A stretch of 64,000 nt of DNA from Asanoa iriomotensis (lineage in GTDB: Bacteria; Actinomycetota; Actinomycetes; Mycobacteriales; Micromonosporaceae), in the NCBI RefSeq assembly GCF_016862515.1, contig NZ_BONC01000031.1:1-64000 (forward strand), given 5' to 3'. The position numbers and the translations under genes are program-made. Positions 1 through 64,000 of this stretch are shown piece by piece; position 1 is the stretch's first letter; every line of letters begins with the position of its first letter. The notes under the pieces were generated by a model. It was given only the letters and a program-made list of their open reading frames with translations, had not been told where the DNA came from and did no database searches.

Positions 1-1126
1 GGTTGGTCGCCGCCAGGCGGTGGCGGCCCGCGAGGTCGGTCAGGCGGTTGGCCTGTAGCTGTGCGCCGCCCGTGGTGTAGCCGGCGGCGGCGAGGGCGGC
101 GGCGGTCGGGCCGATCGGCTCGACGGCCGCGAATGCGGCGACCACCCGGGACGGGCGGCGGTCGAGCACGGCACCCAGCACGTCCGGCCCGCCGCCGCCC
201 ACGAAGACCGCGTCCGGGTCCGGTAGGTCGGCCAGGGCCTCGGGTGCCGTGCCGGTCACGACCCGTACGTCGACGCCGTGTTGCGCCGCGTTGGCCCGCA
301 CCAGGTCCGTCGCCGCGGGGTCGCGGTCCACCGCGATCACGGCCGCGCCGAAGCGTCCACATTCGACGGCGACCGAGCCGGACCCGGCGCCGAGGTCCCA
401 GACCAGCGTTCCGGGTACCGGCGCCAGGTGGGCCAGCGCGACCGCGCGTACCTCCGCCTTCGTGATCATCGAGGCGCGGTGGTGGAACGCCTCCTCCGGG
501 AGCGCCCACCCGTCCGGCATGCGCACGCCGCCGGCGAGCCAGCCGGCCGGGCCGGCGGCACCGTCCTCGGCCAGCACGAGAACCACGTTCGGGTCGGTCC
601 AGTCGCCGTCCGGGCCGGTGAGCCGTTCCTCGGCGGTGCCGAGCCGGGAGGCCACCACGATCCGGCGGCGCCACCCCTCCAAGGCCGCCGCGAGTGCCGG
701 CGGGTCCGCGCCGGGGCCGGTCAGCACAGCCACCTTCGGGTACGCGCGACAGACGTTCGCCGCCCGGCGCAAGCCGTCGTCCCGGCCGTGTGCCGACACC
801 ACGACCGCGTCGTCCCACGGCAGTCCCAGCCGGGCGAACGCCTGCGCCACCGACGACACCGCCGGTCGCACCACGGGGTCCACGCCCGCCCGGCGCAGTG
901 TGCGCACGATGCCGAAGAAGCCGGGGTCGCCGCTGGCCACCACCGCGACCGGTCCATCGTGGTCGGTGATCCGGTCGACGGCCGCGGCCACGTCGCCCAT
1001 CACCACCCGTTCGGCGTTCGACGACACGTCGGCCAGGTGTCGGGCGCCGCCCACCAGCAGCGTGGCCGGGCCGACCGTGGCCGGCAGGGGGCCGCCGTCG
1101 TGGCCGTACACCGTCACGTCAGGCAT
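1..1126 (-). CDS. cobL: CobL: precorrin-6Y C5,15-methyltransferase (decarboxylating), CbiE-CbiT fusion, 3' end off the window
   Basis: The gene encodes the SAM-dependent enzyme that methylates precorrin-6Y at C5 and C15 and decarboxylates it in aerobic cobalamin synthesis. About 375 codons are visible. The N-terminal CbiE part has the tetrapyrrole-methylase segment VVASGDPGFFGI. The C-terminal CbiT part begins near ITKAEVRAV and has the Rossmann SAM motif VWDLGAGSGSVAVE. The reading frame is still open at base 1, so the last residues are missing. The ATG at 1126 overlaps the cobM stop by 8 bases; a GTG at 1117 is a weaker alternative. It is the last visible gene of the riboswitch-led operon. 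CobG, CobH and CobJ are not in the window and may lie to the left. Confidence 0.93.
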   Translation of the reverse strand, partial: MPDVTVYGHDGGPLPATVGPATLLVGGARHLADVSSNAERVVMGDVAAAVDRITDHDGPVAVVASGDPGFFGIVRTLRRAGVDPVVRPAVSSVAQAFARLGLPWDDAVVVSAHGRDDGLRRAANVCRAYPKVAVLTGPGADPPALAAALEGWRRRIVVASRLGTAEERLTGPDGDWTDPNVVLVLAEDGAAGPAGWLAGGVRMPDGWALPEEAFHHRASMITKAEVRAVALAHLAPVPGTLVWDLGAGSGSVAVECGRFGAAVIAVDRDPAATDLVRANAAQHGVDVRVVTGTAPEALADLPDPDAVFVGGGGPDVLGAVLDRRPSRVVAAFAAVEPIGPTAAALAAAGYTTGGAQLQANRLTDLAGRHRLAATN

Positions 1127-1919
1127 GTCGGGCCTTCAGCTCTTCGCGGGCCGTCCGCTCGGCCTTGCGGTGTCCGTGGAAATGGCCCGGGTGGTAGAGG
1201 TGGCTGCGCGTGCCGTGCGCGGCCAGCGCCGGCCCGACCAGGAACAGCGTGTGCTTCCACAGCTTGTGCGCCCGGACCGTCTCGGCCAGCGTGCCGATCG
1301 TGCACCAGGCCAGCAGCTCGTCGGGCCAGCTCACCCGCGAACCGATCACCACCGGTGTCTCGGCCGGGTAGCCGCCGGCCAGCAGTTGCTCGGCGAGCTG
1401 TTTGGCGCGCGCCGCTGACAGGAACACCGCCATCGTGGTGCCGTGCCGGGCGAAGTCCGCGATCCGCTCCCCGTCGGGCATCGGTGTCTTGCCGCCCTCG
1501 AGCCGGGTCAGGATCACCGACTGGGCCACCTCGGGCACCGTCAGCTCCCGGCCGGCCGCCGCCGCGACGGCCGCGAACGCCGAGACACCCGGCACGATCT
1601 CCGTCTCCAGGTCGAGGTCCGCACAGGCGTCGAGCTGCTCCGCCACCGCGCCCCACAGGCTCGGGTCGCCGGAGTGCAGCCGCACCACGTGCAGACCCTC
1701 GGCCGCCGCGCGGTGGTAGATCTCGACGACCGCCTCCAGCGGCACGGCCGCCGAGTCGACCACCTCGGCCCCGGGCCGCACGTGCGTGAGCACCTCGGCG
1801 GCGACCAGGCTGGACGCCCAGACCACCACGTCGGCCTCGCCCAGGCGGCGGGCCGCGCGCAGCGTCAGCAGGTCGGCGGCGCCCGGGCCCGCACCGACGA
1901 AGCTCACCCGACCGGTCAC
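1119..1919 (-). CDS. cobM: CobM: precorrin-4 C11-methyltransferase
   Basis: The product (266 aa) methylates C11 of precorrin-4 with SAM in the aerobic corrin pathway. It opens with the tetrapyrrole-methylase motif VSFVGAGPGAADLLTLR. It carries the HSGDPSLWGA stretch near residue 85 and the EIVPGVSAFAA segment, both typical of CobM/CbiF. Length is normal for the family. The GTG start at 1919 overlaps the cobI stop as GTGA (4 bases), so translation is probably coupled. The end overlaps cobL by 8 bases. A histidine-rich tail (LYHPGHFHGHRK) follows the catalytic domain and is commonly seen in actinobacterial CobM. Confidence 0.95.
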   Translation of the reverse strand: MTGRVSFVGAGPGAADLLTLRAARRLGEADVVVWASSLVAAEVLTHVRPGAEVVDSAAVPLEAVVEIYHRAAAEGLHVVRLHSGDPSLWGAVAEQLDACADLDLETEIVPGVSAFAAVAAAAGRELTVPEVAQSVILTRLEGGKTPMPDGERIADFARHGTTMAVFLSAARAKQLAEQLLAGGYPAETPVVIGSRVSWPDELLAWCTIGTLAETVRAHKLWKHTLFLVGPALAAHGTRSHLYHPGHFHGHRKAERTAREELKARHA

Positions 1920-2629
1920 AGCTTTCCTCCCCGCCGCTCGCGCACGGCCGGGATCAGCACCGTCGCCAGGTACGGCAACGGACCGTCGACCGCGTCGAGC
2001 GGCTGCACCTTCTCGTCCGGCAGCCCGAGGTGGCTGCCCACCACGGCACCGCGCCCGGCGGCCGCCGAGGCGATCGCCGCCATGTGCCGCCCGCCCTTGT
2101 AGACCACCACGGTCGCGTCCCGTTCCAGCGCCGCGTGCAGCGCGCCCAGGTCGCCGCGGGCCATCGGCAGCAGCACCAGCTCCTCGCCGCCCTCGACCAG
2201 CGGCCGTCCGGCGGCGGCGGCCAGCGCCTGCATCGCGGTGATGCCCGGCACGGTCTCGATCTCCACCTCCGGTACCAGCCCGCGCACGGTCTCCGCCAGA
2301 TAGCCGAAGGTCGCGTACACGTTGGGGTCGCCGATCGTGGCGAACGCCGCCGTGCCGCCGGTCTCCCGCAGCCACTGCGCGACCCGCCGCCCGGCCTCGT
2401 CCCAGTAGTGCTCGCGCCGGCCCGCGTCCGTCCGCTCGTTGAGCGCGAACACCAGCCGCTCGATCCGCTCGTGGGCGGCGTGCGCCCGCACGGTCGCCTC
2501 CGCGCGCCCGACATCGGCCGGATCGAGCACGGGTACGAACACCCGGCCGGCGGTCGCCAGCGCGCGCACGCCCTTGAGCGTCATCAGCTCCGGATCTCCG
2601 GGCCCGACGCCGACTCCGATCAGGCGCAT
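1916..2629 (-). CDS. cobI: CobI: precorrin-2 C20-methyltransferase
   Basis: The product (237 aa) transfers a methyl group from SAM to C20 of precorrin-2, the first step committing it to corrins. The N-terminus LIGVGVGPGDPELMTLKG is the hallmark SAM-binding loop of CobI/CbiL. FATIGDPNVYATFGYL and ETVPGITAMQALAA match the conserved second and third methylase motifs. The ATG at 2629 lies 9 bases inside the end of cobB, and the stop overlaps the cobM start. It is therefore in the middle of the tightly packed cobO-B-I-M-L run. Confidence 0.95.
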   Translation of the reverse strand: MRLIGVGVGPGDPELMTLKGVRALATAGRVFVPVLDPADVGRAEATVRAHAAHERIERLVFALNERTDAGRREHYWDEAGRRVAQWLRETGGTAAFATIGDPNVYATFGYLAETVRGLVPEVEIETVPGITAMQALAAAAGRPLVEGGEELVLLPMARGDLGALHAALERDATVVVYKGGRHMAAIASAAAGRGAVVGSHLGLPDEKVQPLDAVDGPLPYLATVLIPAVRERRGGKL

Positions 2630-3951
2630 GCCGCCACCAGCCGTTCCGCGATCTCCGGGGCACCGGCCCAGTGCAGGTGCAGGTAGGAGGCGTGCACGTT
2701 GCCCGCCACGAAGCCCTCGCCGGGCTTGTCCCGCCAGGCGTACGCGGGCGCCTCCCCGGCGCCGGGCGTGGTCGCCGTGCGGTGGAACTCGTGCCCGGTG
2801 AGCCGGGTGCCGACCGGCGCGAGCCAGCTCGGCGAGATCGCCACCGCGTCCCGGTAGCCGAGCGTGAGCCGGCCGGTCATCTCGGCGTCCGCCGGCAGCA
2901 CGCCGCACATCGGTGCGCCGTCGAGGCTGCGGGCCAACCAGAGCAGGCCCGCGCACTCGGCCGCGACGGGAGCGCCGGCGGCGGCCAGCCCGGCCACGGC
3001 GGCCCGCAACGGGACGTTGGCGGACAGCTCGGCCGCGTACACCTCGGGGAAGCCGCCGCCGACGACCAGCGCGGCGGTCCCGGGCGGCAAAGCCTCGTCG
3101 TGCAACGGGTCCACGGTCACGACCTCCGCGCCCGCGGCGGCCAACAGCTCGGTGGTCTCCGCGTACGAGAAGCTGAACGCCGGCCCACCGGCCACCGCGA
3201 CCACCGGCCGGTCAGGCCGAGAAGCAACCGGTGGCGACCACGGCTCGACCGCCAACGGCGGCGCCGTGGCGGCCGCCGCCTCGATAGCGGAAAGGTCCAC
3301 ACTGGACGCGATCAGCTCGGCCAGCGCGGCCATGGCCGTCGCCGCCGTCGCGTGCCGTTCCACGACGGGCACGAGCCCGAGATGCCGGGACGGCGCGGCG
3401 ACCGCCTCCGATCGCCGCAGCACGCCGAGCACCGGGGTTCCGGTCTCCTCCAGCGCCTCGCGCAGGATCGCCTCGTGCCGGTCCGAGCCCACCTTGTTGA
3501 GCACCACGCCGGCCAGCCGCAGCGTCGGGTCGAAGCCGCGGAACCCGTGCACCAGCGCGGCCACCGACCGTCCGACCGCCGAACCGTCGACCACGAGCAG
3601 CACCGGCGCGGAGAGCAGCTTGGCCACCTGCGCGGTCGAACCGTGCTCGCCCGCGTGCGCCCGGCCGTCGAAGAGCCCCATCACACCCTCGACGACCGCG
3701 AGGTCGGCGCCCTCGGCGCCGTGCGCGAACAGCGGCGCGATCCGTTCCTCGCCGACCATGACCGGGTCGAGGTTGCGGCCGGGACGGCCGCTGGCCAGCG
3801 CGTGGTAGCCGGGGTCGATGTAGTCCGGACCGACCTTGAACCCGGCCACCCGCTTGCCCCGGGCGGCGAACGCCGCCAGCAGCCCGCCCGCGACGGTGGT
3901 CTTGCCGTGCCCGGACGCCGGCGCGGCCACCACGATGCGCGGGGTGGTCAC
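2620..3951 (-). CDS. cobB: CobB/CbiA: cobyrinic (hydrogenobyrinic) acid a,c-diamide synthase
   Basis: The product (443 aa) is the ATP- and glutamine-dependent amidase that amidates the a and c side chains of the corrin ring. The N-terminal dethiobiotin-synthetase-like domain has the P-loop APASGHGKTT (residues 10-19) and VVEGVMGLFDG. The C-terminal GATase-3 domain has the nucleophile in AECAGLLWLA and the HEFHRTATT histidine motif. Two adjacent GTG codons (3954, 3951) could start it. I chose 3951 because it gives a GTGA overlap with the cobO stop. The downstream end overlaps cobI by 10 bases. Confidence 0.95.
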   Translation of the reverse strand: MTTPRIVVAAPASGHGKTTVAGGLLAAFAARGKRVAGFKVGPDYIDPGYHALASGRPGRNLDPVMVGEERIAPLFAHGAEGADLAVVEGVMGLFDGRAHAGEHGSTAQVAKLLSAPVLLVVDGSAVGRSVAALVHGFRGFDPTLRLAGVVLNKVGSDRHEAILREALEETGTPVLGVLRRSEAVAAPSRHLGLVPVVERHATAATAMAALAELIASSVDLSAIEAAAATAPPLAVEPWSPPVASRPDRPVVAVAGGPAFSFSYAETTELLAAAGAEVVTVDPLHDEALPPGTAALVVGGGFPEVYAAELSANVPLRAAVAGLAAAGAPVAAECAGLLWLARSLDGAPMCGVLPADAEMTGRLTLGYRDAVAISPSWLAPVGTRLTGHEFHRTATTPGAGEAPAYAWRDKPGEGFVAGNVHASYLHLHWAGAPEIAERLVAACA

Positions 3952-4568
3952 CACTCGATGCCCTGCTGTCCCTTGCGGCCGACGTCCATCGGATGCTTGA
4001 CCTTGGTCATCTCGGTGACCAGGTCGGCCGCCTCGACCAGCGCCGGCGCTGCGTCCCGCCCGGTCACGACGACGTGCTGGTTGCCCGGCCGGGCGCGCAG
4101 CGTCGTCACGACCTCGGCGACGTCGACCCAACCCCATTTCATCGGGTACGTGAACTCGTCCAGCACGTAGAACCGGTAACGCTCGTCGGCCAGGTCCCGC
4201 TTGACCTGCGCCCAGCCCTCGGCCGCTTCGGCGGCGTGGTCGCGCTCGTCGCCGGGCCGGGCCAGCCACGACCAGCCCTCGCCCATCTTGTGCCAGGTGA
4301 CCGGCGCGCCTGCCCCGGTGGCCTCGTGGTGAGCACCCAGCGCTTTGAGCGCCGACTCCTCGCCGACCCGCCACTTCGGACTCTTCACGAACTGGAACAC
4401 CACGATCGGCCAGCCGGCGTTCCAGGCACGCAGCGCCATCCCGAACGCGGCCGTCGACTTGCCCTTGCCGACGCCGGTGTGCACGGCGAGCAGCGGCTGC
4501 CGCCGCCGTTCCCGCGTGGTCAGGCCGTCGTCGGGAACCTGTTCGACCTTGCCCTGTGGCATCGTCAC
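3948..4568 (-). CDS. cobO: CobO: corrinoid adenosyltransferase (CobA/BtuR type)
   Basis: The product (206 aa) transfers the 5'-deoxyadenosyl group from ATP to the corrin cobalt. The P-loop HTGVGKGKSTAAFGMALR and the acidic motif FYVLDEFTYPMKWGW are typical of the CobA/CobO family, as is the C-terminal KHPMDVGRKGQQGIEW. GTG at 4568 gives a GTGA overlap with the upstream chelatase stop. ATG at 4562 is an equally reasonable start and would shorten the protein by two residues. Its place between chelatase and cobB fits adenosylation soon after cobalt insertion. Confidence 0.95.
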   Translation of the reverse strand: MTMPQGKVEQVPDDGLTTRERRRQPLLAVHTGVGKGKSTAAFGMALRAWNAGWPIVVFQFVKSPKWRVGEESALKALGAHHEATGAGAPVTWHKMGEGWSWLARPGDERDHAAEAAEGWAQVKRDLADERYRFYVLDEFTYPMKWGWVDVAEVVTTLRARPGNQHVVVTGRDAAPALVEAADLVTEMTKVKHPMDVGRKGQQGIEW

Positions 4569-6556
4569 ACCGCCTTGAGGGTGGCGGCGGACAGCGCCGC
4601 GAGCGGGAGGTACTCGGCGTCCAGGGCACCGGCCAGCGTGCGGGCCATGCCGAGCTTGACCGGGCCGGTCTCGCAGTCGACCACGACGCTCGGCACGCCG
4701 GCGAGGGCCGGTGCGACCGTGCGCGGGTCCGGGCCGCGGGTGTGCCGGCCGTCGGTGACCACGACCAGCAGCGGGCGGCGCAGCGGGTCACGGCGCCGCT
4801 CGCCGGCCAGCGTGCGGGCGGCGGCGGCGAGGCCTGCGGCCAGCGGCGTGCGCCCGCCTGTGCGCAGGTCGGCCAGCCGGCGCACGCCGACCTCGTGGCT
4901 GGAGGTCGGGCGCAGCACGGTGGTCGCGTCGGTGTCCCGGAACGTGATCATGCCCACCGTGTCGCGCCGCTGGTAGGCGTCGCGGAGCAGCGAGAGCACG
5001 GCGGTCTTGACGGTGGCCATCCGGGCCCGGGCGGCCATCGAGCCGGACGCGTCGACCACGAACAACACCAGGTTGGCCTCGCGTCCGATGTGGACCGCCT
5101 CGCGCAGGTGCCGCTCGCGGATCGCTATTCGGGCAAGGAACGGTCCGTTGTTAACGCTATGCGTTAACAACGGACCGTTCCTTGCGCTCTGGTCCCGGGC
5201 GGCGGCGAGGACGGTGTCGGGCAGGTGCACGGCGCCGATCCGCCCGCGTGGGGCACGGGAACCGGCGACCCGGCCCCGGGCGGCGTAGGCGGGCGAGCGG
5301 CGTCCACTGTGGCCGTAGCGGCCACGGGAGCGTGCGGTAAGGGTGCGGGTCTTGTAGGCGGAGCCGACCGGGGCCGCCGCGGCCGGCGGGGGAGTGGCAG
5401 GTGCGCCGCCCGGCCGGTCCTCGGCGTCGGGCGCGGCAGCGGCACCGCCGCCGTCCGGGCCGCCCGCGTCCGGGGGCGGATTCTCCGAGCCCTGGCCGCC
5501 GCCCTGGTCCGGGTCGTCGTCCGGCTCCGGCGGCGGCTGTTCGGACCCGCCGGCCTGCTCGAGCGCGTCGTCCAGGGCCTGCTGGTCGGCGCCCGGCGGG
5601 TCGAACGGGTCGCGCCGTCGCCGGTGCGGCAGGGCCAGCCGGGCCGCGTCGTCGACCTCCTGGTCGGTCACGATGGCCCGGTCCCGCCAGGCGGCCAGCG
5701 CGACCGCGGTGCGGGCGATGACGATGTCGGCGCGCAGCCCGTCGACGCCGTACGCCAGGCAGATCCGGGCGATCCGGTCCAGTGCGGCGTCCGGCAGCGT
5801 GACCTTCGGCAGCCGGGCCCGGGCCGCCACGATCCGCTCGGCCGTCGCGGCGTCCGCGTCGGCGAACCGCGCGGCGAAGCCGTCCGGGTCGGCCTCGTAG
5901 GCCAGCCGGCGGCGGACCACCTCGGCCCGGTCGCCGGGCTCCTGCGGCGCGCCGACCTCGACCACGAGCCCGAACCGGTCGACGAGCTGCGGCCGCGGCT
6001 CGCCCTCCTCCGGGTTCATCGTGCCGACCAGCAGGAAACGGGCGGCGTGCCGGAGCGAGACGCCGTCGCGCTCGACGAACGCGCGGCCCATCGCGGCCGC
6101 GTCCAGCAGCAGGTCGACCAGGTGGTCGGGGAGCAGGTTGACCTCGTCGACGTAGAGCGCGCCCCGGTGCGCGGCGGCGAGCAGGCCCGGCTCGTACGCC
6201 TTCGTGCCCTCGGTCAGGATCCGCTGCACGTCGAGGGTGCCGACGACCCGGTCTTCGGTGGCGCCGACCGGCAGCTCCACGAGCCGCGACCGCCGGACGG
6301 TCCGCGTCGCGCCGGCGTGCGGGCCGTCCGGGCAGGTCGGGTCGGGCGCGGCCGGGTCACAGGCGAACCGGCAGCCCGGCACCACCGCGATGTCCGGCAG
6401 CAGCGCCGCGAGCGCCCGTACCATCGTCGACTTCGCGGTGCCCTTCTCGCCGCGGACCAGGACGCCGCCGATCACCGGCGACACGGCGTTGAGCAGCAGG
6501 GCCTGGCGGAGGTCGGCGAGGCCGACGACGGCGGAGAACGGGTACGCGGCACTCAT
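4565..6556 (-). CDS. Fused ChlI/ChlD-type metal chelatase subunit (probable cobaltochelatase partner), with in-frame palindromic insert
   Basis: The 663-aa protein joins an AAA+ ATPase and a VWA domain. In actinobacterial cob clusters such proteins are taken to work with CobN in cobalt insertion. Walker A is GEKGTAKST (residues 36-44) and Walker B lies in GALYVDEVNLLP. An acidic, proline-rich linker (about 340-440) follows. The C-terminal VWA domain has the MIDAS motif DASGSM near residue 500. Just before it, residues about 458-475 read ARNGPLLTHSVNNGPFLA. That peptide is encoded by a perfect 53-bp palindrome at 5133-5185 and looks like an insertion into a flexible connector. The ATG at 6556 is the first codon after the cobalamin riboswitch. 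The end overlaps cobO by 4 bases. Confidence 0.92.
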   Translation of the reverse strand: MSAAYPFSAVVGLADLRQALLLNAVSPVIGGVLVRGEKGTAKSTMVRALAALLPDIAVVPGCRFACDPAAPDPTCPDGPHAGATRTVRRSRLVELPVGATEDRVVGTLDVQRILTEGTKAYEPGLLAAAHRGALYVDEVNLLPDHLVDLLLDAAAMGRAFVERDGVSLRHAARFLLVGTMNPEEGEPRPQLVDRFGLVVEVGAPQEPGDRAEVVRRRLAYEADPDGFAARFADADAATAERIVAARARLPKVTLPDAALDRIARICLAYGVDGLRADIVIARTAVALAAWRDRAIVTDQEVDDAARLALPHRRRRDPFDPPGADQQALDDALEQAGGSEQPPPEPDDDPDQGGGQGSENPPPDAGGPDGGGAAAAPDAEDRPGGAPATPPPAAAAPVGSAYKTRTLTARSRGRYGHSGRRSPAYAARGRVAGSRAPRGRIGAVHLPDTVLAAARDQSARNGPLLTHSVNNGPFLARIAIRERHLREAVHIGREANLVLFVVDASGSMAARARMATVKTAVLSLLRDAYQRRDTVGMITFRDTDATTVLRPTSSHEVGVRRLADLRTGGRTPLAAGLAAAARTLAGERRRDPLRRPLLVVVTDGRHTRGPDPRTVAPALAGVPSVVVDCETGPVKLGMARTLAGALDAEYLPLAALSAATLKAV
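5133..5185. repeat. 53-bp perfect palindrome inside the chelatase gene, copy 1
   Basis: Two perfect 25-bp arms surround a TAT loop. The arms carry the 13-mer GGAACGGTCCGTT and its reverse complement, and the centre reads AACGCTATGCGTT. Copy 2 (41483-41535) has the same length, core and loop. On the coding strand only one of three frames has no stop, and that is the frame of the chelatase. Known dispersed palindromic repeats such as REP/MITE families behave this way, but I do not know a name for this one. Confidence 0.9.
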
Positions 6557-6621
6557 TGTGCGTGCAGGCGCGACGACATGGCGCAATCCCTTCCGCGGGT
6601 GTCCACGCCCGCGACGGTTCG

Positions 6622-6790
6622 ACGGCGAGCGGCCGAGTGTCCTGGCTCCCGGATCGACGCTTCCCCTCGGCCTTCCAACCCTTGCGGGCCGTGACCAATC
6701 GGGTGAGGGTTCGCTCCCCGGTGACAGTGGCGGGACCGCCCCGGAATCGCACCGGGTTCCTCCGCACCGCTCGTTCCAACATGCTGACCC
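6622..6790 (-). promoter_or_regulatory. Cobalamin (AdoCbl) riboswitch
   Basis: Read on the minus strand, this stretch shows the B12-riboswitch core. GGAACCCGGTGCGATTCC is followed by the B12-box region GCGGTCCCGCCACTGT, then a GGGGAGCG..CCC arm. The 3' conserved element GGGAGCCAGGACACTC ends about 70 bases before the chelatase ATG. A short hairpin (CGCGGG..CCCGCG) between the aptamer and the start could be the expression platform. It should repress the chelatase-cobO-B-I-M-L operon when adenosylcobalamin is abundant. Boundaries are approximate. Confidence 0.93.
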
Positions 6791-6821
6791 ACTGACGCGG
6801 GCCGCGTCAAAGGGAGTGAGA

Positions 6822-9800
6822 TTACGCTCCCTCGAGGTCCCCTTCCGTCCGGAGGTACTCGGCACGCAGCGCGTCGATGGTCTCCGGCGACGGTGAAGCC
6901 CACAGACCCCGCTCGGCCGCCTCCAGCAACCGCTCCGTGATGCCGCGCAGGGCCCACGGGTTGGACTTGTCGAGGAACTCGCGCACCGACGGGTCCAGCA
7001 CGTAGGCGGCGGCCAGCTTCTCGTACATCCAGTCGTCGACGACGCCGGCCGTCGCGTCGTACCCGAAGAGGTAGTCGACCGTCGCGGCGAGCTCGAACGC
7101 GCCCTTGTAGCCGTGCCGGCGCATCGCCTCGATCCAGCGCGGGTTGACCACCCGGGCGCGGAACACCCGTTTCGTCTCTTCTGCCAGCGACCGGGTGCGT
7201 ACCTCGTCAGGACGGTGCGAGTCGCCGATGTACGCGGCCGGGTCGCTGCCGCGCAACGCGCGCACCATCGCCACCATGCCGCCGTGGTACTGGAAGTAGT
7301 CGTCGGAGTCGGCGATGTCGTGCTCGCGGGTGTCGACGTTCTTGGCCGCCACCGCCATCCGCCGATAGACCGTCTCGAGGTCGCCGCGCGCCGCCCGCCC
7401 GTCCAGCCCGCGCCCGTAGGCGTAGCCGCCCCAGACCGCGTACACCTCGGCGAGGTCGCGGTCGTCGCGCCAGTTGCGGGCGTCGATCAACGGCAACAGG
7501 CCGGCACCGTACGCGCCGGGCTTGGAACCGAAGATCCTGGTGGTGGCCCGCCGCCAGTCGCCGTGCTCGGCCTGGTCGGCCAGGGCGTGCTCCCGGACGA
7601 AGTTGTCGGGCTCGTCGAGGTCGGCGACCGCGGCGATCGCGTCGTCCAGTAGGGCGATCACATGCGGGAACGCGTCGCGGAAGAAGCCGGAGATGCGGAC
7701 CGTCACGTCGATCCGGGGCCGTTGGAGCTCCTCGCGCGGGACGATCTCGAAGCCGGTGACCCGGCGGGAGGCGTCGTCCCAGACCGGGCGGGCGCCGATC
7801 AGCGCGAGCACCTCGGCGATGTCGTCGCCCTGGGTGCGCATGGCGCTGGTGCCCCAGACCGTCAGCCCGACCAGGGCCGGCCAGGTGCCGGTGTCCTCCC
7901 GGTGGCGGGCGAGCAGCGAGTCGGCCAGCGCGCGGCCGACGTCCCAGGCGTTGCGCGACGGGATCGCCTTGGGGTCGACGGAGTAGAAGTTGCGGCCGGT
8001 CGGCAGCACGTTGACCAGGCCGCGGGTGGGCGAGCCGGACGGGCCGGCGGGCACGTAGCCGCCGTCGAGCGCGTGAGCGACGGCTTTAAGCTCGTCGGTG
8101 GTCGCGGCCAGCCGCGGGACGACCTCGGTGGCGGCGAAGCGGAGCACCTCGACGACCGCTTCGGGCGTGCTCTCCAACACCTCGGTTGCGGCAACGGTTG
8201 CGGCATCCGCAGCCCACGCGTGGCTCTCCATCGCGAGCACCAGCCGGCGGGCCGTGTCCTCCAAGGCGTCGCTCTCCAGCGCGGTGTCGTCGAGGCCGAG
8301 GTAGACGGCGAGGGCCTCGCGCAGGCCCGGCAGGGCGCCGCGGCGGCCACCCCAGACCTGGCGGGCGCGCAGGATCGCCAGCACCATGTTGACCCGTGCC
8401 TCGCCCTCGGGCGGCGCGCCGAGGATGTGCAGGCCGTCGCGGATCAGCGAGTCCTTGATCTCGCATAGGTAGCCGTCGACGTGCAGCACGAAGTCGTCGA
8501 AGTCGTCGTCGCCCGGCTGCTCGTCGACGTGCAGGTCGTGGTGCAGTTCGGCGGCGTGGATCAGCGTCCAGATCTGCGCCCGCAGGGTCGGCACCTTCGT
8601 GGGGTCGAGCGCGGCGACGGTGGCGTACTCGTCGAGGAGCTGTTCCAGGCGGGCCATGTCGCCGTACGTGTCGGCGCGGGCCATCGGGGGCACCAGGTGG
8701 TCGACGATCGTGGCGTGGCCGCGCCGCTTGGCCTGGGTGCCCTCGCCCGGGTCGTTGACCACGAACGGGTAGACGAGCGGGAGGTCGCCGAGCACGGCGT
8801 CCGGTGCGCACTCCTTCGACAGGCCGAGCCCCTTGCCGGGCAGCCACTCCAGGGTGCCGTGCTTGCCGAGGTGCACGACGGCGTCCACGTTGGACCGCAA
8901 CCAGCGGTACGCGGCCAGGTAGTGGTGCGACGGCGGCAGGTCCGGGTCGTGGTAGATGGCGATCGGGTTCTCGCCGAAGCCGCGCGGGGGCTGGATCATC
9001 AGCGTGACGTTGCCGTACCGGAGGGCGGCCAGGACGATGTCGTTGCCGTCGACGTAGAGCTCGCCGGGCGGGGCGCCCCAGTGCTCGGTCATCGCCTCTC
9101 GCAGGCTCTGCGGGACCTCTTCGAACCATTGCTGGTACGTGGAAGCGGGCACCCGGATCGGGGCGGCGGCGAGCTGCTCCTCGGTGAGCCATTCGACGTC
9201 GTGGCCGCCGGCGGCGATCAGGGTGTGGATCAGCGTGTCCCCGTCGGTGGGCACGTCGCCGACGTCGTAGCCGGCGTCCTTCAACGCTTGGAGCAGGGCG
9301 ACCGCCGAGGCCGGGGTGTCGAGGCCGACCGCGTTGCCGACCCGGGAGTGCTTGGTCGGGTAGGACGACAGGACGATCGCGAGCCGCTTCTCGCTGTTGG
9401 GGATCGCCCTCAGCTTGGCGTGTCGCACGGCGATGCCCGCCACGCGGGCGGCGCGCTCCGGGTCGGCGCGGTAGACGGGGACGCCGTCCGGACCCGGCTC
9501 CTTGAACGAGAACGGCACCGTGATCAGGCGGCCGTCGAACTCCGGGATCGCCACCTGCATGGCGGCGTCCATGGGGGTGAGTGCGGCGTCACTTCGCTCC
9601 CACGCTTGCTTGGTGGTGGTCAGGCAGAGGCCCTGCAGCACGGGGACGTCGAGGGCGGCCGGTGCTTCGACCGACCAGGCGTCGTCGTCGCCGCCCGCGG
9701 ACGCGTCGGCCGCCGTGGTGCCGCCGGCCGCGAGCACGGTGACGATCAGCGCGTCGCAGCCCTGGAGCAGCTCGTAGAGGCCGGTCTCGGCGGAGCGCAG

Positions 9801-10367
9801 GGACGCTGCGTACACCGGCATGGGTGTGCCGCCCGCCTTGGCCACCTCCTCGGCGAGCGTGTCGACGAACGCGGTGTTGCCGGCGAGCGCGTGGGCCCGG
9901 TAGAAGACCACGCCGACCTTCGGGCCCTTCGCGGTGCTCTGCTCGCCGTGCCGCCCGTACGCCGGGAACTCGACCGGAGGGTCGAAGCCCTCACCGGCCA
10001 TCAGCAGGGTGTCGGCGAGGAACCGGTGGAGCTGGAGCAGGTTGGCCGGTCCGCCGGCGACCAGGTAGCGCTGCGCGTCGGCGACCACGCCGGCCGGCAC
10101 CGTGGACAGCGCGGTCAGCTCGGCGTCCGGCACGGCCTCACCACCGACCGCGACGACCGGCAGGCCGGCGGCGAGCACCGCGTCGACGCCCTCGGGCCAG
10201 GTGCGGCGGCCGCCGAGCAGGCGCAGCACCACGCCGGTCGCGCCGTCGAGCAGTGCGGGGAGGTCGTCGGTGGTGAGCCGGGAAGGGTTGGCGACCCGCC
10301 ACGGTGCGTCGGCGGAGCTGGCGGCCAGGAGGTCGGTGTCGGCGGTGGAGAGCAGTACGAGCGTCAC
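6822..10367 (-). CDS. cobN: CobN: cobaltochelatase large subunit
   Basis: The 1181-aa protein is the large catalytic subunit of the aerobic cobaltochelatase, which inserts Co2+ into hydrogenobyrinic acid a,c-diamide with ATP. Family hallmarks are visible: [40 protein letters not shown] and, near the C-terminus, a segment ending [16 protein letters not shown]. Length is typical (about 1200-1270 aa). Its start overlaps the cobK stop by 4 bases. It ends just upstream of the riboswitch, so it appears to belong to a separate cobF-cobK-cobN unit. The fused ChlI/ChlD protein downstream is its likely ATPase partner. Confidence 0.96.
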   Translation of the reverse strand: [1181 protein letters not shown]

Positions 10368-11116
10368 GGTCCGGAGACTAGTTCGCGGACCCGGACGGCG
10401 GCCGCGGCGGGTGTGTCGACGGTGGGCATACCATGCTGTATCGGGCGATTGACCAGGATCACCGGTATGCCGCGTTCACGGGCGGCGTCGAGCTTGGCGC
10501 GGGTGGCGTCGCCGCCGCTGTCCTTGGCGACGACGACGTCGATGCCGTGCCGGTGGATCAGGCCGCGTTCACTGTCCACGGTGTACGGTCCACGGTCCAG
10601 GATCACGCGTACGTTGGTGGGCAGGTCGTCGGCGGGCGGCTCGATGCAGCGCACGAGGAGCAGGGGGAGCGCGCCGCAGGCCGGGTTGGTGGTGAACACG
10701 TCCAGCCGCTGGCGGCCCGTGGTGATGAACGCGCGGGCGCCGTGGGTGGGCAGGACGGCGGCGGCGGTCTCGAGGTTGGGGACGCGGTTCCACCGGTCCT
10801 TCGGCTGCTCGGTCCATCCTGGACGGAGCAGGCGCAGCCTCGGCGCGCCGTGCGCGGCGGCCGCGTGGGCGCCGACGGTCTCGGCGAAGGGGTGGGTCGC
10901 GTCGACCAGGATCGCCGGCCGGTGCCGGTGGAGCCATTCGCGCAGCCCGTCGGCGCCGCCGAAGCCGCCGGTGCGGGTCGTCCCTTGTGGCGTGTGCGGT
11001 TGTCGGGTCCGGCCGGCGTAGGAGGTGACGACGTGCAGGTCGTCGTGGCCGGTCAGCAGGTCGGCCAGCTCGCGGGCCTCCGTGGTGCCGCCCAGGATGA
11101 GGACGGTGGTGGTCAT
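10364..11116 (-). CDS. cobK: CobK: precorrin-6A reductase
   Basis: The product (250 aa) reduces precorrin-6A to precorrin-6B with NADPH. It starts with the CobK/CbiJ signature TTVLILGGTTEARELADLL. It also has LVDATHPFAETVGAHA around residue 75 and AFITTGRQRLDVF around residue 130, both characteristic. The length is normal. It overlaps both neighbours by 4 bases (ATGA-type junctions with cobF and cobN), so the three genes are almost surely one transcript. Confidence 0.95.
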   Translation of the reverse strand: MTTTVLILGGTTEARELADLLTGHDDLHVVTSYAGRTRQPHTPQGTTRTGGFGGADGLREWLHRHRPAILVDATHPFAETVGAHAAAAHGAPRLRLLRPGWTEQPKDRWNRVPNLETAAAVLPTHGARAFITTGRQRLDVFTTNPACGALPLLLVRCIEPPADDLPTNVRVILDRGPYTVDSERGLIHRHGIDVVVAKDSGGDATRAKLDAARERGIPVILVNRPIQHGMPTVDTPAAAAVRVRELVSGP

Positions 11117-11859
11117 CGGTCCCGGCGGCGGAGCAGGTAGGTGTCCATGATCCAGCCCTTGCGGGCGCGCGCCGCCGCGCGTACCTCGTCGATCTCGTCC
11201 CTAGTCTCGTGCAGTTTTCCGGCACGCAGGATCTCGTCCTGGGTGCCGAGGTAGGCGCCCCAGTAGATGTCGACGTCGTCCTCGACCGCGCGGTAGGCGT
11301 TGCGGGCGTCGAGCATGACCACGAGATCGTCCACATCGGAAGGCATGCCTTCAGTGGCGAGGCGGCGACCGGTGGTGATCTGCACGGCGCGCCCGACGCG
11401 GTTGAGCCCGATGCGGTGGCGGGCGGCGAGGGCGGAGACGCTGGAGATGCCGGGGATGACGGCGTACGTGAAGGTGATGCCGTCGATGTCGTCGAGGATG
11501 GCGATCGTGCTGTCGAACAGGGCCGGGTCGCCCCAGACGAGGAAGCCGCCGGTCTGGTGCTCGGTGAGCTCGTCGCGGATCAGGTCGCGGTAGTTCGCGG
11601 CGCGCTCGCGACGCCAGTCGTCGACGGCTGTCGCATATCGCGTCGCCGCGCGGTCACGCTCCGGGTCCTTTACGGACGCGACGCGCGCTCTCGGCGCGTA
11701 CTCGCGCAGCATTTCCCGCCGCAGGTCGGTGAGGTCGCGCTTCTCGTCGCCCTTGTCGACCAGGAAGGCGACGTCGAGGCGGCCGAGCGCCTTGACCGCT
11801 TCGAGGGTTAGCTGGTCAGGGTCGCCGGCCCCGATCCCGATGACGAGCACCTCGCGCAT
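11113..11859 (-). CDS. cobF: CobF: precorrin-6A synthase (deacetylating)
   Basis: The product (248 aa) methylates C1 and removes the acetyl group from precorrin-5 in the aerobic pathway. It starts with the methylase loop VLVIGIGAGDPDQLTLEAV. It also carries GGFLVWGDPALFDSTI and YAVIPGISSVSALAARH. CobF is specific to the oxygen-dependent route, which agrees with CobN and CobK here. It is first in its operon, with 41 bases to the divergent FhuF-like start, so both promoters must lie in or next to that gap. Confidence 0.95.
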   Translation of the reverse strand: MREVLVIGIGAGDPDQLTLEAVKALGRLDVAFLVDKGDEKRDLTDLRREMLREYAPRARVASVKDPERDRAATRYATAVDDWRRERAANYRDLIRDELTEHQTGGFLVWGDPALFDSTIAILDDIDGITFTYAVIPGISSVSALAARHRIGLNRVGRAVQITTGRRLATEGMPSDVDDLVVMLDARNAYRAVEDDVDIYWGAYLGTQDEILRAGKLHETRDEIDEVRAAARARKGWIMDTYLLRRRDR

Positions 11860-11887
11860 GGATGCAAAGTCTGCCCCATCGAAGGTC

Positions 11888-11893
11888 TACGCT
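11888..11893 (+). promoter_or_regulatory. Leaderless-type -10 element (TACGCT) for the FhuF-like gene
   Basis: TACGCT ends 7 bases before the GTG at 11901, with no room for a Shine-Dalgarno sequence. The same TAnnnT-N6/7-start spacing recurs at 13878, 28574, 33145, 34561, 38291, 45625, 54320 and 57707, which supports it as a real promoter signature. Confidence 0.55.
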
Positions 11894-11900
11894 CACACGC

Positions 11901-12689
11901 GTGCCACCCCACCAGTCCGCCGCCGCCGGCCCGGCGCTGGCGGCCGCTGCCGCGATCGGCCCGTATTTCTCGTGGGAGGCGTGGTCCGACGGCGCGGGCT
12001 GGCAGCCGTTCACCTCGCTGCTGACACCGTCGGTCGCCGCCTCACGGGTGGCGGTGGCGAGATCGACGCTGGTCAGCGCGTTCGGGCTGGCCCCGTCGGA
12101 GGTGCCGGAGCGGGTGGTGGCGTCGGTCTGGTTCATGGGCGTGGTGTCACGGCTGCTGTCGCCACCGCTGGGGGCGGCCGTCGCGGGCGGTGCGTTGCCC
12201 CTGGCCACCCGGGCAAACCTGTGGTGGCGCACGGTGCCGTCGGGCCCGATGCCGATGGCGTACGGGGTGGTCCTCGCGCAGGCCGACCTGTCCCCGGCGC
12301 AGGTGGCTTCGGCCCTGGTCGGCGGCCCACTGGCGGAAACGGTGACGCCGTTGCTCGGTGTCTTCCGGGACACGTTCAGGCTCTCGCCGAAGGTGCTGTG
12401 GGGCAACGTCGCGTCGGCCCTGGCCGGCGCCGCCGGCGTCCTTGCCGACACGATGCCCCGCCACGCCGCGCGGGTGGGCGCGGTGCTCGACCACGCACTG
12501 ACCCTGCCACCGCTGGCCGGCACGGGCTCGGTGGTCCGCCCGAGCCCGGCGTCACCACGGCGTTTCCTGGTACGCGCGAACTGCTGCCTGTACTACCGCA
12601 TCCCCGGCGGCGGCACCTGCGGTGACTGCGTGCTGACACCGGAGGCCGACCGGCTGCGGGCGTGGTCGGCCTATCTCTCGTCGGGGTAG
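11901..12689 (+). CDS. FhuF-like (2Fe-2S)-binding protein, probable ferric-siderophore reductase
   Basis: The 262-aa protein ends in ANCCLYYRIPGGGTCGDCVL, the CC-x10-CxxC pattern that binds an unusual 2Fe-2S cluster in FhuF-type ferric siderophore reductases. The rest is alanine-rich and matches the N-terminal part of FhuF_C-containing actinobacterial proteins. GTG at 11901 is favoured because a TACGCT -10 element lies 7 bases upstream. An in-frame ATG at 11862 would add 13 residues that overlap the cobF promoter. It is divergent from cobF and convergent with the MarR gene, with a 19-base tail overlap. Its siderophore is unknown. Confidence 0.8.
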   Translation: MPPHQSAAAGPALAAAAAIGPYFSWEAWSDGAGWQPFTSLLTPSVAASRVAVARSTLVSAFGLAPSEVPERVVASVWFMGVVSRLLSPPLGAAVAGGALPLATRANLWWRTVPSGPMPMAYGVVLAQADLSPAQVASALVGGPLAETVTPLLGVFRDTFRLSPKVLWGNVASALAGAAGVLADTMPRHAARVGAVLDHALTLPPLAGTGSVVRPSPASPRRFLVRANCCLYYRIPGGGTCGDCVLTPEADRLRAWSAYLSSG

Positions 12690-13150
12690 GGCAGGTTGGC
12701 GTAGCCCGCCGCGGTCGCGACCCGTTCGCCGATCGTGGTGAGCTGGTCGATCTCCGCCGGGTCGAGCAGGTCGACCAGCACCCGTCTGACCGTCTCGACC
12801 TGCCCGGGCGCGGCCGCGACGGTGATCTCGTACCCCTTGTCGGTCAGCCGCACCATCGTGCCGCGTGCGTCGTCGGCGACGTCCTCGCGGGTGATCAGGC
12901 CGCGCTCCTCCATGCGCCGGAGCTGGTGACTGATCCGGCTGCGGTCCCAGCCGGTCCAGCTCGCGAGATCGCGTACGCGCAAGCTGCGGTCTTTGGCCTC
13001 GGACAGCGGCACCAGCACCTCGAAGTCGGTGCGGGAGATGCCGGTCTCACCGAGCTGCCGGACGAGGGCGACCTCGATCGCGCGCTGCATGCGCAGGTAG
13101 GCCCGCCACATGCGCCGCTCCTGCGGGTCCAGCCAGCGGGGTTCGGTCAT
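12671..13150 (-). CDS. MarR-family transcriptional regulator
   Basis: The protein (159 aa) has the MarR winged-helix core around residues 35-100, including the recognition stretch WTGWDRSRISHQLRRMEERGL and the wing DARGTMVRLTDKG. It sits divergent from a flavin oxidoreductase gene. Two palindromes resembling MarR boxes lie between them at 13174-13222. That arrangement suggests it represses both itself and the oxidoreductase and is released by a quinone- or azo-type compound. The 3' end overlaps the FhuF-like gene by 19 bases. Confidence 0.88.
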   Translation of the reverse strand: MTEPRWLDPQERRMWRAYLRMQRAIEVALVRQLGETGISRTDFEVLVPLSEAKDRSLRVRDLASWTGWDRSRISHQLRRMEERGLITREDVADDARGTMVRLTDKGYEITVAAAPGQVETVRRVLVDLLDPAEIDQLTTIGERVATAAGYANLPYPDER

Positions 13151-13173
13151 GTGGCGGAGCTTACCGGAGCTTT

Positions 13174-13222
13174 TGTTGACGCGTCAGCATCTTGGTCCTA
13201 GCTTTGCTGACACATCAGCAAA
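13174..13222. promoter_or_regulatory. Twin MarR-type operators over the oxidoreductase promoter
   Basis: Site 1 (13174-13189) is TGTTGACGCGTCAGCA, palindromic except for one base pair. Site 2 (13203-13222) is TTTGCTGA-CACA-TCAGCAAA, with perfect 8-bp arms. They share the TGnTGA half-site. A plausible sigma-A promoter, TTGACG (13176-13181), 17 bases, TAGCTT (13199-13204), runs through both, so bound repressor would block RNA polymerase. The oxidoreductase ATG follows at 13241 after a GGAGG. Confidence 0.72.
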
Positions 13223-13240
13223 ACCCGCTGGAGGTTTGAC

Positions 13241-13876
13241 ATGTCGTTGTTCCGGCTCGACGCGAGCATCCGCGTCGAGGGTTCACACAGCCGCGAGGTC
13301 GCCGACATCGTGGAGTCGGAGTGGCGCGCGGCACACCCCGACGACCGGATCGTGCGCCGCCACATCGGCACGGACGTGCTGCCGGCGACGGCGTGGGCGG
13401 ACGCCAACATGGCGAAGTACCTCCCGCCGGACAAGTGGAGCGGCGCCCAGCGTTCGGCCGCCGCGCTGGCCGCGCGGCTCACCGACGAGCTGGTCTCGGC
13501 GGACGCGTTGCTGTTCGCGGTGCCGCTCTACAACTACGGCGTCTCGCAGCACTTCAAGACCTGGGTCGACACGGTCCTCGCGGACCCGCGGATGGCGCCC
13601 GGCGCCCCGCCCCTCCTGGCCGGCAAGCCGGCGGTCCTGGTCACGGTCCGCGGCGGCGCCTACGGCCCGGGCACGCCGCGTGCGGGTTGGGACCACGCGA
13701 CGCCCTGGATGCGCCGGATTCTGGGGGAGCTGTGGGAGCTGGACCTGCGGGTGGTCGAACGCGAGCTCACCCTGGTCGGCGTCGTCCCGGACCTCGACCA
13801 GTTCACGGAGCTGGCGGCGGAGCTGGGTGCCCGGGCGGCGGACCTGGCCCGCTCACACGGCCGCGCCCTCCGCTGA
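13241..13876 (+). CDS. FMN-dependent NAD(P)H azoreductase / quinone oxidoreductase (flavodoxin-like)
   Basis: The protein (211 aa) has the AzoR/AcpD layout. An N-terminal beta strand and Ser-rich FMN phosphate loop (LDASIRVEGSHSREV) are followed by AVPLYNYGVSQHFKTWVDTV around residue 95, the classic FMN/quinone motif. VTVRGGAYGPGTP near residue 130 completes the pattern. Such enzymes reduce quinones and azo compounds by two electrons. A Shine-Dalgarno GGAGG precedes the ATG, and the promoter is covered by two MarR boxes. It is probably induced by electrophiles through the divergent MarR protein. Confidence 0.88.
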   Translation: MSLFRLDASIRVEGSHSREVADIVESEWRAAHPDDRIVRRHIGTDVLPATAWADANMAKYLPPDKWSGAQRSAAALAARLTDELVSADALLFAVPLYNYGVSQHFKTWVDTVLADPRMAPGAPPLLAGKPAVLVTVRGGAYGPGTPRAGWDHATPWMRRILGELWELDLRVVERELTLVGVVPDLDQFTELAAELGARAADLARSHGRALR

Positions 13877-13890
13877 CTACCGTGCCCGGG

Positions 13891-14727
13891 GTGACCACAG
13901 AGGTGCCGTTCCGCCCGCTCGTCGTCGACCAGACGGACGTTCGCTACGCCCATGGGCCTGACTCGCGTCGGCGGGTGGGGGTGCCGGTCGGTGAGACCGT
14001 CGAGTTCGGCTGGGACGACAGCTGGGTCTACCCGGGCACGTCGCGGAAGTTCTGGGTGCACGTGCCGGCTCAGTACGACCGGGCGCAGCCCGCGGCGCTG
14101 GTCGTTTTCCTGGACGGGCAGTGGTATCTCGATCCGGATGGCGAGGTTCGCGGCGCGATCGTCCTGGACAATCTGATCCACAGTGGTGACATCCCCGTCA
14201 CCATTGGACTGTTCGTCGATCCTGGCGTGCTGGCGGACGCGCAGAACCCGAAGAATCGCAACGTCGAGTACGACGCGTTCGACGACCGTCTGGTCACCTT
14301 CCTGCTGACCGAGATCATTCCGCAGGTCGCGCAGCGCTACGCGATCACGGAGGACCCCGAGCGGTGGGGCATCTGCGGCGGCAGCAGCGGCGGGAACGGC
14401 GCCTTCACCGCCGCGTGGCTGCGCCCCGACAAGTTCCGCCGGGTGATCTGCTGCTTGTCCAGCTTCGTGCAGATGCCTGGCGGCAACCCGTACCCGGAGT
14501 TGATCCCCAGCGTCCCCCGTAAGCCCCTGCGCATCTTCATGCAGGCGGGCCACCGAGACCTCCAGTGGAACGAGCCCGAACACAACTGGCTCGCCAGCAA
14601 CCTTCGCGTCGCGGCCGCGTTGGCCGAAGCGGGCTACGACTTCCGACTCGCCCTCGGCGACGGAGGCCACAGCCCCAACCACGGCGGCGTCCTCCTTCCG
14701 GACGCCCTGCGCTGGTTGCTCGCCTAG
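13891..14727 (+). CDS. Esterase-family alpha/beta hydrolase (enterochelin-esterase-like)
   Basis: The protein (278 aa) matches the putative esterase family (PF00756). The nucleophile elbow is GICGGSSGGNGA near residue 160. FWVHVPAQYD and LVVFLDGQWY are the usual N-terminal strands. The histidine of the triad is probably in GDGGHSPNHGG near residue 260. No signal peptide is seen, so it is likely cytoplasmic. The GTG at 13891 follows a TACCGT -10 element by 7 bases, consistent with a leaderless transcript separate from the oxidoreductase gene. The substrate cannot be read from sequence. Confidence 0.85.
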   Translation: MTTEVPFRPLVVDQTDVRYAHGPDSRRRVGVPVGETVEFGWDDSWVYPGTSRKFWVHVPAQYDRAQPAALVVFLDGQWYLDPDGEVRGAIVLDNLIHSGDIPVTIGLFVDPGVLADAQNPKNRNVEYDAFDDRLVTFLLTEIIPQVAQRYAITEDPERWGICGGSSGGNGAFTAAWLRPDKFRRVICCLSSFVQMPGGNPYPELIPSVPRKPLRIFMQAGHRDLQWNEPEHNWLASNLRVAAALAEAGYDFRLALGDGGHSPNHGGVLLPDALRWLLA

Positions 14728-14737
14728 GAACTAAGCC

Positions 14738-15571
14738 TCAGTCGAACAGGCAGATGGCTGCCGTGGCGTCGTCGTGGCGCTTGTAGCGCGGTCGGGTGTA
14801 GCCGTCGCCGTCCGCGGCTTCTGCCGCCCGTACCCGATCGATCAGCTCCTGTGGACCTTTGTCGGTCAGTAGGTCCAGGAGCTGCGACCAGTCGAGCAAC
14901 CCGAACTGGTCGACGATGCAGGACGCGCCGTCGGTCAGGAGGGCCGCGCGTCTCAGGGCGCCGGTGCCATGTAGCGGGACGCTGCCTTCTACGGCGTGCG
15001 CCGCCGCCTCTGGGTTGGCTGCGGCGATCCAGTAGCCGTCCGGGCGGTTGACCAGTTCCTGCTGGCCGAGTCGGGCCGCTCGGATGCGTTGCGCGTGTTC
15101 GTTGCTGCCGATGGGCACGTCGCCGGCCAGTGCTTTCGCGCGCAGCGGGGCGACCGCCTCGGTGAAGCGGTCGTCCGTGATGAGCTCGGCGCCCGAGCCG
15201 CGGTCGATCACCAGCGGGCTGTCGCAGAGCACGAGGTAGTCGGCTTCGTCACCGTGCGTGCGGAGCAGCGTCACCGTCGCGGCCGGGGTGTTGGGGTGGT
15301 TCAGGTCGCAGCCACCGCCATGGTCGTCTCGCACCAGTTCGATCGCCTCGGCCAGCGTCTGCGCCAGTGGGGCCGCGGCGGAGGTCACGCCGCGTCGCAG
15401 CAGGTGGCCCGCCAGCCGCTGGACGTACCACGCCGGGCCGTGGAGGCAGCCGCTGTCGAGCGTGGCGTGTGCGGTGACGCCGTCCAGGACTCCGACGAGG
15501 CCGGCGGCCGCGAACGCGATGTCCTCGTTCTCGCGACCTGGTGCGGGTGCCGAGGCCAGGCGTACTTCCAT
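14738..15571 (-). CDS. PP2C-type protein phosphatase domain protein
   Basis: The 277-aa protein has divergent PP2C signatures: GRENEDIAFAA (motif 1), VGVLDGVTAHA (motif 2, where PP2C usually has DGHGG) and AALLTDGASCIVDQFG (motif 8). Residues about 115-130 (YLVLCDSPLVIDRG) match the PP2C strand that displays metal ligands. No membrane or sensor domain is present. The ATG at 15571 shares its first base with the stop of the small membrane ORF upstream, so the two are likely translated together. Its substrate is unknown. Confidence 0.8.
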   Translation of the reverse strand: MEVRLASAPAPGRENEDIAFAAAGLVGVLDGVTAHATLDSGCLHGPAWYVQRLAGHLLRRGVTSAAAPLAQTLAEAIELVRDDHGGGCDLNHPNTPAATVTLLRTHGDEADYLVLCDSPLVIDRGSGAELITDDRFTEAVAPLRAKALAGDVPIGSNEHAQRIRAARLGQQELVNRPDGYWIAAANPEAAAHAVEGSVPLHGTGALRRAALLTDGASCIVDQFGLLDWSQLLDLLTDKGPQELIDRVRAAEAADGDGYTRPRYKRHDDATAAICLFD

Positions 15572-15672
15572 CAGGAGCGGCGGCGGCGGATGAACAGCAG
15601 GGCCACGCCGGCGATGACCGCGGTCGTGCCCAGGCAGCAGAACGACAGCAGCGCCAGGTGCCAAGGCTTCAC
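15571..15672 (-). CDS. Small single-pass membrane protein (33 aa)
   Basis: The short frame reads as a hydrophobic segment, LALLSFCCLGTTAVIAGVAL, followed by a basic end (RRRRS). That is the look of a one-helix membrane protein. GTG at 15672 is the best start; a second GTG lies 12 bases upstream. The stop TGA overlaps the ATG of the PP2C gene (TGATG). Such small membrane proteins are common in actinomycetes but I do not recognise a family. An ATG further out (15723) would start inside the ArsR operator and is less likely. Confidence 0.5.
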   Translation of the reverse strand: MKPWHLALLSFCCLGTTAVIAGVALLFIRRRRS

Positions 15673-15704
15673 AGCTCCCACGACAGCAGTAGTACCACAC
15701 AAAG

Positions 15705-15740
15705 CGTCGGAGATTGTTGACATGTCGGGAGTCTCCGACG
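15705..15740. promoter_or_regulatory. Inverted repeat upstream of arsR-like gene (probable operator)
   Basis: Perfect 9-bp arms CGTCGGAGA and TCTCCGACG are separated by 18 bases that contain the inner palindrome GACATGTC. The repeat ends 13 bases before the ArsR start at 15754, where autoregulation would be expected. Confidence 0.6.
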
Positions 15741-15753
15741 TATTTTTCTCGGC

Positions 15754-16068
15754 GTGGCTGAGGATGACGTGTTTCTGGCGCTCGCCAACCCGGTGCGGCG
15801 CAGGCTGCTGCGGTTGCTCGCCGACGGGCCGCGTACCGCCGGCGATCTTGCCAATCAGTTCGAGCTGAGCCGGCCCGCGATCGCCGAGCACCTGCAGGTG
15901 CTGCGCCGCGTCGCGCTCGTGCGGGACGTGCCGCAGGGGCGCCAGCGGCACTACCACCTCAACGCCGAGCCGCTCGCGCAGGTCGGCGAGTGGCTGCACC
16001 CGTTCGAACGGTTCTGGCGCGAGCGGCTGCGCTCGTTCGCCGACGTCGCCGAGGAGGAAAGATCATGA
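15754..16068 (+). CDS. ArsR-family winged-helix regulator
   Basis: The protein (104 aa) has the compact ArsR fold. FLALANPVRRRLLRLLADGP forms the first helices, ELSRPAIAEHLQVLRR is the recognition helix and QGRQRHYHLNAEPL is the wing. No Cys-based metal site is visible, so it is of the SRPBCC-associated, non-metal type. Its stop overlaps the next ATG as ATGA, the standard operon with an activator-of-Hsp90-like protein. A second ArsR/SRPBCC pair occurs at 27.8-28.5 kb. Confidence 0.9.
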   Translation: MAEDDVFLALANPVRRRLLRLLADGPRTAGDLANQFELSRPAIAEHLQVLRRVALVRDVPQGRQRHYHLNAEPLAQVGEWLHPFERFWRERLRSFADVAEEERS

Positions 16069-16472
16069 CAGCACCGAGCACCGACACGATCAGCGTCGAC
16101 CAGTTCGTCGCCGCGTCGCCCAGTAGGGTCTGGCGCACGCTGACCGACCCCGAGTTGCACGCGCGCTGGTGGGCGCCGGGAGACATCGCCGCCGTCGTGG
16201 GGCACCGCTTCCATCTTCAGATGCCCGTGTACGGAGAGATACCTTGCGAAGTCGTCGAGGTCGTCCCCGAGGAGAAGTTCGTCTATACGTTCAACGAATC
16301 CTGGACCCTGACCTGGCGTCTGGTGCCGGAGGGTGACGGGACGCGGCTGCTGCTCGAGCACAGCGGGTTCGACTTCGACAAGCCGCGTGACCGGGAGGCG
16401 TTCGAGCGGATGGGGCCGGGCTGGCGCGAGGTGGTCATTCCGCGGTTGGCGATGCTGGCGCGTACCGCATGA
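16065..16472 (+). CDS. SRPBCC / AHSA1-domain protein
   Basis: The 135-aa protein has the Bet v1-like AHSA1 fold. The opening helix-strand VDQFVAASPSRVWRTLTDPE is followed by the family turn RWWAPGD. LTWRLVPEGDGTRLLLEHSGF comes before the closing helix GWREVVIPRL. Such domains bind hydrophobic ligands. Translation is coupled to the ArsR gene by a 4-base overlap. The ligand is unknown; a role in sensing or sequestering a small lipophilic molecule is inference. Confidence 0.87.
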   Translation: MTAPSTDTISVDQFVAASPSRVWRTLTDPELHARWWAPGDIAAVVGHRFHLQMPVYGEIPCEVVEVVPEEKFVYTFNESWTLTWRLVPEGDGTRLLLEHSGFDFDKPRDREAFERMGPGWREVVIPRLAMLARTA

Positions 16473-16485
16473 CCGCATGAAAGAA

Positions 16486-16520
16486 GGCGCCGCGCGGAGT
16501 CGGCAGATCCGCGCGGCGCC
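16486..16520. terminator. Strong intrinsic terminator between convergent genes
   Basis: GGCGCCGCGCGGA and TCCGCGCGGCGCC form a perfect 13-bp stem with a 9-base loop. It is followed on the plus strand by CCCTTTCGTTT. It lies between the SRPBCC stop and the end of the convergent SsgA-like gene and could serve both. Confidence 0.8.
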
Positions 16521-16532
16521 CCCTTTCGTTTG

Positions 16533-16964
16533 CTATCTACCGGCCAGCAGCCGGTTGACCGCCGCGTCGACGTCCAGGTGGTCGGTTTCGCGACCGCGCG
16601 GTACGACGACGTAGGTCCGCCGCAGGAACCGCACGAGCACGCTGCGCGGCACCTCGAAAAGGGCGTTCCCGTCAGGTGACGACAGGGCCAGTGCGACGAA
16701 GTCGCCCCGCGGCGTGGCCCACGGCCAGACCCGGACGTCGCCGATGCCGGCGGGCTCGTCGAGGCCTGTGACGAGGAGCTCACGGGCGAACGACCAGCTC
16801 ACCGCCTCGCCGCCGGCCGAATCGGCGTGGAACAAAACGTGGACCGCGTACGGGTCGGCTGGGTCGTAGCGCAGGCTGGCGCGCACCGGCAGAGCGGTGG
16901 CGTCTGGTGCGACGAGCCGCAGTGAGGTTTCGACCTCAACGGTCGTCGGTCGGATGACACTCAT
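16533..16964 (-). CDS. SsgA-family sporulation/cell-division regulator (SsgA-like protein)
   Basis: The 143-aa protein matches the SsgA-like family, which guides septum placement and spore maturation in actinomycetes. Diagnostic segments are ASLRYDPADPYAVHVLFH near residue 30, WSFARELLVTGL near 57, VRVWPW near 77 and VALALSSPDGNALFEVP near 90. The closing VLVRFLRRTYVVVPRG is also typical. SsgB of streptomycetes aligns along the whole length by eye. The gene stands alone with about 280 bases of upstream sequence for regulation. The family supports a sporulating, filamentous host. Confidence 0.93.
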   Translation of the reverse strand: MSVIRPTTVEVETSLRLVAPDATALPVRASLRYDPADPYAVHVLFHADSAGGEAVSWSFARELLVTGLDEPAGIGDVRVWPWATPRGDFVALALSSPDGNALFEVPRSVLVRFLRRTYVVVPRGRETDHLDVDAAVNRLLAGR

Positions 16965-17243
16965 GTACGTTCTCCCCCCGGCACCGCTGCGGGACGCGCT
17001 TGCCCCGCGTTTCCCATACTCAGGTGATACTTCTACTTACGCTCCGTCAATCGCTGATCTCACCCAGTAGTGGGAAGGCGGTGCGTAAGTGCGGTACAAC
17101 CCCGGCAAAATGCGTATAATGCCGGACTTGCTGTGGTACTGCGCACCGTCCGGCGTCGGGTAGCTCAGACGTCGACTCAGTTCGGTAACGTCGAGCAGTC
17201 CCGTTGAGTGACGGGGCGGGGCGGAGCCGGAGTGGATTGGCCG

Positions 17244-17792
17244 ATGAAACCATCCTCAATGGAGCAAATAGGCACTGGTACGGAGCTCGCGGCTGCGTCG
17301 GGGGAGGACGAAGAGCGGAGGCACGGGGTGACGCTCGATCGGGGTAGCCCGCCCGAAAATTCGGAACCGGATGCCCGAACGGGCGCTTCCACACCCACCC
17401 GCACCCACCGTGGTCGCATCGGCGAGACATTGGACCTGATTCGGGCAAATCCGACCGGACGGATGATCCTCCGCGTATCCGTAGCGATTGCCGGGCTCGC
17501 AGTGGTCGCTCTGGGTATTCTGCTCATACCGCTACCCGGCCCGGGCTGGTTCATCGTGATCGGCGGCCTGGCCATCTGGGCGGTGGAGTTCACGTGGGCC
17601 AAAAAGCTCCTCAACTTCACCCGCCGCAACGTCCGCGCCTGGACATCGTGGATCGGCCGCCAACCGCTGCCGTTACGCTCGGTAATCGGCGTCGTCGGCC
17701 TCATCTTCGTGGCCGCCGTCGTCTGGGCGTCGGTCAAGGTCAGCCTCGACATCGACCTGATCACGGAGACCCGCAACGTCTTCGGCTGGTGA
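17244..17792 (+). CDS. TIGR02611-family membrane protein (PGPGW motif)
   Basis: The 182-aa protein has a charged N-terminal tail of about 65 residues. A first membrane helix then runs into the signature IPLPGPGWFIVIGGLAIW (about residues 88-105). A basic stretch (WAKKLLNFTRRNVRAW) and a final helix around 150-170 follow. The family is conserved in actinobacteria without a known function. ATG at 17244 has GGAG about 10 bases upstream; an in-frame ATG at 17259 is possible. The upstream 17.0-17.2 kb carries a TATAAT-like box (GTATAATGC near 17114) that could be its promoter. Confidence 0.85.
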   Translation: MKPSSMEQIGTGTELAAASGEDEERRHGVTLDRGSPPENSEPDARTGASTPTRTHRGRIGETLDLIRANPTGRMILRVSVAIAGLAVVALGILLIPLPGPGWFIVIGGLAIWAVEFTWAKKLLNFTRRNVRAWTSWIGRQPLPLRSVIGVVGLIFVAAVVWASVKVSLDIDLITETRNVFGW

Positions 17793-17841
17793 GGCCGGTG
17801 TGCACGGCAGTGTCGGGATCAGGTATTGTCGTCCGCGCTGA

Positions 17842-17913
17842 GGGCGATTAGCTCAGCGGGAGAGCGCTTCGTTCACACCGAAGAGGTCACTGGTTCGATC
17901 CCAGTATCGCCCA
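17842..17913 (+). tRNA. tRNA-Val (anticodon CAC)
   Basis: A complete cloverleaf is readable. The acceptor pair is GGGCGAT/ATCGCCC, the D-arm GCTC..GAGC, the anticodon stem CTTCG/CGAAG with loop TTCACAC, and the T-arm contains GGTTCGATCCC. The discriminator base is A at 17913 and no CCA is encoded. The variable loop is short, so it is class I. Confidence 0.96.
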
Positions 17914-17925
17914 CGCGCTTTGGGT

Positions 17926-17957
17926 GCCCCTGTCCGCGGAATGCGACGGACAGGGGC
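17926..17957 (+). terminator. Terminator hairpin downstream of tRNA-Val
   Basis: GCCCCTGTCCG and CGGACAGGGGC form a perfect 11-bp stem with a 10-base loop, starting 12 bases after the tRNA. The following sequence (GCTTGTC) has only a weak T run, as is common in GC-rich actinomycetes. Confidence 0.7.
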
Positions 17958-18306
17958 GCTTGTCATGTTGGCCCCGGGGGCCGAGCCCCCGGGCACCCCC
18001 ACGGGGAGTGGGCGCGGTTTATCCCTTTTGTTGCGGCTGCGGTGTCGGTCGGGGTCGCGGCCGGTGAGCCAGCGGCAAGTCCCGTCGGGCCTTCAGGGGC
18101 GCCTCCACAGAACTGTGAGGCCGGCGGGGGCCGGGCGAGCACGCGACCGGTCCTTCGGCCGGTATCGGCCGGAAGCCGCCGCGTGAAGGAGGCTGACCTC
18201 GGCGGACTTGGCGTTCCAGAACGCCTCGGCGTCGCCTGTGAGCAGCTCGGACGCTGTTTGCGCCGCGTTCCGCCGAGCTTTCGTAGCCCGTCGGTCTCGT
18301 GCGGCC
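17958..18306. other. Gene-free stretch; possible decayed ORF on minus strand
   Basis: No frame here has a start codon, ribosome site and family match together. On the minus strand one frame stays open from the end of the neighbouring kinase gene (18306) to a TGA near 18096. It contains protein-like sequence (AQTASELLTGDAEAFWNAKS) but no start codon. It could be a remnant of a lost gene. I see no RNA gene or clear repeat. Confidence 0.35.
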
Positions 18307-19053
18307 CTACATTCGGGCTCTGAGGACGTCGAACTCGCAGCCCGGTGTGTTCGGGTCGAAGCCGTGTTCGACCAGCCAGCGGGACGCTGTCAGGCTGCGC
18401 CACGACCACCAGCCGTGGATCACGTCGAGGTCCACGTCGGTGCCGTAGCCGGCTACCACGTCGGCAAGGTGCTCCTCGTGTCCGAGCGTCAGGACGGCCA
18501 GGTCGAACAGGGCATCGCCCTGGGCCGCCTCGGACCAGTCGATCACGCCGGTGACCTTGTCACCTTCGACGAACACGTGGGTGATCTGCAGGTCGCCATG
18601 CGTGAACACCGGTGTCCATGGGCGGAGCGCGGCCTCGGCGACCTCGCGGTTGCGGGTGACCAGGTCGGTGGGTAGGACACCGTTCGCGACGAGCCACTCG
18701 CATTCGACATCGAGGCGCGATGCGAGGTCGTCGAGGCGCCGACCCGGCCATGGTGGCAACGGCGCGTCGTGCAGCAGCCGCACGGACGCACCCGCGGCGG
18801 CCCAGGCCGCCGGCGACGCGGGCGACGGTTCGCCGAGACGGCCGAGTGCCCTCCCCGGCACGGCGGCGAGTGCGAGCGCCGGCGGATTCCGCCACAGGAC
18901 CTCCGGAGTCGGGATCGGCGCCAGTGCCATCGCCTCGACCTCGACGTCGATGCGCGTCTGGTCAGCATCGATCTTCACGAACACGTCGCCCACGCGCAGC
19001 GTCGCGCGCTCGTCATGGGCGACGACGACCTGGACCCCTTCCACGTACGCCAT
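18307..19053 (-). CDS. Aminoglycoside phosphotransferase-fold (APH) kinase-like protein
   Basis: The 248-aa protein has the APH fold. VFTHGDLQITHVFV (Brenner motif with catalytic Asp, about residue 155) is followed by KVTGVIDWSEAAQGDALFDL with the metal-binding Asp. The N-lobe strand RVGDVFVKID carries the ATP-site lysine. The fold covers antibiotic kinases and many small-molecule or homoserine-type kinases, so resistance should not be assumed. ATG at 19053 overlaps the end of the WYL gene by 41 bases; another ATG at 19068 extends the overlap. Coupling with the WYL regulator upstream is likely. Confidence 0.8.
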   Translation of the reverse strand: MAYVEGVQVVVAHDERATLRVGDVFVKIDADQTRIDVEVEAMALAPIPTPEVLWRNPPALALAAVPGRALGRLGEPSPASPAAWAAAGASVRLLHDAPLPPWPGRRLDDLASRLDVECEWLVANGVLPTDLVTRNREVAEAALRPWTPVFTHGDLQITHVFVEGDKVTGVIDWSEAAQGDALFDLAVLTLGHEEHLADVVAGYGTDVDLDVIHGWWSWRSLTASRWLVEHGFDPNTPGCEFDVLRARM

Positions 19054-19996
19054 TATGTGGCGCAGCACGCGCCAGTTGTTCGGACAGGGCCACGACTGCC
19101 GCTCTCAGGTCGTCGCCGCCGACGACCTCGAAAAGCATTGGTAGGGCGGCCAGTTGGCGGGCGTACCAGCGTGGGTTGTCGGTCGTGGCTCGCAGGCGGG
19201 TCCGGTCGTCGCCGTCGGCTTCGATGCGGCCCAGGCTGCGCGGCAGCCAGCGGGCCGCCTCGGTGAGCGGTGCGTGGAGCAGCACGTCGACCTCGTGCGT
19301 CCAGTGCTGTGAGAGGTGTTCCTCCAGCGTGCGCAGGGCGTCGAGATCCGGCGGCGGGGTGAAGGTCCGCGGCGTCGACAGCACCGCGGTGACCCGGTCG
19401 ACGCGCAGCACGCGCACGGCGTCGGCCTGGTGCGACCAGGCGAGCAGGTACCAGCGGCTGTGTCGCAGGACGACGGCCCAGGGATCGACGCGCATCGTCC
19501 GCTCCGGGCCGCCGCCGCCGGCCTGGTAGCCGAGTTCCAGCGTCCGCGTCGCCTCGCACGCCGCGATCAGCTCGGTCACGGTCTCGTGGCGAACCGCCGC
19601 GGGCGCCTTCGCGGGGCCGCGCCGCAGCCGGATCGGTTCGGCGACCTGGCGCGGCAAGGCACGGAGGATCTTCGCTAGGCCGCCGCCCACCAGGTCGTCG
19701 GCGTCGGCCGCGCCGGGATGTCCTTCCAGGACCGCCATCACCAAGCCGGTCGCCTCGGCCGCGGTGAGCATCAGCGGCGGGAGCCGCAGTCCCCGGCCGA
19801 TGCGGTAGCCGCCGCGCGGCCCGCTCACCGCGTCGATGGGTACGCCCGCCTCCCGCAGGATCGCGACGTAGCGCCGGGCGGCCCGGTCGCTGACGCCGAG
19901 CCGCCGCCCGAGCCGCTCGGCCGTGATCCCCGGGGTGTTCTGGATCGCCTCCAGCGCCTGCAGCGCCCGCGCGGTCGGGCTGAGATCGTCTCGCAT
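19013..19996 (-). CDS. HTH-WYL (YafY-type) transcriptional regulator
   Basis: The 327-aa protein has an N-terminal HTH (residues about 5-60: ALQALEAIQNTPGITAERL, then GVSDRAARRYVAILREAG). A WYL domain with HSRWYLLAWSHQADAVRVLR is around residue 185, and a C-terminal WCX extension follows. The ATG at 19996 is 43 bases from the divergent DinB gene, and WYL/DinB-family pairs are often neighbours. WYL domains sense ligands or nucleic acid. It probably regulates itself and the DinB gene. Confidence 0.88.
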   Translation of the reverse strand: MRDDLSPTARALQALEAIQNTPGITAERLGRRLGVSDRAARRYVAILREAGVPIDAVSGPRGGYRIGRGLRLPPLMLTAAEATGLVMAVLEGHPGAADADDLVGGGLAKILRALPRQVAEPIRLRRGPAKAPAAVRHETVTELIAACEATRTLELGYQAGGGGPERTMRVDPWAVVLRHSRWYLLAWSHQADAVRVLRVDRVTAVLSTPRTFTPPPDLDALRTLEEHLSQHWTHEVDVLLHAPLTEAARWLPRSLGRIEADGDDRTRLRATTDNPRWYARQLAALPMLFEVVGGDDLRAAVVALSEQLARAAPHNGVRGRGPGRRRP

Positions 19997-20039
19997 CGCG
20001 GAAGTATCTCGTCCGGGATTCGCTCTATCGTCATGACCC

Positions 20040-20594
20040 ATGACGCACGTGACCGAACCACCGGCCGCCGGCAACGAGGTCGACACCCTGCTGGGCGCGC
20101 TCGAACGCCAGCGGGGCTACATCGCCTGGAAGTGCGGCGGCCTGGACGCCGCCGGGCTGCGCACGACCCTGGGACCGTCGACCATCACGCTCGGTGGCCT
20201 GCTCAAGCACCTGGCCGCCGTCGAGGAGCACACGTTCGCGACCAAGCTCTTCGACCGCCCCATGAGCGAGCCCTTCGGCAGCGCCGACTGGACCTCGGAC
20301 CCGGACTGGGAGTGGCACTCGGCCGCGGCAGACGCGCCGGAGACCCTGATGGCGCTCTGGAAAGAGTCGGTGGAGCGATCCCGCGCACTGGTCGCTGAGG
20401 CGCTGGCGGCCGGCGGCCTCGATTACCTCGGCGCGGCCAAGTGGCCCGACGGCCGCCAGGCAAGCCTCCGCCGGCATTTGATCGACATGATCGAGGAGTA
20501 CGCGCGCCACGTGGGCCACGCCGACCTGATCCGCGAGTCGATCGACGGGGTGGTCGGCGAGGACCCCTTGCCCCAGAGCGCAGAGGCTTCCTAG
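20040..20594 (+). CDS. DinB/DUF664-family protein
   Basis: The 184-aa protein belongs to the DinB four-helix-bundle superfamily (DUF664). TITLGGLLKHLAAVEEHTF carries the first metal-ligand His, and a C-terminal ligand is expected in MIEEYARHVGHADLIRESI. Related mycothiol/bacillithiol-dependent enzymes use a His triad around zinc, and these positions are present. The paralogue at 50140-50709 aligns over the full length (TTTIGGLLKHLAAVEDGTF). The gene is divergent from the WYL regulator. Confidence 0.82.
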   Translation: MTHVTEPPAAGNEVDTLLGALERQRGYIAWKCGGLDAAGLRTTLGPSTITLGGLLKHLAAVEEHTFATKLFDRPMSEPFGSADWTSDPDWEWHSAAADAPETLMALWKESVERSRALVAEALAAGGLDYLGAAKWPDGRQASLRRHLIDMIEEYARHVGHADLIRESIDGVVGEDPLPQSAEAS

Positions 20595-20603
20595 GTTGTG
20601 CCG

Positions 20604-20990
20604 ATGGACAAGGTCGCGGTGGACCAGGTGGCCCTGGCCGGCACGGGCATCGCCGGCGTGATCGCGATATCCGCGTCGGAAGGCGCGTACGAGCCGTTCG
20701 ACGCGGTTGCCGGCACCGTCCTGGCGATCGTCCTGATCTCCCTCTACCGCCCGCGCCCGGCACAGACCACAGCCGGCGCCTGGGCGGCAGCGGTCCCCGC
20801 CGCGGCCGTCGGCGCGTTGCTGTTCTGCCTGATCATCTCGCCGCTGGTCGAGTCGATCGTCCCGGACCCATCGACCCAGAACCGGTCCCTGGCGATCAGC
20901 AGCACCCTGTCGATCATCTGGCTCTTCACGGCAGCCGTCGGGGCCACGGTCCTGGCCCACACGGCCCACCGCCCGGCCCCAAGGCCCTAG
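20604..20990 (+). CDS. Four-helix membrane protein of unknown function
   Basis: The 128-aa product contains about four hydrophobic helices (around residues 8-24, 33-50, 58-80 and 98-118). It has few charged residues, apart from a DPSTQNR loop between helices 3 and 4. I do not recognise a family. ATG at 20604 begins 10 bases after the DinB gene ends, so co-transcription is likely. The 3' end overlaps the convergent TetR gene by 4 bases. Confidence 0.6.
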   Translation: MDKVAVDQVALAGTGIAGVIAISASEGAYEPFDAVAGTVLAIVLISLYRPRPAQTTAGAWAAAVPAAAVGALLFCLIISPLVESIVPDPSTQNRSLAISSTLSIIWLFTAAVGATVLAHTAHRPAPRP

Positions 20991-21508
20991 CGTTCGTCAT
21001 CCAACGACGCGAGCGCCTCCGTCAGGATGCGGTCGCTGATCGCGGTGCCCGCGGTCGCCCGGGCCAAGATCAGCGCGCCCACGGCCGTGCTCATCGCCGC
21101 CGCACCGCCGAGCTTGTCCGCCAGGTACTCGACCCCCGTGGCGTAGGTGGCGGCAACGTCGGCGTCGGCGCCGGGCATGTCGCGCGCGAAGCCGGCGACG
21201 GGGCAGCCGTCGCCCGGAGAGTCGCGGTGCTCGGGCGAGAGGTAGTAGTCCAGGAAGCTCCCGCGGCCGGTCTCGTCGATCGCGGCCAGGCGCTCGCCGA
21301 TCTCGGCCAGCCCCCGCAACAACGCCTCGACGGCCAGGGCTTCCTTGGACGTGAACTGTTTGTAGAACCCGCCATGGGTCAGCCCGGCCCCCGCCATCAC
21401 GTCCGCGACGCTGACCTGGGCCACGCCACGCTCGCGGAACAGCCGCGCGGCTGTCTCGACGACCCGCTCGCGGTTCTCCCGCGCCTGTGCCTGCGACACC
21501 CGACTCAT
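20987..21508 (-). CDS. TetR-family regulator
   Basis: The 173-aa protein has the TetR HTH at residues 10-55 (TAARLFRERGVAQVSVADVM, then GAGLTHGGFYKQFTSKEAL). The ligand-binding part is short, with a cysteine-containing DGCPVAGFARD motif. That stretch and the YxxFxSKExL-type helix are typical of regulators of the AcrR/NemR-like subgroup. It is divergent from an amidase gene; GATGATGATTCTCATC lies in the gap as a likely operator. It probably controls itself and the amidase/SnoaL pair. Confidence 0.88.
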   Translation of the reverse strand: MSRVSQAQARENRERVVETAARLFRERGVAQVSVADVMAGAGLTHGGFYKQFTSKEALAVEALLRGLAEIGERLAAIDETGRGSFLDYYLSPEHRDSPGDGCPVAGFARDMPGADADVAATYATGVEYLADKLGGAAAMSTAVGALILARATAGTAISDRILTEALASLDDER

Positions 21509-21521
21509 GCCTTCCAGCTTA

Positions 21522-21537
21522 GATGATGATTCTCATC
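21522..21537. promoter_or_regulatory. Probable TetR operator
   Basis: GATGA-n6-TCATC forms a 16-bp partial palindrome 13 bases upstream of the tetR start and about 100 bases before the amidase start. It is the only clear inverted repeat in this divergent gap. Confidence 0.5.
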
Positions 21538-21637
21538 CAAGTAGCTGCAAGGCTCGGATGACGGCGGTAATCTAAACCGAATGGATCTTCATGCGCGCTG
21601 CTCAACGCGCACCGCGGTCTGAGAGAGGAGCCCCATC

Positions 21638-23047
21638 ATGGTGACCACCGACCTCAACTACCTCGACGCGACCGAGATCGCCGAACTGATCCGCGCCGGG
21701 AGGGTTTCCTCGGTCGAGGTGGTTCAGGCGCACCTGGACCGCATCGAGACCGTGAACCCGAAGACCAATGCCGTGGTCACGCTCGCCGAGGGCGCCCTGG
21801 ACGCCGCGCGGGCGGCCGACGAGCAGCTCGCGGCAGGCGCGGAGGTGGGGCCACTGCACGGCGTGCCCGTCACGGTCAAGGACTCGTTCGACACCGCCGG
21901 GGTGGCCACCCAGCGCGGTTCGCCGATCTTCGCCGGGCGCATCCCGGACACGGACGCCACCGCCGTGGCGCGCCTGAAGCAGGCCGGCGCGATCCTGCTG
22001 GCGAAGACGAACCTGCCGGAGTTCTCGTACTGGATCGAGTCCGACAATCTCCTGACCGGCAGGACGAACAACCCCTGGGACCTCGAGCGGTCGTCGGGCG
22101 GCTCCAGCGGCGGTGAGTCCGCGGCGATCGCTGCGGGGATGTCGCCACTCGGACTCGGGAGCGACCTGTCCATCTCACTGCGCGGCCCGGCGGCCGACAC
22201 CGGCATCGTGGCCCTCAAGGCGACACACGGTCGCGTGCCGATGACCGGGGTCTGGCCTCGGGAGCCGCGCCTAGACTGGCACGCCGGCCCCATGGCCCGC
22301 ACGATCCGCGACCTCGCACTGGCGTACTCGCTGCTGGCCGGTCCGGACGGCGCCGACGGCTTCTCCGACGTCCCGCGCGAGCTCGACACCGGTCTGGGCC
22401 CCGCACCCGACCGCCCCGTCCGCGTCGGCTGGCTCGTCGACTCAGGACTGGGCCCAGTCGACCCCGAGGTCGCGGCAACGGTGCAGGCGGCCGCGGAAAC
22501 CCTGCAAGCAGCGGGAGCCCAGGTCGAGTCCGTGACCATCCCGGCCATGGAGCGGGACAACCCACTGGAGATCTTCACCCGACAGCACGTCATGGAGATG
22601 AAACCGTCGGTCCGGGAGGTCACCGCGGGCCACGAGGACCAGATGTTCACGTACTCCAAGACCTTGCTGGGCTCGCCCGACACCCCGATCGAGGACTACG
22701 TCCAGGCCAAGGAGGGCATCGAGCGGCTCAGGGACGCCTTCACCGCCTATTTCCAGCGGTACGACCTACTGCTGCTCCCGGTGACGACGATCCCGGCCCA
22801 CGCGCACGGACTCGAAAAGATCACCCTGGCCGGCCAGACCCTGGACCCGTTCCACGTGAGCTCGACAACGGTCCCGTTCAACCTGACGGGCCTCCCAGCC
22901 CTGTCAATGCGCTTCGGCACAACCCACGACGGCTTGCCCATCGGCGTGCAACTGGTAGCCAACTGGCACGCGGAGTCAACGATCCTCCACGTCGCCACGC
23001 AACTGGAGTCGATGAGCCCGGTCCGCGACCAGCACCCCGCCATCTGA
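21638..23047 (+). CDS. Amidase-signature family hydrolase
   Basis: The 469-aa protein has the amidase-signature fold with its Ser-cisSer-Lys triad. The Lys lies in HGVPVTVKDSFDTAG, the cis-Ser in RSSGGSSGGESAAIAAG, and the nucleophile in GSDLSISLRGPAADTG. The usual core there is DxGGS; here it is DLSIS, so a normally conserved Gly is Ser. Residues KATHGRVPMTG follow as expected. GGAG precedes the ATG. The gene is headed by a likely TetR-controlled promoter and followed by a SnoaL-like gene 24 bases downstream. The substrate is unknown. Confidence 0.88.
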   Translation: MVTTDLNYLDATEIAELIRAGRVSSVEVVQAHLDRIETVNPKTNAVVTLAEGALDAARAADEQLAAGAEVGPLHGVPVTVKDSFDTAGVATQRGSPIFAGRIPDTDATAVARLKQAGAILLAKTNLPEFSYWIESDNLLTGRTNNPWDLERSSGGSSGGESAAIAAGMSPLGLGSDLSISLRGPAADTGIVALKATHGRVPMTGVWPREPRLDWHAGPMARTIRDLALAYSLLAGPDGADGFSDVPRELDTGLGPAPDRPVRVGWLVDSGLGPVDPEVAATVQAAAETLQAAGAQVESVTIPAMERDNPLEIFTRQHVMEMKPSVREVTAGHEDQMFTYSKTLLGSPDTPIEDYVQAKEGIERLRDAFTAYFQRYDLLLLPVTTIPAHAHGLEKITLAGQTLDPFHVSSTTVPFNLTGLPALSMRFGTTHDGLPIGVQLVANWHAESTILHVATQLESMSPVRDQHPAI

Positions 23048-23071
23048 CGGCCGAAAAGAGAACGAACGACC

Positions 23072-23488
23072 ATGCCCTTCGCCGACATCACGCGCAACGC
23101 GTACACGAAGACCGAAATGACCGACGCGGTCACCCGCCTGTTCCAAAACCAGGACCGAGGCCCGATTCTGCCGATGCTCAGCGACAACGTCGTGCTCACT
23201 CTGCCGGCCACCCTGCCCTACGGCGGCAAGTTCACAGGCAGAACGGCCTTCGACGAGTTCTTCGCAAAGAGCCCAGCCAACAGCCCGGTCTGGAAGTCCT
23301 TCGACATCAAGGTCAACGAAATCATCGCCGCCGACGACCACATCATCGCCCGCCTAACCAACAAGGCCGTACCCACCGCAACCGGCAAGGAAGTGATCTT
23401 CGAAAACCTCTGGCTCTTCAAAGTAGCCAACGGCCGCATCACCAGCGCCCAGCTCTACGCCGACACAGCAGCCGCAACAGGCGCTTAA
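23072..23488 (+). CDS. SnoaL/NTF2-like protein
   Basis: The 138-aa protein has the NTF2-like cone fold. An N-terminal helix is followed by VVLTLPATLPYGGKFTGRTAFDEFF, then FENLWLFKVANGRITSAQLYADT at the end. SnoaL-like proteins include cyclases, hydrolases and ketosteroid isomerases. No decisive catalytic pair can be named here. It lies 24 bases after the amidase gene with a ribosome site (GAAAAGAGAA), so both are probably one transcript. Confidence 0.8.
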   Translation: MPFADITRNAYTKTEMTDAVTRLFQNQDRGPILPMLSDNVVLTLPATLPYGGKFTGRTAFDEFFAKSPANSPVWKSFDIKVNEIIAADDHIIARLTNKAVPTATGKEVIFENLWLFKVANGRITSAQLYADTAAATGA

Positions 23489-23494
23489 ACGGCG

Positions 23495-23932
23495 CCCACA
23501 ACCCGGTCGCCAACATCCGGTCGGCAGCCAGTTCGCAGGCCGACGCGTCACCGTCCGTCTGGACCAGGCCCTGATGCAGATCACTGACCAGGGTGTGTTG
23601 CTGCCCAACCCGCTGTCGCCGACCGACATGGGCCGCATCCGGGACGCCCGCCCGGCCGGACCAACTCCGCGCCGTCTGCCGATCCGCTGCGAGTCGGCTG
23701 GCGTGTCAGCAGCCGCGGTTCGCTCGTCATCGCCGGCCAGAAGATTCATGTCGGCATCCGCCACGCCGGCCGAACCGTCACCGTCGAAGCAGCCGACACC
23801 ACCTACCGCATCTATGACGCAAGCAGCCTCATTTATGAAGTCGCACGCACCACCACCAAACCGATCGCCCGATTCAAAGCCCACAAACCGGAAACACCTC
23901 GGCGCCGGTCCGACGCTGATGTGAGAACGTGA
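23495..23932 (+). pseudogene. Decayed C-terminal fragment of an IS481-type transposase, copy A
   Basis: Only the beta-rich C-terminal tail of a long IS481-family transposase remains. One frame reads HPVGSQFAGRRVTVRLDQAL. After a frameshift near 23672 another reads RVSSRGSLVIAGQKIHVGIR and then TTTKPIARFKAHKPE to a TGA at 23930. These repeated FAGRRVTVRxD and AGQKIxVGxxHAGRTVTV units are what I know from actinobacterial IS481 transposases. The DDE catalytic core and both ends are missing, so it cannot move. Confidence 0.75.
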
Positions 23933-24321
23933 CCTATGTGACCGGACCCAACCCGCCCACCGAACCGCCGAGGCCGACGATGGCCACGATCTTCCCTGAC
24001 GCGACCGCCCGGGTCGCCGGTGTCCTCCGCGAGTTGGGTCATAGCGACCTCGCCGATTCCCTTCCAGCGCAGCATTTCCACGGTCGTTGCCACTGCAAGC
24101 CCGGATGCACATTCGTCTTGACCGCCCCGCCGGGCAGTTCGGGCAGCCTCATGATCTGGCTCGAAGTCTCCGAGGAGACCGTCGGCGAAGTTAGCGTCGA
24201 TCCCGACGGCCAGACAATCACCAACCTCGACATCGGCGATCCCACGACACTCGGGATCCCCCCGACCTGGCTCGAAGATGGCCTCTCGTCTGTCCCCGAA
24301 CGCACAAGGCCGCCAACCTAA
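23929..24321 (+). CDS. Hypothetical protein with CxCxxxC motif
   Basis: The 130-aa frame lies between two transposase remnants. It contains HGRCHCKPGCTFVLTAPPG around residue 54 and a neat strand pattern after it (MIWLEVSEETVGEVSVDPDG). I do not recognise a family. The cysteine cluster could bind a metal. GTG at 23929 overlaps the end of the transposase fragment; GTG 23938 and ATG 23980 are alternatives, and the ATG fits the protein-like part best. Its codon use resembles that of genuine genes here. Confidence 0.5.
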   Translation: MTYVTGPNPPTEPPRPTMATIFPDATARVAGVLRELGHSDLADSLPAQHFHGRCHCKPGCTFVLTAPPGSSGSLMIWLEVSEETVGEVSVDPDGQTITNLDIGDPTTLGIPPTWLEDGLSSVPERTRPPT

Positions 24322-24420
24322 CGAAGATCGTCTAGCCGGAGCTGTTACGGATCATCTGACCCAGATCTGTAACGGATCAGGTGGAGTCCGACATCTGTCG
24401 GCAGCCGGTGCCGGCAGCCG

Positions 24421-24462
24421 GTGGCCGGTGGCTGGTGGCTGGTGGCTGGTGGCTGGTGGCTG
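24421..24462. repeat. 7-bp tandem repeat (GTGGCTG)x6
   Basis: Five exact copies of GTGGCTG follow one GTGGCCG variant, 42 bp in total, inside non-coding sequence between the hypothetical gene and the second transposase remnant. Such runs expand and shrink by slippage. Confidence 0.9.
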
Positions 24463-24465
24463 GTT

Positions 24466-25016
24466 GAGTTCGACCAGGTCGCGCTGGCCCGCACCGGCGG
24501 TCGTCCGGCCGGGCCTTCGCCATTTCCGTCGACACAGCAGGCCGCCCCGGCGTTATAGAGGTCGAACGGACCGTTAACCGCTGCGGCAGCGTCTCTCTCG
24601 GTCAAGACATCCTCCTCGCCGCCGAGAACCTTGGCGGCCGCCGTGTCGGCATCCGCGTCGACGCCACCACTCTGACGTTCTTCGATCAGAAGACCCGTCA
24701 GCCCTTCGCACCCGCCCCAACCCCGCTGACCGGTGAGAAGTCATCCGGCTGCGAGGTGCGCGTCCGGCTGGACCGCCACCCCAAGCGGCCACTGGACGGA
24801 CGCGGGGCCTCCAGCGGATTCGTCATGGTCGTCGGCCAGAAGATCGTCTTGGGCCGAGTGCCCGCGGGCAAGACCGTCAGCATCTACGTCACCGCCGCCA
24901 CCTCACCGTCGAATGCGACGACGGACCGCTTAGGTCCCGACGGACCAACGACCAACCGGTTCGCAGCATCAAAGCCCACCGCTCTCGAAAGCCAGAACAT
25001 CCAGCTCAGACGTGAT
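24466..25016 (+). pseudogene. Decayed C-terminal fragment of a second IS481-type transposase, copy B
   Basis: Pieces in all three frames reconstruct a transposase tail. GGRPAGPSP comes first, then IEVERTVNRCGSVSLGQDIL, LGGRRVGIRVDATTLTFFDQ, GFVMVVGQKIVLGRVPAGK and finally DQPVRSIKAHRSRKPE ending at the TGA at 25014. At least two frameshifts and one in-frame stop are present. It is a different subtype from copy A, so two separate elements decayed here. No catalytic core is left. About 100 bases upstream (24340-24395) a CTGTTACGGATCA/CTGTAACGGATCA direct repeat is visible. Confidence 0.7.
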
Positions 25017-25080
25017 GCCGGCTCGCCGGCCGGCGCTAAGCGCAGCGCCACCCGACGGTCATCGTCGATAGCATGCAGCC

Positions 25081-25555
25081 ATGCGCGTGCACCAGTACGT
25101 CTACTTCGCGCTGGCCTCCAGCCAGGTTCCGGCTACCGGCATCACCGCCCGCCTGGGCGTTGAGCCCGACGAGGTGAAAATCCGCGGCAGCCGTCGGACC
25201 CAGCCGCCCTTACCCGCTTCACACCTGGCGGATCGTTTGCCGCAAGCCTGGCCTGACAGTCGACGAGCAGATCGACCAGATAGTCGATCGCTTGCACGCT
25301 CATGCCGACCGAATCGGTGAGCTCGCCGCCGAACTCGACCAAATAGACGGAAGCCCTGGCTCCAGCTTTCTGCAGGTCGTGCGGGTCTTCGAACACCCCG
25401 ACGGCGAGGACGAAGACCTCACCAGCCCAGTAGAAGGACTGGAGAAGCTACCCGGACAACACCAGCTCCTCGGCTGGCACCTCAACGCCAGAGCCTTGGA
25501 CTTCCTGCGACGCACCCGCGCGGAACTCGACATCGACGAGTACGCCTACGGATGA
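25081..25555 (+). pseudogene. DUF4279 protein gene with a +1 frameshift
   Basis: The first frame starts at an ATG and reads MRVHQYVYFALASSQVPATG, then ARLGVEPDEVKIRGSRRTQP. After about 25210 the family sequence continues in the next frame as HTWRIVCRKPGLTVDEQIDQ. It then runs as LLGWHLNARALDFLRRTRAE to the end at 25555. Removing one base of CCCTTACCC near 25208-25214 restores one 157-aa protein that matches DUF4279. It is either a true pseudogene or a base-call error. The nearby mobile-element scars make decay believable. The function of the family is unknown. Confidence 0.75.
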
Positions 25556-25615
25556 CCCAAGCACGCCCCGGGGTCCGACTGCGGCGTCAAGATCACCGCG
25601 GCGTGCCGCCGTGAT

Positions 25616-25623
25616 GCCCAAAG
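25616..25623. repeat. Target-site duplication GCCCAAAG, left copy
   Basis: GCCCAAAG directly precedes the left inverted repeat of the IS256-family element and is repeated directly after the right one (27022-27029). Eight bp is the usual duplication length for this family. Confidence 0.92.
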
Positions 25624-27021
25624 GGGACTATCTCGATAACGGTGTTTCCGGCGATCTTCTAGTAGGTTTCAGCGGCTGGGAAGCGGTCGCTGAAGGTGAT
25701 GGCGAAGGCGTTGAGGGCGGGTTTCCAGCGGATCGTCCATCGGGTCCTGCCGGTTCCGGTCGGGTCCAGTGACCGGGTTACGAGATAGAGGCACTTTAGC
25801 GCGGCCTGCTCGTTCGGGAAGTGACCGCGGGCCTTGATCGCCCGCCGGTAGCGGGCGTTGAGCGACTCGATCGCGTTGGTCGAGCAGATCACCTTGCGTA
25901 TCTCGACGTCGTAGTCCAGGAACGGGATGAACTCGCTCCAGGCGTTGTCCCACAACCGGATCACCGCCGGGTATCGGTTGCCCCACTTGTCGGCCAGGTC
26001 ATCGAACGCCGCCCTGGCGGCGGCGGCGTTGACGGCGGTGTAGACCGGCTTGATGTCGCGTTTGAGCTCGTCCCAGTACTTGCGGGAGGTCAGCCGGAAC
26101 GTGTTACGGATCAGATGGATCACGCAGGTCTGGACGATCGTCTGGGGCCACACGTTCGTGACCACCTCGGGCAGGCCCTTGAGACCGTCGCAGACCAGGA
26201 AGAACACGTCCCGCACGCCGCGGTTACGCAGGTCGGTCAGCACGCTCATCCAGAACTTTGCGCCCTCGCCCCCCGAGCCGGCCCACAGGCCGAGGATGTC
26301 TTTGTCGCCCTCGAGGGTGACCCCGATCGCGGCGTAGAAGGGCCGGTTCGCGACCTGCCCATCGCGGACCTTGACCACGATCGCGTCGATGAACACCGCC
26401 GCGTAGATCGCGTCCAGGGGGCGGTGGGACCAGTCGGTCATCTCCTCGACCACCTTGTCGGTGATCCTCGAGATGGTTTCCTTCGACACCGACGCGCCGT
26501 AGATCTCGGCGAAGTGCGCCGAGATCTCTCCGGTCGTCAAACCCTTGGCATACAACGAGAGCACGACCTCGTCGACTCCAGAGAGCCGCCGCTGGCGCTT
26601 ACGGACGATCTGCGGTTCGAACGTGCCCGCCCGGTCCCGGGGCACATCGACGGACACCGGCCCGGTGTTGTCGGTCAGCACCGTCTTGGACCTGCTGCCG
26701 TTACGGATGTTGCCCCCGCCGGCGGCGGCGCCGGCCGGGTCGTGCTTCTCATAGCCGAGGTGCTCGGTCATCTCCTCGTTGAGCGCGGTTTCCAGGACGG
26801 TCTTGGTCAACTGCTTGAGCAGCCCGTCCGGGCCGGTCAGCGACAGCCCCTGCTCCTTGGCCAGCCGCACCAGCTCAGCCGCCGCCAACTCCTCAGCAGA
26901 CGGCTCCGGCCTCTTCTTCCTCGGGGTCACATCGTTCAGTGTCGCGGTCATCACGGCACCTTCCTCACCCGGCATCACGCCGAGCGGGTCAGGCCGGAAA
27001 CACCGTTAGATCCACAGTCCC
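25624..27021 (-). mobile_element. Intact IS256-family insertion sequence (1398 bp)
   Basis: The ends are imperfect inverted repeats of about 29 bp. Each starts GGGACT and ends TAACGGTGTTTCCGG, with seven mismatches between them. An 8-bp direct repeat (GCCCAAAG) flanks both sides. The single transposase ORF is complete, so the element is probably functional. It landed in intergenic DNA and does not break a recognisable gene. The clean duplication suggests recent insertion. Confidence 0.94.
25659..26951 (-). CDS. IS256-family (mutator-type) transposase
   Basis: The 430-aa transposase has the mutator DDE layout. The first Asp lies in YAAVFIDAIVVKVRDGQVAN. The second is in VFFLVCDGLKGLPEVV, followed by the CVIHLIRNTFR box. 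The Glu lies in the C-terminal CSTNAIESLNARYRR. The N-terminal ETALNEEMTEHLGYEKHD and GNIRNGSRSKTV match the DNA-binding part. ATG at 26951 is favoured; an ATG at 26978 would add nine residues. The gene fills the element between its inverted repeats. Confidence 0.96.
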   Translation of the reverse strand: MTATLNDVTPRKKRPEPSAEELAAAELVRLAKEQGLSLTGPDGLLKQLTKTVLETALNEEMTEHLGYEKHDPAGAAAGGGNIRNGSRSKTVLTDNTGPVSVDVPRDRAGTFEPQIVRKRQRRLSGVDEVVLSLYAKGLTTGEISAHFAEIYGASVSKETISRITDKVVEEMTDWSHRPLDAIYAAVFIDAIVVKVRDGQVANRPFYAAIGVTLEGDKDILGLWAGSGGEGAKFWMSVLTDLRNRGVRDVFFLVCDGLKGLPEVVTNVWPQTIVQTCVIHLIRNTFRLTSRKYWDELKRDIKPVYTAVNAAAARAAFDDLADKWGNRYPAVIRLWDNAWSEFIPFLDYDVEIRKVICSTNAIESLNARYRRAIKARGHFPNEQAALKCLYLVTRSLDPTGTGRTRWTIRWKPALNAFAITFSDRFPAAETY

Positions 27022-27029
27022 GCCCAAAG
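27022..27029. repeat. Target-site duplication GCCCAAAG, right copy
   Basis: Exact copy of the 8 bases at 25616-25623, directly after the right inverted repeat of the IS256-family element. Confidence 0.92.
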
Positions 27030-27148
27030 TGACGTGGGCTTCCCCGCTGCGCATCGGGTGACGGTCGAATCCATTCGCGCCGACGGAGGACTGAAGCACC
27101 TCGTTGGCGTAGGTGGACGTACTCGCGCACGCGCACGGCAAGACCCTT

Positions 27149-27730
27149 CTACGCCGCTGGGTGGCGTGCCTGGAAGGCGAGGCGGTCGTCGGCGTTTGCG
27201 GCGAGGCCTGACAGCACGTCGTCGAGCGTCAGGAAAGCCTGCCAGGGCTCCTGGTCGGTGGCGCGGACGAGGTGGTCGACGACCTTCTGCTCCAGGTCGA
27301 CCACGCGCTTTCCTTTCCAGATCTTGTCGGCCACGCTGACCAGTAGGTCCTCGATGGTGATGTCCGGGAGGGTCCAGGACGCGTGCGTGCGGGCGAAGCG
27401 GGCCAGCGCAGGGCCGACTCCACGTTGGAGCAGCAGTTCGTGGCCGGCCCGCTCGTGTGCTGAACCCGGACCCGACAGTTCGTTGACGTGCACCGTTTTG
27501 CCGATGTCGTGCGTGGCCGCGCCATAAAGGACTGCCGCGCGGTCGAAAGGAAGATGAGGGGACAGCGCGGCGGTCAGGGACCAGGCGACGTCGTGGACCG
27601 CGCGCAGGTGGGCGGCCAGGCGTGGTGGCGCGTCGAGGGCCGTGAGGAGGTCGCACACCTCGTCCGGCAGCGGGCGGAGTGGTGGATCGCCGGGGTCCGT
27701 GAGGGCGTGGTGCAAGGCGGGTGACGTCAC
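27149..27730 (-). CDS. HD-domain phosphohydrolase
   Basis: The 193-aa protein has the HD metal site. The His at HLRAVHDVAWSLTAAL is followed by AVLYGAATHDIGKTVHVNEL with the HD pair, and later GHELLLQRG and FARTHASWTLPD. This order suits a nucleotide phosphohydrolase or phosphodiesterase of the general HD superfamily. No second domain is present. The GTG at 27730 lies 23 bases after the end of the SRPBCC gene upstream, so it may be the third gene of the arsR operon. The substrate is unknown. Confidence 0.8.
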   Translation of the reverse strand: MTSPALHHALTDPGDPPLRPLPDEVCDLLTALDAPPRLAAHLRAVHDVAWSLTAALSPHLPFDRAAVLYGAATHDIGKTVHVNELSGPGSAHERAGHELLLQRGVGPALARFARTHASWTLPDITIEDLLVSVADKIWKGKRVVDLEQKVVDHLVRATDQEPWQAFLTLDDVLSGLAANADDRLAFQARHPAA

Positions 27731-27753
27731 CGCGCCAACGGTAACCGCGACCG

Positions 27754-28221
27754 CTAGTTGAACAATGCCAGGTAGCGGTCCAGGTAGAGCGGCCAGCCGT
27801 TGGAGCCGGCCACGCCGTCGCGGACTGATTCCCAACCTGGGCCGTGGCGGTCCAGGTGGCGGTGTTCCAGGTCCAGACGCGTGCGGTCGGCCGCCTCGGC
27901 GACGAAGCGCACCTCGACCTCGCTGGCCAGCGAGGGATCCGTCTCCACCTGCCACGTCGGGCTGATGTCCCAGCTGAAGACCACCCGGTTCGGCGGCTCG
28001 TACGCCAGGATGCGCGCCCACCGGCACTCGCTGCCGTCCTCGGCCCGGTCGTAGATATGGCCCCCGACCCGTGGCTCGAAGACCGTTTCCACGATCGGCG
28101 ACTCGAGCAGGTTGTGTTCCCGCGGCTTGAAATCACCGAACCGGGCCGTGAAGACCTCGAAGGCCTTGGCGATCGGTGTCTCCACGACGATTGAGCGGCG
28201 TACGACGGCGTCCTGGGTCAT
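27754..28221 (-). CDS. SRPBCC / AHSA1-domain protein
   Basis: The 155-aa protein opens with RRSIVVETPIAKAFEVFTAR and has the AHSA1 markers RVGGHIYDRAEDGSECRWAR and VVFSWDISPTW. It ends with GWPLYLDRYLALF. This is the activator-of-Hsp90-like lipocalin-type fold that usually accompanies ArsR regulators. Its ATG overlaps the arsR stop (ATGA). The ligand is unknown. It differs clearly in sequence from the SRPBCC gene at 16.1 kb. Confidence 0.88.
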   Translation of the reverse strand: MTQDAVVRRSIVVETPIAKAFEVFTARFGDFKPREHNLLESPIVETVFEPRVGGHIYDRAEDGSECRWARILAYEPPNRVVFSWDISPTWQVETDPSLASEVEVRFVAEAADRTRLDLEHRHLDRHGPGWESVRDGVAGSNGWPLYLDRYLALFN

Positions 28222-28523
28222 GGCTTCTCCTCCTCCGTGATCTCCTGGTAGCTGGACAGCGCGCGGGCCCAGAACGTGTCGAGTTGGTCCCGCAACGCCG
28301 CGACGCCCGTCGGGTTCAGGCGGTAGATCCGGCGTGTGCCGTCCGCGCGGTCCGTGACCAGGCCCGCCGACTTGAGCACCTTCAGGTGTTGTGACACCGC
28401 TGGCCGGCTGATCGGCAGCGTCGCCGCGAGCTCGCCGACCGCCTGCGGGCGTTCGGCCAGGGCCGCGACGATGGCGAATCGGCTCGGGTCGCCGAGTGCT
28501 TCCCAGGCTTGGTAAGTGGCCAC
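28218..28523 (-). CDS. ArsR-family winged-helix regulator
   Basis: The 101-aa protein has the ArsR core. YQAWEALGDPSRFAIVAALA forms helices 1-2, PISRPAVSQHLKVLKSAGLV the recognition helix, and DGTRRIYRLNPTG the wing. No metal-binding Cys is present. The GTG at 28523 lies inside a long inverted repeat that is the probable operator, so repressor binding would also cover the start codon. The stop overlaps the SRPBCC ATG. Confidence 0.9.
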   Translation of the reverse strand: MATYQAWEALGDPSRFAIVAALAERPQAVGELAATLPISRPAVSQHLKVLKSAGLVTDRADGTRRIYRLNPTGVAALRDQLDTFWARALSSYQEITEEEKP

Positions 28524-28548
28524 GAACCGAAAGCTACGACTTACCAAG
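28508..28548. promoter_or_regulatory. Long inverted repeat over the arsR start (operator)
   Basis: Perfect 10-bp arms CTTGGTAAGT (28508-28517) and ACTTACCAAG (28539-28548) are 21 bases apart, placing the centres two helical turns apart or more. The left arm falls within codons 3-5 of the arsR gene. The right arm is close to the promoter of the divergent hydrolase (28587), so both directions could be regulated. Confidence 0.68.
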
Positions 28549-28586
28549 GACCACGTCAAGGGGGCGAGCCATCTATGGTGAGTCGC

Positions 28587-29162
28587 ATGGCTGAGGTTCT
28601 CCTGTTCCACCACGCGCAAGGGTTGACGCCGGGGGTGCTCGCCTTCGCCGGCGAGCTGCGCGAGGCCGGGCACACGGTGCACACTCCGGATCTCTACGAC
28701 GGTCACACGTTCGAGTCCCTCGACGAGGGCATGGCGTACGCGAAGCAGGTCGGCTTCGACACCCTGCTCCACAACGGTGTCGCCGCCGCCGACGGGCTAG
28801 CCGAGACCGTCGTCTACGCCGGCTTCTCCCTCGGCGGGATGCCCGCGCAGCTGCTGGCACAGACCCGCCCCGGCCGGGGCGCCCTGCTCTTCCACACCAG
28901 CATCACGCCCGAGGAGTTCGGTGGTGCCTGGCCCGCCGGCCTGCCGGTGCAGATCCACGCCATGGAGGCCGACCCGTTCTTCGCCGAGGAAGGCGGCGAC
29001 ATCGACGCCGCCCGCGCGATCGTCGCCGCGGCCGACTCGGGGGAGCTCTTCCTCTACCCCGGTGACCAGCACCTGTTCACCGACTCCAGCCTGCCGGCCT
29101 ATGACAAGACTGCCAGCGAGCAGGTCCTGCGCCGCACGCTGGAGTTTCTGGCCACCCGCTGA
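28587..29162 (+). CDS. Dienelactone hydrolase-family alpha/beta hydrolase
   Basis: The 191-aa protein starts AEVLLFHHAQGLTPGVLAFA and has the nucleophile elbow VVYAGFSLGGMPAQLLA. The nucleophile is Ser rather than the Cys of true dienelactone hydrolases. The acid lies in MEADPFFAEEGGD and the His in LYPGDQHLFTD. ATG 28587 follows a TATGGT -10 element by 7 bases. ATG 28575 would lie within that element. The gene shares its upstream region with the ArsR operator and may be under the same control. Confidence 0.86.
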   Translation: MAEVLLFHHAQGLTPGVLAFAGELREAGHTVHTPDLYDGHTFESLDEGMAYAKQVGFDTLLHNGVAAADGLAETVVYAGFSLGGMPAQLLAQTRPGRGALLFHTSITPEEFGGAWPAGLPVQIHAMEADPFFAEEGGDIDAARAIVAAADSGELFLYPGDQHLFTDSSLPAYDKTASEQVLRRTLEFLATR

Positions 29163-29177
29163 GACGGGTCGCCGACC

Positions 29178-29810
29178 GTGCTCGAGGGACTGCTGCCGGC
29201 CGGCGTGCGGGCCGTGGAGATGTTCGCCGATCCGCCCGAGGCGGTGCTGCACCCGGACGAGCAGCCGCTCGTCGCCCAGGCCGTCGAGGTGCGCCGGCGT
29301 GAGTTCACCACCGGCCGGCACTGCGCGCGGCTCGCGCTGGGCCGGCTCGGTCTGGCGCCGGGGCCGATCGGCAAGGATGACGGCGGCGCACCGCGGTGGC
29401 CGGCCGGCGTCGTCGGCAGCATCACGCACTGCGCCGGCTATCGCGCGGCGGCGGTGGCCTGGTCGCGCGAGTTGGGCGCCGTGGGCATCGACGCCGAGCC
29501 GGCGGATCCGTTGCCGTCCGGGGTGCTTCCGCTGGTCGCCCGGCCCGCGGAGCGCGACTGGCTGGCCGGCGCGCCGCCCGGTGTCGCCTGGGACCGCGTG
29601 CTGTTCAGCGCCAAGGAGTCCGTCTACAAGACCTGGTTCCCGCTGACCGGGCGGTGGCTGGACTTCCTCGACGCCGAGGTGGCCCTCGACCCGGCCCGGG
29701 GCAGTTTCGTCGCGCGGATTCTGGTGCCCGGCCTCGGCGACCTGGCCGGCCGGTTCGCGCTGCGCGACGGCCTGGTGGTGACGGCCATCGCGTGGGGGCT
29801 GGTCGGATGA
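29178..29810 (+). CDS. 4'-phosphopantetheinyl transferase (Sfp/EntD type)
   Basis: The 210-aa protein activates carrier proteins by attaching phosphopantetheine from CoA. It has the EntD-like N-terminus RRREFTTGRHCARLALGRLG, then GVVGSITHCAGYRAAAVAW, the metal-binding VGIDAEPADPLP, and the signature WDRVLFSAKESVYKTWFPLT. All expected residues are present. Usually this type serves NRPS or PKS pathways; none is in this window, so it acts on targets elsewhere. The GTG start follows the hydrolase by 15 bases, and the stop overlaps the next gene (ATGA). Confidence 0.92.
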   Translation: MLEGLLPAGVRAVEMFADPPEAVLHPDEQPLVAQAVEVRRREFTTGRHCARLALGRLGLAPGPIGKDDGGAPRWPAGVVGSITHCAGYRAAAVAWSRELGAVGIDAEPADPLPSGVLPLVARPAERDWLAGAPPGVAWDRVLFSAKESVYKTWFPLTGRWLDFLDAEVALDPARGSFVARILVPGLGDLAGRFALRDGLVVTAIAWGLVG

Positions 29811-30907
29811 CGGCGCACCAGCTCAGCGCGGCCGATGCCCGCCGCATCGCCGTCCGCGCGCAGCTCCTTGGCCGGGAGCGGCCCACCGGCCTGCTCGACC
29901 TCGTGCGGCACCTGACGCTGTTGCAGATCGACCCGACCGCGGCGGTCGCGCCCAACGCCGACCTGGTCGCCTGGAGCCGCCTCGGGCCGGGCTACGCGCC
30001 CGCCGACCTGGTCGCGGCGCTGGAGAAGCGGTCGCTGGTCGAGCTGTGGGCGAGGATCCGGCCGGCCGAGGACATCGCCCTCTACCGGGCGGAGATGCTG
30101 GAGAGCCGCGACCGCCCGGCGGTCACCGACTGGCAGAAGCGGCACCGGGGGTGGATCGAGGCGAACGACGGCTGCCGCCGCGACATCCTCGCGCGGCTGG
30201 CCGCGGAGGGTCCGCTGCCGTCGCGCGCGATCCCGGACACCTGCGCGGTGCCGTGGAAGTCGACCGGCTGGACCAACGACCAGAACGTGATCCGGCTGCT
30301 CGACAGCATGTCGGTGCGCGGCGAGGTCGCGGTGGCCGGCCGGGTGGGCCGCGACCGGCTCTGGGACCTGGCCGAGCGGGTCTGGCCCGACGACCCGATG
30401 GTGCCGCTGGCCGAGGCCGCCCGCCGCCGCGACGAGCGCCGGCTGCGTGCGCTCGGCATCGCGCGCGCCACGTCGACCAAGGTTCCGATCGAGCCGTACG
30501 ACGTGGGAGCGATCGGCGAGCCGGCCGTGGTGGAGGGTGTCAAGGGCAAGTGGCGGGTCGACCCGGAGCAGCTCGGTCAGCCCTTCACGGGCCGGGCCGC
30601 CCTGCTGTCGCCGTTCGACCGGCTGATCCACGACCGGAAGCGGACGCTGGAGCTGTTCGGTTTCGACTACAGCCTCGAGATGTACAAGCCGGCCGACAAG
30701 CGCCGCTGGGGCTACTACGCGCTGCCGATCGTGCACGGCGACCAGCTCGTCGGCAAGCTCGACGCGACCGCCGACCGCAAGGCCGGGGTGCTCCGGGTCG
30801 ACGCGGTCCACCAGGACGAGCCGTTCACCGAGGAGGCGACCGCCGCCGTCGACGGCGAGATCGCCTCCCTGGCGAGCTGGCTGGGGCTGGAGGTGCGCCG
30901 GCCCTAG
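29807..30907 (+). CDS. Winged-helix DNA-binding protein, AlkX/YcaQ (HTH_42) family
   Basis: The 366-aa protein matches HTH_42 proteins, of which E. coli YcaQ (AlkX) and Streptomyces AlkZ are DNA glycosylases that unhook interstrand crosslinks. LLQIDPTAAVAPNADLVAWS near residue 45 holds the QxD-type catalytic motif region (LQID). LLSPFDRLIHDRKRTLELFG near residue 265 and DKRRWGYYALPIVHGDQLVG near 300 are family blocks. The ATG overlaps the PPTase stop by 4 bases. A repair enzyme beside a carrier-protein activator suggests self-protection in natural-product chemistry, but this is inference. Confidence 0.86.
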   Translation: MTAHQLSAADARRIAVRAQLLGRERPTGLLDLVRHLTLLQIDPTAAVAPNADLVAWSRLGPGYAPADLVAALEKRSLVELWARIRPAEDIALYRAEMLESRDRPAVTDWQKRHRGWIEANDGCRRDILARLAAEGPLPSRAIPDTCAVPWKSTGWTNDQNVIRLLDSMSVRGEVAVAGRVGRDRLWDLAERVWPDDPMVPLAEAARRRDERRLRALGIARATSTKVPIEPYDVGAIGEPAVVEGVKGKWRVDPEQLGQPFTGRAALLSPFDRLIHDRKRTLELFGFDYSLEMYKPADKRRWGYYALPIVHGDQLVGKLDATADRKAGVLRVDAVHQDEPFTEEATAAVDGEIASLASWLGLEVRRP

Positions 30908-30908
30908 G

Positions 30909-31215
30909 TCACGGCTCGGTGCCGGCGACCCGGATGCCGTCCACGTAGACCGTGATCCGGGCGTTGGTCGCGTAACCCGGCGCACTTGGGCGGTAGCTGT
31001 GGTCGTCGAGCTCGGTCAACGCCGACCAGTCCGACTTGGACAGACGGAGCTGGAGCTGCCCGGTCGACGCGTTCGGCGCCAGCGAGCCCGAGGTGAAGCC
31101 CACCTCGAGGTACGCGTCCGCGCCCGGCCGACCGGTGGGCAGCGTGACCGCCCGCCGGGTGACCGTGCCGCAGCCGACCTGGGCCCAGTCGCACCACGTG
31201 TTGACCGTCGGGAGC
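30909..31215 (-). pseudogene. Out-of-frame remainder of the CBM3 cellulose-binding module
   Basis: This frame reads PTVNTWCDWAQVGCGTVTRR, then YLEVGFTSGSLAPNASTGQL and ARITVYVDGIRVAGTEP to a TAG-type stop. It is the second half of a CBM3 module whose first half (QIKPGIQVDNGG .. VRYWFTRDGGS) ends the GH44 frame. One missing C in the CCC run at 31210-31212 separates them. Restoring it gives a single GH44-CBM3 protein of about 699 residues. Confidence 0.85.
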
Positions 31216-33007
31216 CGCCGTCGCGGGTGAACCAGTAGCGCACCGTGACCCGGCTCAGCGGCACCGCGGTCGCGCCGCCGTTGTCGACCTGGATGCCCGG
31301 CTTGATCTGGTTGTCGCCCGGCGCCCGGTCGAGGTTGAGATAGCGGGCCGTCACCGTCGGGGGAGTGCTGTCGGCGCGTGGCAGGACGAACAGCGTGACG
31401 CTGTCCGCCGGGAACGTCGTCTCGAACGCGCCCGCGGACACCGGCTGGTCGGCGGCCCGGACGATCGCGGCCGGGTTGTCGGCGCCGTAGCGGTAGACGC
31501 GGGCCGTGCCGGAGCCGCGGCCGGCCAGGGACACCGGCGAGGTCTGCGCGGCGCCGCTCTTGTTGACCACCATCACGGTCAGCGCGCCGTCGGTGGACCG
31601 TTCCGCCCCGTACACCGACAGCAGTGACTGGTCCGCGCTCGTCGCCCGGACGCCGATGTCGCCGAAGCGGCCGCCGGCGCCGTCGTAGTTGCGGTACATC
31701 CGGAACGCGTACGCGCCCGGTTGCGTCGACGACGGTGGTGCCCACAGCGTCGCCAGGTCGAGCCGTTCCCGCCCGAAGATGCCGAGGATGTCGGCCTGCG
31801 CTAGGGCGCCGTTGACGTGGTCGAGCGCACCCCAGTTGTACTCGGTGATCGCCGTCTTCGTGCCCGGATAGTTGGCCGCGACCAGGTCGCGCATCCGGGG
31901 CACCACGCGCGTCGTCGTGTTGATCCAGCTTTCGTCCACATAGGTGGGATCCCAGAGGGACCGGGTGGACCGCAGCCGCAGGGCGTTGGTGGCCGGGTCG
32001 TTGCCGTTGCCGAACGCGACGCCGTTCGCCTGCGGGTAGAAGTGCATGTCGAAGTAGTCCAGCACGCGGGTGCCGTGCGCCTGCTCGTACGCCCGGAGCT
32101 GTTGGAGATACCAGGTGGTGAACGGCAGCCCGCCGCGGGCCGCGCGGTCCGGCGGGTCCGCCCAGCAGCCGGTGCGGCCGCAGGTCTCCTGGTCGAGCCC
32201 GGAGTAGTCCCAACTGGTCCAACCCCAGCCGACCGGGCCGAGGGTCGCGGCGCCCGGGTCGGCCGCCTTCACGGCCGCGCCGATCTCGATCGCCCGGTCG
32301 CGCAGCTCGGCCGAGCTCGCGCCGAGCGGGTGCACGTCGCGATGCGTGCTGTGCCAGATGTCCGGCTCGTTGTCGAGGTTGTAGAACCGCACGCCGCCCT
32401 CGTCGGCGGTCCCGTACTTCTCGGTCAGGTGGTCGATCCACGAGGTCACGTACGAAGCGCCGACCGGCGCGCTCGTGTCCCGCGGGTCGTTGCCCGTGAC
32501 GGGCGTGCCGTCCGGTTGGATGCCGTTGCCGCAGTCGGGGCGCCACTCGTCGGTGCGCTGCTGCGGCCCGTACTTGGCGACGGAGAAGCCGCACGAACCG
32601 TCCCGGGCCTTCGGCGCCCAGCCGATCAGCGGGACGGTCAGGATCGTGTCGGTGTCGGTGGACCGGTCCTGCTCGACGAACTCGTCGGTGGACGACCCGT
32701 CCGGCAGCGCGGCTGGGTCGTCGTTCTCCTCGGCGATGTTCTCGAAGAACCAGTCACTGGCCCGGTTCGTGGTGTCGTAGCGGTAGTCGTACCGCGTGGT
32801 GGCGTTGCCGCCCCACCGGCGGACCGGGAGGTCCAGCTCGTCGGCGAGCGCGGCGTCGGCGAAGTTCATGCCGTAGACGTGTGGACTGATGGGATGGCGG
32901 TCCTGCGCCGCGTCGACGGTCAGCGCCGGGCCAGCGGCGGCCGCGGCGCTCAACGGGGCGATGGCGGGTGTGACGGCCAGCAGGATGGCGGCCAGGGAAG
33001 GGCGCAT
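31016..33007 (-). CDS. Secreted GH44 endoglucanase/xyloglucanase, frameshifted in its CBM3 module
   Basis: The protein has a signal peptide (RPSLAAILLAVTPAIAPLSA). A GH44 catalytic domain follows, with the acid/base Glu in YNLDNEPDIWHS (about residue 210) and the nucleophile Glu in TKTAITEYNWGALDH (about residue 385). The N-terminal PHVYGMNFADAALADEL and RWGGNATTRYDY are GH44 hallmarks. A beta-sandwich and half a CBM3 follow. After WFTRDGGS the frame shifts and runs through about 68 junk residues to 31016. The catalytic part is intact, so a truncated enzyme could still work. If the shift is a sequencing error, the true end is 30909. Confidence 0.86.
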   Translation of the reverse strand: MRPSLAAILLAVTPAIAPLSAAAAAGPALTVDAAQDRHPISPHVYGMNFADAALADELDLPVRRWGGNATTRYDYRYDTTNRASDWFFENIAEENDDPAALPDGSSTDEFVEQDRSTDTDTILTVPLIGWAPKARDGSCGFSVAKYGPQQRTDEWRPDCGNGIQPDGTPVTGNDPRDTSAPVGASYVTSWIDHLTEKYGTADEGGVRFYNLDNEPDIWHSTHRDVHPLGASSAELRDRAIEIGAAVKAADPGAATLGPVGWGWTSWDYSGLDQETCGRTGCWADPPDRAARGGLPFTTWYLQQLRAYEQAHGTRVLDYFDMHFYPQANGVAFGNGNDPATNALRLRSTRSLWDPTYVDESWINTTTRVVPRMRDLVAANYPGTKTAITEYNWGALDHVNGALAQADILGIFGRERLDLATLWAPPSSTQPGAYAFRMYRNYDGAGGRFGDIGVRATSADQSLLSVYGAERSTDGALTVMVVNKSGAAQTSPVSLAGRGSGTARVYRYGADNPAAIVRAADQPVSAGAFETTFPADSVTLFVLPRADSTPPTVTARYLNLDRAPGDNQIKPGIQVDNGGATAVPLSRVTVRYWFTRDGGSRRSTRGATGPRSAAARSPGGRSRCPPVGRARTRTSRWASPRARWRRTRRPGSSSSVCPSRTGRR

Positions 33008-33156
33008 GCGGAGTCCAGGGGGTCGAGACGACAGGGGTGAGCGGCCCAGCCCGGACCGCCTGAGATTAACCGACGTCCATCGATCTCCGCTACCACGGTC
33101 GGGTTGGTCGACGCGTGTGGGATGCGCGCGGGCGCGTTCGCGGCTACCGTCGGGCG

Positions 33157-34086
33157 ATGGCCCTAATCGGTCAACCGGCAGGAGACGGCGCGGCGTCCGC
33201 GCCGGCGCCCGGCTGGGCCGGAGTCGGCACGGTCACTCTGCGCGAGCTGTCCGACCTGCCCGACCTGACCGCCGCGCGACGCAGCGACCACCACGTCCTC
33301 GTGCTGGTCACGGTCGGCCACGGCCAGCATGAGATCGACTTCCGCGCGTACCCGTGCCGGCCCGGCACCCTGCTCTGGGCGCGGCCCGGTCAGGTGAGCC
33401 GGTTCGGCGGCAACGCCGGCCTCGACGCGATCGTCGTGTGCTGGGAGCCGACCGCGGTCGCCGAGGTCGCCGACGACCCGGCGCTGCTCGACGGCGGGAT
33501 CGGGCCGGCCTACTGGCAACTCGCCGGCGAGGACGAGGACGCGGTCATCAACGAGGTGAGCCAGCTCGTCGTCGACTGCCAGCGGCACCGCTCCGGCACG
33601 CTCGCGGCGGGGTTGTTGCGCCACCAGCTCGCCGTGCTGCTGCTCCGAATCGCGCTGCTGCCCGGCCGCGCGCCCGCCGAGCGCGGCGACGCGTACATCC
33701 GGTTCCGGTTGGAGGTGGAGAAGGACTTCACCCGGACCAGGCGGGTCGAGGAGTACGCGGAGCGGATGGGCTACTCCGTCCGCACGGTCACCCGGGCGTG
33801 CCTCGCCGCCACCGGACGCAGCGCCAAACAGGTCATCGACGACCGGGTGACGCTGGAGGCCATGCGGCTGCTGGCGGTCACCGACGAGCCGATCGCCGAC
33901 ATCGGGCGGCGGCTGGGCTTCCCGGAACCCACCAACTTCGGTCGGTTCTTCCACCGCGAGGCGGGCACCAGCCCGGGCGCGTTCCGCACAGCGCAGCGGT
34001 TTGGGCCGCGGTTGCCCGCACAGCGGCGGCCGATCGGGAGTGATCCGCACGGGCGCCCGGCACCGCGGGTCGCCGGCGAGGCATGA
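33157..34086 (+). CDS. AraC-family regulator
   Basis: The 309-aa protein has a cupin-like N-terminal sensor (VLVLVTVGHGQHEIDFRAYP) and a C-terminal AraC double HTH. The HTH reads RRVEEYAERMGYSVRTVTRA, RSAKQVIDDRVTLEAMRLLA, and then IADIGRRLGFPEPTNFGRFF with HREAGTSPGAFR. TACCGT lies 6 bases before the ATG, so the transcript is probably leaderless. It is divergent from the GH44 gene; both start within 150 bases, so carbohydrate-linked control is possible but not shown. Its own ligand is unknown. Confidence 0.9.
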   Translation: MALIGQPAGDGAASAPAPGWAGVGTVTLRELSDLPDLTAARRSDHHVLVLVTVGHGQHEIDFRAYPCRPGTLLWARPGQVSRFGGNAGLDAIVVCWEPTAVAEVADDPALLDGGIGPAYWQLAGEDEDAVINEVSQLVVDCQRHRSGTLAAGLLRHQLAVLLLRIALLPGRAPAERGDAYIRFRLEVEKDFTRTRRVEEYAERMGYSVRTVTRACLAATGRSAKQVIDDRVTLEAMRLLAVTDEPIADIGRRLGFPEPTNFGRFFHREAGTSPGAFRTAQRFGPRLPAQRRPIGSDPHGRPAPRVAGEA

Positions 34087-34093
34087 TGGTCCC

Positions 34094-34549
34094 GTGCAGA
34101 TTTCGGCGCGCGGCGACTACGCGGTCCGTGCGGCACTGAGCCTCGCCGCGGCGTACCCGTCGGTGATGTCGGCCCAGGCTTTGGCGGCCGACCAGGACAT
34201 GCCGCGCAAGTTCCTCGAGGCGGTCCTGGCCGACCTGCGGCGGGCGGGCATCGTCCGGGCGCAGCGCGGCGCCGAGGGCGGCTACACGCTCACCCAGGCG
34301 CCGCGCGAGGTGACGATCGGCGCGATCCTGCGGGCGGTCGACGGTCCGCTGGCCGGTGTGCGGGGGCTGCGTCCGGAGGAGACCGCCTACGAGGGCTCCG
34401 CCGAGAACCTGCCCCGAGTCTGGATCGCGGTGCGCGCCGCCGTCCGCGAGGTGGTCGACGAGACGACGCTGGCCGACGTGCTGAGCGGCAAGCTGCCGGC
34501 GCACATCCGGAAACTCACCACACTCCCCGACGCCTGGCAGCCGCGCTGA
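34094..34549 (+). CDS. Rrf2-family regulator lacking Fe-S cysteines
   Basis: The 151-aa protein has the Rrf2 winged helix. QISARGDYAVRAALSLAAAY opens it, DMPRKFLEAVLADLRRAGIV is the recognition region, and QRGAEGGYTLTQAP is the wing. TIGAILRAVDGPLA leads to the dimer helix. There is no cysteine anywhere, so it is not an IscR/NsrR-type Fe-S sensor. The GTG at 34094 is 8 bases after the AraC stop, so both may be one transcript. The target is unknown. Confidence 0.9.
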   Translation: MQISARGDYAVRAALSLAAAYPSVMSAQALAADQDMPRKFLEAVLADLRRAGIVRAQRGAEGGYTLTQAPREVTIGAILRAVDGPLAGVRGLRPEETAYEGSAENLPRVWIAVRAAVREVVDETTLADVLSGKLPAHIRKLTTLPDAWQPR

Positions 34550-34573
34550 CCCACGCCGGGTAGCGTGCGGGAC

Positions 34574-34873
34574 ATGTCTGTCCTGGTGGCGTTCAGCGTG
34601 ACCCCGTTGGGCACTGGTGAAGCGGTCGGTGAGCTGGTCGCGGAGGCGGTCCGGGTGGTCCGCGCGTCGGGCCTGCCCAACCGCACCGATGCCATGTTCA
34701 CGACGGTCGAGGGCGAGACCTGGGACGAGGCGATGGGCGTGGTCCGCGCCGCCGTCGCCGCCGTCCAGGCCCGCGCCCCACGGACCTCGACGGTCATCAA
34801 GGTCGACTGGCGCGAGGGCGTGACCGGCGCCCTGGACACGAAGGTGTCGACAATCGACCGCCTACTCGGCTAG
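34574..34873 (+). CDS. MTH1187/YkoF-like thiamine-binding protein
   Basis: The 99-aa protein belongs to the MTH1187/YkoF superfamily, some of whose members bind the HMP part of thiamine. [20 protein letters not shown] begins it, [17 protein letters not shown] marks the ligand loop, and [13 protein letters not shown] closes the ferredoxin-like fold. The ATG follows TAGCGT by 7 bases. A role in thiamine or HMP buffering is inferred from the family only. The 3' end overlaps the convergent methyltransferase by 12 bases. Confidence 0.86.
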
Positions 34874-35518
34874 ACCCACGTAGCGCAGGCCCGTCAGCGC
34901 GATGCCGGCCGATCGCTCGTCGTCGTCGGACAGGCCGAGGTCCGCGAAGAAGTAGGGCGCGGCCTCGACGGAACGGGTCCTGAACCGGCGGCCCAGGGCG
35001 GCGACGATGGCGTCTCCCCGGTGCAGCCGTTCCGTCGCGGCCCACTCGTCGAGATATGCGGGCCACGGCGCGCCCGACTCCCGCCACCGTGCGGCGTGGC
35101 GGTGCAGCCAGCCGTCGCCGGGCGGCAACCGGTCGAAGCACCAGGTGGCCGTCCGCTCGTCGAACCGTTCCCGCGCCCATTCGACCACGACCACGATGGC
35201 GCCCGGCCGGGTCGCCGCGGCGATCCGCTCGAGCACGGCGTCGAGGTCGTCGACGTGATGCAGGGACGTGCAAGCCACCACGGCGTCGGCCGGTGCCGGC
35301 GGCGACCAGCGCTCGAACTCCATGCGGCGGTACTGCGGGCCCTCGGGCGCCTCGGGGTCGACGCCGACAGCGTCGTAGCCGGCCGCCGCGAGCGCCGGCA
35401 GGAACCCGCCGGCCGGCCCGCAGCCGATCTCGACCACCCGGGCCGGCGCCGGCGGCAGCGCGGTGCGGACGAAGGTCCAGGTGGCGCCGAGCCACCGCCG
35501 GGTCGCGTCGTCGGTCAT
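34862..35518 (-). CDS. Class I SAM-dependent methyltransferase
   Basis: The 218-aa protein has motif [21 protein letters not shown], motif [13 protein letters not shown] and the post-II strand [20 protein letters not shown], typical of small-molecule methyltransferases. The substrate is unknown. The ATG overlaps the stop of the ABM gene by 4 bases (ATGA), so they are co-translated and probably work together. The TetR operators upstream of that gene would control both. Confidence 0.88.
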
Positions 35519-35799
35519 CGCTCGTCGACGACCTCGGCCGTCTCGACGCCGGTGACCGTGACCAGCGCGAACGCCTCGGCGGCCAACGGCAGGCGGGCGT
35601 TGACCGCCGCCTCGGCGTGGGCGGCCGACGACCAGGTCCAGGTGTCGGTCCAGGTCGCGCTGTCGTCCCGGGTCAGCTTGGTCGCGACCGGGCCGTCGAA
35701 CGCGGACCGGACCGCGGCGATCAGCTCGGCCCGCTTGGCCAGCAGGGCGTCGGTGTCGGTGGTGTTGGCGGTGAACTTCGTGACCCGCACGATCGACAT
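35515..35799 (-). CDS. Antibiotic-biosynthesis-monooxygenase-like (dimeric alpha-beta barrel) protein
   Basis: The 94-aa protein has the ABM/EthD-like ferredoxin fold. IVRVTKFTANTTDTDALLAK is the first strand and helix, and SATWTDTWTWSSAAHAEAA is the central Trp-rich strand. Such proteins act as monooxygenases or are simply binding proteins. It is the first gene of an operon with the methyltransferase, divergent from a TetR regulator, with repeated operators in the 62-base gap. Confidence 0.72.
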   Translation of the reverse strand: MSIVRVTKFTANTTDTDALLAKRAELIAAVRSAFDGPVATKLTRDDSATWTDTWTWSSAAHAEAAVNARLPLAAEAFALVTVTGVETAEVVDER

Positions 35800-35816
35800 T
35801 TCCGGTCTCCATTTCG

Positions 35817-35859
35817 CTAGAGTTGCTCACTAGTGACTGACTCTAGAGTTACACTAGTG
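35817..35859. promoter_or_regulatory. Tandem TetR operators in a divergent promoter
   Basis: Two direct repeats are visible: CTAGAGTTGCTCACTAGTG (35817-35835) and CTAGAGTTACACTAGTG (35843-35859). Each contains the palindrome CACTAGTG, and CTCTAGAG at 35841-35848 is also a palindrome. They fill the gap between the ABM gene and the tetR gene and end 2 bases before the tetR start. Confidence 0.72.
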
Positions 35860-35861
35860 GC

Positions 35862-36503
35862 GTGACGAGCGTCAAGGGCCGGGCACCGAACCGGCGGACC
35901 GCGAAAGCGCGGGAGACCCGCACCCGCATGCTGGACGCGGCGCGGGAGCTGTTCATCGCCAACGGGTACGGCGTGACGACCCTCGCCGACGTCGCGGCCG
36001 CCGCGGGCGTGGCGGTGCAGACGATCTACTTCACGTTCGGCAACAAGCGGTCGCTGTTCAAGGAGATGGTCGACGTCACCATCGCCGGCGACGACGAGCC
36101 GGTCGCGACGATGGACCGCCAGTGGTACAGGGACGCCCTGGCCGCGCCGACCGCGGTCGCGCAACTGCGCGCGCAGGTGGCCGGCGCCCGCGGGGTGCTC
36201 GACCGGGTCGCGCCGATCGTCAAGATGGTCACGCTGGCCGCCGCGGCCGACCCGGACATCGCCGACCTCTGGCCCCGCGACGCGGACCCGCGCTACACGG
36301 TGCTGTCGACCGCCGCGCGGGCGCTGGTGGCGAAGCCCGACGCGCGACCGGGCGTCTCCGAGGCCGAGGCCGCCGACCTGCTCTACGCGATCCTCTCGCC
36401 GGAGCTCTACCTGTTGTTCGTACGCGAACGCGAATGGTCACCGGACCGCTACGAGAAATGGGCGTTCGACACCCTGCGCCCCCAACTCTGCGTGGAGGAT
36501 TGA
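35862..36503 (+). CDS. TetR-family regulator
   Basis: The 213-aa protein has the TetR HTH at residues about 20-65 (MLDAARELFIANGYGVTTLA, then AGVAVQTIYFTFGNKRSLFK). The ligand-binding domain ends with EAADLLYAILSPELYLLFVR, close to the TetR_C_33-type regulators. GTG at 35862 is the start. It is divergent from ABM/methyltransferase, with its own operators directly upstream. The SnoaL gene follows after 4 bases, so it is co-regulated. Confidence 0.9.
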   Translation: MTSVKGRAPNRRTAKARETRTRMLDAARELFIANGYGVTTLADVAAAAGVAVQTIYFTFGNKRSLFKEMVDVTIAGDDEPVATMDRQWYRDALAAPTAVAQLRAQVAGARGVLDRVAPIVKMVTLAAAADPDIADLWPRDADPRYTVLSTAARALVAKPDARPGVSEAEAADLLYAILSPELYLLFVREREWSPDRYEKWAFDTLRPQLCVED

Positions 36504-36507
36504 CCCC

Positions 36508-36933
36508 ATGCCGACCGACGCCGACCGCGCCGCCATCGACCGCCTGATCCGCGACTGGGTCACCGCCGTGCACTCCGGTGACCTGGCGGGCGTGCTCGCC
36601 GACCACGCCGACGACATCGTCATGTTCGACGTGCCACCGCCGTACGCCGGAGTCCGTGGTCTCGACGCCTACCGCGCGACCTGGCCGGACTTCTTCACGT
36701 GGCAGGCGCAGGGCGCGGAGTTCGCGCTCGAGTCACTCGACGTGACCGCCGGCGACGACGTGGCCTTCGCGCACGGCCTGCTGCGCTGCGGCACACCCGA
36801 CGAGCTGGCCGCGAAGCCGGAGCTGCGGCTGCGGCTCACCGTCGGGCTGCGCAAGCGCGACGGCCGCTGGCAGGTGACCCACGAACACCACTCGTTCGCG
36901 GACGACAGCGGGGCTAGCCCACCAGCTCCGTAA
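36508..36933 (+). CDS. SnoaL-like / DUF4440-type NTF2 protein
   Basis: The 141-aa protein has the NTF2 layout. DRLIRDWVTAVHSGDLAGVL and DIVMFDVPPPYAGVRGLDAY are followed by VGLRKRDGRWQVTHEHHSFA. His and Asp residues in the last strand line the pocket, but no exact activity can be named. It lies 4 bases after the TetR gene. The 3' end overlaps the convergent aminotransferase by 20 bases. Confidence 0.83.
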   Translation: MPTDADRAAIDRLIRDWVTAVHSGDLAGVLADHADDIVMFDVPPPYAGVRGLDAYRATWPDFFTWQAQGAEFALESLDVTAGDDVAFAHGLLRCGTPDELAAKPELRLRLTVGLRKRDGRWQVTHEHHSFADDSGASPPAP

Positions 36934-38266
36934 CCGCCGCCGCGAACAGCTCGTGGTGGGTGGCGACGTCGGCCAGCGTCGTCTCCGGGCACATCAGCGC
37001 CATGTTGTGGAACGGGGTCAACAGCACACCCCTGTTCAGCAGGTACGCGTGTAGGAAGTCCTCGAGCTCCCCGTCGGCCGCGGCGGCCGAGGCGCCGCCG
37101 CTGGTGGGTGCGGGGTCGCAGAAGCGGTATTCGACCCGCGCGCCGAGCTGGGCGACCGACCACGGCAGGCCGAAGCGGTCGATCACCTCCTGGACCCCGT
37201 TCGCGAAGGCCGTCGCCACGGAGGTCATGCCGTCGAACGCGGGCGCGGTGAGCACGTGCTCCAGCGTGGCCCGGGCCGCCGTCACCGACAGCGGATTGCC
37301 GGCCAGCGTGCCGCCGACGCCGCCCATGTCGACCAGGTCCAGGTCGTCGCGGCCGCTCAACAGGTCGGCCAGCGGCGCGGACAGGCCGTACGCGCCGATC
37401 GGGACGCCGCCGCCGATCGCCTTGCCGATCGTGACCACGTCGGGCTCCAGGCCCCAGGCGGCGGTCGCGCCGCCGGGACCGGCCGAGAACGTGTGCGTCT
37501 CGTCGTTGACCAGATAGCTGCCATAGCGCCGGGTCAGCTCCCGCACGCCGGCCAGATAGCCGGGCGAGGGCAGCACGATGCCGATGTTGGTCAGCGCCGG
37601 CTCCATCAGCACCGCGGCGACGTCGCCGTGCGCCAGCTCGCGCTCCAGGCCCGCGAGGTCGTTGTATTCGGCCACCCGGCTCGTCGTGGTCACGTCGCAG
37701 GGCGCGCCCACGTTGCCGGGCCGGCTGACCGAGTCGCCGTCGGGGCCCACGACGATCAGCGACTCGTCGACCGAGCCGTGGTAGCAGTAGGAGTTGACCA
37801 GGATCCGCGGCCGCCCGGTGACCGCCCGCAGCAGCCGGATCGCCCACCGGTTGGCGTCGGTCGCGGTCAGCGCGAAGCTCCACCGCGGCACGCCGAACCG
37901 CCGGGCGAGCTCCGCGCCGACCCAGGCGGCGTCCTCGGTCGGCAGCATGGTGGCCAGACCGCCGCCGGCCGCGAGCCGCGCCGTGACGGCCTCGACGACC
38001 GGCGCCGGCGAGTGCCCGGCCATCGCGGCGGTGTCGCCCAGGCAGAAGTCGACGTACCCGTGACCGTCCACATCGGTCACCCGCGCGCCGCGGGCGCCGG
38101 CCGCGTACACCGGGAAGCCGCCGGCGGTCTTGTTCATCCAGGTCATCGGCACGCGACCGAAGAGGCTGCCGGCGGCCGCGTAGGCGTCCGCCGACCGGGG
38201 ATGCGTGGCGACGAAGGCCGCCCGCTCCCGGGCGAGCAGGTCGGACAGGCGCTCGCGGTCGATCAT
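36914..38266 (-). CDS. Class III PLP-dependent aminotransferase (glutamate-1-semialdehyde-aminomutase-like)
   Basis: The 450-aa protein has the class III fold. VTDVDGHGYVDFCLGDTAAM is the N-terminal strand region, NSYCYHGSVDESLIVVG follows, VNDETHTFSAGPGG holds the PLP-ring Asp/Glu region, and VVTIGKAIGGGVPIGAYG contains the PLP lysine (about residue 295). The opening PMTWMNKTAGGFPVYAAG is seen in GSA-like transaminases of unknown substrate. It is probably not HemL, since hemL lies with other haem genes in most actinobacteria. The ATG is 36 bases from the divergent nitroreductase. Confidence 0.87.
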   Translation of the reverse strand: MIDRERLSDLLARERAAFVATHPRSADAYAAAGSLFGRVPMTWMNKTAGGFPVYAAGARGARVTDVDGHGYVDFCLGDTAAMAGHSPAPVVEAVTARLAAGGGLATMLPTEDAAWVGAELARRFGVPRWSFALTATDANRWAIRLLRAVTGRPRILVNSYCYHGSVDESLIVVGPDGDSVSRPGNVGAPCDVTTTSRVAEYNDLAGLERELAHGDVAAVLMEPALTNIGIVLPSPGYLAGVRELTRRYGSYLVNDETHTFSAGPGGATAAWGLEPDVVTIGKAIGGGVPIGAYGLSAPLADLLSGRDDLDLVDMGGVGGTLAGNPLSVTAARATLEHVLTAPAFDGMTSVATAFANGVQEVIDRFGLPWSVAQLGARVEYRFCDPAPTSGGASAAAADGELEDFLHAYLLNRGVLLTPFHNMALMCPETTLADVATHHELFAAAVTELVG

Positions 38267-38302
38267 CGCCGCACCGTACCAGCGCGGCGGTACCTTGTGG
38301 CG

Positions 38303-38905
38303 ATGGAGTTTCAGGATGTTGTCCGTAAGCGCCGGATGGTCCGCAGCTACGAGCCCGACCGTCCCGTGCCGCCCGACGTCGTCGACCGGATCCTGCACAA
38401 CGGCCTGCGTGCTCCCTCGGCCGGTTTCTCGCAGGGCTGGGGCTTCCTCGTCCTCGACACCCCCGCGGACCACGACCGCTTCCGCGCCGCGATGCGCCGC
38501 TCGGCCGAGCCGGAGCAGTGGTTCGCGTCCCAGTACGCCGCACCGTTGCTGATCGTCCCGTTCTCGCACAAGGACGCCTACCTCGACCGGTACGCCCGGG
38601 CTGACAAGGGCCACGAGGACCGTTCCGACGCCTGGTGGCCCGCGCCCTACTGGGACATCGACACCGGCATGGCGTCGCTGCTGATGCTGCTCACCGCGGT
38701 CGACGCCGGGCTGGGCGCGTGTTTCTTCGGCATGCCGATCGACGCGATCGAGCCGTTCAAGAAGGAGTTCGGCGTGCCCGCCGGCTACACGCCGATCGGT
38801 GCCATCTCCGTCGGCTACAGCGACGAGCCGCCCCGCGACCTGCGCGCCCGCCGCCGGCCCACCGGCGACGTGGTGTTCAGAGGCAACTGGGGCTCAACCG
38901 ACTAG
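38303..38905 (+). CDS. Nitroreductase-family FMN oxidoreductase
   Basis: The 200-aa protein starts MEFQDVVRKRRMVRSYEPDR, the FMN-binding opening of the family. It continues with NGLRAPSAGFSQGWGFLVLD, where the FMN phosphate and ring contacts sit. The central helix is SLLMLLTAVDAGLGACFFGM and the end is PIGAISVGYSDE. Substrates in the family range from nitroaromatics to F420-type or quinone compounds. TACCTT lies 6 bases before the ATG. Its 3' end overlaps the convergent hydrolase by 12 bases. Confidence 0.88.
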   Translation: MEFQDVVRKRRMVRSYEPDRPVPPDVVDRILHNGLRAPSAGFSQGWGFLVLDTPADHDRFRAAMRRSAEPEQWFASQYAAPLLIVPFSHKDAYLDRYARADKGHEDRSDAWWPAPYWDIDTGMASLLMLLTAVDAGLGACFFGMPIDAIEPFKKEFGVPAGYTPIGAISVGYSDEPPRDLRARRRPTGDVVFRGNWGSTD

Positions 38906-40459
38906 CACCGGCGCGCTTTCGTTGTTGGCGCGGTCCAGCGAGGTGACGCAGTAGCTGCCCACCGGGCCGATCCAGCTCGGCAGGTCGGTGGCGCGGATGG
39001 TGGCCACCAGGGTGGCGTTTCCCGCGCCGGGGTCGGCCTGGTAGACGGCGTAGCCGGTCACGTCGTCCACCGGCCGCCAGGTCAGCACCGTGCGGTCGCC
39101 GTCGCGCCGGGACCCGATGGGCCCCGGGGCCGGCGGCCGCGCGTCGCGCAGCCGCGTGATGGTCGGCACCAGGGCCGGCTGCGCGTAATGGGCGTCGCGG
39201 TAGCGGGACACCGCGCCGAGCCGGTCGGCCCGCACCTGCTTGGCGCTGAAGTGGATGCTGCCGGCCACCGCGTAGCGGTCGTTGAGCGCGAGCTGCTTGT
39301 CGAGCTCGGCGGGCTGGCTCCACGGCCCCGGCTCGCCGATCCGGTAGTCCGCCTGTCCGATGTAGAGCTGCACGCCGGTGTCCTTGACGGTCGCCACCCA
39401 CCACGGCAGCAGCTTGGCGTAGTCGGCCTTGTCGAAGCCGATGTTCCAGTAGAGCTGCGGGACGATGTAGTCCAGCCACTTCTGCCTGACCCACTTGCGG
39501 GTGTCGGCGTAGATGGCCTCGTAGCTCTCCAGACCCTTGGTCGGCGAGCCGGCCGGGTCGCTGGCCTTGTTGCGCCAGATGCCGAACGGGCTCAGACCGA
39601 ACCGCACCCACGGCTTCGCCGCCCGGATGCGCTCACCGATCTCGCGGACGAAGGTGTCCACGTTGGACCGCCGCCAGTCGCCCCGCGACATCCCGCCGCC
39701 GTAGCGGGCGTAGCTGCGGTCGTCGTTGAACTCGTACCCCTCCGGGTAGGGGTAGAAGAAGTCGTCGAAGTGCACGCCGTCGATGTCGTACCGGTTGACC
39801 GCGTCCAGGATCGCGTCCTCGACGTGCCGCCGCGCCTCGGGCACGCCCGGGTCGAAGTAGAAGCGGCTGTTGGCCTCGCCCTCGGGGAACGCCACCGCCC
39901 ACTCCGGGTGCTTGCGCAGCGGGTGGTCGGGAGCGAGCTTGGCGAAGTCCGCGCCCGCGCCGCCGGAGGTGGCCGGCTGGCTGCCCCGGTACGGGTTGAA
40001 CCAGGCGTGGAACTCGAGGTTGCGGGCGTGCGTCTCGGCGACCATCCAGGCCAGCGGATCCCAGCCCGGGTCCTTGCCGCGCACACCGGTCAACCACTCC
40101 GACCACGGCGCGTACGCCGACGGCCAGAACGCGTCGCCGCTCGGCCGCACGTGCACGAACACCGCGTTGTGGTTCATCTTCTGCGCGAGGTCGAGCCAGC
40201 CGAGGTATTCGGCCTTCACCTTCTCCTCGGGCAGCCCGGGCTTGCTCGGAAAGTCGATGTTGCTGACCGTGGTCAGCCACATGCCGCGCAGTTCGCGCTT
40301 GGCGACCAGGCTGTCCGTCGCACAGGTCGGCAGCGGTGCCCCGGCGGCGTCGGCGCGGCCGGCTTCCGAGGTGCGTTTGAGCAGGGTCGCGCCGGCGGGG
40401 ACCGTCACCGCGAGAGCTACGACCACCAGCCCGATGAGCAACCGACGCTGCACGGCCAC
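38894..40459 (-). CDS. GHL10 / DigH-like secreted glycoside hydrolase with C-terminal FnIII-like domain
   Basis: The 521-aa protein has an N-terminal signal or anchor helix (LLIGLVVVALAVTVPAGATL) and a GHL10 (PF02638) catalytic barrel: RELRGMWLTTVSNIDFPSKP, VFVHVRPSGDAFWPS, FHAWFNPYRG, DIDGVHFDDFFYPYPEGYEF. This is the family of E. coli DigH, which cuts glycan strands of denuded peptidoglycan. A C-terminal FnIII-like segment (APGPIGSRRDGDRTVLTWRP) closes it. Its probable place is the cell surface, with a role in wall turnover. Confidence 0.87.
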   Translation of the reverse strand: MAVQRRLLIGLVVVALAVTVPAGATLLKRTSEAGRADAAGAPLPTCATDSLVAKRELRGMWLTTVSNIDFPSKPGLPEEKVKAEYLGWLDLAQKMNHNAVFVHVRPSGDAFWPSAYAPWSEWLTGVRGKDPGWDPLAWMVAETHARNLEFHAWFNPYRGSQPATSGGAGADFAKLAPDHPLRKHPEWAVAFPEGEANSRFYFDPGVPEARRHVEDAILDAVNRYDIDGVHFDDFFYPYPEGYEFNDDRSYARYGGGMSRGDWRRSNVDTFVREIGERIRAAKPWVRFGLSPFGIWRNKASDPAGSPTKGLESYEAIYADTRKWVRQKWLDYIVPQLYWNIGFDKADYAKLLPWWVATVKDTGVQLYIGQADYRIGEPGPWSQPAELDKQLALNDRYAVAGSIHFSAKQVRADRLGAVSRYRDAHYAQPALVPTITRLRDARPPAPGPIGSRRDGDRTVLTWRPVDDVTGYAVYQADPGAGNATLVATIRATDLPSWIGPVGSYCVTSLDRANNESAPVLVG

Positions 40460-40579
40460 GACGGTAGGGCCCGGGTACGGATCTCGTCAATGGAACAAAG
40501 CCCGACATAAGGAAACGAGACCCGTTCGAGCCGAGCGCCCGCCCGCAGCTCCGACGGCCTGGGCTGATTGAATCGGACG

Positions 40580-41098
40580 ATGGTTCAGATCCGCCCTCTC
40601 CAGGTGTCCGACGCCGAAGCGCTGGCCGCCGTACACGTCGCCAACAGGGAGTTTCTCGCGCCGTTCGAGCCGCCGCGCGCCGAGTCCTTCTACACGCCCG
40701 CCGGGCAGCTCACCCGGATCCAGGACGCGACCGCCGACCCGCGTCTCCACCGGTGCGTCATCGAGGCCGACGGCGAGCTGGTCGGGATGGTGTCGCTCAG
40801 CGTGATCGAGCGCGGACCGGCCGAGTCCGCCCACCTCGGCTACTGGGTGGCCCAGGCCGTCAACGGGCGGGGCATCGCGTCCAAGGCGACCGCGCTGATG
40901 ATCGACGTCGCGTTCGGCGAGTTCGGCCTCCACCGGCTGCAGGCGGGCACGCTGCTCGACAACCTCGGCTCGCAGAAGGTGCTCGCCCGCAACGGGTTCG
41001 AGCGGATCGGTGTCGCACCCTCGTACCTGCGGATCGACGGCCGCTGGCAGGACCACGTCCTGTTCCAGCTCATCAACGACGATTGGCGGCCCGCGTGA
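40580..41098 (+). CDS. GNAT acetyltransferase, RimJ/RimL type
   Basis: The 172-aa protein matches ribosomal-protein-alanine acetyltransferase-like GNATs. IRPLQVSDAEALAAVHVANR begins it, ELVGMVSLSVIERG and SAHLGYWVAQAVNGRGIASK carry the acetyl-CoA binding loop, and LHRLQAGTLLDNLGSQKVLA is the conserved C-terminal block. True targets are unknown. ATG 40580 is preferred over an in-frame TTG at 40568. The stop overlaps the RidA GTG (GTGA). Confidence 0.88.
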   Translation: MVQIRPLQVSDAEALAAVHVANREFLAPFEPPRAESFYTPAGQLTRIQDATADPRLHRCVIEADGELVGMVSLSVIERGPAESAHLGYWVAQAVNGRGIASKATALMIDVAFGEFGLHRLQAGTLLDNLGSQKVLARNGFERIGVAPSYLRIDGRWQDHVLFQLINDDWRPA

Positions 41099-41478
41099 CA
41101 CAGCGGCGGAGCATCACCAGCGGTTCGACGTTCGAAGAGCGCATCGGGTACGCGCGAGCGGTCGTCGACGGCGACCGCGTCTACGTGTCGGGCACCACCG
41201 GCTACGACTACGCGACGATGACGATCGCCGACGACGTGGTCGCCCAGTGCGCACAGGCCGTCCGCAACGTCGAGGCGGCGCTGGCCGAGGCGGGCTGCAC
41301 GCTGGCCGACGTGGTCCGGGTGCGCTACCTGCTGCCCGACCGCGCCGACTTCGAACCGTGCTGGCCCACGCTGCGCGCGGCGTTCGGCGCGGCGAAGCCG
41401 GCCGCGACCATGATGGTCTGCGGGCTGGCCGAGCCCGCGATGCGGTTCGAAATCGAGGTCGACGCCCGGCGCCGCTGA
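41095..41478 (+). CDS. RidA-family enamine/imine deaminase-like protein
   Basis: The 127-aa protein has the YjgF/RidA fold. VVDGDRVYVSGTTGYDY, QAVRNVEAALAEAGCTLADV and VVRVRYLLPDRADFEPCWPT all match. The arginine before the last strand that binds carboxylates in RidA is not clearly present, since MRFEIEVDARRR is diverged, so true deaminase activity is uncertain. GTG start is coupled to the GNAT gene. A 53-bp palindrome follows 4 bases after the stop and may end the transcript. Confidence 0.87.
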   Translation: MTQRRSITSGSTFEERIGYARAVVDGDRVYVSGTTGYDYATMTIADDVVAQCAQAVRNVEAALAEAGCTLADVVRVRYLLPDRADFEPCWPTLRAAFGAAKPAATMMVCGLAEPAMRFEIEVDARRR

Positions 41479-41482
41479 CCCC

Positions 41483-41535
41483 GAAAGGAACGGTCCGTTA
41501 CTAACGCTATGCGTTAGTAACGGACCGTTCCTTTC
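41483..41535. repeat. 53-bp perfect palindrome, copy 2 of the AACGGTCCGTT family
   Basis: Perfect 25-bp arms flank TAT, exactly as in copy 1 (5133-5185). The 13-mer GGAACGGTCCGTT and the centre AACGCTATGCGTT are shared. Only the base after the core (ACT against GTT) and the outer ends differ, always in a compensated way on both arms. It lies between the RidA stop and the DUF89 start and could fold as a transcript-ending hairpin. Confidence 0.92.
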
Positions 41536-41550
41536 AGCGATGATGGTGGC

Positions 41551-42657
41551 GTGCGGACGACACCTCCGGAGCTGCTGGTCGGGACCCCTGGACGGTACGC
41601 GCGGGAGGTGTTCCACAACCGGCACCCCACGCTGATCGAGCGGGTCGGTGCGGCGCATCCGTATGCGGCGGCACAGCGGGCGGCGCTGGGCGCGCTGCTC
41701 GACGAGTCGCTGACGGGCGTGATCGGCCGGCTGCCCGACGACGCGCCGGACCTCGCCGACTGGGACGCCTGGGATCGTGGGCACTTCGGCCGCCCGTGGG
41801 CGGACGCGCCGTTCCTGTGGGCGGAGAGCTACTTCTACCGGCGGATCCTGGACGCCGTCGACTACTTCCGGCCCGGTCCGTGGCAGGGCGTCGACCCGTT
41901 CCGCCCGATGAAGGACGCGGAACTGGTCGACCCGGACCTCGACCGGGATTTCGCCTGGGTGGCGGACCTGCCGGCCGAGCCGACGGACGCGGGGCTCGCC
42001 ACGGTGGTGCAGGCCGCGGTGTTCGGCAACCGGGTCGACCTCAGCTTCCGGATGCAGGAGCCTCTTGACCCCACCGCGCCGGACGAGCTGCTGGTCGACC
42101 GGACCGCGTTCCTCGCGGACGCGTTGGCCGAGCCGGGTCCGGTGTGCATCGTCGCGGACAACGGCGGCCGCGAGATCATGGCCGACCTGGTGCTGGCGGG
42201 GTGGCTGCTCGACACCGGGCTCGCGGACCGGGTCACGCTGCACGTGAAACCCGCACCCTACTACGTCTCCGACGCGGTGGCGTCCGATGTGGATGCCGCT
42301 CGCGCGCGCCTCGGGCGGGCGGCGGATCCGCGCATCGCCGTGCGTACACACGCGTTCTGGTGCGCACCGCTCGACTTCCACGACCTGCCCGCGGACCTCG
42401 GTGCCGACCTGCGCGGGCACCGGGTGGTCGTCGTCAAGGGCGACCTCAACTACCGGCGGTTGGTCGGCGACCGCGACTGGGACCCGGCGACGCCGTTCGC
42501 GGACGCGGCCGCCGACCTCGGCGTGCCGGTCGTGGCGCTACGCACCTGCAAGTCGGAGGTGGTGGTCGGGCTCGACCGGGCCACCGTCGAGCGGATGGAC
42601 GCCGCCGAGCCGCGGTGGCGGGTCAGTGGGCGGCACGGCCTGGTGCAGGCGCGCTGA
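41551..42657 (+). CDS. DUF89 / ARMT1-like damage-control phosphatase
   Basis: The 368-aa protein belongs to the DUF89 metal-dependent phosphatases, which remove phosphate from harmful metabolites. The metal-binding Asp is in VCIVADNGGREIMADLVLAG (about residue 205), and RVVVVKGDLNYRRLVGDRDW near residue 300 holds the other active-site block. The N-terminal helical region (FLWAESYFYRRILDAVDYFR) matches ARMT1-type members. GTG at 41551 lies 15 bases after the palindrome. The 3' end overlaps the transglutaminase gene by 35 bases. Confidence 0.86.
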   Translation: MRTTPPELLVGTPGRYAREVFHNRHPTLIERVGAAHPYAAAQRAALGALLDESLTGVIGRLPDDAPDLADWDAWDRGHFGRPWADAPFLWAESYFYRRILDAVDYFRPGPWQGVDPFRPMKDAELVDPDLDRDFAWVADLPAEPTDAGLATVVQAAVFGNRVDLSFRMQEPLDPTAPDELLVDRTAFLADALAEPGPVCIVADNGGREIMADLVLAGWLLDTGLADRVTLHVKPAPYYVSDAVASDVDAARARLGRAADPRIAVRTHAFWCAPLDFHDLPADLGADLRGHRVVVVKGDLNYRRLVGDRDWDPATPFADAAADLGVPVVALRTCKSEVVVGLDRATVERMDAAEPRWRVSGRHGLVQAR

Positions 42658-43531
42658 CCCGGGTGGCCAGGTCGACCACGAACGTCTCGCCGGTCGGCGA
42701 CAGGCAGGTCACGTGGCCGCGCGGGTTGAGCCGGTCGTCGGCGGCGTAGCGGCGGGCCAGTTCGGCCTCGGCGGCCTCATCGCCGGCGTCGGCGGCCAGC
42801 AACAGTGCGGCGATCTCGTCGGCGAGTTTTGCGCCGCCCTCGTCGATGCTGTCGGACATGTCGCCCCAGACGTCCCACAGGAGGACCTCGTCGCCATAGC
42901 GGGCGGCCAGTTCGCCGATCACGTACCCATGGATGAACCAGTCGCCGCGCAGCGGCATCGACGGGTCCACGCCGTAGGTCGCCGGGTCGATCTCGCCGCG
43001 CCGGTAGGCGGTCCACACCGCGGCGGCGGTCGCGAAGGGTGCGTTGACGTCCTCGGGACGGGGCATGTCGTCGGGGTCGAACGGCCAGTCGCCGGGGCCG
43101 ATCTGCGGGTCCGCGAGCACCCAGCGGTCGCCGTCCCAGTAGTCGGCGACCACGTGGTCGTGGTGCCAGCCGGGCACGAAGAAGTAGTCGGCGAAGCCGA
43201 TCCGGATGCGGGCCGGGACGCCCTGGTGTCGCAGCATCGCGACGGCGAGCAGCGAGAAGTCGCGGCAGCAGCCACCGACGCGGCTCTCGGGGGCGCGCGG
43301 CTGGTCGAGCGGCGCGTCGTGCCGGCTCTGGTCGGTGGCCAGCAGGCGGTCGATCCAGCGGTGGTTGACGTCGTCCGCGTGGTCGGCGGGCAACCGCACC
43401 CGGGGGTCGCGGTAGTGGGTGATCACGTTGCGCACCACCGCGGCCAGCTCGCGCGGGTCGGTGGGCAGCTTGTCGAAGAGGTGCGCGTAGGCCCCGGGGT
43501 CGCTGAAGGCGGTCTGCCGGGTGTTGTTCAT
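42623..43531 (-). CDS. Transglutaminase-like cysteine protein
   Basis: The 302-aa protein has the transglutaminase catalytic triad: Cys in RVGGCCRDFSLLAVAMLR (about residue 87), His in GWHHDHVVADYWDGDRWV and Asp in LADPQIGPGDWP. No signal peptide or membrane helix is seen, so it works in the cytoplasm as a peptidase- or amidase-like enzyme. The ATG overlaps the MerR stop by 4 bases (ATGA). It likely follows MerR control. The substrate is unknown. Confidence 0.84.
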   Translation of the reverse strand: MNNTRQTAFSDPGAYAHLFDKLPTDPRELAAVVRNVITHYRDPRVRLPADHADDVNHRWIDRLLATDQSRHDAPLDQPRAPESRVGGCCRDFSLLAVAMLRHQGVPARIRIGFADYFFVPGWHHDHVVADYWDGDRWVLADPQIGPGDWPFDPDDMPRPEDVNAPFATAAAVWTAYRRGEIDPATYGVDPSMPLRGDWFIHGYVIGELAARYGDEVLLWDVWGDMSDSIDEGGAKLADEIAALLLAADAGDEAAEAELARRYAADDRLNPRGHVTCLSPTGETFVVDLATRVSAPAPGRAAH

Positions 43532-44376
43532 CGAAGCTCACTCTCCATTGTGGTCGTCCTGACGGGAACCGCCACGTGTACGAACGGGTCGTCGTCGCCG
43601 ATGTCGCACCATTCGGCGAAGTAGATCTCGCGCGGTGCGCCCGTCACCGGCAGGGCGGCGGCGCGCACGTGGTCCTGGACGTCGTCGTACGCGAGCATGA
43701 TCTTGGGATAGAAACAGTCGCCGCGTGGGACCGTGACGGCGGCCATGGTCTGCGCCGGCTCGACCCGGATGGCGATGTCGCGGGCAGGTTCGACGGTGCC
43801 GGTGAACGGGAGTCCGATCTCGACAGTCGCCTCACTGTCGGGCGTGACGTGGCCGTGGAACAGGATCCAGCGCTCGCCGAGCGGTTGTGCTTGGGCTGCA
43901 CGCAGATGTGCACCGATCTCGGCGGCGCACGCGAGGGTGGTCGGCACCAAGGATTGCTGGTCGCAGTCGCGGGTGATGCAGGCGACCTTGGTCTCGGACC
44001 GGTCGAGCAGGGTCACCGGGTAGGGGATGCGGGGCGGGCCACCCTGGGTGAGTTGTTGCCGCAGGTATTCCACGCTGCCCCGGCGCGAGTTGACCTGCGC
44101 CTCCTGTGCCTGCCACCAGCGTTCGAGCCGGATCGCGGCCTCGGTGTCGTCGCCGGCGAGCACCTCGGCGACCACGGCGAGCGGCATGTCGAGTTGGCGC
44201 AGCAGGCTGATCCGGCGAGCGCGTTCGACCTGCTCGGTGCTGTAGCGTCGATAGCCCGTGGCCGGGTCGACGTTCGCTGGTCGGAGCAGACCGGACACTT
44301 CATACAGTCGCAGGGCCTTTGCTGACAAACCTGTCCGCCGGCCGAACTCACCGATGGTCAGCTCACGCACGTCCAT
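43528..44376 (-). CDS. MerR-family regulator with GyrI-like effector domain
   Basis: The 282-aa protein has a MerR HTH at residues 5-75 (LTIGEFGRRTGLSAKALRLY, then GYRRYSTEQVERARRISLLR). A coiled coil follows, and a GyrI/BltR-like ligand domain starts near residue 125 (KVACITRDCDQQSLVPTTL, then FYPKIMLAYDDVQDHVRAA). Such proteins sense hydrophobic drugs. A dyad (44391-44411) lies in its promoter. It overlaps the transglutaminase gene downstream. Confidence 0.9.
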   Translation of the reverse strand: MDVRELTIGEFGRRTGLSAKALRLYEVSGLLRPANVDPATGYRRYSTEQVERARRISLLRQLDMPLAVVAEVLAGDDTEAAIRLERWWQAQEAQVNSRRGSVEYLRQQLTQGGPPRIPYPVTLLDRSETKVACITRDCDQQSLVPTTLACAAEIGAHLRAAQAQPLGERWILFHGHVTPDSEATVEIGLPFTGTVEPARDIAIRVEPAQTMAAVTVPRGDCFYPKIMLAYDDVQDHVRAAALPVTGAPREIYFAEWCDIGDDDPFVHVAVPVRTTTMESELR

Positions 44377-44390
44377 GAGAACAAGTCTTC

Positions 44391-44411
44391 ACCTTGCCCA
44401 AGGGTCAAGGT
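44391..44411 (-). promoter_or_regulatory. MerR-type dyad in the merR promoter
   Basis: ACCTTG-CCCAAGGGT-CAAGGT has perfect 6-bp outer arms and nearly complementary inner bases. It ends 14 bases upstream of the MerR start. On the minus strand TTGACC and the dyad overlap, as in MerR promoters with long spacers. Confidence 0.65.
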
Positions 44412-44475
44412 AAAGAGCGCAACGCATTGGGTATCAGGATGCGTCTCTCTAGATAAGCGACCGGGAGGACGCCGC

Positions 44476-45627
44476 ATGCCGCCCGACAATCCCCCCAAGT
44501 CCGAATCCGCTACCGATACCTCTCCGAAGAGCCGACTCTCGTCCATCCCTCGCTGGGCCCGGGTCTGTGTGATCGTCGGTGCGATCCTGATGGTCGCGAG
44601 CGGCGGCCTGATCGTCACGTCGCAGGCGCTGCTGGCCCGCTACGAGGGCGCGGTCACCACCGAGGACCTGTTCGGCGAGGGCAACGAGGTCGAGCCCGAG
44701 AGCGACATCAAGGGCCCGCTCAACATCCTGCTGGTCGGCATCGACCCGCGCGAGGAGACCCAGCTGCCGCTGGCCGACTCCATCATGATCATGCATGTTC
44801 CGGACGGGCTCGACCGTGGCTACCTGTTCTCGCTGCCGCGCGACCTGGTGGTCGACATTCCGGCATTCCCGAAATCGGGCTACAAGGGCGGCGAGGACAA
44901 GCTCAACGCCGCGATGGCCCGGGGCAGCCAGGTCCCCGGCGGAGGCAAGCCCGACCGGGCCAAGGGATTCGAGTTGCTGTCGAAGACGGTGAGCGCGTAC
45001 ACGGGGATCGAGCGGTTCGACGCCGGTGCCATCGTCAACTTCAGCGGCTTCAAGAAGATCGTCGACGCGATGGGCGGCGTCACGATGACGGTCGACCAGG
45101 ACGTCGTCTACTCGGAGCACATGACGCCCGAGGGGAAGCACCGGCCCAACAACGGGTGCGGGTGTGAGCATCCTTATTACGGGCCGCGCGCCAAGTACGT
45201 GAAGGGCACGCACAAGTTCAACGGGTGGCAGGCGCTGGACTACGTGCGGCAGCGTTACGGCGTCAAGGACGGCGACTATGGCCGGCAGCGGCACCAGCAG
45301 CAGTTCGTGAAGGCGATGGCCCAGCAGGCACTTAGTAAGGATGTGCTGACGGATTTCCCCAAGCTCGACCGGGTGATCCGGGCGGCGGGGGAGTCGCTGG
45401 TGTTCAACGGGCGGGGGCACAGCGTGGCCGAGTTCGCCTTGGCGCTGCGCCACATGCGCGAGGACTCGATCACAATGATCAAACTGAAGGGCGGCACGGT
45501 ACGCAACTCGAGCGGCTCGTACGCCGGCGAGGCCCTGCAGCCGGAGGCGAAGCAGTTCTTCGCGGCGATCAAGGCGGGCACGGCCGACGCGTACATCGCC
45601 GCGCATCCGGAGATGGTCAACAGGTAG
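44476..45627 (+). CDS. LytR-CpsA-Psr (LCP) cell-wall ligase
   Basis: The 383-aa protein attaches anionic polymers to peptidoglycan. After a cytoplasmic tail, one membrane helix (VCVIVGAILMVASGGLIVTS, about 32-51) anchors it. The outer LCP domain holds LNILLVGIDPREETQLPLAD (the first Asp/Arg cluster), LFSLPRDLVVDIPAF and ALDYVRQRYGVKDGDYGRQR, where pyrophosphate-binding arginines sit. A CGC motif in NNGCGCEHPYYG is unusual but could form a disulfide. GGAGGA precedes the ATG by 8 bases. Confidence 0.92.
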   Translation: MPPDNPPKSESATDTSPKSRLSSIPRWARVCVIVGAILMVASGGLIVTSQALLARYEGAVTTEDLFGEGNEVEPESDIKGPLNILLVGIDPREETQLPLADSIMIMHVPDGLDRGYLFSLPRDLVVDIPAFPKSGYKGGEDKLNAAMARGSQVPGGGKPDRAKGFELLSKTVSAYTGIERFDAGAIVNFSGFKKIVDAMGGVTMTVDQDVVYSEHMTPEGKHRPNNGCGCEHPYYGPRAKYVKGTHKFNGWQALDYVRQRYGVKDGDYGRQRHQQQFVKAMAQQALSKDVLTDFPKLDRVIRAAGESLVFNGRGHSVAEFALALRHMREDSITMIKLKGGTVRNSSGSYAGEALQPEAKQFFAAIKAGTADAYIAAHPEMVNR

Positions 45628-45637
45628 CGTTCCCGGA

Positions 45638-46300
45638 ATGTCGGAGAGCCGGATCCGGGACACGTACGACACGGTCGCCTCGGCTTATGACGCGGCATTG
45701 CGGTCCGAACTCGCGGCGAAGCCGGTCGACCGGGCGCTGCTCGACGCGCTGCTCGAGCTGTGCCCAGGTCTCGTCGCCGACGTGGGCTGCGGCCCCGGGC
45801 ACGTGACGCGCTATCTGGCCGCGCGCCACCGGGCGGTCGTCGGCATCGACCTGTCGCCGGCGATGGTGGAGATCGCCCGGTCGGCGGCGCCGGAGCTGAG
45901 CTTCGAGGTGGGCTCGATGCTCGACCTGCCGGTGGCTTCCGGTTCGTGGTCGGGGATCGTCGCGTTCTACTCGATCATCCACCTGGACGCGGCGTCACGG
46001 GCGCGGGCTTTCGGGGAGTTCGCCCGCGTGTTGACGCCGGGCGGGTGGGTGCTGGTGTCGTTCCACGTGTCCGCGGCCGACCAGCCGCCCGGCAGCGCGC
46101 ATCACTTGAGTGAGTGGTTCGGGTCGTCGGTGGACCTGGACGCTTACTACCTGGACCCGGCGTCGGTCACCGCGGACCTGGAGTCGGCCGGCTTCTCGAT
46201 CGCGGCCACGACCCTGCGCGAGCCGATCGCCGGCGCCGAGTTCCCCAGCCGGCGGTGTTACCTGTTGGCCCAAGCCTCTGCGGCTCAAGGCACGCCGTAG
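45638..46300 (+). CDS. Class I SAM-dependent methyltransferase
   Basis: The 220-aa protein has the Methyltransf_25/11 pattern. RDTYDTVASAYDAAL begins it, LVADVGCGPGHVTRYLAARH is motif I, VVGIDLSPAMVEIAR motif II, and IVAFYSIIHLDAASRARAFG and LTPGGWVLVSFH complete it. The TAGCGT -10 element includes the stop codon of the LCP gene and sits 7 bases before the ATG, so it can be transcribed alone. The substrate is unknown. Confidence 0.9.
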   Translation: MSESRIRDTYDTVASAYDAALRSELAAKPVDRALLDALLELCPGLVADVGCGPGHVTRYLAARHRAVVGIDLSPAMVEIARSAAPELSFEVGSMLDLPVASGSWSGIVAFYSIIHLDAASRARAFGEFARVLTPGGWVLVSFHVSAADQPPGSAHHLSEWFGSSVDLDAYYLDPASVTADLESAGFSIAATTLREPIAGAEFPSRRCYLLAQASAAQGTP

Positions 46301-46596
46301 AGCCGGTTGAGGTCGAGCAGATGGTGGCCTACTACGGAGTTGTCGACCACGTCGAGCACGAGCACCAGGAACACGTTGGGTGTCTCGCTTCGCACGAGGA
46401 CGTGCTCGTAGGCGCTTGCGGGCATCCGCCAGGCGTAAGGAACCGCTCCGGCCGAGAAGTCGTGACCACCGAAGTCCTCGGGCGGAATGGCCTCGAAGTA
46501 AGGCCAGAAGTCGAACGGCGGCTCCTCGTCCGGGTCGACTCTGACCGGATGCGGCGCCATCGTGGCTTTGTATCGGTCCTCGGTGAGCTTCGGCAT
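46285..46596 (-). CDS. Hypothetical protein (103 aa)
   Basis: The frame encodes an acidic, aromatic protein (RVDPDEEPPFDFWPYFEAIP, then VFLVLVLDVVDNSVVGHHLL). The strand pattern looks real but I do not recognise a family. ATG 46596 is my choice; the frame extends back to 46701 with an unlikely basic stretch. The C-terminus overlaps the methyltransferase gene by 16 bases. No ribosome site is obvious. Confidence 0.5.
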   Translation of the reverse strand: MPKLTEDRYKATMAPHPVRVDPDEEPPFDFWPYFEAIPPEDFGGHDFSAGAVPYAWRMPASAYEHVLVRSETPNVFLVLVLDVVDNSVVGHHLLDLNRLYGVP

Positions 46597-46904
46597 CGGA
46601 TCAGGATGGCAAGCCAGGCCGGCTGACGCGAGGCAAGCTCGGATGCCGCGCTTGTCCGGCAGGCCGGCCGCCTTTCTCGCACGGGGTGGTGCTTTGGGCA
46701 TGTGCTCGACGGAGCACAGGCGGATGAGCGTCAGTGGTCGCCCTTTGCAGCCGAGCTCTATGGCGTCGCCGAGGCGCTTCCGCGGCGCGGCGGCCGTGGT
46801 CCCGATTTTTGTCGATCAACGTGGTGATGGTCCGGGATATCCCTCGGGACGCCGCCTGGCGGAGGCTGGGTCGTCGCGGGGCGCGTTGATCGGCAAGGCG
46901 GGCG
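46597..46904. other. Gene-free stretch
   Basis: No credible gene is seen here. A separated inverted repeat, GATCAACG near 46814 and CGTTGATC near 46883, spans the middle. It could be a weak hairpin or remnant end, but nothing further supports it. Confidence 0.5.
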
Positions 46905-48062
46905 CTAGGCAAGGCGGACCCTCAGCGACGGCAGGCGCCAGGTGGCGGGGTCGGGGATTCTGTCGGTCTTGGCGGCCACCGTCAGGTTCGGGTGGCGGTT
47001 GAAGAGTGCGGTCAGTGCCACCTCGGTTTGGACGCGGGCCAGCGGTGCGCCGAGGCAGAAGTGGGCGCCGTGGGCGAAGCTCAGGTTGTTGTTGGGCGTG
47101 CGGTGCACGTCGAAGCGGTCTGGTTCGGTGAAGGCTCTGGGGTCTCGGTTGGCGGCGGCCAGCACGGCGGTGACCGGCTCGCCCTTGTGGATCCGCTCGC
47201 CGCACAGGTCGACGTCCTCGCGGGCCTGGCGGGGGATGGTCAGCAGTTGCGGGCCGCACCAGCGGAGGAGTTCCTCGACGGTGCCGGGGGCCTGGCCGGT
47301 GCGGAACGCGGTGAGTTGGTCGGGGTGGTCCAGCAGGGTCGGGATCGCGTTGACGATCAGGTTGGTCGGGGTCTGGCCGGCGAGCACGAGGTGCCAGACG
47401 AAGGTGATCAGTTCGGCGTCGGTGAGGCCGTCGGCTTCGAGGAGTTGGCTGAGCACGTCCGCGCCCGGCGATGTCCGGCGGCGGGCCACCGTCGTGCGTG
47501 CGCCCTCGATGATCGCCGGGATCGCGTTGGCGAAGGCTTTGCCGTGGCCGGCCGCGACGGCGGCGCCGTAGACGTGCCACTGTGGACGGTCCTCGGCCGG
47601 CACGCCGACCAGCTCGCAGATCACCTCCATCGGCAGCGGTGTGGCGAAGTGCCGCAGCAGGTCGACGGTGCCGTCCGGGTCCGCGGCGCGGTCGAGTCCG
47701 TCGAGCAGTGAGTCGACGATGGCTTCCACCCGCGGACGCAGGTCGGCGGCGCGGCGGGCGCTGAACCCCGGCGTCACCAGGCGGCGCAGGCGGGCGTGCT
47801 CGTCGCCGTCCATGTGCTGCATGGTGCGCAGGTAGGGCAGGCAGTGGGCAGGCACGTCGAGGCGCTGGAAGCTGTCGTCGCCGAGGGCGAACCGGTGGTC
47901 GGCCAGCATGGCCCGCGCCTCGGCGTGCCGGGTCACCGCCCACATGGTTCCGAAGCCGGGTGCCACCAAGGCGACCACGGGTGCCTGCTCGCGGGCGTGC
48001 GCGTACCCGGTGAAGGGGTCTCGCAGTAGTTCCGGATCGCTGAGCGTGAGCTCGAAGGCCAC
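46905..48062 (-). CDS. Cytochrome P450 with atypical I-helix
   Basis: The 385-aa P450 resembles bacterial CYP105/107-like enzymes in size and order. The haem ligand is Cys336 in FAHGAHFCLGAPLAR and the K-helix ExxR is E264-R267. The I-helix reads VLAGQTPTNLI (A228-T233). Most P450s have AG-x-E/D-T here; this one has Thr-Pro in place of the acid-alcohol pair that protonates bound oxygen. GAGGTGGAGA precedes the GTG start. It is divergent from a TetR-fusion gene, with a palindrome in the gap. No ferredoxin gene is nearby. Its substrate is unknown. Confidence 0.92.
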   Translation of the reverse strand: MAFELTLSDPELLRDPFTGYAHAREQAPVVALVAPGFGTMWAVTRHAEARAMLADHRFALGDDSFQRLDVPAHCLPYLRTMQHMDGDEHARLRRLVTPGFSARRAADLRPRVEAIVDSLLDGLDRAADPDGTVDLLRHFATPLPMEVICELVGVPAEDRPQWHVYGAAVAAGHGKAFANAIPAIIEGARTTVARRRTSPGADVLSQLLEADGLTDAELITFVWHLVLAGQTPTNLIVNAIPTLLDHPDQLTAFRTGQAPGTVEELLRWCGPQLLTIPRQAREDVDLCGERIHKGEPVTAVLAAANRDPRAFTEPDRFDVHRTPNNNLSFAHGAHFCLGAPLARVQTEVALTALFNRHPNLTVAAKTDRIPDPATWRLPSLRVRLA

Positions 48063-48086
48063 TCTCCACCTCGCTGGATGTTAATA

Positions 48087-48107
48087 TCAGATGTTCTCAT
48101 CATCTGA
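48087..48107. promoter_or_regulatory. Probable TetR operator between P450 and TetR-fusion genes
   Basis: TCAGATG-n7-CATCTGA is a perfect 7-bp inverted repeat. On the P450 side it touches a TATTAA -10-like box, so bound repressor would block the P450 promoter. Confidence 0.65.
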
Positions 48108-48186
48108 ATGGTGGCGATATCTTGACACGGACATCCACCGCGACGCCACCCCCGGCGCCGCGCCGGGAGGCGACGGGAGACACGGC

Positions 48187-49236
48187 ATGGCCAGGCTCAG
48201 CCGAGCCGAGGCGCAACAGCGCACGCGGGAGAAGGTGCTGGCCGCGGCCCGCACGGAGTTCCTGGAACGCGGCTACCGGGCGACCAAGATCGACGCGATC
48301 GCGGAGCGGGCCGAGCTCACCCGGGGCGCGGTCTACTCGAACTTCCCGAGCAAGCGCGCGCTCTATTTCGCGGTGCTGGGGGCGGCCGCGATGACGGACG
48401 CCCCGGACGCCGAGCCGACTGCGACGTCGCCGCGCGAGGCCCTCGCCGAGTTCGCCCGCGCGTGGACCGCACGGTTGCCACTGTGGACCGACGACGACCG
48501 TTCCCCGTCGCGGTTGGGCGTGGACCTGCTGCCGGAGATCATGGCCGACGAGCGCACCCGCTGGCCGTACGCGCAGCTGATGAAGCTCAATGCCCTGCTG
48601 CTGGGCCTGGCCCTGGAGAACCTGGCGTTCGCCCACCTGCGCACCCGCACCGGCCGCCGGGTCCGCATCGCGGAGAGCGCACTGACCACATTGCACGGAG
48701 CGACCCAGTTGGCCGCCGCGGCACCGGGTTTCGTGGAACCGTTCGACGTGGTCCGGTCCTGCGCCCAACTCGCGGACCTGGACCTCGACGACGCGTGGCT
48801 CCCACCACACCTGCCGTACGCGGTGCGACCCCGCCCGGTCGACGAGCGCTGGTCGCCGCCGCCCGGCGGCCCGTCCGGTGGTGTGGTCGCCATTCTGGGC
48901 CTGCACCGCCTGGGCGCGGTGGAGGAGGCGGTCCGCGCGACCCCGCCGGGCACGGACGTGACACTGGTCCTGGTCAGCAGCGACCCGGGGGAACTGTCGG
49001 CCCTGGCCCGCCTGGCACTGGCCGAGGTGGAAACGTGCCTGCGGGCCGCCTTCCCACCCACGGCGCTGCCGCGACTGGCGGTGCTGCACGACGACACGGG
49101 CGCACTGGCCGCGGCGGCCGGCGTGCCGGCGGTCAGCGACGCGACGGAAGCGGCGATCCTGATCCGCGACGGCCGCATAGTCGCCCGCGCGGAGGGGTTC
49201 GGAGCGTGCCACGCCGCGGCCACCGCGGCGACGTGA
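48187..49236 (+). CDS. TetR-family regulator with a C-terminal thioredoxin-fold-like domain
   Basis: The 349-aa protein is far longer than common TetR proteins (about 190-220). The HTH is at residues 10-55 (VLAAARTEFLERGYRATKID, then AELTRGAVYSNFPSKRALYF). A normal TetR ligand domain reaches about 200. The remaining 130 residues have an alternating pattern (GGVVAILGLHRLGAVEEAV, TDVTLVLVSSDPGELSALAR, PRLAVLHDDTGALAAAAGVP, AAILIRDGRIVARAEG) resembling the AhpC/TlpA thioredoxin fold without its CxxC. Cysteines occur at VETCLRAAF and GFGACHAA. It is divergent from the P450. Confidence 0.82.
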   Translation: MARLSRAEAQQRTREKVLAAARTEFLERGYRATKIDAIAERAELTRGAVYSNFPSKRALYFAVLGAAAMTDAPDAEPTATSPREALAEFARAWTARLPLWTDDDRSPSRLGVDLLPEIMADERTRWPYAQLMKLNALLLGLALENLAFAHLRTRTGRRVRIAESALTTLHGATQLAAAAPGFVEPFDVVRSCAQLADLDLDDAWLPPHLPYAVRPRPVDERWSPPPGGPSGGVVAILGLHRLGAVEEAVRATPPGTDVTLVLVSSDPGELSALARLALAEVETCLRAAFPPTALPRLAVLHDDTGALAAAAGVPAVSDATEAAILIRDGRIVARAEGFGACHAAATAAT

Positions 49237-49304
49237 GCGACGGCGGGCAGGAAGCGGAGGAGGAGTCGGCGGACGGCACGCGCGATGCCGCAGAATGATG
49301 TGGT

Positions 49305-50123
49305 GTGCGCACACTTCCGCGGGTCGTGCTCGCGCTGGCGGTGGTCGGCGCGCTGCTGCTCGTCACGGTGTGGCTGGTGCAACGCCGGCTGATCTACTTT
49401 CCTGACCGGTCGGCGGTGGGCCCAGCAGCCGGCGCGGTGGTGGGCGGCCGGGACCTGCTTCTGCGTACGAGCGACGGCTTGACCCTCGGCGCCTGGCTCG
49501 TGCCGCCGTCCGGGGTGGAAGACCGGCGGGCCGCCGTGCTCGTCGCGCCCGGCAACGCCGGCAACCGGCAGCACCGGGTCCCGCTCGCGGTCGCGTTGGC
49601 CGCGGAGGGGTTCACGGTGTTGCTGTTCGACTACCGCGGCTACGGCGGGAACCCTGGCAGCCCGACCGAGGACGGGTTGGCCCGGGACGTGCGCGCGGCC
49701 CGGGAAGCCCTGCTCGACCAGCCCGGCGTCACCGCGGACCGGGTCGTCTATCTGGGTGAGAGCCTCGGCGCGGCGGTGGTCACCGAGCTCGCCACCGAGC
49801 ACCCGCCCGCCGGCCTGGTGTTGCGGTCGCCCTTCAGCGACCTGGCCGCCGTGGGGAGCGCGCACTACCCGTGGCTGCCGGTGCGTCTCCTGCTGAAGGA
49901 TCGGTTCCCGGTGGCGGACCGGATCGCCCACGTGGACGCGCCGACGGTCGTGGTCCTCGGCACGGCGGACACGATCGTGCCGCCCGAGCAGAGCCGCACG
50001 GTCGCTGACCGCGCCGCCCGCCTGACGCGGGTCGTCACCGTCGACGGCGCGGACCACAACGACCCGTCCCTGGTGGCCGGTGATGCGGTCGTACGCGCCG
50101 TCGTCGAGGTGACGCCCGTGTAA
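49305..50123 (+). CDS. Membrane-anchored alpha/beta hydrolase (BEM46/YqkD-like)
   Basis: The 272-aa protein has an N-terminal membrane helix (VVLALAVVGALLLVTVWLVQ). It is followed by the family opening RRLIYFPDRS, then FTVLLFDYRGYGGNPGSPTE, the nucleophile elbow VVYLGESLGAAVVTELA, the acid in VVLGTADTIVPPEQ and the His in VDGADHNDP. The catalytic triad is complete. The GTG start at 49305 is the first possible. The active domain is probably cytoplasmic or external at the membrane; its substrate is unknown. Confidence 0.88.
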   Translation: MRTLPRVVLALAVVGALLLVTVWLVQRRLIYFPDRSAVGPAAGAVVGGRDLLLRTSDGLTLGAWLVPPSGVEDRRAAVLVAPGNAGNRQHRVPLAVALAAEGFTVLLFDYRGYGGNPGSPTEDGLARDVRAAREALLDQPGVTADRVVYLGESLGAAVVTELATEHPPAGLVLRSPFSDLAAVGSAHYPWLPVRLLLKDRFPVADRIAHVDAPTVVVLGTADTIVPPEQSRTVADRAARLTRVVTVDGADHNDPSLVAGDAVVRAVVEVTPV

Positions 50124-50139
50124 CTCATGCGCGTCGTGC

Positions 50140-50709
50140 CTACGGCGCGGTCGGTTGCCAGCCCGCCGGCGGATAGACGCCGACCCGGCCGTCGACCGCC
50201 TCCCGGAGCATGTCCGCGTGTCCGGTGTGGCGCGCGTACTCCTCGGTCAGATCACCGAGCAGCCGCCGCATGTTGTATCGGGATCCGTCCAACCAGGTCC
50301 GATGCACCATCTGGTCGAGCCCGCCCTCCGCCAACGCGGCGGCGAGCCGCACCCGCGACCGGGCGACGGCACCGTCCCACAGTGCGTACAACTCGTCAGG
50401 AGTGTCCTCGGCCGCCGACCCGAACTCCCAGTCGTTGCTGCCGTCCCACCCGTTGGCATCCCACGGCGCTCCGATCGGCTCGCCGGTCATCCGCAACGTG
50501 AACGTGCCGTCCTCGACCGCCGCGAGATGCTTCAGCAGCCCGCCGATCGTGGTGGTGCTGGCGCCCACCCGGGCATTCAGGCCGTCCTTGTCAAGACCGG
50601 CAACCTTCCACCGGAACTTGGCGCGCACCCGCTCGAGCGCGCCGACGACCTGCTCGGCCTCCGTGCCCGCGAACGGTGGCTCCCACCAGTAGTCACCCTG
50701 ATTAATCAC
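50140..50709 (-). CDS. DinB/DUF664-family protein (paralogue of 20040-20594)
   Basis: The 189-aa protein shares with the DinB protein at 20.0 kb the blocks TTTIGGLLKHLAAVEDGTF and DLTEEYARHTGHADMLREAV, which carry the expected metal-binding His residues. The family includes mycothiol-dependent transferases and metal-binding proteins of unknown role. It stands between two convergent or unrelated genes and has no obvious operon partner. The start codon is ATG at 50709. Confidence 0.83.
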   Translation of the reverse strand: MINQGDYWWEPPFAGTEAEQVVGALERVRAKFRWKVAGLDKDGLNARVGASTTTIGGLLKHLAAVEDGTFTLRMTGEPIGAPWDANGWDGSNDWEFGSAAEDTPDELYALWDGAVARSRVRLAAALAEGGLDQMVHRTWLDGSRYNMRRLLGDLTEEYARHTGHADMLREAVDGRVGVYPPAGWQPTAP

Positions 50710-50718
50710 CCCCGCACC

Positions 50719-51723
50719 CTAGGCGGTGCTGACGACCACCTTGCCGATGGCGCCGGAGCTTTCGACCCGGGCGTGGGCGTCGCGGAGGGTAGCCGCGTTC
50801 AGTGGACTCAGGCGAGTGGTGGCGGTTGTGCGGAGGCGGCCCGCGTCAACGAGTCTCGCCGTCTCCGTCAGCAGGTCGTGCTGGTAGCTGTCCGCCGGGA
50901 GCAGCATCGGGCGCGTGAACATCAGCTCCCAGTGCCAGGTCACGCTCTTCGCTTTGAGGGGGAGCAGGTCCAGGCCCTCGGGCTCGTCCGTCGCCGCGAT
51001 GTGGCCGAGGGGGCGGATCAGCGCCGCGTACGTCTCGATGTTGCCCTTCGAGAACGGGCTGATGATGTAGTCGACGCCGTCCGGCACCAAGGCGTGCACC
51101 GAAGCCATCAGGTCGTGCCGGTCGACGACGTGGTGGGCGCCCATCTCCGTCGCCCACTGGCGCGACTCGCCGCGGCGGGCGGTGCCGATGATGGTCAGAC
51201 CCGTGCGCGCCCGGGCCAGTTGCACGACCATCGAACCCACGCCGCCGGCCGCGCCGACCATCAGGAGCGTGCCCGTGCTCTGCGCGGTCAGCCCGAAGTG
51301 GTCGAAGAGCATCTCCCACGCGGTGATCGTGGTCAGCGGCAGCGCGGCGGCGTCGGCGAAGTCGAGGGTGGCCGGCTTCGGGCCGACGATGTTCTCGTTG
51401 ACGAGCTGGAACTGCGCGTTGCTGCCGGGACGGTCGATCTGGCCCGCGTACCAGACCTCGTCACCGACCGCGAACCTCGTCACCGCGTCGCCGACGGCCG
51501 TGACCACGCCCGCGGCGTCGTACCCGAGGATCCGGAAGCCCTTCGGGTCGCTCCCCGACCGCGACTTGACGTCGGCGGGGTTGACCGAGACGGCCTCGAC
51601 CCGCACGAGCAGGTCGTGCGGGCCGGGCGTGGGCACCGGCACCTCGGCGTCGACCAGACTCTCCGGGTCGGAGACCGGCAACGGCCGCCGATAACCCACG
51701 GCGCGCATCACACCATTCATCAC
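50719..51723 (-). CDS. Medium-chain zinc-type alcohol dehydrogenase / quinone oxidoreductase-like protein
   Basis: The 334-aa MDR protein has the GroES part (VRVEAVSVNPADVKSRSGSD) and the Rossmann motif LLMVGAAGGVGSMVVQLARA at residue 150. The catalytic-zinc Cys-His pair of true alcohol dehydrogenases and the structural-zinc cysteines are absent. This points to an NADPH quinone or enone reductase (ZADH subfamily). ATG-ATG at the start leaves two choices of Met. It lies 10 bases from the DinB gene, so they could be co-transcribed. Confidence 0.88.
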   Translation of the reverse strand: MMNGVMRAVGYRRPLPVSDPESLVDAEVPVPTPGPHDLLVRVEAVSVNPADVKSRSGSDPKGFRILGYDAAGVVTAVGDAVTRFAVGDEVWYAGQIDRPGSNAQFQLVNENIVGPKPATLDFADAAALPLTTITAWEMLFDHFGLTAQSTGTLLMVGAAGGVGSMVVQLARARTGLTIIGTARRGESRQWATEMGAHHVVDRHDLMASVHALVPDGVDYIISPFSKGNIETYAALIRPLGHIAATDEPEGLDLLPLKAKSVTWHWELMFTRPMLLPADSYQHDLLTETARLVDAGRLRTTATTRLSPLNAATLRDAHARVESSGAIGKVVVSTA

Positions 51724-51732
51724 TTCAAGTTA

Positions 51733-51896
51733 GGGCCTGCCTCTTGTGCCATGGCGGCGCCCCGCCGGGCCCAGGCGGCGTCCGACCGCACGCGGAGACC
51801 GCCCGGATACAACGCCGGTATCCGACCGGTCACCGCGCACGCCCGGACGCCGCCTGGACCTCGCCGGCGCACCACCCTGGCACAAGAGGAAGGCCC
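51733..51896. repeat. 164-bp long imperfect inverted repeat (MITE-like)
   Basis: The arms 51733-51784 and 51844-51896 pair nearly throughout: outer GGGCCT/AGGCCC, then CTCTTGTGCCA/TGGCACAAGAG, then CCAGGCGGCGTCCG/CGGACGCCGCCTGG. The 59-base centre holds another hairpin, CGGATAC..GTATCCG. No ORF is inside. Size and shape are those of a MITE or long cruciform, but no target duplication is obvious. Confidence 0.85.
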
Positions 51897-52011
51897 TGGG
51901 CCTGCGCCCGATTGCGTACGCCGGATGTCGCTTCCGGGCCGACGTCGGGCCGGGCCGCGTGGGGGACCGTCGAGAGCGTTACGGACAGTCCTTCTCGGTG
52001 AGGAGCTCACG

Positions 52012-52278
52012 ATGTTGGCACAGCTCACGACGCACGCCGCCGATCCCGCGTGGCACAACGGTCCCTGGAACCACGGCGGTCCCGGTTGGTGGATCGTGTT
52101 CCCGATCCTGTTCTGGGTGCTGGTGGTGTCGGTGATCGGCTATTTCATCTGGAACCGGTCGCCGCGCCGCAGCGCCCGGCACGCGGCGCAACACACGCTG
52201 GCCGAGCGGTACGCGCGCGGTGAGATCGACGAACACGAGCTCCGCGAGCGCCGCGCCAACCTGCGTGACAACGGCTAG
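52012..52278 (+). CDS. SHOCT-domain small membrane protein
   Basis: The 88-aa protein has one membrane helix ([20 protein letters not shown], about 27-46) and a C-terminal SHOCT motif ([20 protein letters not shown]). SHOCT domains are common in actinobacterial membrane proteins and may mediate oligomer contacts. GAGGAGC precedes the ATG by 6 bases. The 3' end overlaps recQ by 4 bases. The long inverted repeat is just upstream and might affect its transcription. Confidence 0.86.
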
Positions 52279-54209
52279 TCGTCGTAGTCAGGCTCCACCA
52301 GCTCCTCGTCACCCCACAGATCGTCGTCGTCGGCAGTGGACCTCGGTTTCGGGGCCGCGGCCGGCGCGGCGGTCGGCATCGACTCGGCCAGCACGTCGAG
52401 CACCTGCTGGCCGTATTTGGCCAGCTTGTTCTCGCCGACCCCGCTGATGCGGCCGAGCTCGGCCAGCGTGTGCGGCTCGTCGGTGGCGATCTGGCGCAGC
52501 GTCGCGTCGTGGAAGATCACGTACGCCGGGACGCTCTGCTCCTTCGCCGTCGCCGCCCGCCAGGCGCGCAGCCGCTCGAACGTGCCCACCGCCTCGCCCG
52601 CGAGCGCCGGCGCCGCGGCCTTGGGCGTCTTGGCCGCGGCCCGCGGCGCCTTCACCGGGTCGCGCCGCAGCATGACCTGGCGTTCCTTCGACAGCACCGA
52701 CCGGCTCGCGTCGGTCAGCGACAGCGTGCCGTAGTCGCCCTCGACCGCGAGCAGCCCCTGCGCCAGCAGTTGCCGCACCGCGCCCCGCCACTCCGCCTCC
52801 GACAGCTCCGTGCCGATCCCGAAGACCGATAGCTGGTCGTGCCGGAAGCGGGTCACCTTGTCGGTCGACCGTCCGAGCAGGATGTCGATCAACTGGCCCG
52901 CACCGAACCGCTGGTTGCGCTCCCGGTCGAGCCGCAGCACCGTGGACAGCAGCTTCTGCGCGGCGATCGTGCCGTCGAACGACGACGGCGGTGTCAGGCA
53001 CGTGTCGCAGTTGGCGCACGGCTCGCCGTCGGCCTCGCCGAAGTAGGCCAGCAGCTGGACCCGCCGGCACGTGACCGTCTCGCACAGCGCCAGCATCGCG
53101 TCGAGGTGCTGGGCCAGCGCACGGCGCCGGTTGCGGTCGGCGTCGGACGTCTCGATCATCTTGCGCTGCTGCACCACGTCCTGCAGCCCGTAGGCCAGCC
53201 ACGCCGTGGACGGCAGCCCGTCGCGCCCGGCCCGGCCCGTCTCCTGGTAGTAGCCCTCGACCGACTTCGGCAGGTCGAGGTGGGCGACGAACCGCACGTC
53301 GGGCTTGTCGATGCCCATGCCGAACGCGATCGTGGCCACCATGACCAGGCCGTCCTCGCGCAGGAACCGCGACTGGTTGGCCGCGCGCGTGCGGGCGTCG
53401 AGGCCCGCGTGGTAAGGCAGCGCCGCCACACCGTTGGTCACCAGCAGCTCCGCGGTGCGCTCGACCGACGCCCGCGACAAGCAGTAGACGATGCCGGCGT
53501 CGTCCTTGTGCTCGGTGCGGAGGAAATCGAGGAGCTGGGTGGTCGGGCTCTTCTTCGGAACGATCCGATATTGGATGTTGGGCCGGTCGAAGCTCGCCAC
53601 GAACCGCTTGGCGTCGGTCAGGTTGAGCCGGGTCGCGATCTCGTCGCGGGTGGCGGTGGTCGCGGTCGCGGTCAGCGCGATCCGCGGCACGTCGGGCCAG
53701 CGCTCGTGCAGCACCGACAGCCCCAGGTAGTCGGGCCGGAAGTCGTGACCCCACTGCGCCACGCAGTGCGCCTCGTCGATCGCGAACAGGGATATTCGCC
53801 CGCGCTCCAGCAGGCGCATCGTGTTGACCGAGCCCAGCGCCTCGGGCGCGAGATAGAGCAGGTCGAGCTCGCCGCGGGTGAACGCCTCCTCGGTGTCGCG
53901 CCGCTCGGCCCACTCCTGGGTGGAGTTGACGAAGCCCGCCCGCACGCCCAGCGCGCGCATCGCGTCGACCTGGTCCTGCATCAGCGCGATCAGCGGCGAG
54001 ATCACCACGCCGACGCCGGGCCGGACGATCGCCGGGATCTGGTAGCACAGCGACTTGCCGCCGCCGGTCGGCATCAGAACCAGTGCGTCACCCCCATCGA
54101 CCAGCGTAGATATGATTTCCGCCTGCTGGCCCCGGAACGTGTCGTAGCCGAACAACCGCCGCAGCACCTCGACCGGCTCGGCTCCTACCATCTCCGCTGA
54201 CGTCGCCAC
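52275..54209 (-). CDS. recQ: RecQ-family ATP-dependent DNA helicase
   Basis: The 644-aa helicase unwinds DNA 3' to 5' during repair. Motif I is [16 protein letters not shown], motif II is [20 protein letters not shown], motif [23 protein letters not shown], and motif [22 protein letters not shown]. The four-Cys zinc site is in [17 protein letters not shown] and [15 protein letters not shown] winged helix is followed by an HRDC domain (about residues 540-615, [20 protein letters not shown]) and an acidic tail. GTG at 54209 is the first start; a later GTG/ATG is possible. Confidence 0.95.
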
Positions 54210-54331
54210 CCGGCGATTCTATGAGGCCGCAAGCCCGCCGCAGGAAGGCCTGTGGATAACTCAATTGATACGCATGAGCTTACGACCAACGGGCCTCGGC
54301 CCGCTAAAACACGAGCGGATATCGTCAGCGA

Positions 54332-54787
54332 ATGCGTACGAGTCCCGACCTCGCCGTCGCGCGCCGGGTCCGCGCCGGCGTGGCGGCCTACAGCGAGCGG
54401 GTCCACTCCGAGCGGGCCGGCCTGCTGACCCTCACCCAGACGGCGGTCCTCGGCCAGCTCCACCGGCACGGCACGCTGACACCGGGCGAGCTCGCCGATC
54501 GGCTCGGCGCCAAGCCGCAGACGCTCACCCGGGTGCTGGCTTCGCTCCAGGCCCGGGAGCTGATCGACCGCGCCCCGGACCCCGACGACCGCCGGCAGTC
54601 CCTCGTCACCATCACCGACCAGGGCCGCGGCATGCTGCTCGCGGAGATGCGCCCGCGCGATGCCTACGTCGCGGCACTCATCACGCACGAGCTGACGGAC
54701 GCGGAACGCGACCTGCTGGGCATCGCCGCGGGCCTGCTGGAGCGGTTGGCCGCCGCCAGCGACAAACCGATCCGCGCCGATCAATGA
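54332..54787 (+). CDS. MarR-family regulator
   Basis: The 151-aa protein has the MarR core. LTLTQTAVLGQLHRHGTLTP, LADRLGAKPQTLTRVLASLQ (recognition helix) and PDPDDRRQSLVTITDQGRGM (wing) are clear. TATCGT lies 6 bases before the ATG, suggesting a leaderless transcript. No enzyme gene lies close in the same direction, so the target is not evident; autoregulation is likely. Confidence 0.9.
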   Translation: MRTSPDLAVARRVRAGVAAYSERVHSERAGLLTLTQTAVLGQLHRHGTLTPGELADRLGAKPQTLTRVLASLQARELIDRAPDPDDRRQSLVTITDQGRGMLLAEMRPRDAYVAALITHELTDAERDLLGIAAGLLERLAAASDKPIRADQ

Positions 54788-54983
54788 CCAGACCATAAGG
54801 GGATACGCACGACCGTGCGCGACAGGCTCGAAGGAGCACTGCGGACCGAGGCGCGCCCGCACCCGATCAGGCCCACCGACCGTCCGCCACCCCCGGTTGG
54901 CGGTGGCGAGTTGATCTCCCTAAGCGGTCACTACGCCCGCCTTGTAGGCGTTTGGGGTGCGGGGCCAGGGGAATCCGGAGCTG

Positions 54984-55835
54984 ATGAGACAGCTCATGAC
55001 CCGACTCGAACAGGCGTCCGGACTCGACCGGATCAGTGATCCACTTCAGCGGGCCCTGCAGGCGGTGGTGAAGCCCCGCACGCTGCGGGACGCGCTGCAC
55101 GGCGTGCCGACCGGTCATGCCGTGCACCCCGCGCTGGCCTCGTTCACGCTGGGCTCGTTGACCAGCGCCGCGATCCTCGACCTCATTCGTGGTCAGGAGG
55201 TGCCGGCGACCACCCTGGTCGGGGTCGGCATGACCGCGGCGCCGCTGACCGCTCTGGCGGGCGCCACCGACTGGTCTGAGCTGGACAAAGAGCAGCGCCG
55301 GGTGGGGCTGGTCCACCTCGCGGCGAACGTGGTCGCACTCGGGCTCTACGGCGGGTCCCTGCTGGCTCGGCTGAACGGCGACCACAGCCGCGGCCGGATG
55401 CTCGGCTTCGCGGGGTTCGGTCTGCTGAACGCGAGCGCGTACCTGGGCGGGCATCTGGCCTACGTGCAGGGCGCGCAGGTCAACCAGGCGGCCACGGAGC
55501 TGCACCGGATCAGCGACGGCTGGCACCCGGTGGCCGACGTGAGCGCGCTGCCGCACGGCATGCCCGTCTCCCGCAGCATCGGCGAGGTCCCGGTGCTGGT
55601 CTACCGCAACGGCGACAGCGTCTCCGTGCTGCTGGAGCGGTGCGGCCACGAGACCGGCCCGCTCGGCGAGGGCCACGTGGTCGACATCGACGGCGACGCC
55701 TGCGTCGAGTGCCCGTGGCACGGCAGCACGTTCCGCCTCCGCGACGGCCTGGTCATGCACGGGCCGGCGGGCTCGGACCAGCCGGTGCTCCGCACCCGAA
55801 TCGTCAACGATGTCGTCGAGGCGAACCTCCCGTAG
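54984..55835 (+). CDS. Rieske 2Fe-2S protein with DUF2231 membrane domain
   Basis: The 283-aa protein joins a membrane DUF2231 domain to a Rieske domain. The N-terminal part (about 1-165) contains VPTGHAVHPALASFTLGSLT and several helices. The Rieske motifs are LERCGHETGPLGEGH and CVECPWHGSTFRLRDG (about residues 215-260), giving two Cys and two His for the cluster. It probably passes electrons at the membrane. GGAG is 7 bases before ATG 54984. GTG 54957 is in frame upstream. Confidence 0.88.
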   Translation: MRQLMTRLEQASGLDRISDPLQRALQAVVKPRTLRDALHGVPTGHAVHPALASFTLGSLTSAAILDLIRGQEVPATTLVGVGMTAAPLTALAGATDWSELDKEQRRVGLVHLAANVVALGLYGGSLLARLNGDHSRGRMLGFAGFGLLNASAYLGGHLAYVQGAQVNQAATELHRISDGWHPVADVSALPHGMPVSRSIGEVPVLVYRNGDSVSVLLERCGHETGPLGEGHVVDIDGDACVECPWHGSTFRLRDGLVMHGPAGSDQPVLRTRIVNDVVEANLP

Positions 55836-55875
55836 GTCCAAAGGGGAAGCCTACGGATCGTGACATGCTTTGCCC

Positions 55876-57075
55876 GTGACCGAAGCTGAGCTCGTGCCCG
55901 AGCCGCCGCCGGACCGGCCCCGTCGCCGGCGCCGGACGGTGGCCACCCTCGCCACGATGGTGCTCCTGCTGTTCGGGGTGCCGTGCGGCTTGCTGGTCTT
56001 CGCGGGACAGGACTGGCCCGGGTGGGTGCTCGGCCTCGGCGGCGCGGTCTTCTTCTTCGGCGCCCTGGCGTACACCCGGCTGATGATGCTCGGCCACGGG
56101 CGTCGCCATCGCGACTGGGCCGCCCGGATCGGCGACACCATGCTGGGCGTCATCTGGGTGCTGTTCACCTGCTCGCTGCTGAGCCAGTTCGTCCGCCTGG
56201 CGCTGTTCCTGGCCGGCGTCGACGATCCCCTCCGGTCCCGGGTCACCGCCGGCGCCGCCGTGCTGGCCGCCGCGGTGCTGCTCGGCTGGGGCCACTACGA
56301 GGCGATGCGGGTCTCCCGGGTACGCGCGGTCGAGGTGACCCTCGATCGCCTGGGCGCCGGGCTCGACGGCCTGCGGATGGTGCTGCTGACCGATACGCAC
56401 TACGGCCCGATCAACCGGGTGCGCTGGTCGGCCGGCGTGGTCGACGTCGTCAACGCCCTCGACGCCGATCTGGTCTGCCACACCGGCGACATCGCCGACG
56501 GCACGGTCGCGGAGCGGCTGGAACAGGCGGCACCGCTGGGCCAGGTGAAGGCCCGGTACGGGCGGGCGTACGTGACCGGCAACCACGAGTACTTCTCCGA
56601 GGGCCAGGCCTGGCTCGACCACATGCGCGACCTGGGCTGGGACGCGCTGCACAACCGGCACATCGTGCTGACCCGCGACGGCGCGAGCCTGGTCGTAGCC
56701 GGCGTCGACGACCGCACCGCGGCCGCGTCCGGCGAGGCGGGCCACCACACGGACCACGCCGCGGCGCTAGCCGGCGCCGACCCGACCCTGCCGGTCCTGC
56801 TCCTCGCCCACCAGCCACGCCAGATCGACGGCGCGGTGGCGCACGGCATCGACCTGCAGATCTCCGGCCACACGCACGGCGGCCAGATCTGGCCGTTCCA
56901 CTACCTGGTCCTCACGGACCAGCCGGTCCTCCACGGCCTGACCCGGCACGGCGAGCGAACGCAGCTCTACACCAGCCGCGGCACCGGCTTCTGGGGCCCA
57001 CCGTTCCGGGTGTTCGCCCCCAGCGAGATCACGCTGATCACGCTGCGTTCGGCCAGATCCGAACCAGCCGTCTGA
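55876..57075 (+). CDS. Membrane metallophosphoesterase (YkuE/YaeI-like)
   Basis: The 399-aa protein has four N-terminal membrane helices (about residues 22-150) and a calcineurin-type phosphoesterase domain after it. VLLTDTHYGPI, DLVCHTGDIADG, VTGNHEYFSE and ISGHTHGGQIWPFHYL carry all metal ligands. The last motif GTGFWGPPFRVFAPSEIT matches the YkuE/YaeI subfamily, where UDP-diacylglucosamine-like lipids or wall precursors are substrates. GTG 55876 is chosen over an in-frame TTG at 55870. Confidence 0.9.
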   Translation: MTEAELVPEPPPDRPRRRRRTVATLATMVLLLFGVPCGLLVFAGQDWPGWVLGLGGAVFFFGALAYTRLMMLGHGRRHRDWAARIGDTMLGVIWVLFTCSLLSQFVRLALFLAGVDDPLRSRVTAGAAVLAAAVLLGWGHYEAMRVSRVRAVEVTLDRLGAGLDGLRMVLLTDTHYGPINRVRWSAGVVDVVNALDADLVCHTGDIADGTVAERLEQAAPLGQVKARYGRAYVTGNHEYFSEGQAWLDHMRDLGWDALHNRHIVLTRDGASLVVAGVDDRTAAASGEAGHHTDHAAALAGADPTLPVLLLAHQPRQIDGAVAHGIDLQISGHTHGGQIWPFHYLVLTDQPVLHGLTRHGERTQLYTSRGTGFWGPPFRVFAPSEITLITLRSARSEPAV

Positions 57076-57320
57076 GCCGCTCCTAGGCGGCGGAGGCGAC
57101 TCGGCCCGGCAGCCGACCTGGGCACCACGGGCGGCGAGTGTTGCCTGGAACCGGGTTCCCGCGGTCATCGGGCTACCAGGCCGAGGCGCGGCACCTGAGC
57201 CATGATGGCTGGCCGAGCCCGGCGGGCGCTTCATCCATCCTTGACGGCCTGACGGCCGGGCCGCGGACGTGGTCGTCACCACCGGTCCGGCGATCGACCC
57301 GGCCCGGCTGCGGGCGCCGT

Positions 57321-57671
57321 TCATAGGTAGCAGAGGCTGACGAGGCCCGACGCCACGCCCAAGCCGACCGCGTTGCGGAAGTTGCGGCCGAGGTCGCGGG
57401 CGCGGATGTGCATCGTGACCGCGACCGCGAAGTAGGCGACCAACGACGCGCAGGTCAGCACGCCCAGGTAGGGCACGACCAGGCCCAGGAGGAGGCCGCT
57501 GCCGGCGGCCAGCTTGAGCGGAGTGAGCAGCGGCCGGATCGCCTGTGGGGCGTGGACGTCGTCGAGGCAGCGGCGGACGACGTCCATCGGTTTCCAGCAC
57601 ATGGCCGCGTCGACGTACTGGACCGCGGCGAGGAGTGCGACCGGCCAGATCGGGTCCGCGAGGATGGGCAT
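57321..57671 (-). CDS. DoxX-like membrane protein
   Basis: The 116-aa protein has four hydrophobic segments and the DoxX-like pattern PLLTPLKLAAGSGLLLGLVV near residue 50, then VLTCASLVAYFAVAVTMHIR. DoxX-like proteins are small membrane proteins of uncertain role, sometimes tied to sulfur or oxidative metabolism. ATG 57671 fits the first helix; an ATG at 57707 would lie in the -10 region of the divergent reductase gene. No neighbouring partner is obvious. Confidence 0.78.
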   Translation of the reverse strand: MPILADPIWPVALLAAVQYVDAAMCWKPMDVVRRCLDDVHAPQAIRPLLTPLKLAAGSGLLLGLVVPYLGVLTCASLVAYFAVAVTMHIRARDLGRNFRNAVGLGVASGLVSLCYL

Positions 57672-57718
57672 GGTCACAGGACGGGCTGGCGTCGCCGAAC
57701 GTGACATAGGTTTCGGTC

Positions 57719-58687
57719 GTGCGATGGGTGATCGTGGGCGCGGGCGCCGTCGGTGGTGTGGTCGGTGGCCGGCTGGCCGTGGCGGGGCACGAGGTGGTGC
57801 TGGTCGCCCGCGGCGCGCACCTCGAGGCGATCCGGCGCGACGGGCTCGCGTTGCACTCGCCCGAGGGGCAGCGGACGCTGCGACTGCCGGTGGTCGCCGC
57901 GGTGACCGAGCACGAGTGGCGGCCCGGTGACGTCGCGGTGCTCGCGGTCAAAGGCATGGACACCCCCGACGTGCTGCGCCCGCTGGCGGCCGTCGCGCCG
58001 GCGGAGACGCCCGTGCTCTGCCTGCAGAACGGGGTCGCCAACGAACGCGCCGCCCTGCGGCTCTTCCCTAACGTCTACGGCGTGCACGTGGTGCTGCCCG
58101 CCACCCACCTCGCGCCCGGCGTCGTGGTCGCGCACAGCGCACCGACGCCCGGCGGCCTGGACCTCGGCCGCTACCCGGGCGGCGTCGACGACACCGCGGA
58201 GACGCTCGCGGCGGGCCTGCGCGCGGCCGGCTTCTCGGCGGAGGCGCTTCCGGACATCATGCGCTGGAAGTACGCCAAACTGCTGATGAACCTCGGCAAC
58301 GCGCTCCAGGCCCTGTGCGGCCCCGACGCGGACGGCGTCGACGCGATCGACGCGCTGCTCCGCGCGGAAGCCACCGAGGTGCTGCGCGCGGCCGGCATCG
58401 ACGTCGCCTCCTCGCAGGAGGACGCGCAGCGCCGCACGGGCCTGCTCAACCTCCAGCCCGTCGAGGGCACGCCGCGCGGCGGCGGCTCGAGCTGGCAGAG
58501 CCTGGCCCGCGGCACGGGCACGGTCGAAGCCGACTATCTCAACGGCGAGATCGTGCTGCTCGGCCGTCTCCACGGCGTGCCGACCCCGGCCAACGAGCTG
58601 GCCCGCCAACTCGTCAACCGCGCGGCCCGCGACCACATCCGCCCAGGCGCACTCACCCCCGAAGCCTTCCTCGCCCTCCTGCCCTGA
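57719..58687 (+). CDS. Ketopantoate reductase-family protein (2-dehydropantoate 2-reductase-like)
   Basis: The 322-aa protein has the N-terminal NADPH fold RWVIVGAGAVGGVVGGRLAV, the middle segment PVLCLQNGVANERAAL, and a helical C-domain with the catalytic Lys in MRWKYAKLLMNLGNALQALC. VEADYLNGEIVLLGRLHGVP closes it as in PanE/ApbA. Whether it makes pantoate or reduces another ketoacid cannot be told. TAGGTT lies 6 bases before the GTG start. Confidence 0.9.
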   Translation: MRWVIVGAGAVGGVVGGRLAVAGHEVVLVARGAHLEAIRRDGLALHSPEGQRTLRLPVVAAVTEHEWRPGDVAVLAVKGMDTPDVLRPLAAVAPAETPVLCLQNGVANERAALRLFPNVYGVHVVLPATHLAPGVVVAHSAPTPGGLDLGRYPGGVDDTAETLAAGLRAAGFSAEALPDIMRWKYAKLLMNLGNALQALCGPDADGVDAIDALLRAEATEVLRAAGIDVASSQEDAQRRTGLLNLQPVEGTPRGGGSSWQSLARGTGTVEADYLNGEIVLLGRLHGVPTPANELARQLVNRAARDHIRPGALTPEAFLALLP

Positions 58688-58852
58688 CCCAGCCACAACC
58701 CAGGAGCGCCCTCTGCTTGCACGGCCTGCCCGACCGCGGCCTCCGCGTCGGTCGTGCCGGCCGGCCACCGCCGTCGACGCAGGCGTCGGCGCTGCCGCGC
58801 CGCCGGTCGAAGCGCCGGACCAGCCGGCCACCGGCCGCGATGCGCGACCCGG

Positions 58853-59398
58853 TCAGGACACGCGGTAGGTCAGGTAGGCGAAGGGGCCCACCTGCTCCGC
58901 CGTTGTCAGCGTCAGGCGTGACGACGGTAGGCGGCGCGGTAGGACCGGGGCGCCGGCGCCCAGTGTCACCGGGGCCACGCCGAGGATCAGCTCGTCCAGC
59001 AGGCCCGCGTCGGCGAAGGTGCCGACCAGCTCGCCGCCGCCGACCAGCCAGATGTCGCGGTCGCCGGCCGCCTCGGTCATCGCCGCGTGGACCGGGCGGA
59101 CGTCGCCCGAGACGAAGGTGATCGCGGCGCCCGGGATGCGCGGCAGGTCACGGTGCGTGAACACCCATAGCGGGCGGTCGGCGTACCACTCCTGCCATTT
59201 CTCCGGCTGCTCCAGGAGCTTCTCGTGGTCGAGCATCCACTCGTAGGTGGTCGCGCCCATCGCGAACGCGCCGATGCCCGCGAAGAACGGTGCGAAGCGA
59301 TCGTCGCGGTCGGTGACCTCGAAGAGCCAGTCGAGCGAGTTGTCGGCGTCGGCGATGTAGCCGTCGATCGTGGTCGCGGTGTAGTAGCGGGTAGCCAT
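58853..59398 (-). CDS. Dihydrofolate-reductase-like RibD C-terminal domain protein
   Basis: The 181-aa protein matches stand-alone RibD_C proteins. RYYTATTIDGYIADADNSLD begins it, GAFAMGATTYEWMLDHEKLL and PLWVFTHRDLPRI follow, and DIWLVGGGELVGTFADAGLL is the NADPH contact loop. These proteins are annotated as dihydrofolate reductase family, but the classical folate residues are not present, so the substrate is unknown. ATG 59398 is supported by the start of the fold. Confidence 0.88.
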   Translation of the reverse strand: MATRYYTATTIDGYIADADNSLDWLFEVTDRDDRFAPFFAGIGAFAMGATTYEWMLDHEKLLEQPEKWQEWYADRPLWVFTHRDLPRIPGAAITFVSGDVRPVHAAMTEAAGDRDIWLVGGGELVGTFADAGLLDELILGVAPVTLGAGAPVLPRRLPSSRLTLTTAEQVGPFAYLTYRVS

Positions 59399-59431
59399 GC
59401 CATCACCAGACCACACGGGTACGACAGAAAA

Positions 59432-59956
59432 TCACACCTCCGGCGCCGGGTCGGTGCGCAGCCGGCTGTAAAGGTAGCCGTCGCGCCAGGCGCCGTCGCG
59501 GAACTCGCACGCGCGCACCACGCCCTCGAGCTGGAAACCCGCCTTCACCAGCGACCGCTGCTCGGCGATGTTCTCCGCGTGCGTCCCGGCCTGGATCCGC
59601 TGCACCGGCGAGAGCGCGAACAGGTAGTCACAGAGCATCGCCTGGGCCCGCCACCCGAGACCGCGGCCCCGGAAGTCCGGCAGCAGCGCGATGCCGATCT
59701 CGAAATACGGTCCGCGACCCGCGTACAAGCCCTCGGTGTAGCTCACGAACCCCGCCCGCCGGCCGCCGGCGTCGACCACCAGCCGCCCGTCGCGCTCCCC
59801 GAGGAACCCGTCCTCGGCGAAGCGGCGCGCGACACCCTGCGCGTCCTGGAACCCCCGCCAGTCGAGCCCGATCAGCCCCGGCTCGACGCAGAAGCGGCGG
59901 AACATGTCGAGGTCGTCGTCGTCGGACACCGGCCGCAGCCGGACAGGGAGATCCAT
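59432..59956 (-). CDS. GNAT acetyltransferase, RimJ-like
   Basis: The 174-aa protein has the GNAT pattern. VRLRPVSDDDDLDMFRRFCV begins it, GFVSYTEGLYAGRGPYFEIG, then IALLPDFRGRGLGWRAQAML contains the acetyl-CoA loop, and IQAGTHAENIAEQRSLVKAG is the C-terminal signature of RimJ/RimL relatives. Substrate unknown. ATG 59956 fits the fold start and lies 48 bases from the divergent ComB-like gene. Confidence 0.88.
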   Translation of the reverse strand: MDLPVRLRPVSDDDDLDMFRRFCVEPGLIGLDWRGFQDAQGVARRFAEDGFLGERDGRLVVDAGGRRAGFVSYTEGLYAGRGPYFEIGIALLPDFRGRGLGWRAQAMLCDYLFALSPVQRIQAGTHAENIAEQRSLVKAGFQLEGVVRACEFRDGAWRDGYLYSRLRTDPAPEV

Positions 59957-60003
59957 CCGGCCATCCTGCCGGCCCGGCCCGCTCCTGTGTGACCCTCTAC
60001 CGC

Positions 60004-60759
60004 ATGGAGGCATGGCTGCAACGCGGGTACGGCGTCCGGTTCGACTGGGGCCCGGAGGGGGCCCGCCGGCTCGCGCCGGGCAGCGCGTACGCCGTCGTGG
60101 TCGACGTCCTGTCCTTCACCACCTCGGTGTCGGTCCTGGTCGACGCCGGCACGCGGGTGCACCCGCGCGCCTGGCACGATGTGGGGGAGCAGACAGCGCT
60201 GCCGGTCGCCGTGGGGCGCCGCGCGGTGACGGCGGAGCAGCCCTGGTCGCTCTCGCCGGCGGCCCTGCGCGATGCGAAGCACATTCCCGACCTGGTGCTC
60301 CCGTCGCCGAACGGCTCCGCCATCGCCGCCGCGATCAAGGACCACTGCGGCCTCGTCGCCGGCAGCCTCCGCAACGCCGAAGCGGTCGGTCGCTGGCTGA
60401 GCGACAACGATGTGGGTACGCCCGACCGCCCGCTGACCGTGATCGCGGCGGGGGAGCGCTGGCCCGACGGCAGCCTCCGTCCGGCCCTGGAGGACCTCCT
60501 CGGCGCCGGCGCGATCATCGCCGCCTGCGGTGCCGCGGACCGGTTGTCACCGGAGGCGCGCACGGCCGCCCAGGCCTACCAGGGAACTGCCGACCTCCGA
60601 GCAGCCATCATGGACAGTGCGTCCGGCCGCGAGCTCACCGCGATCGGCTTCCGGGACGACGTCACGATCGCGCTGGAGATCAACGCCTCGGGCCGCGTGC
60701 CGGTCCTACGCGATGGCGAAGCATTCACCGCAGCAGACCCCGGAGAGGGTGTGGACTGA
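60004..60759 (+). CDS. 2-phosphosulfolactate phosphatase-family (ComB-like) protein
   Basis: The 251-aa protein matches ComB, which dephosphorylates 2-phosphosulfolactate in coenzyme M synthesis. YAVVVDVLSFTTSVSVLVDA is the conserved start, LVLPSPNGSAIAAAIKDHCG the central block, and VAGSLRNAEAVGRWL and VIAAGERWPDGSLRPALEDL follow. Actinomycetes often carry this protein although they do not make coenzyme M by the archaeal route, so the true substrate is open. ATG 60004 is chosen; a GTG at 59989 is in frame. The 3' end overlaps deformylase by 35 bases. Confidence 0.83.
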   Translation: MEAWLQRGYGVRFDWGPEGARRLAPGSAYAVVVDVLSFTTSVSVLVDAGTRVHPRAWHDVGEQTALPVAVGRRAVTAEQPWSLSPAALRDAKHIPDLVLPSPNGSAIAAAIKDHCGLVAGSLRNAEAVGRWLSDNDVGTPDRPLTVIAAGERWPDGSLRPALEDLLGAGAIIAACGAADRLSPEARTAAQAYQGTADLRAAIMDSASGRELTAIGFRDDVTIALEINASGRVPVLRDGEAFTAADPGEGVD

Positions 60760-61261
60760 CCTTCACCCGCCCGGTCCAGTCCGCGGCCCGGATCTCGCGC
60801 ATCGCCGTCCGCCGCGTCGGAGCGTCGAGCCGATCCAGGAACAGCACCCCGTCGAGATGGTCGGTCTCGTGCTGCAGACAGCGCGCCACCTCCGCCGTGC
60901 CGACCACCTGCGCCGCCCGCCCGTGCTCGTCCACACCCCGGCCGACGGCGTGCAGCCGCCGCCGCGTGTCGTAATAGAGCCCCGGAATCGACAGGCAGCC
61001 CTCGGGCCCGATCTGCTCCTCGTCGGACGGGAAATCCAGGGACGGGTTCACCAGATGCCCGCGTACGCCGTCCACGTCGAAGACGAACACCCGCAGCGGC
61101 ACGCCCACCTGAGGCGCGGCGAGCCCGGATCCGCGCTGGTCGCGCAGCGTCTCGGTCAGGTCCTTGACCAGTGTCCGCAACGACTTGTCGAACGAGGTGA
61201 CCGGATCCGCGGCCATCGTCAGCACCGGGTCACCGAAGAGCCGCACCTGCCGAACCGTCAC
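60725..61261 (-). CDS. def: Peptide deformylase
   Basis: The 178-aa enzyme removes the N-formyl group from new proteins. All three motifs are intact: GSGLAAPQVGVPLRVFVFD, EGCLSIPGLYYDTRRR (Cys metal ligand) and QHETDHLDGVLFLDRL (HExxH). The GTG at 61261 begins the fold (VTVRQVRLFGDPVLTMAADP). An ATG further out (61318) would start inside the next operator. No fmt gene is beside it, so it may be a second, accessory deformylase. Confidence 0.92.
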   Translation of the reverse strand: MTVRQVRLFGDPVLTMAADPVTSFDKSLRTLVKDLTETLRDQRGSGLAAPQVGVPLRVFVFDVDGVRGHLVNPSLDFPSDEEQIGPEGCLSIPGLYYDTRRRLHAVGRGVDEHGRAAQVVGTAEVARCLQHETDHLDGVLFLDRLDAPTRRTAMREIRAADWTGRVKVSPHPLRGLLR

Positions 61262-61281
61262 AGCGGAACCCCCAAGATGGC

Positions 61282-61299
61282 TTTGCAAAGCTTTGCAAA
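61282..61299. promoter_or_regulatory. Perfect 18-bp palindrome, likely operator of the HTH gene
   Basis: TTTGCAAAGCTTTGCAAA is a perfect palindrome with two TTTGCAAA units. It sits in the 50-base divergent gap between def and the HTH/AAC operon, 12 bases before the HTH ATG. Its AT content stands out from the surroundings. Confidence 0.75.
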
Positions 61300-61311
61300 T
61301 ATCAGGGTACG

Positions 61312-61827
61312 ATGCCATGCGTGATCGGGCAAGAGACGGAGATGGCGCTGCGGCACCCGCTGCGGGTGGCGCTGCTCGACCTCCTCACGACCGTCGGCTC
61401 GGTGACCGCCAACGAGGCCGCCCGCCGGCTCGGCGAGAGCTCGGGTGCGTGCTCGTTCCACCTGCGACAGCTCGAGCGGTACGGCTACGTCGAACCGGTC
61501 GCCGGCGCGCACGGGCGGGCCCGGCCCTGGCGCCTACGCGCCACCACGGCGACGACCAACACCGACTTCGGCCCGCTGGCCCGGGAGCTCGAGGACGAGG
61601 GCTACCACCGCTGGCTGGCCCGCCGCGCCACGGCACCGCAGCGCTGGCGCCGGGACGAGGCGTTCAGCGAGGTGCTGCACCTGACCCCCGACGAGCTGGC
61701 CACCGTCGCGGCCGAGATCCGGGCGGTGCTCGCGCCCTACGCCCGCCGGCGCGCGCCCCGCGGCAGCGGCCCGGTCGGCGTCGTCGCCCGGCTGTTCCCG
61801 CTGCTCCCCGAGGAGGAGGACGCGTGA
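61312..61827 (+). CDS. ArsR-like winged-helix regulator
   Basis: The 171-aa protein has an ArsR-like HTH. MALRHPLRVALLDLLTTVGS and ARRLGESSGACSFHLRQLER form the DNA-binding part, followed by a wing (GHARPWRLRATT-like). The helical C-terminal half is typical of ArsR-HTH proteins found beside transporters or acetyltransferases. A perfect palindrome lies directly upstream. The stop overlaps the acetyltransferase GTG (GTGA), so expression of the two is tied. ATG 61312 or GTG 61321 may be used. Confidence 0.86.
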   Translation: MPCVIGQETEMALRHPLRVALLDLLTTVGSVTANEAARRLGESSGACSFHLRQLERYGYVEPVAGAHGRARPWRLRATTATTNTDFGPLARELEDEGYHRWLARRATAPQRWRRDEAFSEVLHLTPDELATVAAEIRAVLAPYARRRAPRGSGPVGVVARLFPLLPEEEDA

Positions 61828-62351
61828 TCGAGCTCGTCCACACGAGCGCGGCGGGCCCGGACGCGCTCGGCGCCGCGTACCGGCTGCTGGAAGTCGTCTT
61901 CGAAGGCGACTTCGGCGCCGAGGACTGGGAGCACTCGCTCGGCGGGATGCACGCCTTCGCTTGGGAAGGCGACACGCTGGTCGGCCACGGCAGCGTGATC
62001 CAGCGCCGCCTGGTCCACAACGGACGCGCGCTGCGCTGCGGATATGTGGAGGGCGTCGGCGTGCACCCGGACCACCGCCGCCAGGGTTACGGCGCCGCGG
62101 TGATGGGCGCGCTGGAGTCGGTCATCCGCGCCGCGTACGACCTGGGCGCGCTGGGCACCACGGAGGAGGGCGAGGCGCTGTACCGCGCCCGCGGCTGGCT
62201 CCAATGGACGGGACCGCTCTCCGCCCTGACCCCCGACGGCGTGGTGCAAACCCCGCAGGAGGCGGGCGCGGTCTACGTCCTGCCGGGCGTCATGCCCCTC
62301 GACCTCACGGCCCCACTGACGTGCGACTGGCGCGACGGCGACGCTTGGTGA
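61824..62351 (+). CDS. aac(2'): Aminoglycoside 2'-N-acetyltransferase, AAC(2')-I-like
   Basis: The 175-aa GNAT aligns by eye along its full length with mycobacterial AAC(2')-I. DFGAEDWEHSLGGMHAFAWE, GSVIQRRLVHNGRALRCGYV, VEGVGVHPDHRRQGYGAAVM (acetyl-CoA loop), GWLQWTGPLSALTPDG and the terminal TCDWRDGDAW are shared. It acetylates the 2' amino group of gentamicin/tobramycin-type drugs in characterised cases. Intrinsic chromosomal copies are known in mycobacteria. Translation is coupled to its HTH gene. Confidence 0.9.
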   Translation: MIELVHTSAAGPDALGAAYRLLEVVFEGDFGAEDWEHSLGGMHAFAWEGDTLVGHGSVIQRRLVHNGRALRCGYVEGVGVHPDHRRQGYGAAVMGALESVIRAAYDLGALGTTEEGEALYRARGWLQWTGPLSALTPDGVVQTPQEAGAVYVLPGVMPLDLTAPLTCDWRDGDAW

Positions 62352-62356
62352 CCGGT

Positions 62357-62407
62357 GCAAGGAACGGTCCGTTCCTACCGCTTCCCGCATAGGAACGGTC
62401 CGTTGCC
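62357..62407. repeat. Diverged palindromic repeat, copy 3 of the AACGGTCCGTT family
   Basis: Two units of GGAACGGTCCGTT occur at 62361 and 62392. They fold as arms GGAACGGTCCGTTCCTA and TAGGAACGGTCCGTTGCC around the loop CCGCTTCCCGCA, with one T-T mismatch and one bulge. The right unit is inverted relative to copies 1 and 2, so this copy has rearranged. It lies between the convergent aac(2') and NUDIX genes. Confidence 0.8.
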
Positions 62408-62448
62408 AACGGTCCCGACGGGCGGCGGCTTGGCGAAGCCGGCGCCGG

Positions 62449-63006
62449 CTACGTCCTGTCCGGTGTCAGGCTGCCGGATGTGTTGGCCTCGCTGATCGGC
62501 GGCTGGGGCGAAGAGGACGGCCGGTGGCCGGACTCCAGGTAGGCGGGTTCGTCGGTCGACAGGGCCGCGCGGACCCGGCGGGCCAGTCGGGGTTTGAGGT
62601 GCGCGTCCAGCGAATCCGGCGCCACGAAGGCGAACGACGACAGCTCGTCGGGCGGCAGGACGATCCGCGAGATCGAGGCGGCGTCGAGCGTCCCGCCGTC
62701 GAAGAGGAACATCAGGCCCGCGTCCCACGGCGGTGCCGCCGCCACCCAGTCGACGACCAGCAGCCGCCCGATCGGGAACGGGTGGCCCAGTTCCTCCTGG
62801 ACCTCCCGGCGAGCGCCCACCAGCGGTGACTCGTCGGCCTCGACCGCGCCGCCCGGCACCTCCCAGCCGGCCTTGTAGGTCGGGCGGACCAGCAGCACCC
62901 GGCCCTCGCCGTCGCGGAAGACCACGCCCGCCGCGACCCGGACCCGGGTCAGGCCCGCGATGTGCGCGGTCAGATCGAAAGTCACCCGGAAATTCTCGCC
63001 CGCCAT
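62449..63006 (-). CDS. NUDIX hydrolase
   Basis: The 185-aa protein has a complete Nudix box: GGAVEADESPLVGARREV followed by QEELG (about residues 50-72). RVAAGVVFRDGEGRVLLVRP is the preceding strand. The C-terminal tail (about 155-185) is proline- and serine-rich and likely disordered. The substrate (nucleoside diphosphate derivative) is not known. Inverted ATTCTCG/CGAGAAT arms flank its ATG (62992-63015), a possible operator shared with the divergent lactonase. Confidence 0.9.
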   Translation of the reverse strand: MAGENFRVTFDLTAHIAGLTRVRVAAGVVFRDGEGRVLLVRPTYKAGWEVPGGAVEADESPLVGARREVQEELGHPFPIGRLLVVDWVAAAPPWDAGLMFLFDGGTLDAASISRIVLPPDELSSFAFVAPDSLDAHLKPRLARRVRAALSTDEPAYLESGHRPSSSPQPPISEANTSGSLTPDRT

Positions 63007-63065
63007 GTCGAGAATCCGGTGCCGGCCGCCACGTCCCAGGTGAGAGTCGTCTTGAGGAGGATGAG

Positions 63066-63854
63066 ATGTCCGAGCTTCGTACCCTCGTGTCCGGTATCGC
63101 GATGGGTGAGTCGCCGCGCTGGCGTGACGGGCAGGTGTGGTTCTGCGACTGGGTTGCCGGCCGCATCGCCCGGGCCGACCCCGACACCGGCGAGACCACC
63201 CTCGTGGCCGAGGTGAACGACATGCCGATCTGCATCGACTGGCTGCCCGACGGGCGGCTGCTCGCCGTCTCCGGACAGCAGGGGCTGCTGCTGCGGGTCG
63301 GTGCCGACGGGACGCTGGAGCGGCACGCCGTGCTCGGCGCGGGGAGTTGGAACGAGGTCGTCGTCGATCGGCGTGGCAACGTGTTCGTCAACGAGATCGG
63401 GTTCGAGTTTCCCGGCGGGGAGTTCCGGCCCGGCCGGGTCTGCGTGCTCGCACCCGGCGACGACGCGCTGCGGGAGGTGGCCGGCGGGCTGGCGTTTCCC
63501 AACGGGATGGCGGTCCGCGACGACACGCTGATCGTCGCCGAGTCGTATGCGGGCCGGCTCACCGCCTTCGACATCGCGCCCGACGGCGGTCTGGCCAACC
63601 GCAGGGAGTTCGCCGCCGTCGAGGGCTCGGCGCCCGACGGCATCAGCCTCGACCCCAGCGGCGCGGTCTGGTTCGCCGACGTGCCCAACCGGCGCTGCGT
63701 CCTGGTCGCCGAGGGCGGCGAGATCCTGGCCACGGTGGACGCCGACCGCGGCTGCTTCTCCTGCGCCCTGGGCGAGGACACGCTCTACATCACCGCCAAC
63801 GAGTGGGGCGAGAACGGCGCGGGGGAAGGAGTCGTCTACGCCGCGAAGGTCTAA
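63066..63854 (+). CDS. SMP-30/gluconolactonase-family protein
   Basis: The 262-aa beta-propeller has the SGIAMGESPRWRDGQVWFCD opening with a metal-binding Glu. NDMPICIDWLPDGRLLAVSG, WNEVVVDRRGNVFVNEIGFE (Asn ligand) and SAPDGISLDPSGAVWFADVP (Asp ligand) follow. All four metal-ligand positions can be placed. Family members hydrolyse sugar or other lactones. A strong AGGAGG is located 6 bases before the ATG. The stop overlaps the next, convergent gene by 4 bases. Confidence 0.9.
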   Translation: MSELRTLVSGIAMGESPRWRDGQVWFCDWVAGRIARADPDTGETTLVAEVNDMPICIDWLPDGRLLAVSGQQGLLLRVGADGTLERHAVLGAGSWNEVVVDRRGNVFVNEIGFEFPGGEFRPGRVCVLAPGDDALREVAGGLAFPNGMAVRDDTLIVAESYAGRLTAFDIAPDGGLANRREFAAVEGSAPDGISLDPSGAVWFADVPNRRCVLVAEGGEILATVDADRGCFSCALGEDTLYITANEWGENGAGEGVVYAAKV

Positions 63855-64000
63855 GCGCGGAGCACGCGGGCGAGCACGTCGAGCGCGGCCGGGTAGCGGC
63901 TTTCGCTCGGCGTGCCGTAGCCGACGATCAGCCCTTGTGGATGGTCGCCCGGTGCGTGCCAGTGGCTGCCGAGGTCGCCCAGCGCCAGCCCGTGCCGCGC
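63851..64000 (-). CDS. C-terminal end of a MocR/PdxR-type GntR-aminotransferase regulator (partial)
   Basis: Only the last 49 codons are inside the window. They read ALGDLGSHWHAPGDHPQGLI, then VGYGTPSESRYPAALDVLAR and stop. This end (LIVGYGTP..YPAALDVL) is what MocR-type PLP-dependent regulators show at the end of their aminotransferase domain. The remainder lies to the right of the window. Confidence 0.75.
   Translation of the reverse strand, partial: ARHGLALGDLGSHWHAPGDHPQGLIVGYGTPSESRYPAALDVLARVLRA

Follow-up and report, generated by a model that had tools for sequence, protein, structure and literature searches.

Dispersed palindromes with paired 11-bp cores in Asanoa iriomotensis, and core dialects that differ between related genomes

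The window, which is the whole stretch of 64,000 nucleotides analyzed here from Asanoa iriomotensis (contig NZ_BONC01000031.1, positions 1 to 64,000), contains three copies of a palindromic element, one of which lies within a coding sequence and two in gaps between genes. The copies, their cores, and the genes that host or adjoin the first two are as follows.

4565..6556, minus strand: host gene of copy 1, encoding a magnesium-chelatase/ChlD-like AAA-VWA protein
5133..5185, unstranded: copy 1, a perfect 25-3-25 palindrome with two AACGGWCCGTT cores at 30 bp spacing
5139..5149, unstranded: left core of copy 1, AACGGTCCGTT
5169..5179, unstranded: right core of copy 1, AACGGACCGTT
41095..41478, plus strand: upstream neighbor of copy 2, RidA-like (PF01042), with its stop codon 4 bp ahead of the stem
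41483..41535, unstranded: copy 2, a perfect 25-3-25 palindrome in the gap of two tandem genes
41489..41499, unstranded: left core of copy 2, AACGGTCCGTT
41519..41529, unstranded: right core of copy 2, AACGGACCGTT
41551..42657, plus strand: downstream neighbor of copy 2, with an ARMT1-like phosphatase domain (PF01937)
62359..62404, unstranded: copy 3, of the 31-bp type, in which both cores are AACGGTCCGTT, directly oriented and joined by an asymmetric B linker

A first-pass annotation of this DNA had described the three copies as a dispersed family, and all three are real. Copies 1 and 2 have the identical 25-3-25 geometry that had been ascribed to them, with perfect 25-bp stems and a 3-base loop in both, and the compensated changes noticed between them were confirmed in both the inner and the outer arms. 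As RNA, copies 1 and 2 fold with minimum free energies of -47.5 and -46.1 kcal/mol, respectively, values equaled by none of 200 shuffles. Copy 3, with cores at 62363-62373 and 62394-62404 (a period of 31 bp), a non-palindromic linker, and a T/T mismatch between the core centers, folds more weakly (-33.6 and -33.1 kcal/mol on its two strands). The suggestion that copies be mapped relative to gene ends led to a divided result: copy 2 and copy 3, the latter in the gap between convergent GNAT and NUDIX genes, do lie at gene ends, but copy 1 is situated in frame inside the ChlD-like gene on the minus strand. The peptide encoded there is RNGPLLTHSVNNGPFLA, at about amino acid 460, past the AAA lid (ending at amino acid 329) and before the VWA domain (starting at amino acid 497), and Asanoa siamensis (genome G018) has an element at this site too (L094, L264).

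Copy 2 was not called by a consensus scan for U-tract terminators, and its orthologous site carries no element in any of the five other Asanoa genomes. A search for plasmid or phage carriers with copy 2 as the only query gave no match, and no element was found in the viral contigs searched. A fourth core in the window, a single AACGGACCGTT at 24565, looks like a chance occurrence; a short run of a CTGGTGG-type simple repeat lies near it, at 24400-24465. An Rfam scan of the window returned only a cobalamin riboswitch (RF00174, 83 bits, 6614-6786, minus strand), upstream of the ChlD-like gene that hosts copy 1, and a tRNA gene (RF00005, 67.5 bits, 17842-17913, plus strand), with the palindromes matching no Rfam family. 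The statement that no named family with this core was known agrees with that scan and with sequence and topic searches of the open-access literature, which left subscription papers mostly outside and yielded no description of the Asanoa family; the bare 11-mer turned up there in three papers, listed under unrelated titles, and the longer element sequences in none.

Within the 8.57-Mb genome to which the window belongs (G000), AACGGWCCGTT occurs 167 times and forms 82 core pairs at a spacing of 23-45 bp, with reversed-pattern controls of 0 for both counts. The expectation of hundreds of copies per genome was therefore too high, and the window holds more copies than the genome average. A shuffle test within the window, with 2 mismatches allowed, was weak (25 found versus 16 expected, with 3 of 100 shuffles reaching 25); significance rests on the exact whole-genome counts. 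The arrays that were read comprise 66 adjacent pairs in 55 arrays, compared with the 82 pairs counted at the 23-45 bp limit; their loci were picked by A/T-centered cores, so that copies with only G/C centers would escape, and core-based counts overlook copies carrying cores of other sequence. Single cores were present at 5 of the 60 sites among the loci read and were excluded from the context counts; at least two of them (L154 and L163) have the appearance of elements whose second core has decayed.

The unit consists of two 11-bp palindromes, AACGGWCCGTT, joined by a linker and mostly placed 30 or 31 bp apart, a spacing of about three helical turns. Arrays in this genome contain 2-4 cores spaced by 25, 30, 31, 32, 40, 41, or 50 bp, and one array is spaced by 114 bp with two mutated cores in between. 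Across the window and the 55 loci read (the latter selected by A/T-centered cores), all 127 instances of AACGGNCCGTT have T or A at the center. The linkers of the 30-bp class have a palindromic center, as in GTTAACGC-TAT-GCGTTAAC and CCAATCGG-AAT-CCGATTGG, and the 31-bp class has the asymmetric B linker, approximately CCTAACGCTTTCCGCATAGG. The grammar of the arrays is near-fixed: a B linker is joined to another linker in 10 of 11 multi-core arrays, and in nine the B linkers lie outside and point inward at one central palindrome; in the tenth (L177), two B-like linkers, one of 21 nt, may directly follow each other. By eye, the direction of B linkers in tandem gaps was not consistent. Spacings of 20, 30-32, 40-42, and 50 bp correspond to whole helical turns. 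Helical phasing was considered as proof of a bound protein and rejected, because spacings of 25 bp in Asanoa and 23-24 bp in Actinosynnema do not fall on whole turns and common descent explains much of the agreement, leaving phasing as only a hint.

The two spacing classes differ in how far their sequence follows base pairing. Linker and outer arms covary in the 30-bp class: six freely varying inner positions are paired in 26-30 of 30 copies, versus 10-23 in shuffled sets, and the pairing of outer positions 3-5 likewise lies above the shuffles (at most 3 of 500). The two core centers of a pair complement each other in 28 of 30 cases in the 30-bp class versus 13 of 28 in the 31-bp class, and the mean fold of the 31-bp class is -33 kcal/mol compared with -47 kcal/mol for the 30-bp class. 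The 30-bp class is thus a compensated hairpin, whereas the core centers of the 31-bp class pair no better than chance. Since both cores of the 31-bp class are intact despite this chance-level pairing, the 11-mer itself seems to be kept, not merely the stem, and the initial choice between a selected hairpin and an element copied as a unit was too narrow.

In the genome, the arrays sit mostly at gene 3' ends. Among the 55 arrays, 33 are located between convergent genes, 15 in tandem gaps, 7 in coding sequences, and none between divergent genes, so that 48 lie outside coding sequences. The convergent excess (odds ratio 12, P 3e-13) was calculated against the other adjacent gene pairs of the same loci with the element pairs removed, using gene calls from a codon-usage ORF caller, not a standard annotator. 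The stem usually starts about 5 bases from a stop codon or overlaps it, and copies in short 3' gaps make up nearly the whole gap. The copies in coding sequences are translated through, some of them inside Pfam domain matches of PyrD (dihydroorotate dehydrogenase), asparaginase, and CcdA; L186, one of the seven, scores weakly as coding. The elements thereby add short peptides to some enzymes, and NGPF and KGPF peptides are common in actinobacterial proteins.

For 20 copies, the flanking sequences were traced in five other Asanoa genomes, and 17 sites, amounting to 80 genome-by-site cells, were read, with the flank sets L144, L160, and L198 falling outside these 17. The 80 cells comprise 64 with no AACGG- or AAGGG-core element, 8 with AACGG cores, 7 with AAGGG cores, and 1 with a decayed AAGGG-like element; one of the 64 is P6 in G101, at which an element bearing a third type of core is visible in the alignment. 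As relatives often have no copy at the same site, copies are gained and lost. Direct repeats of at least 5 bp flank 18 of 55 elements, versus 10 of 55 in a swapped-flank control; given the lack of a clear target-site duplication, insertion is seen only as presence and absence. At P1, overlapping CTAG stop codons occur in three of four relatives without the element. Against a hairpin background with a median of -28 and a 5% tail of -36 kcal/mol, the hairpins of relatives at P1, P2, P10, and P16 are mostly near background, so that termination would be dispensable at these sites; the G000 element at P16, which is of the 31-bp class, itself reaches only -24. Different strong hairpins (-40 to -48 kcal/mol) occupy P3 in all five relatives, and by eye some relatives carry other strong hairpins at P5, P6, and P9. 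Additionally, one junction that holds an element in G000 is occupied in G052 by a long palindrome of a different kind, its arms close to AACGCTCGTTT (L211, G052:C2:2669963-2670368), possibly belonging to another repeat family.

A feature not visible from the window is that the core differs between species. In the dialect counts for six Asanoa genomes, AACGG pairs number 82 in G000, 35 in G018, and 29 in G088, and 0 in G052, G072, and G101, with reversed controls of 0. Conversely, AAGGGNCCCTT pairs number 82 in G052, 8 in G072, and 4 in G101, versus 1 in G000, 1 in G018, and 7 in G088, and the dialects therefore overlap slightly, as in G088 with its 29 AACGG and 7 AAGGG pairs. The linkers and outer arms are nevertheless common to both groups; for example, the element that G052 carries at the copy 1 site agrees in linker type and right-hand junction, but its cores are of the AAGGG type and one is mutated. 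When the 80 cells were searched with linker and arms alone, blind to the core, 13 elements exceeded the 99% level set by random stretches, of which the 7 in G018 or G088 all have intact AACGGWCCGTT cores and the 6 in G052 or G072 all have AAGGG-type cores. An unrooted tree of the flanks joins G052, G101, and G072 (supports 99-100), so that one dialect switch within Asanoa suffices.

In the wider family Micromonosporaceae, AAGGGNCCCTT pairs were found in 30 of the 150 genomes searched, which represent 8 of the 44 genera, reaching 181 pairs, while of 300 genomes three, all of them Asanoa, had T/A-centered AACGG pairs; at class level, W-centered AACGG pairs were present in 3 of 394 genomes, and the two other than G000 had one pair each. 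On these counts, AAGGG is probably the older dialect in the family. In another genus, g17 (11 genomes), a linker-only pattern gave 29 matches in G051 and 90 in G071, both without AAGGGNCCCTT pairs, and in the fetched parts of these two genomes a third dialect, AAGGGCACCTT, accounts for 21 of 22 cores in G051 and 26 of 28 in G071, with no AAGGGNCCCTT core in either. In G016, by contrast, 8 of 10 cores are AAGGGNCCCTT and none AAGGGCACCTT. Cores of the AAGGGCACCTT type also make up 6 of 6 in G132, 2 of 2 in G117, 2 of 2 in G128, and 1 of 4 in G124, the rest of which are unclassed. This asymmetric core occurs in both direct and inverted arrangements, like the A/T centers in Asanoa. Overall, one core variant dominates in each genome read and differs between related genomes, with the linkers still recognizable. 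The sister genomes G052 and G101, whose flanks are 92% identical, have 82 versus 4 exact AAGGG pairs; at one site in G101, L223, the core is of the AAGGGCACC type, and this genome may have shifted to the third dialect.

Within a dialect, the core is the best-kept part of the element. In eight same-dialect orthologous pairs, 0 of 160 core positions outside the center have changed, compared with 2 of 16 centers and 17 of 115 positions in linkers of equal length (P7 and P8, with linkers of unequal length, were left out of the linker count). The contrast between core and linker substitution over these pairs (P 2e-7) is too good, because the orthologs were taken with exact cores. The core-blind search, which recovered 7 of the 8 pairs with all 14 cores intact, lessens this selection bias and does not remove it. 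Core decay is visible, with mutated cores in G000 at L145, L152, L154, and L163, and in G052 at P5.

Comparable arrangements exist outside the family. Amycolatopsis-type copies, which combine the same core with other linkers, are spaced by 30 bp in 62 of 65 cases among the matches listed (23-35 allowed). In the 54 of these copies whose context was counted among the matches listed, those lying less than 600 bases from a locus end being excluded, 38 are convergent, 15 tandem, 0 divergent, 0 in coding sequences, and 1 undetermined. Amycolatopsis WAC 01376 has AAGGG copies with linkers unlike those of Asanoa and a unit of 41 nt in 40 of 42 cases, although 31-56 nt would match. Actinosynnema pretiosum has 31 AACGGWCCGTT pairs, and its TTG..CAA-type copies (L065, L089) are built on a shorter period, 23-24 bp (4 copies among the matches listed), which is a related architecture with another ruler.

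From these observations we infer termination, mobility, and a trans-acting factor, and the reading that we favor, with a probability of roughly 0.6, is a REP/BIME-like, non-autonomous palindromic family whose core would be read by a putative trans-acting factor and whose copies are placed like bidirectional terminators. The core would serve as the recognition site of a protein acting in trans, either a transposition or a DNA-binding factor, and in G000 not one of the Y1/RAYT type. Drift in the specificity of this factor, followed by replacement of the copies, could then produce a genome-wide dialect switch. Copies may spread through insertion or templated replacement and would persist at 3' ends, as places where they do no harm or are of use; the long hairpin could there end transcription from both sides or shield the 3' ends.

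It is rather unlikely, in our judgment, that the elements are purely host bidirectional terminators of convergent genes, with their sequence shared through descent or gene conversion and with neither mobility nor a reader. Stable, compensated hairpins directly past stop codons are what such an account expects, and the other strong hairpins at the same junctions in relatives (all five at P3, some at P5, P6, and P9) agree with it. According to the accessible part of PMC12207403, the intrinsic terminators of Streptomyces are likewise long, stable, U-poor, and covarying, and the resemblance to actinobacterial intrinsic bidirectional terminators extends to the position of the hairpin past the stop codon with little or no U-tract. 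However, termination does not require a conserved 11-mer, yet no part of the element is kept better than the core, and it differs genome-wide between species; the Asanoa elements are moreover repeated and vary in presence among relatives. Copies also lie inside genes and are translated through in enzymes such as PyrD and asparaginase, and several junctions in relatives have neither an element nor a special hairpin.

Another account, which we consider improbable, regards the elements as MITEs belonging to an insertion sequence that has AAGGAACGGWCCGTT-type ends and a transposase that is gained and lost. It would accommodate short inverted-repeat elements with uneven copy number and variable presence. 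On the other side, target-site duplication does not clearly exceed the swapped-flank control, no core pair 0.7-3 kb apart, the layout of a parent insertion sequence, was noticed within the fetched 3-9 kb loci, and MITEs do not usually have a self-palindromic arm core or form arrays of 3-4 cores.

A DNA-tag system similar to uptake sequences, in which biased DNA exchange would enrich dialect motifs and inverted pairs would double as terminators, appears very improbable, even though it offers the nearest analogy for the dialects. The accessible part of PMC3630211 describes, for neisserial DUS, clade-specific dialects and inverted pairs associated with terminators, and the Asanoa family shares with the DUS of Neisseriaceae a short motif that differs by clade, dominates within a genome, and forms inverted pairs at gene ends; as an analogy, DUS dialects are the nearest parallel for clade-wise motif variants. 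The copy number is, however, more than 10 times lower, with 167 cores per 8.57 Mb versus more than 2,000 per genome for DUS dialects in that part of PMC3630211. Furthermore, single cores are few (the 5 of 60 sites above), spacing is near-fixed, the long, recognizable linkers would be unneeded by a tag, and no link to uptake is known.

Least probable of all is that these are RAYT-type REPs moved by a Y1 tyrosine transposase: palindromes at 3' ends, BIME-like arrays, and the lack of clear target duplication would suit it, but the search for a RAYT-type transposase proposed by the first-pass annotation found PF01797 in only 2 of 11 genomes (one match with an internal stop in G052 and two in S. 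spinosa), with none in G000, G018, G088, G072, G101, three Amycolatopsis, or Actinosynnema, and the GTAG end tag is present in 2 of 54 elements, below the shuffled mean of 4.35 (0 of 54 in the opposite orientation).

The non-autonomous family with a putative reader that we favor can also be placed among known repeats. GTAG REPs, CGTC REPs, and RPEs are described in the accessible parts of PMC3733652 and PMC10969869; PMC3733652, as far as accessible, lists GTAG and CGTC REPs in other phyla, and its main text does not contain the word Actinobacteria. With REPs and BIMEs, the Asanoa family shares dispersed 3'-end palindromes, oriented unit arrays, and dispensability at a given site; it differs from GTAG REPs and BIMEs not only in the missing transposase and tag in G000 but also in its paired 11-bp cores, set at a distance of about 30 bp, its long stems, and its core dialects between genomes. 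Like CGTC REPs and RPEs, it has palindromes that can be read in frame as part of a protein, and no dedicated transposase is known. Unlike these, the Asanoa elements are mostly extragenic (48 of 55), are about 53-61 bp long versus about 150 bp for RPEs in the accessible part of PMC10969869, and have no CGTC tag in the REP orientation (2 of 54 versus a shuffled mean of 5.0). The opposite orientation of CGTC shows a mild excess (12 of 54 versus 7.3, with 8 of 200 shuffles reaching 12), perhaps from TGA stop codons followed by CG. The family is best called one of the dispersed palindromes, lacking some of the features that define RAYT REPs and CGTC REPs.

A broader proposal, which we advance tentatively and at somewhat less than even odds, is that an actinobacterial palindrome system exists in which a putative non-RAYT protein reads paired 11-bp cores about three helical turns apart. 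Drift in its specificity would change dozens to more than 100 copies together and so create a species dialect on shared linkers, with the architecture recurring on other linkers in Micromonosporaceae, Amycolatopsis, Saccharopolyspora, and Actinomycetospora.

The usual accounts of dispersed palindromes are RAYT transposition or termination, and the Asanoa family lacks the first and goes beyond the second. What is new is the occurrence of core dialects that differ between species on shared linkers. If the reader model is true, the DNA-contact residues of one protein would differ between G052 and G000, and between G051/G071 and G016, which would identify the reader. Asanoa and some of its relatives carry dozens to more than 100 copies of these hairpin elements per genome, mostly at gene ends, and the elements are compact candidate bidirectional terminators for natural-product hosts.
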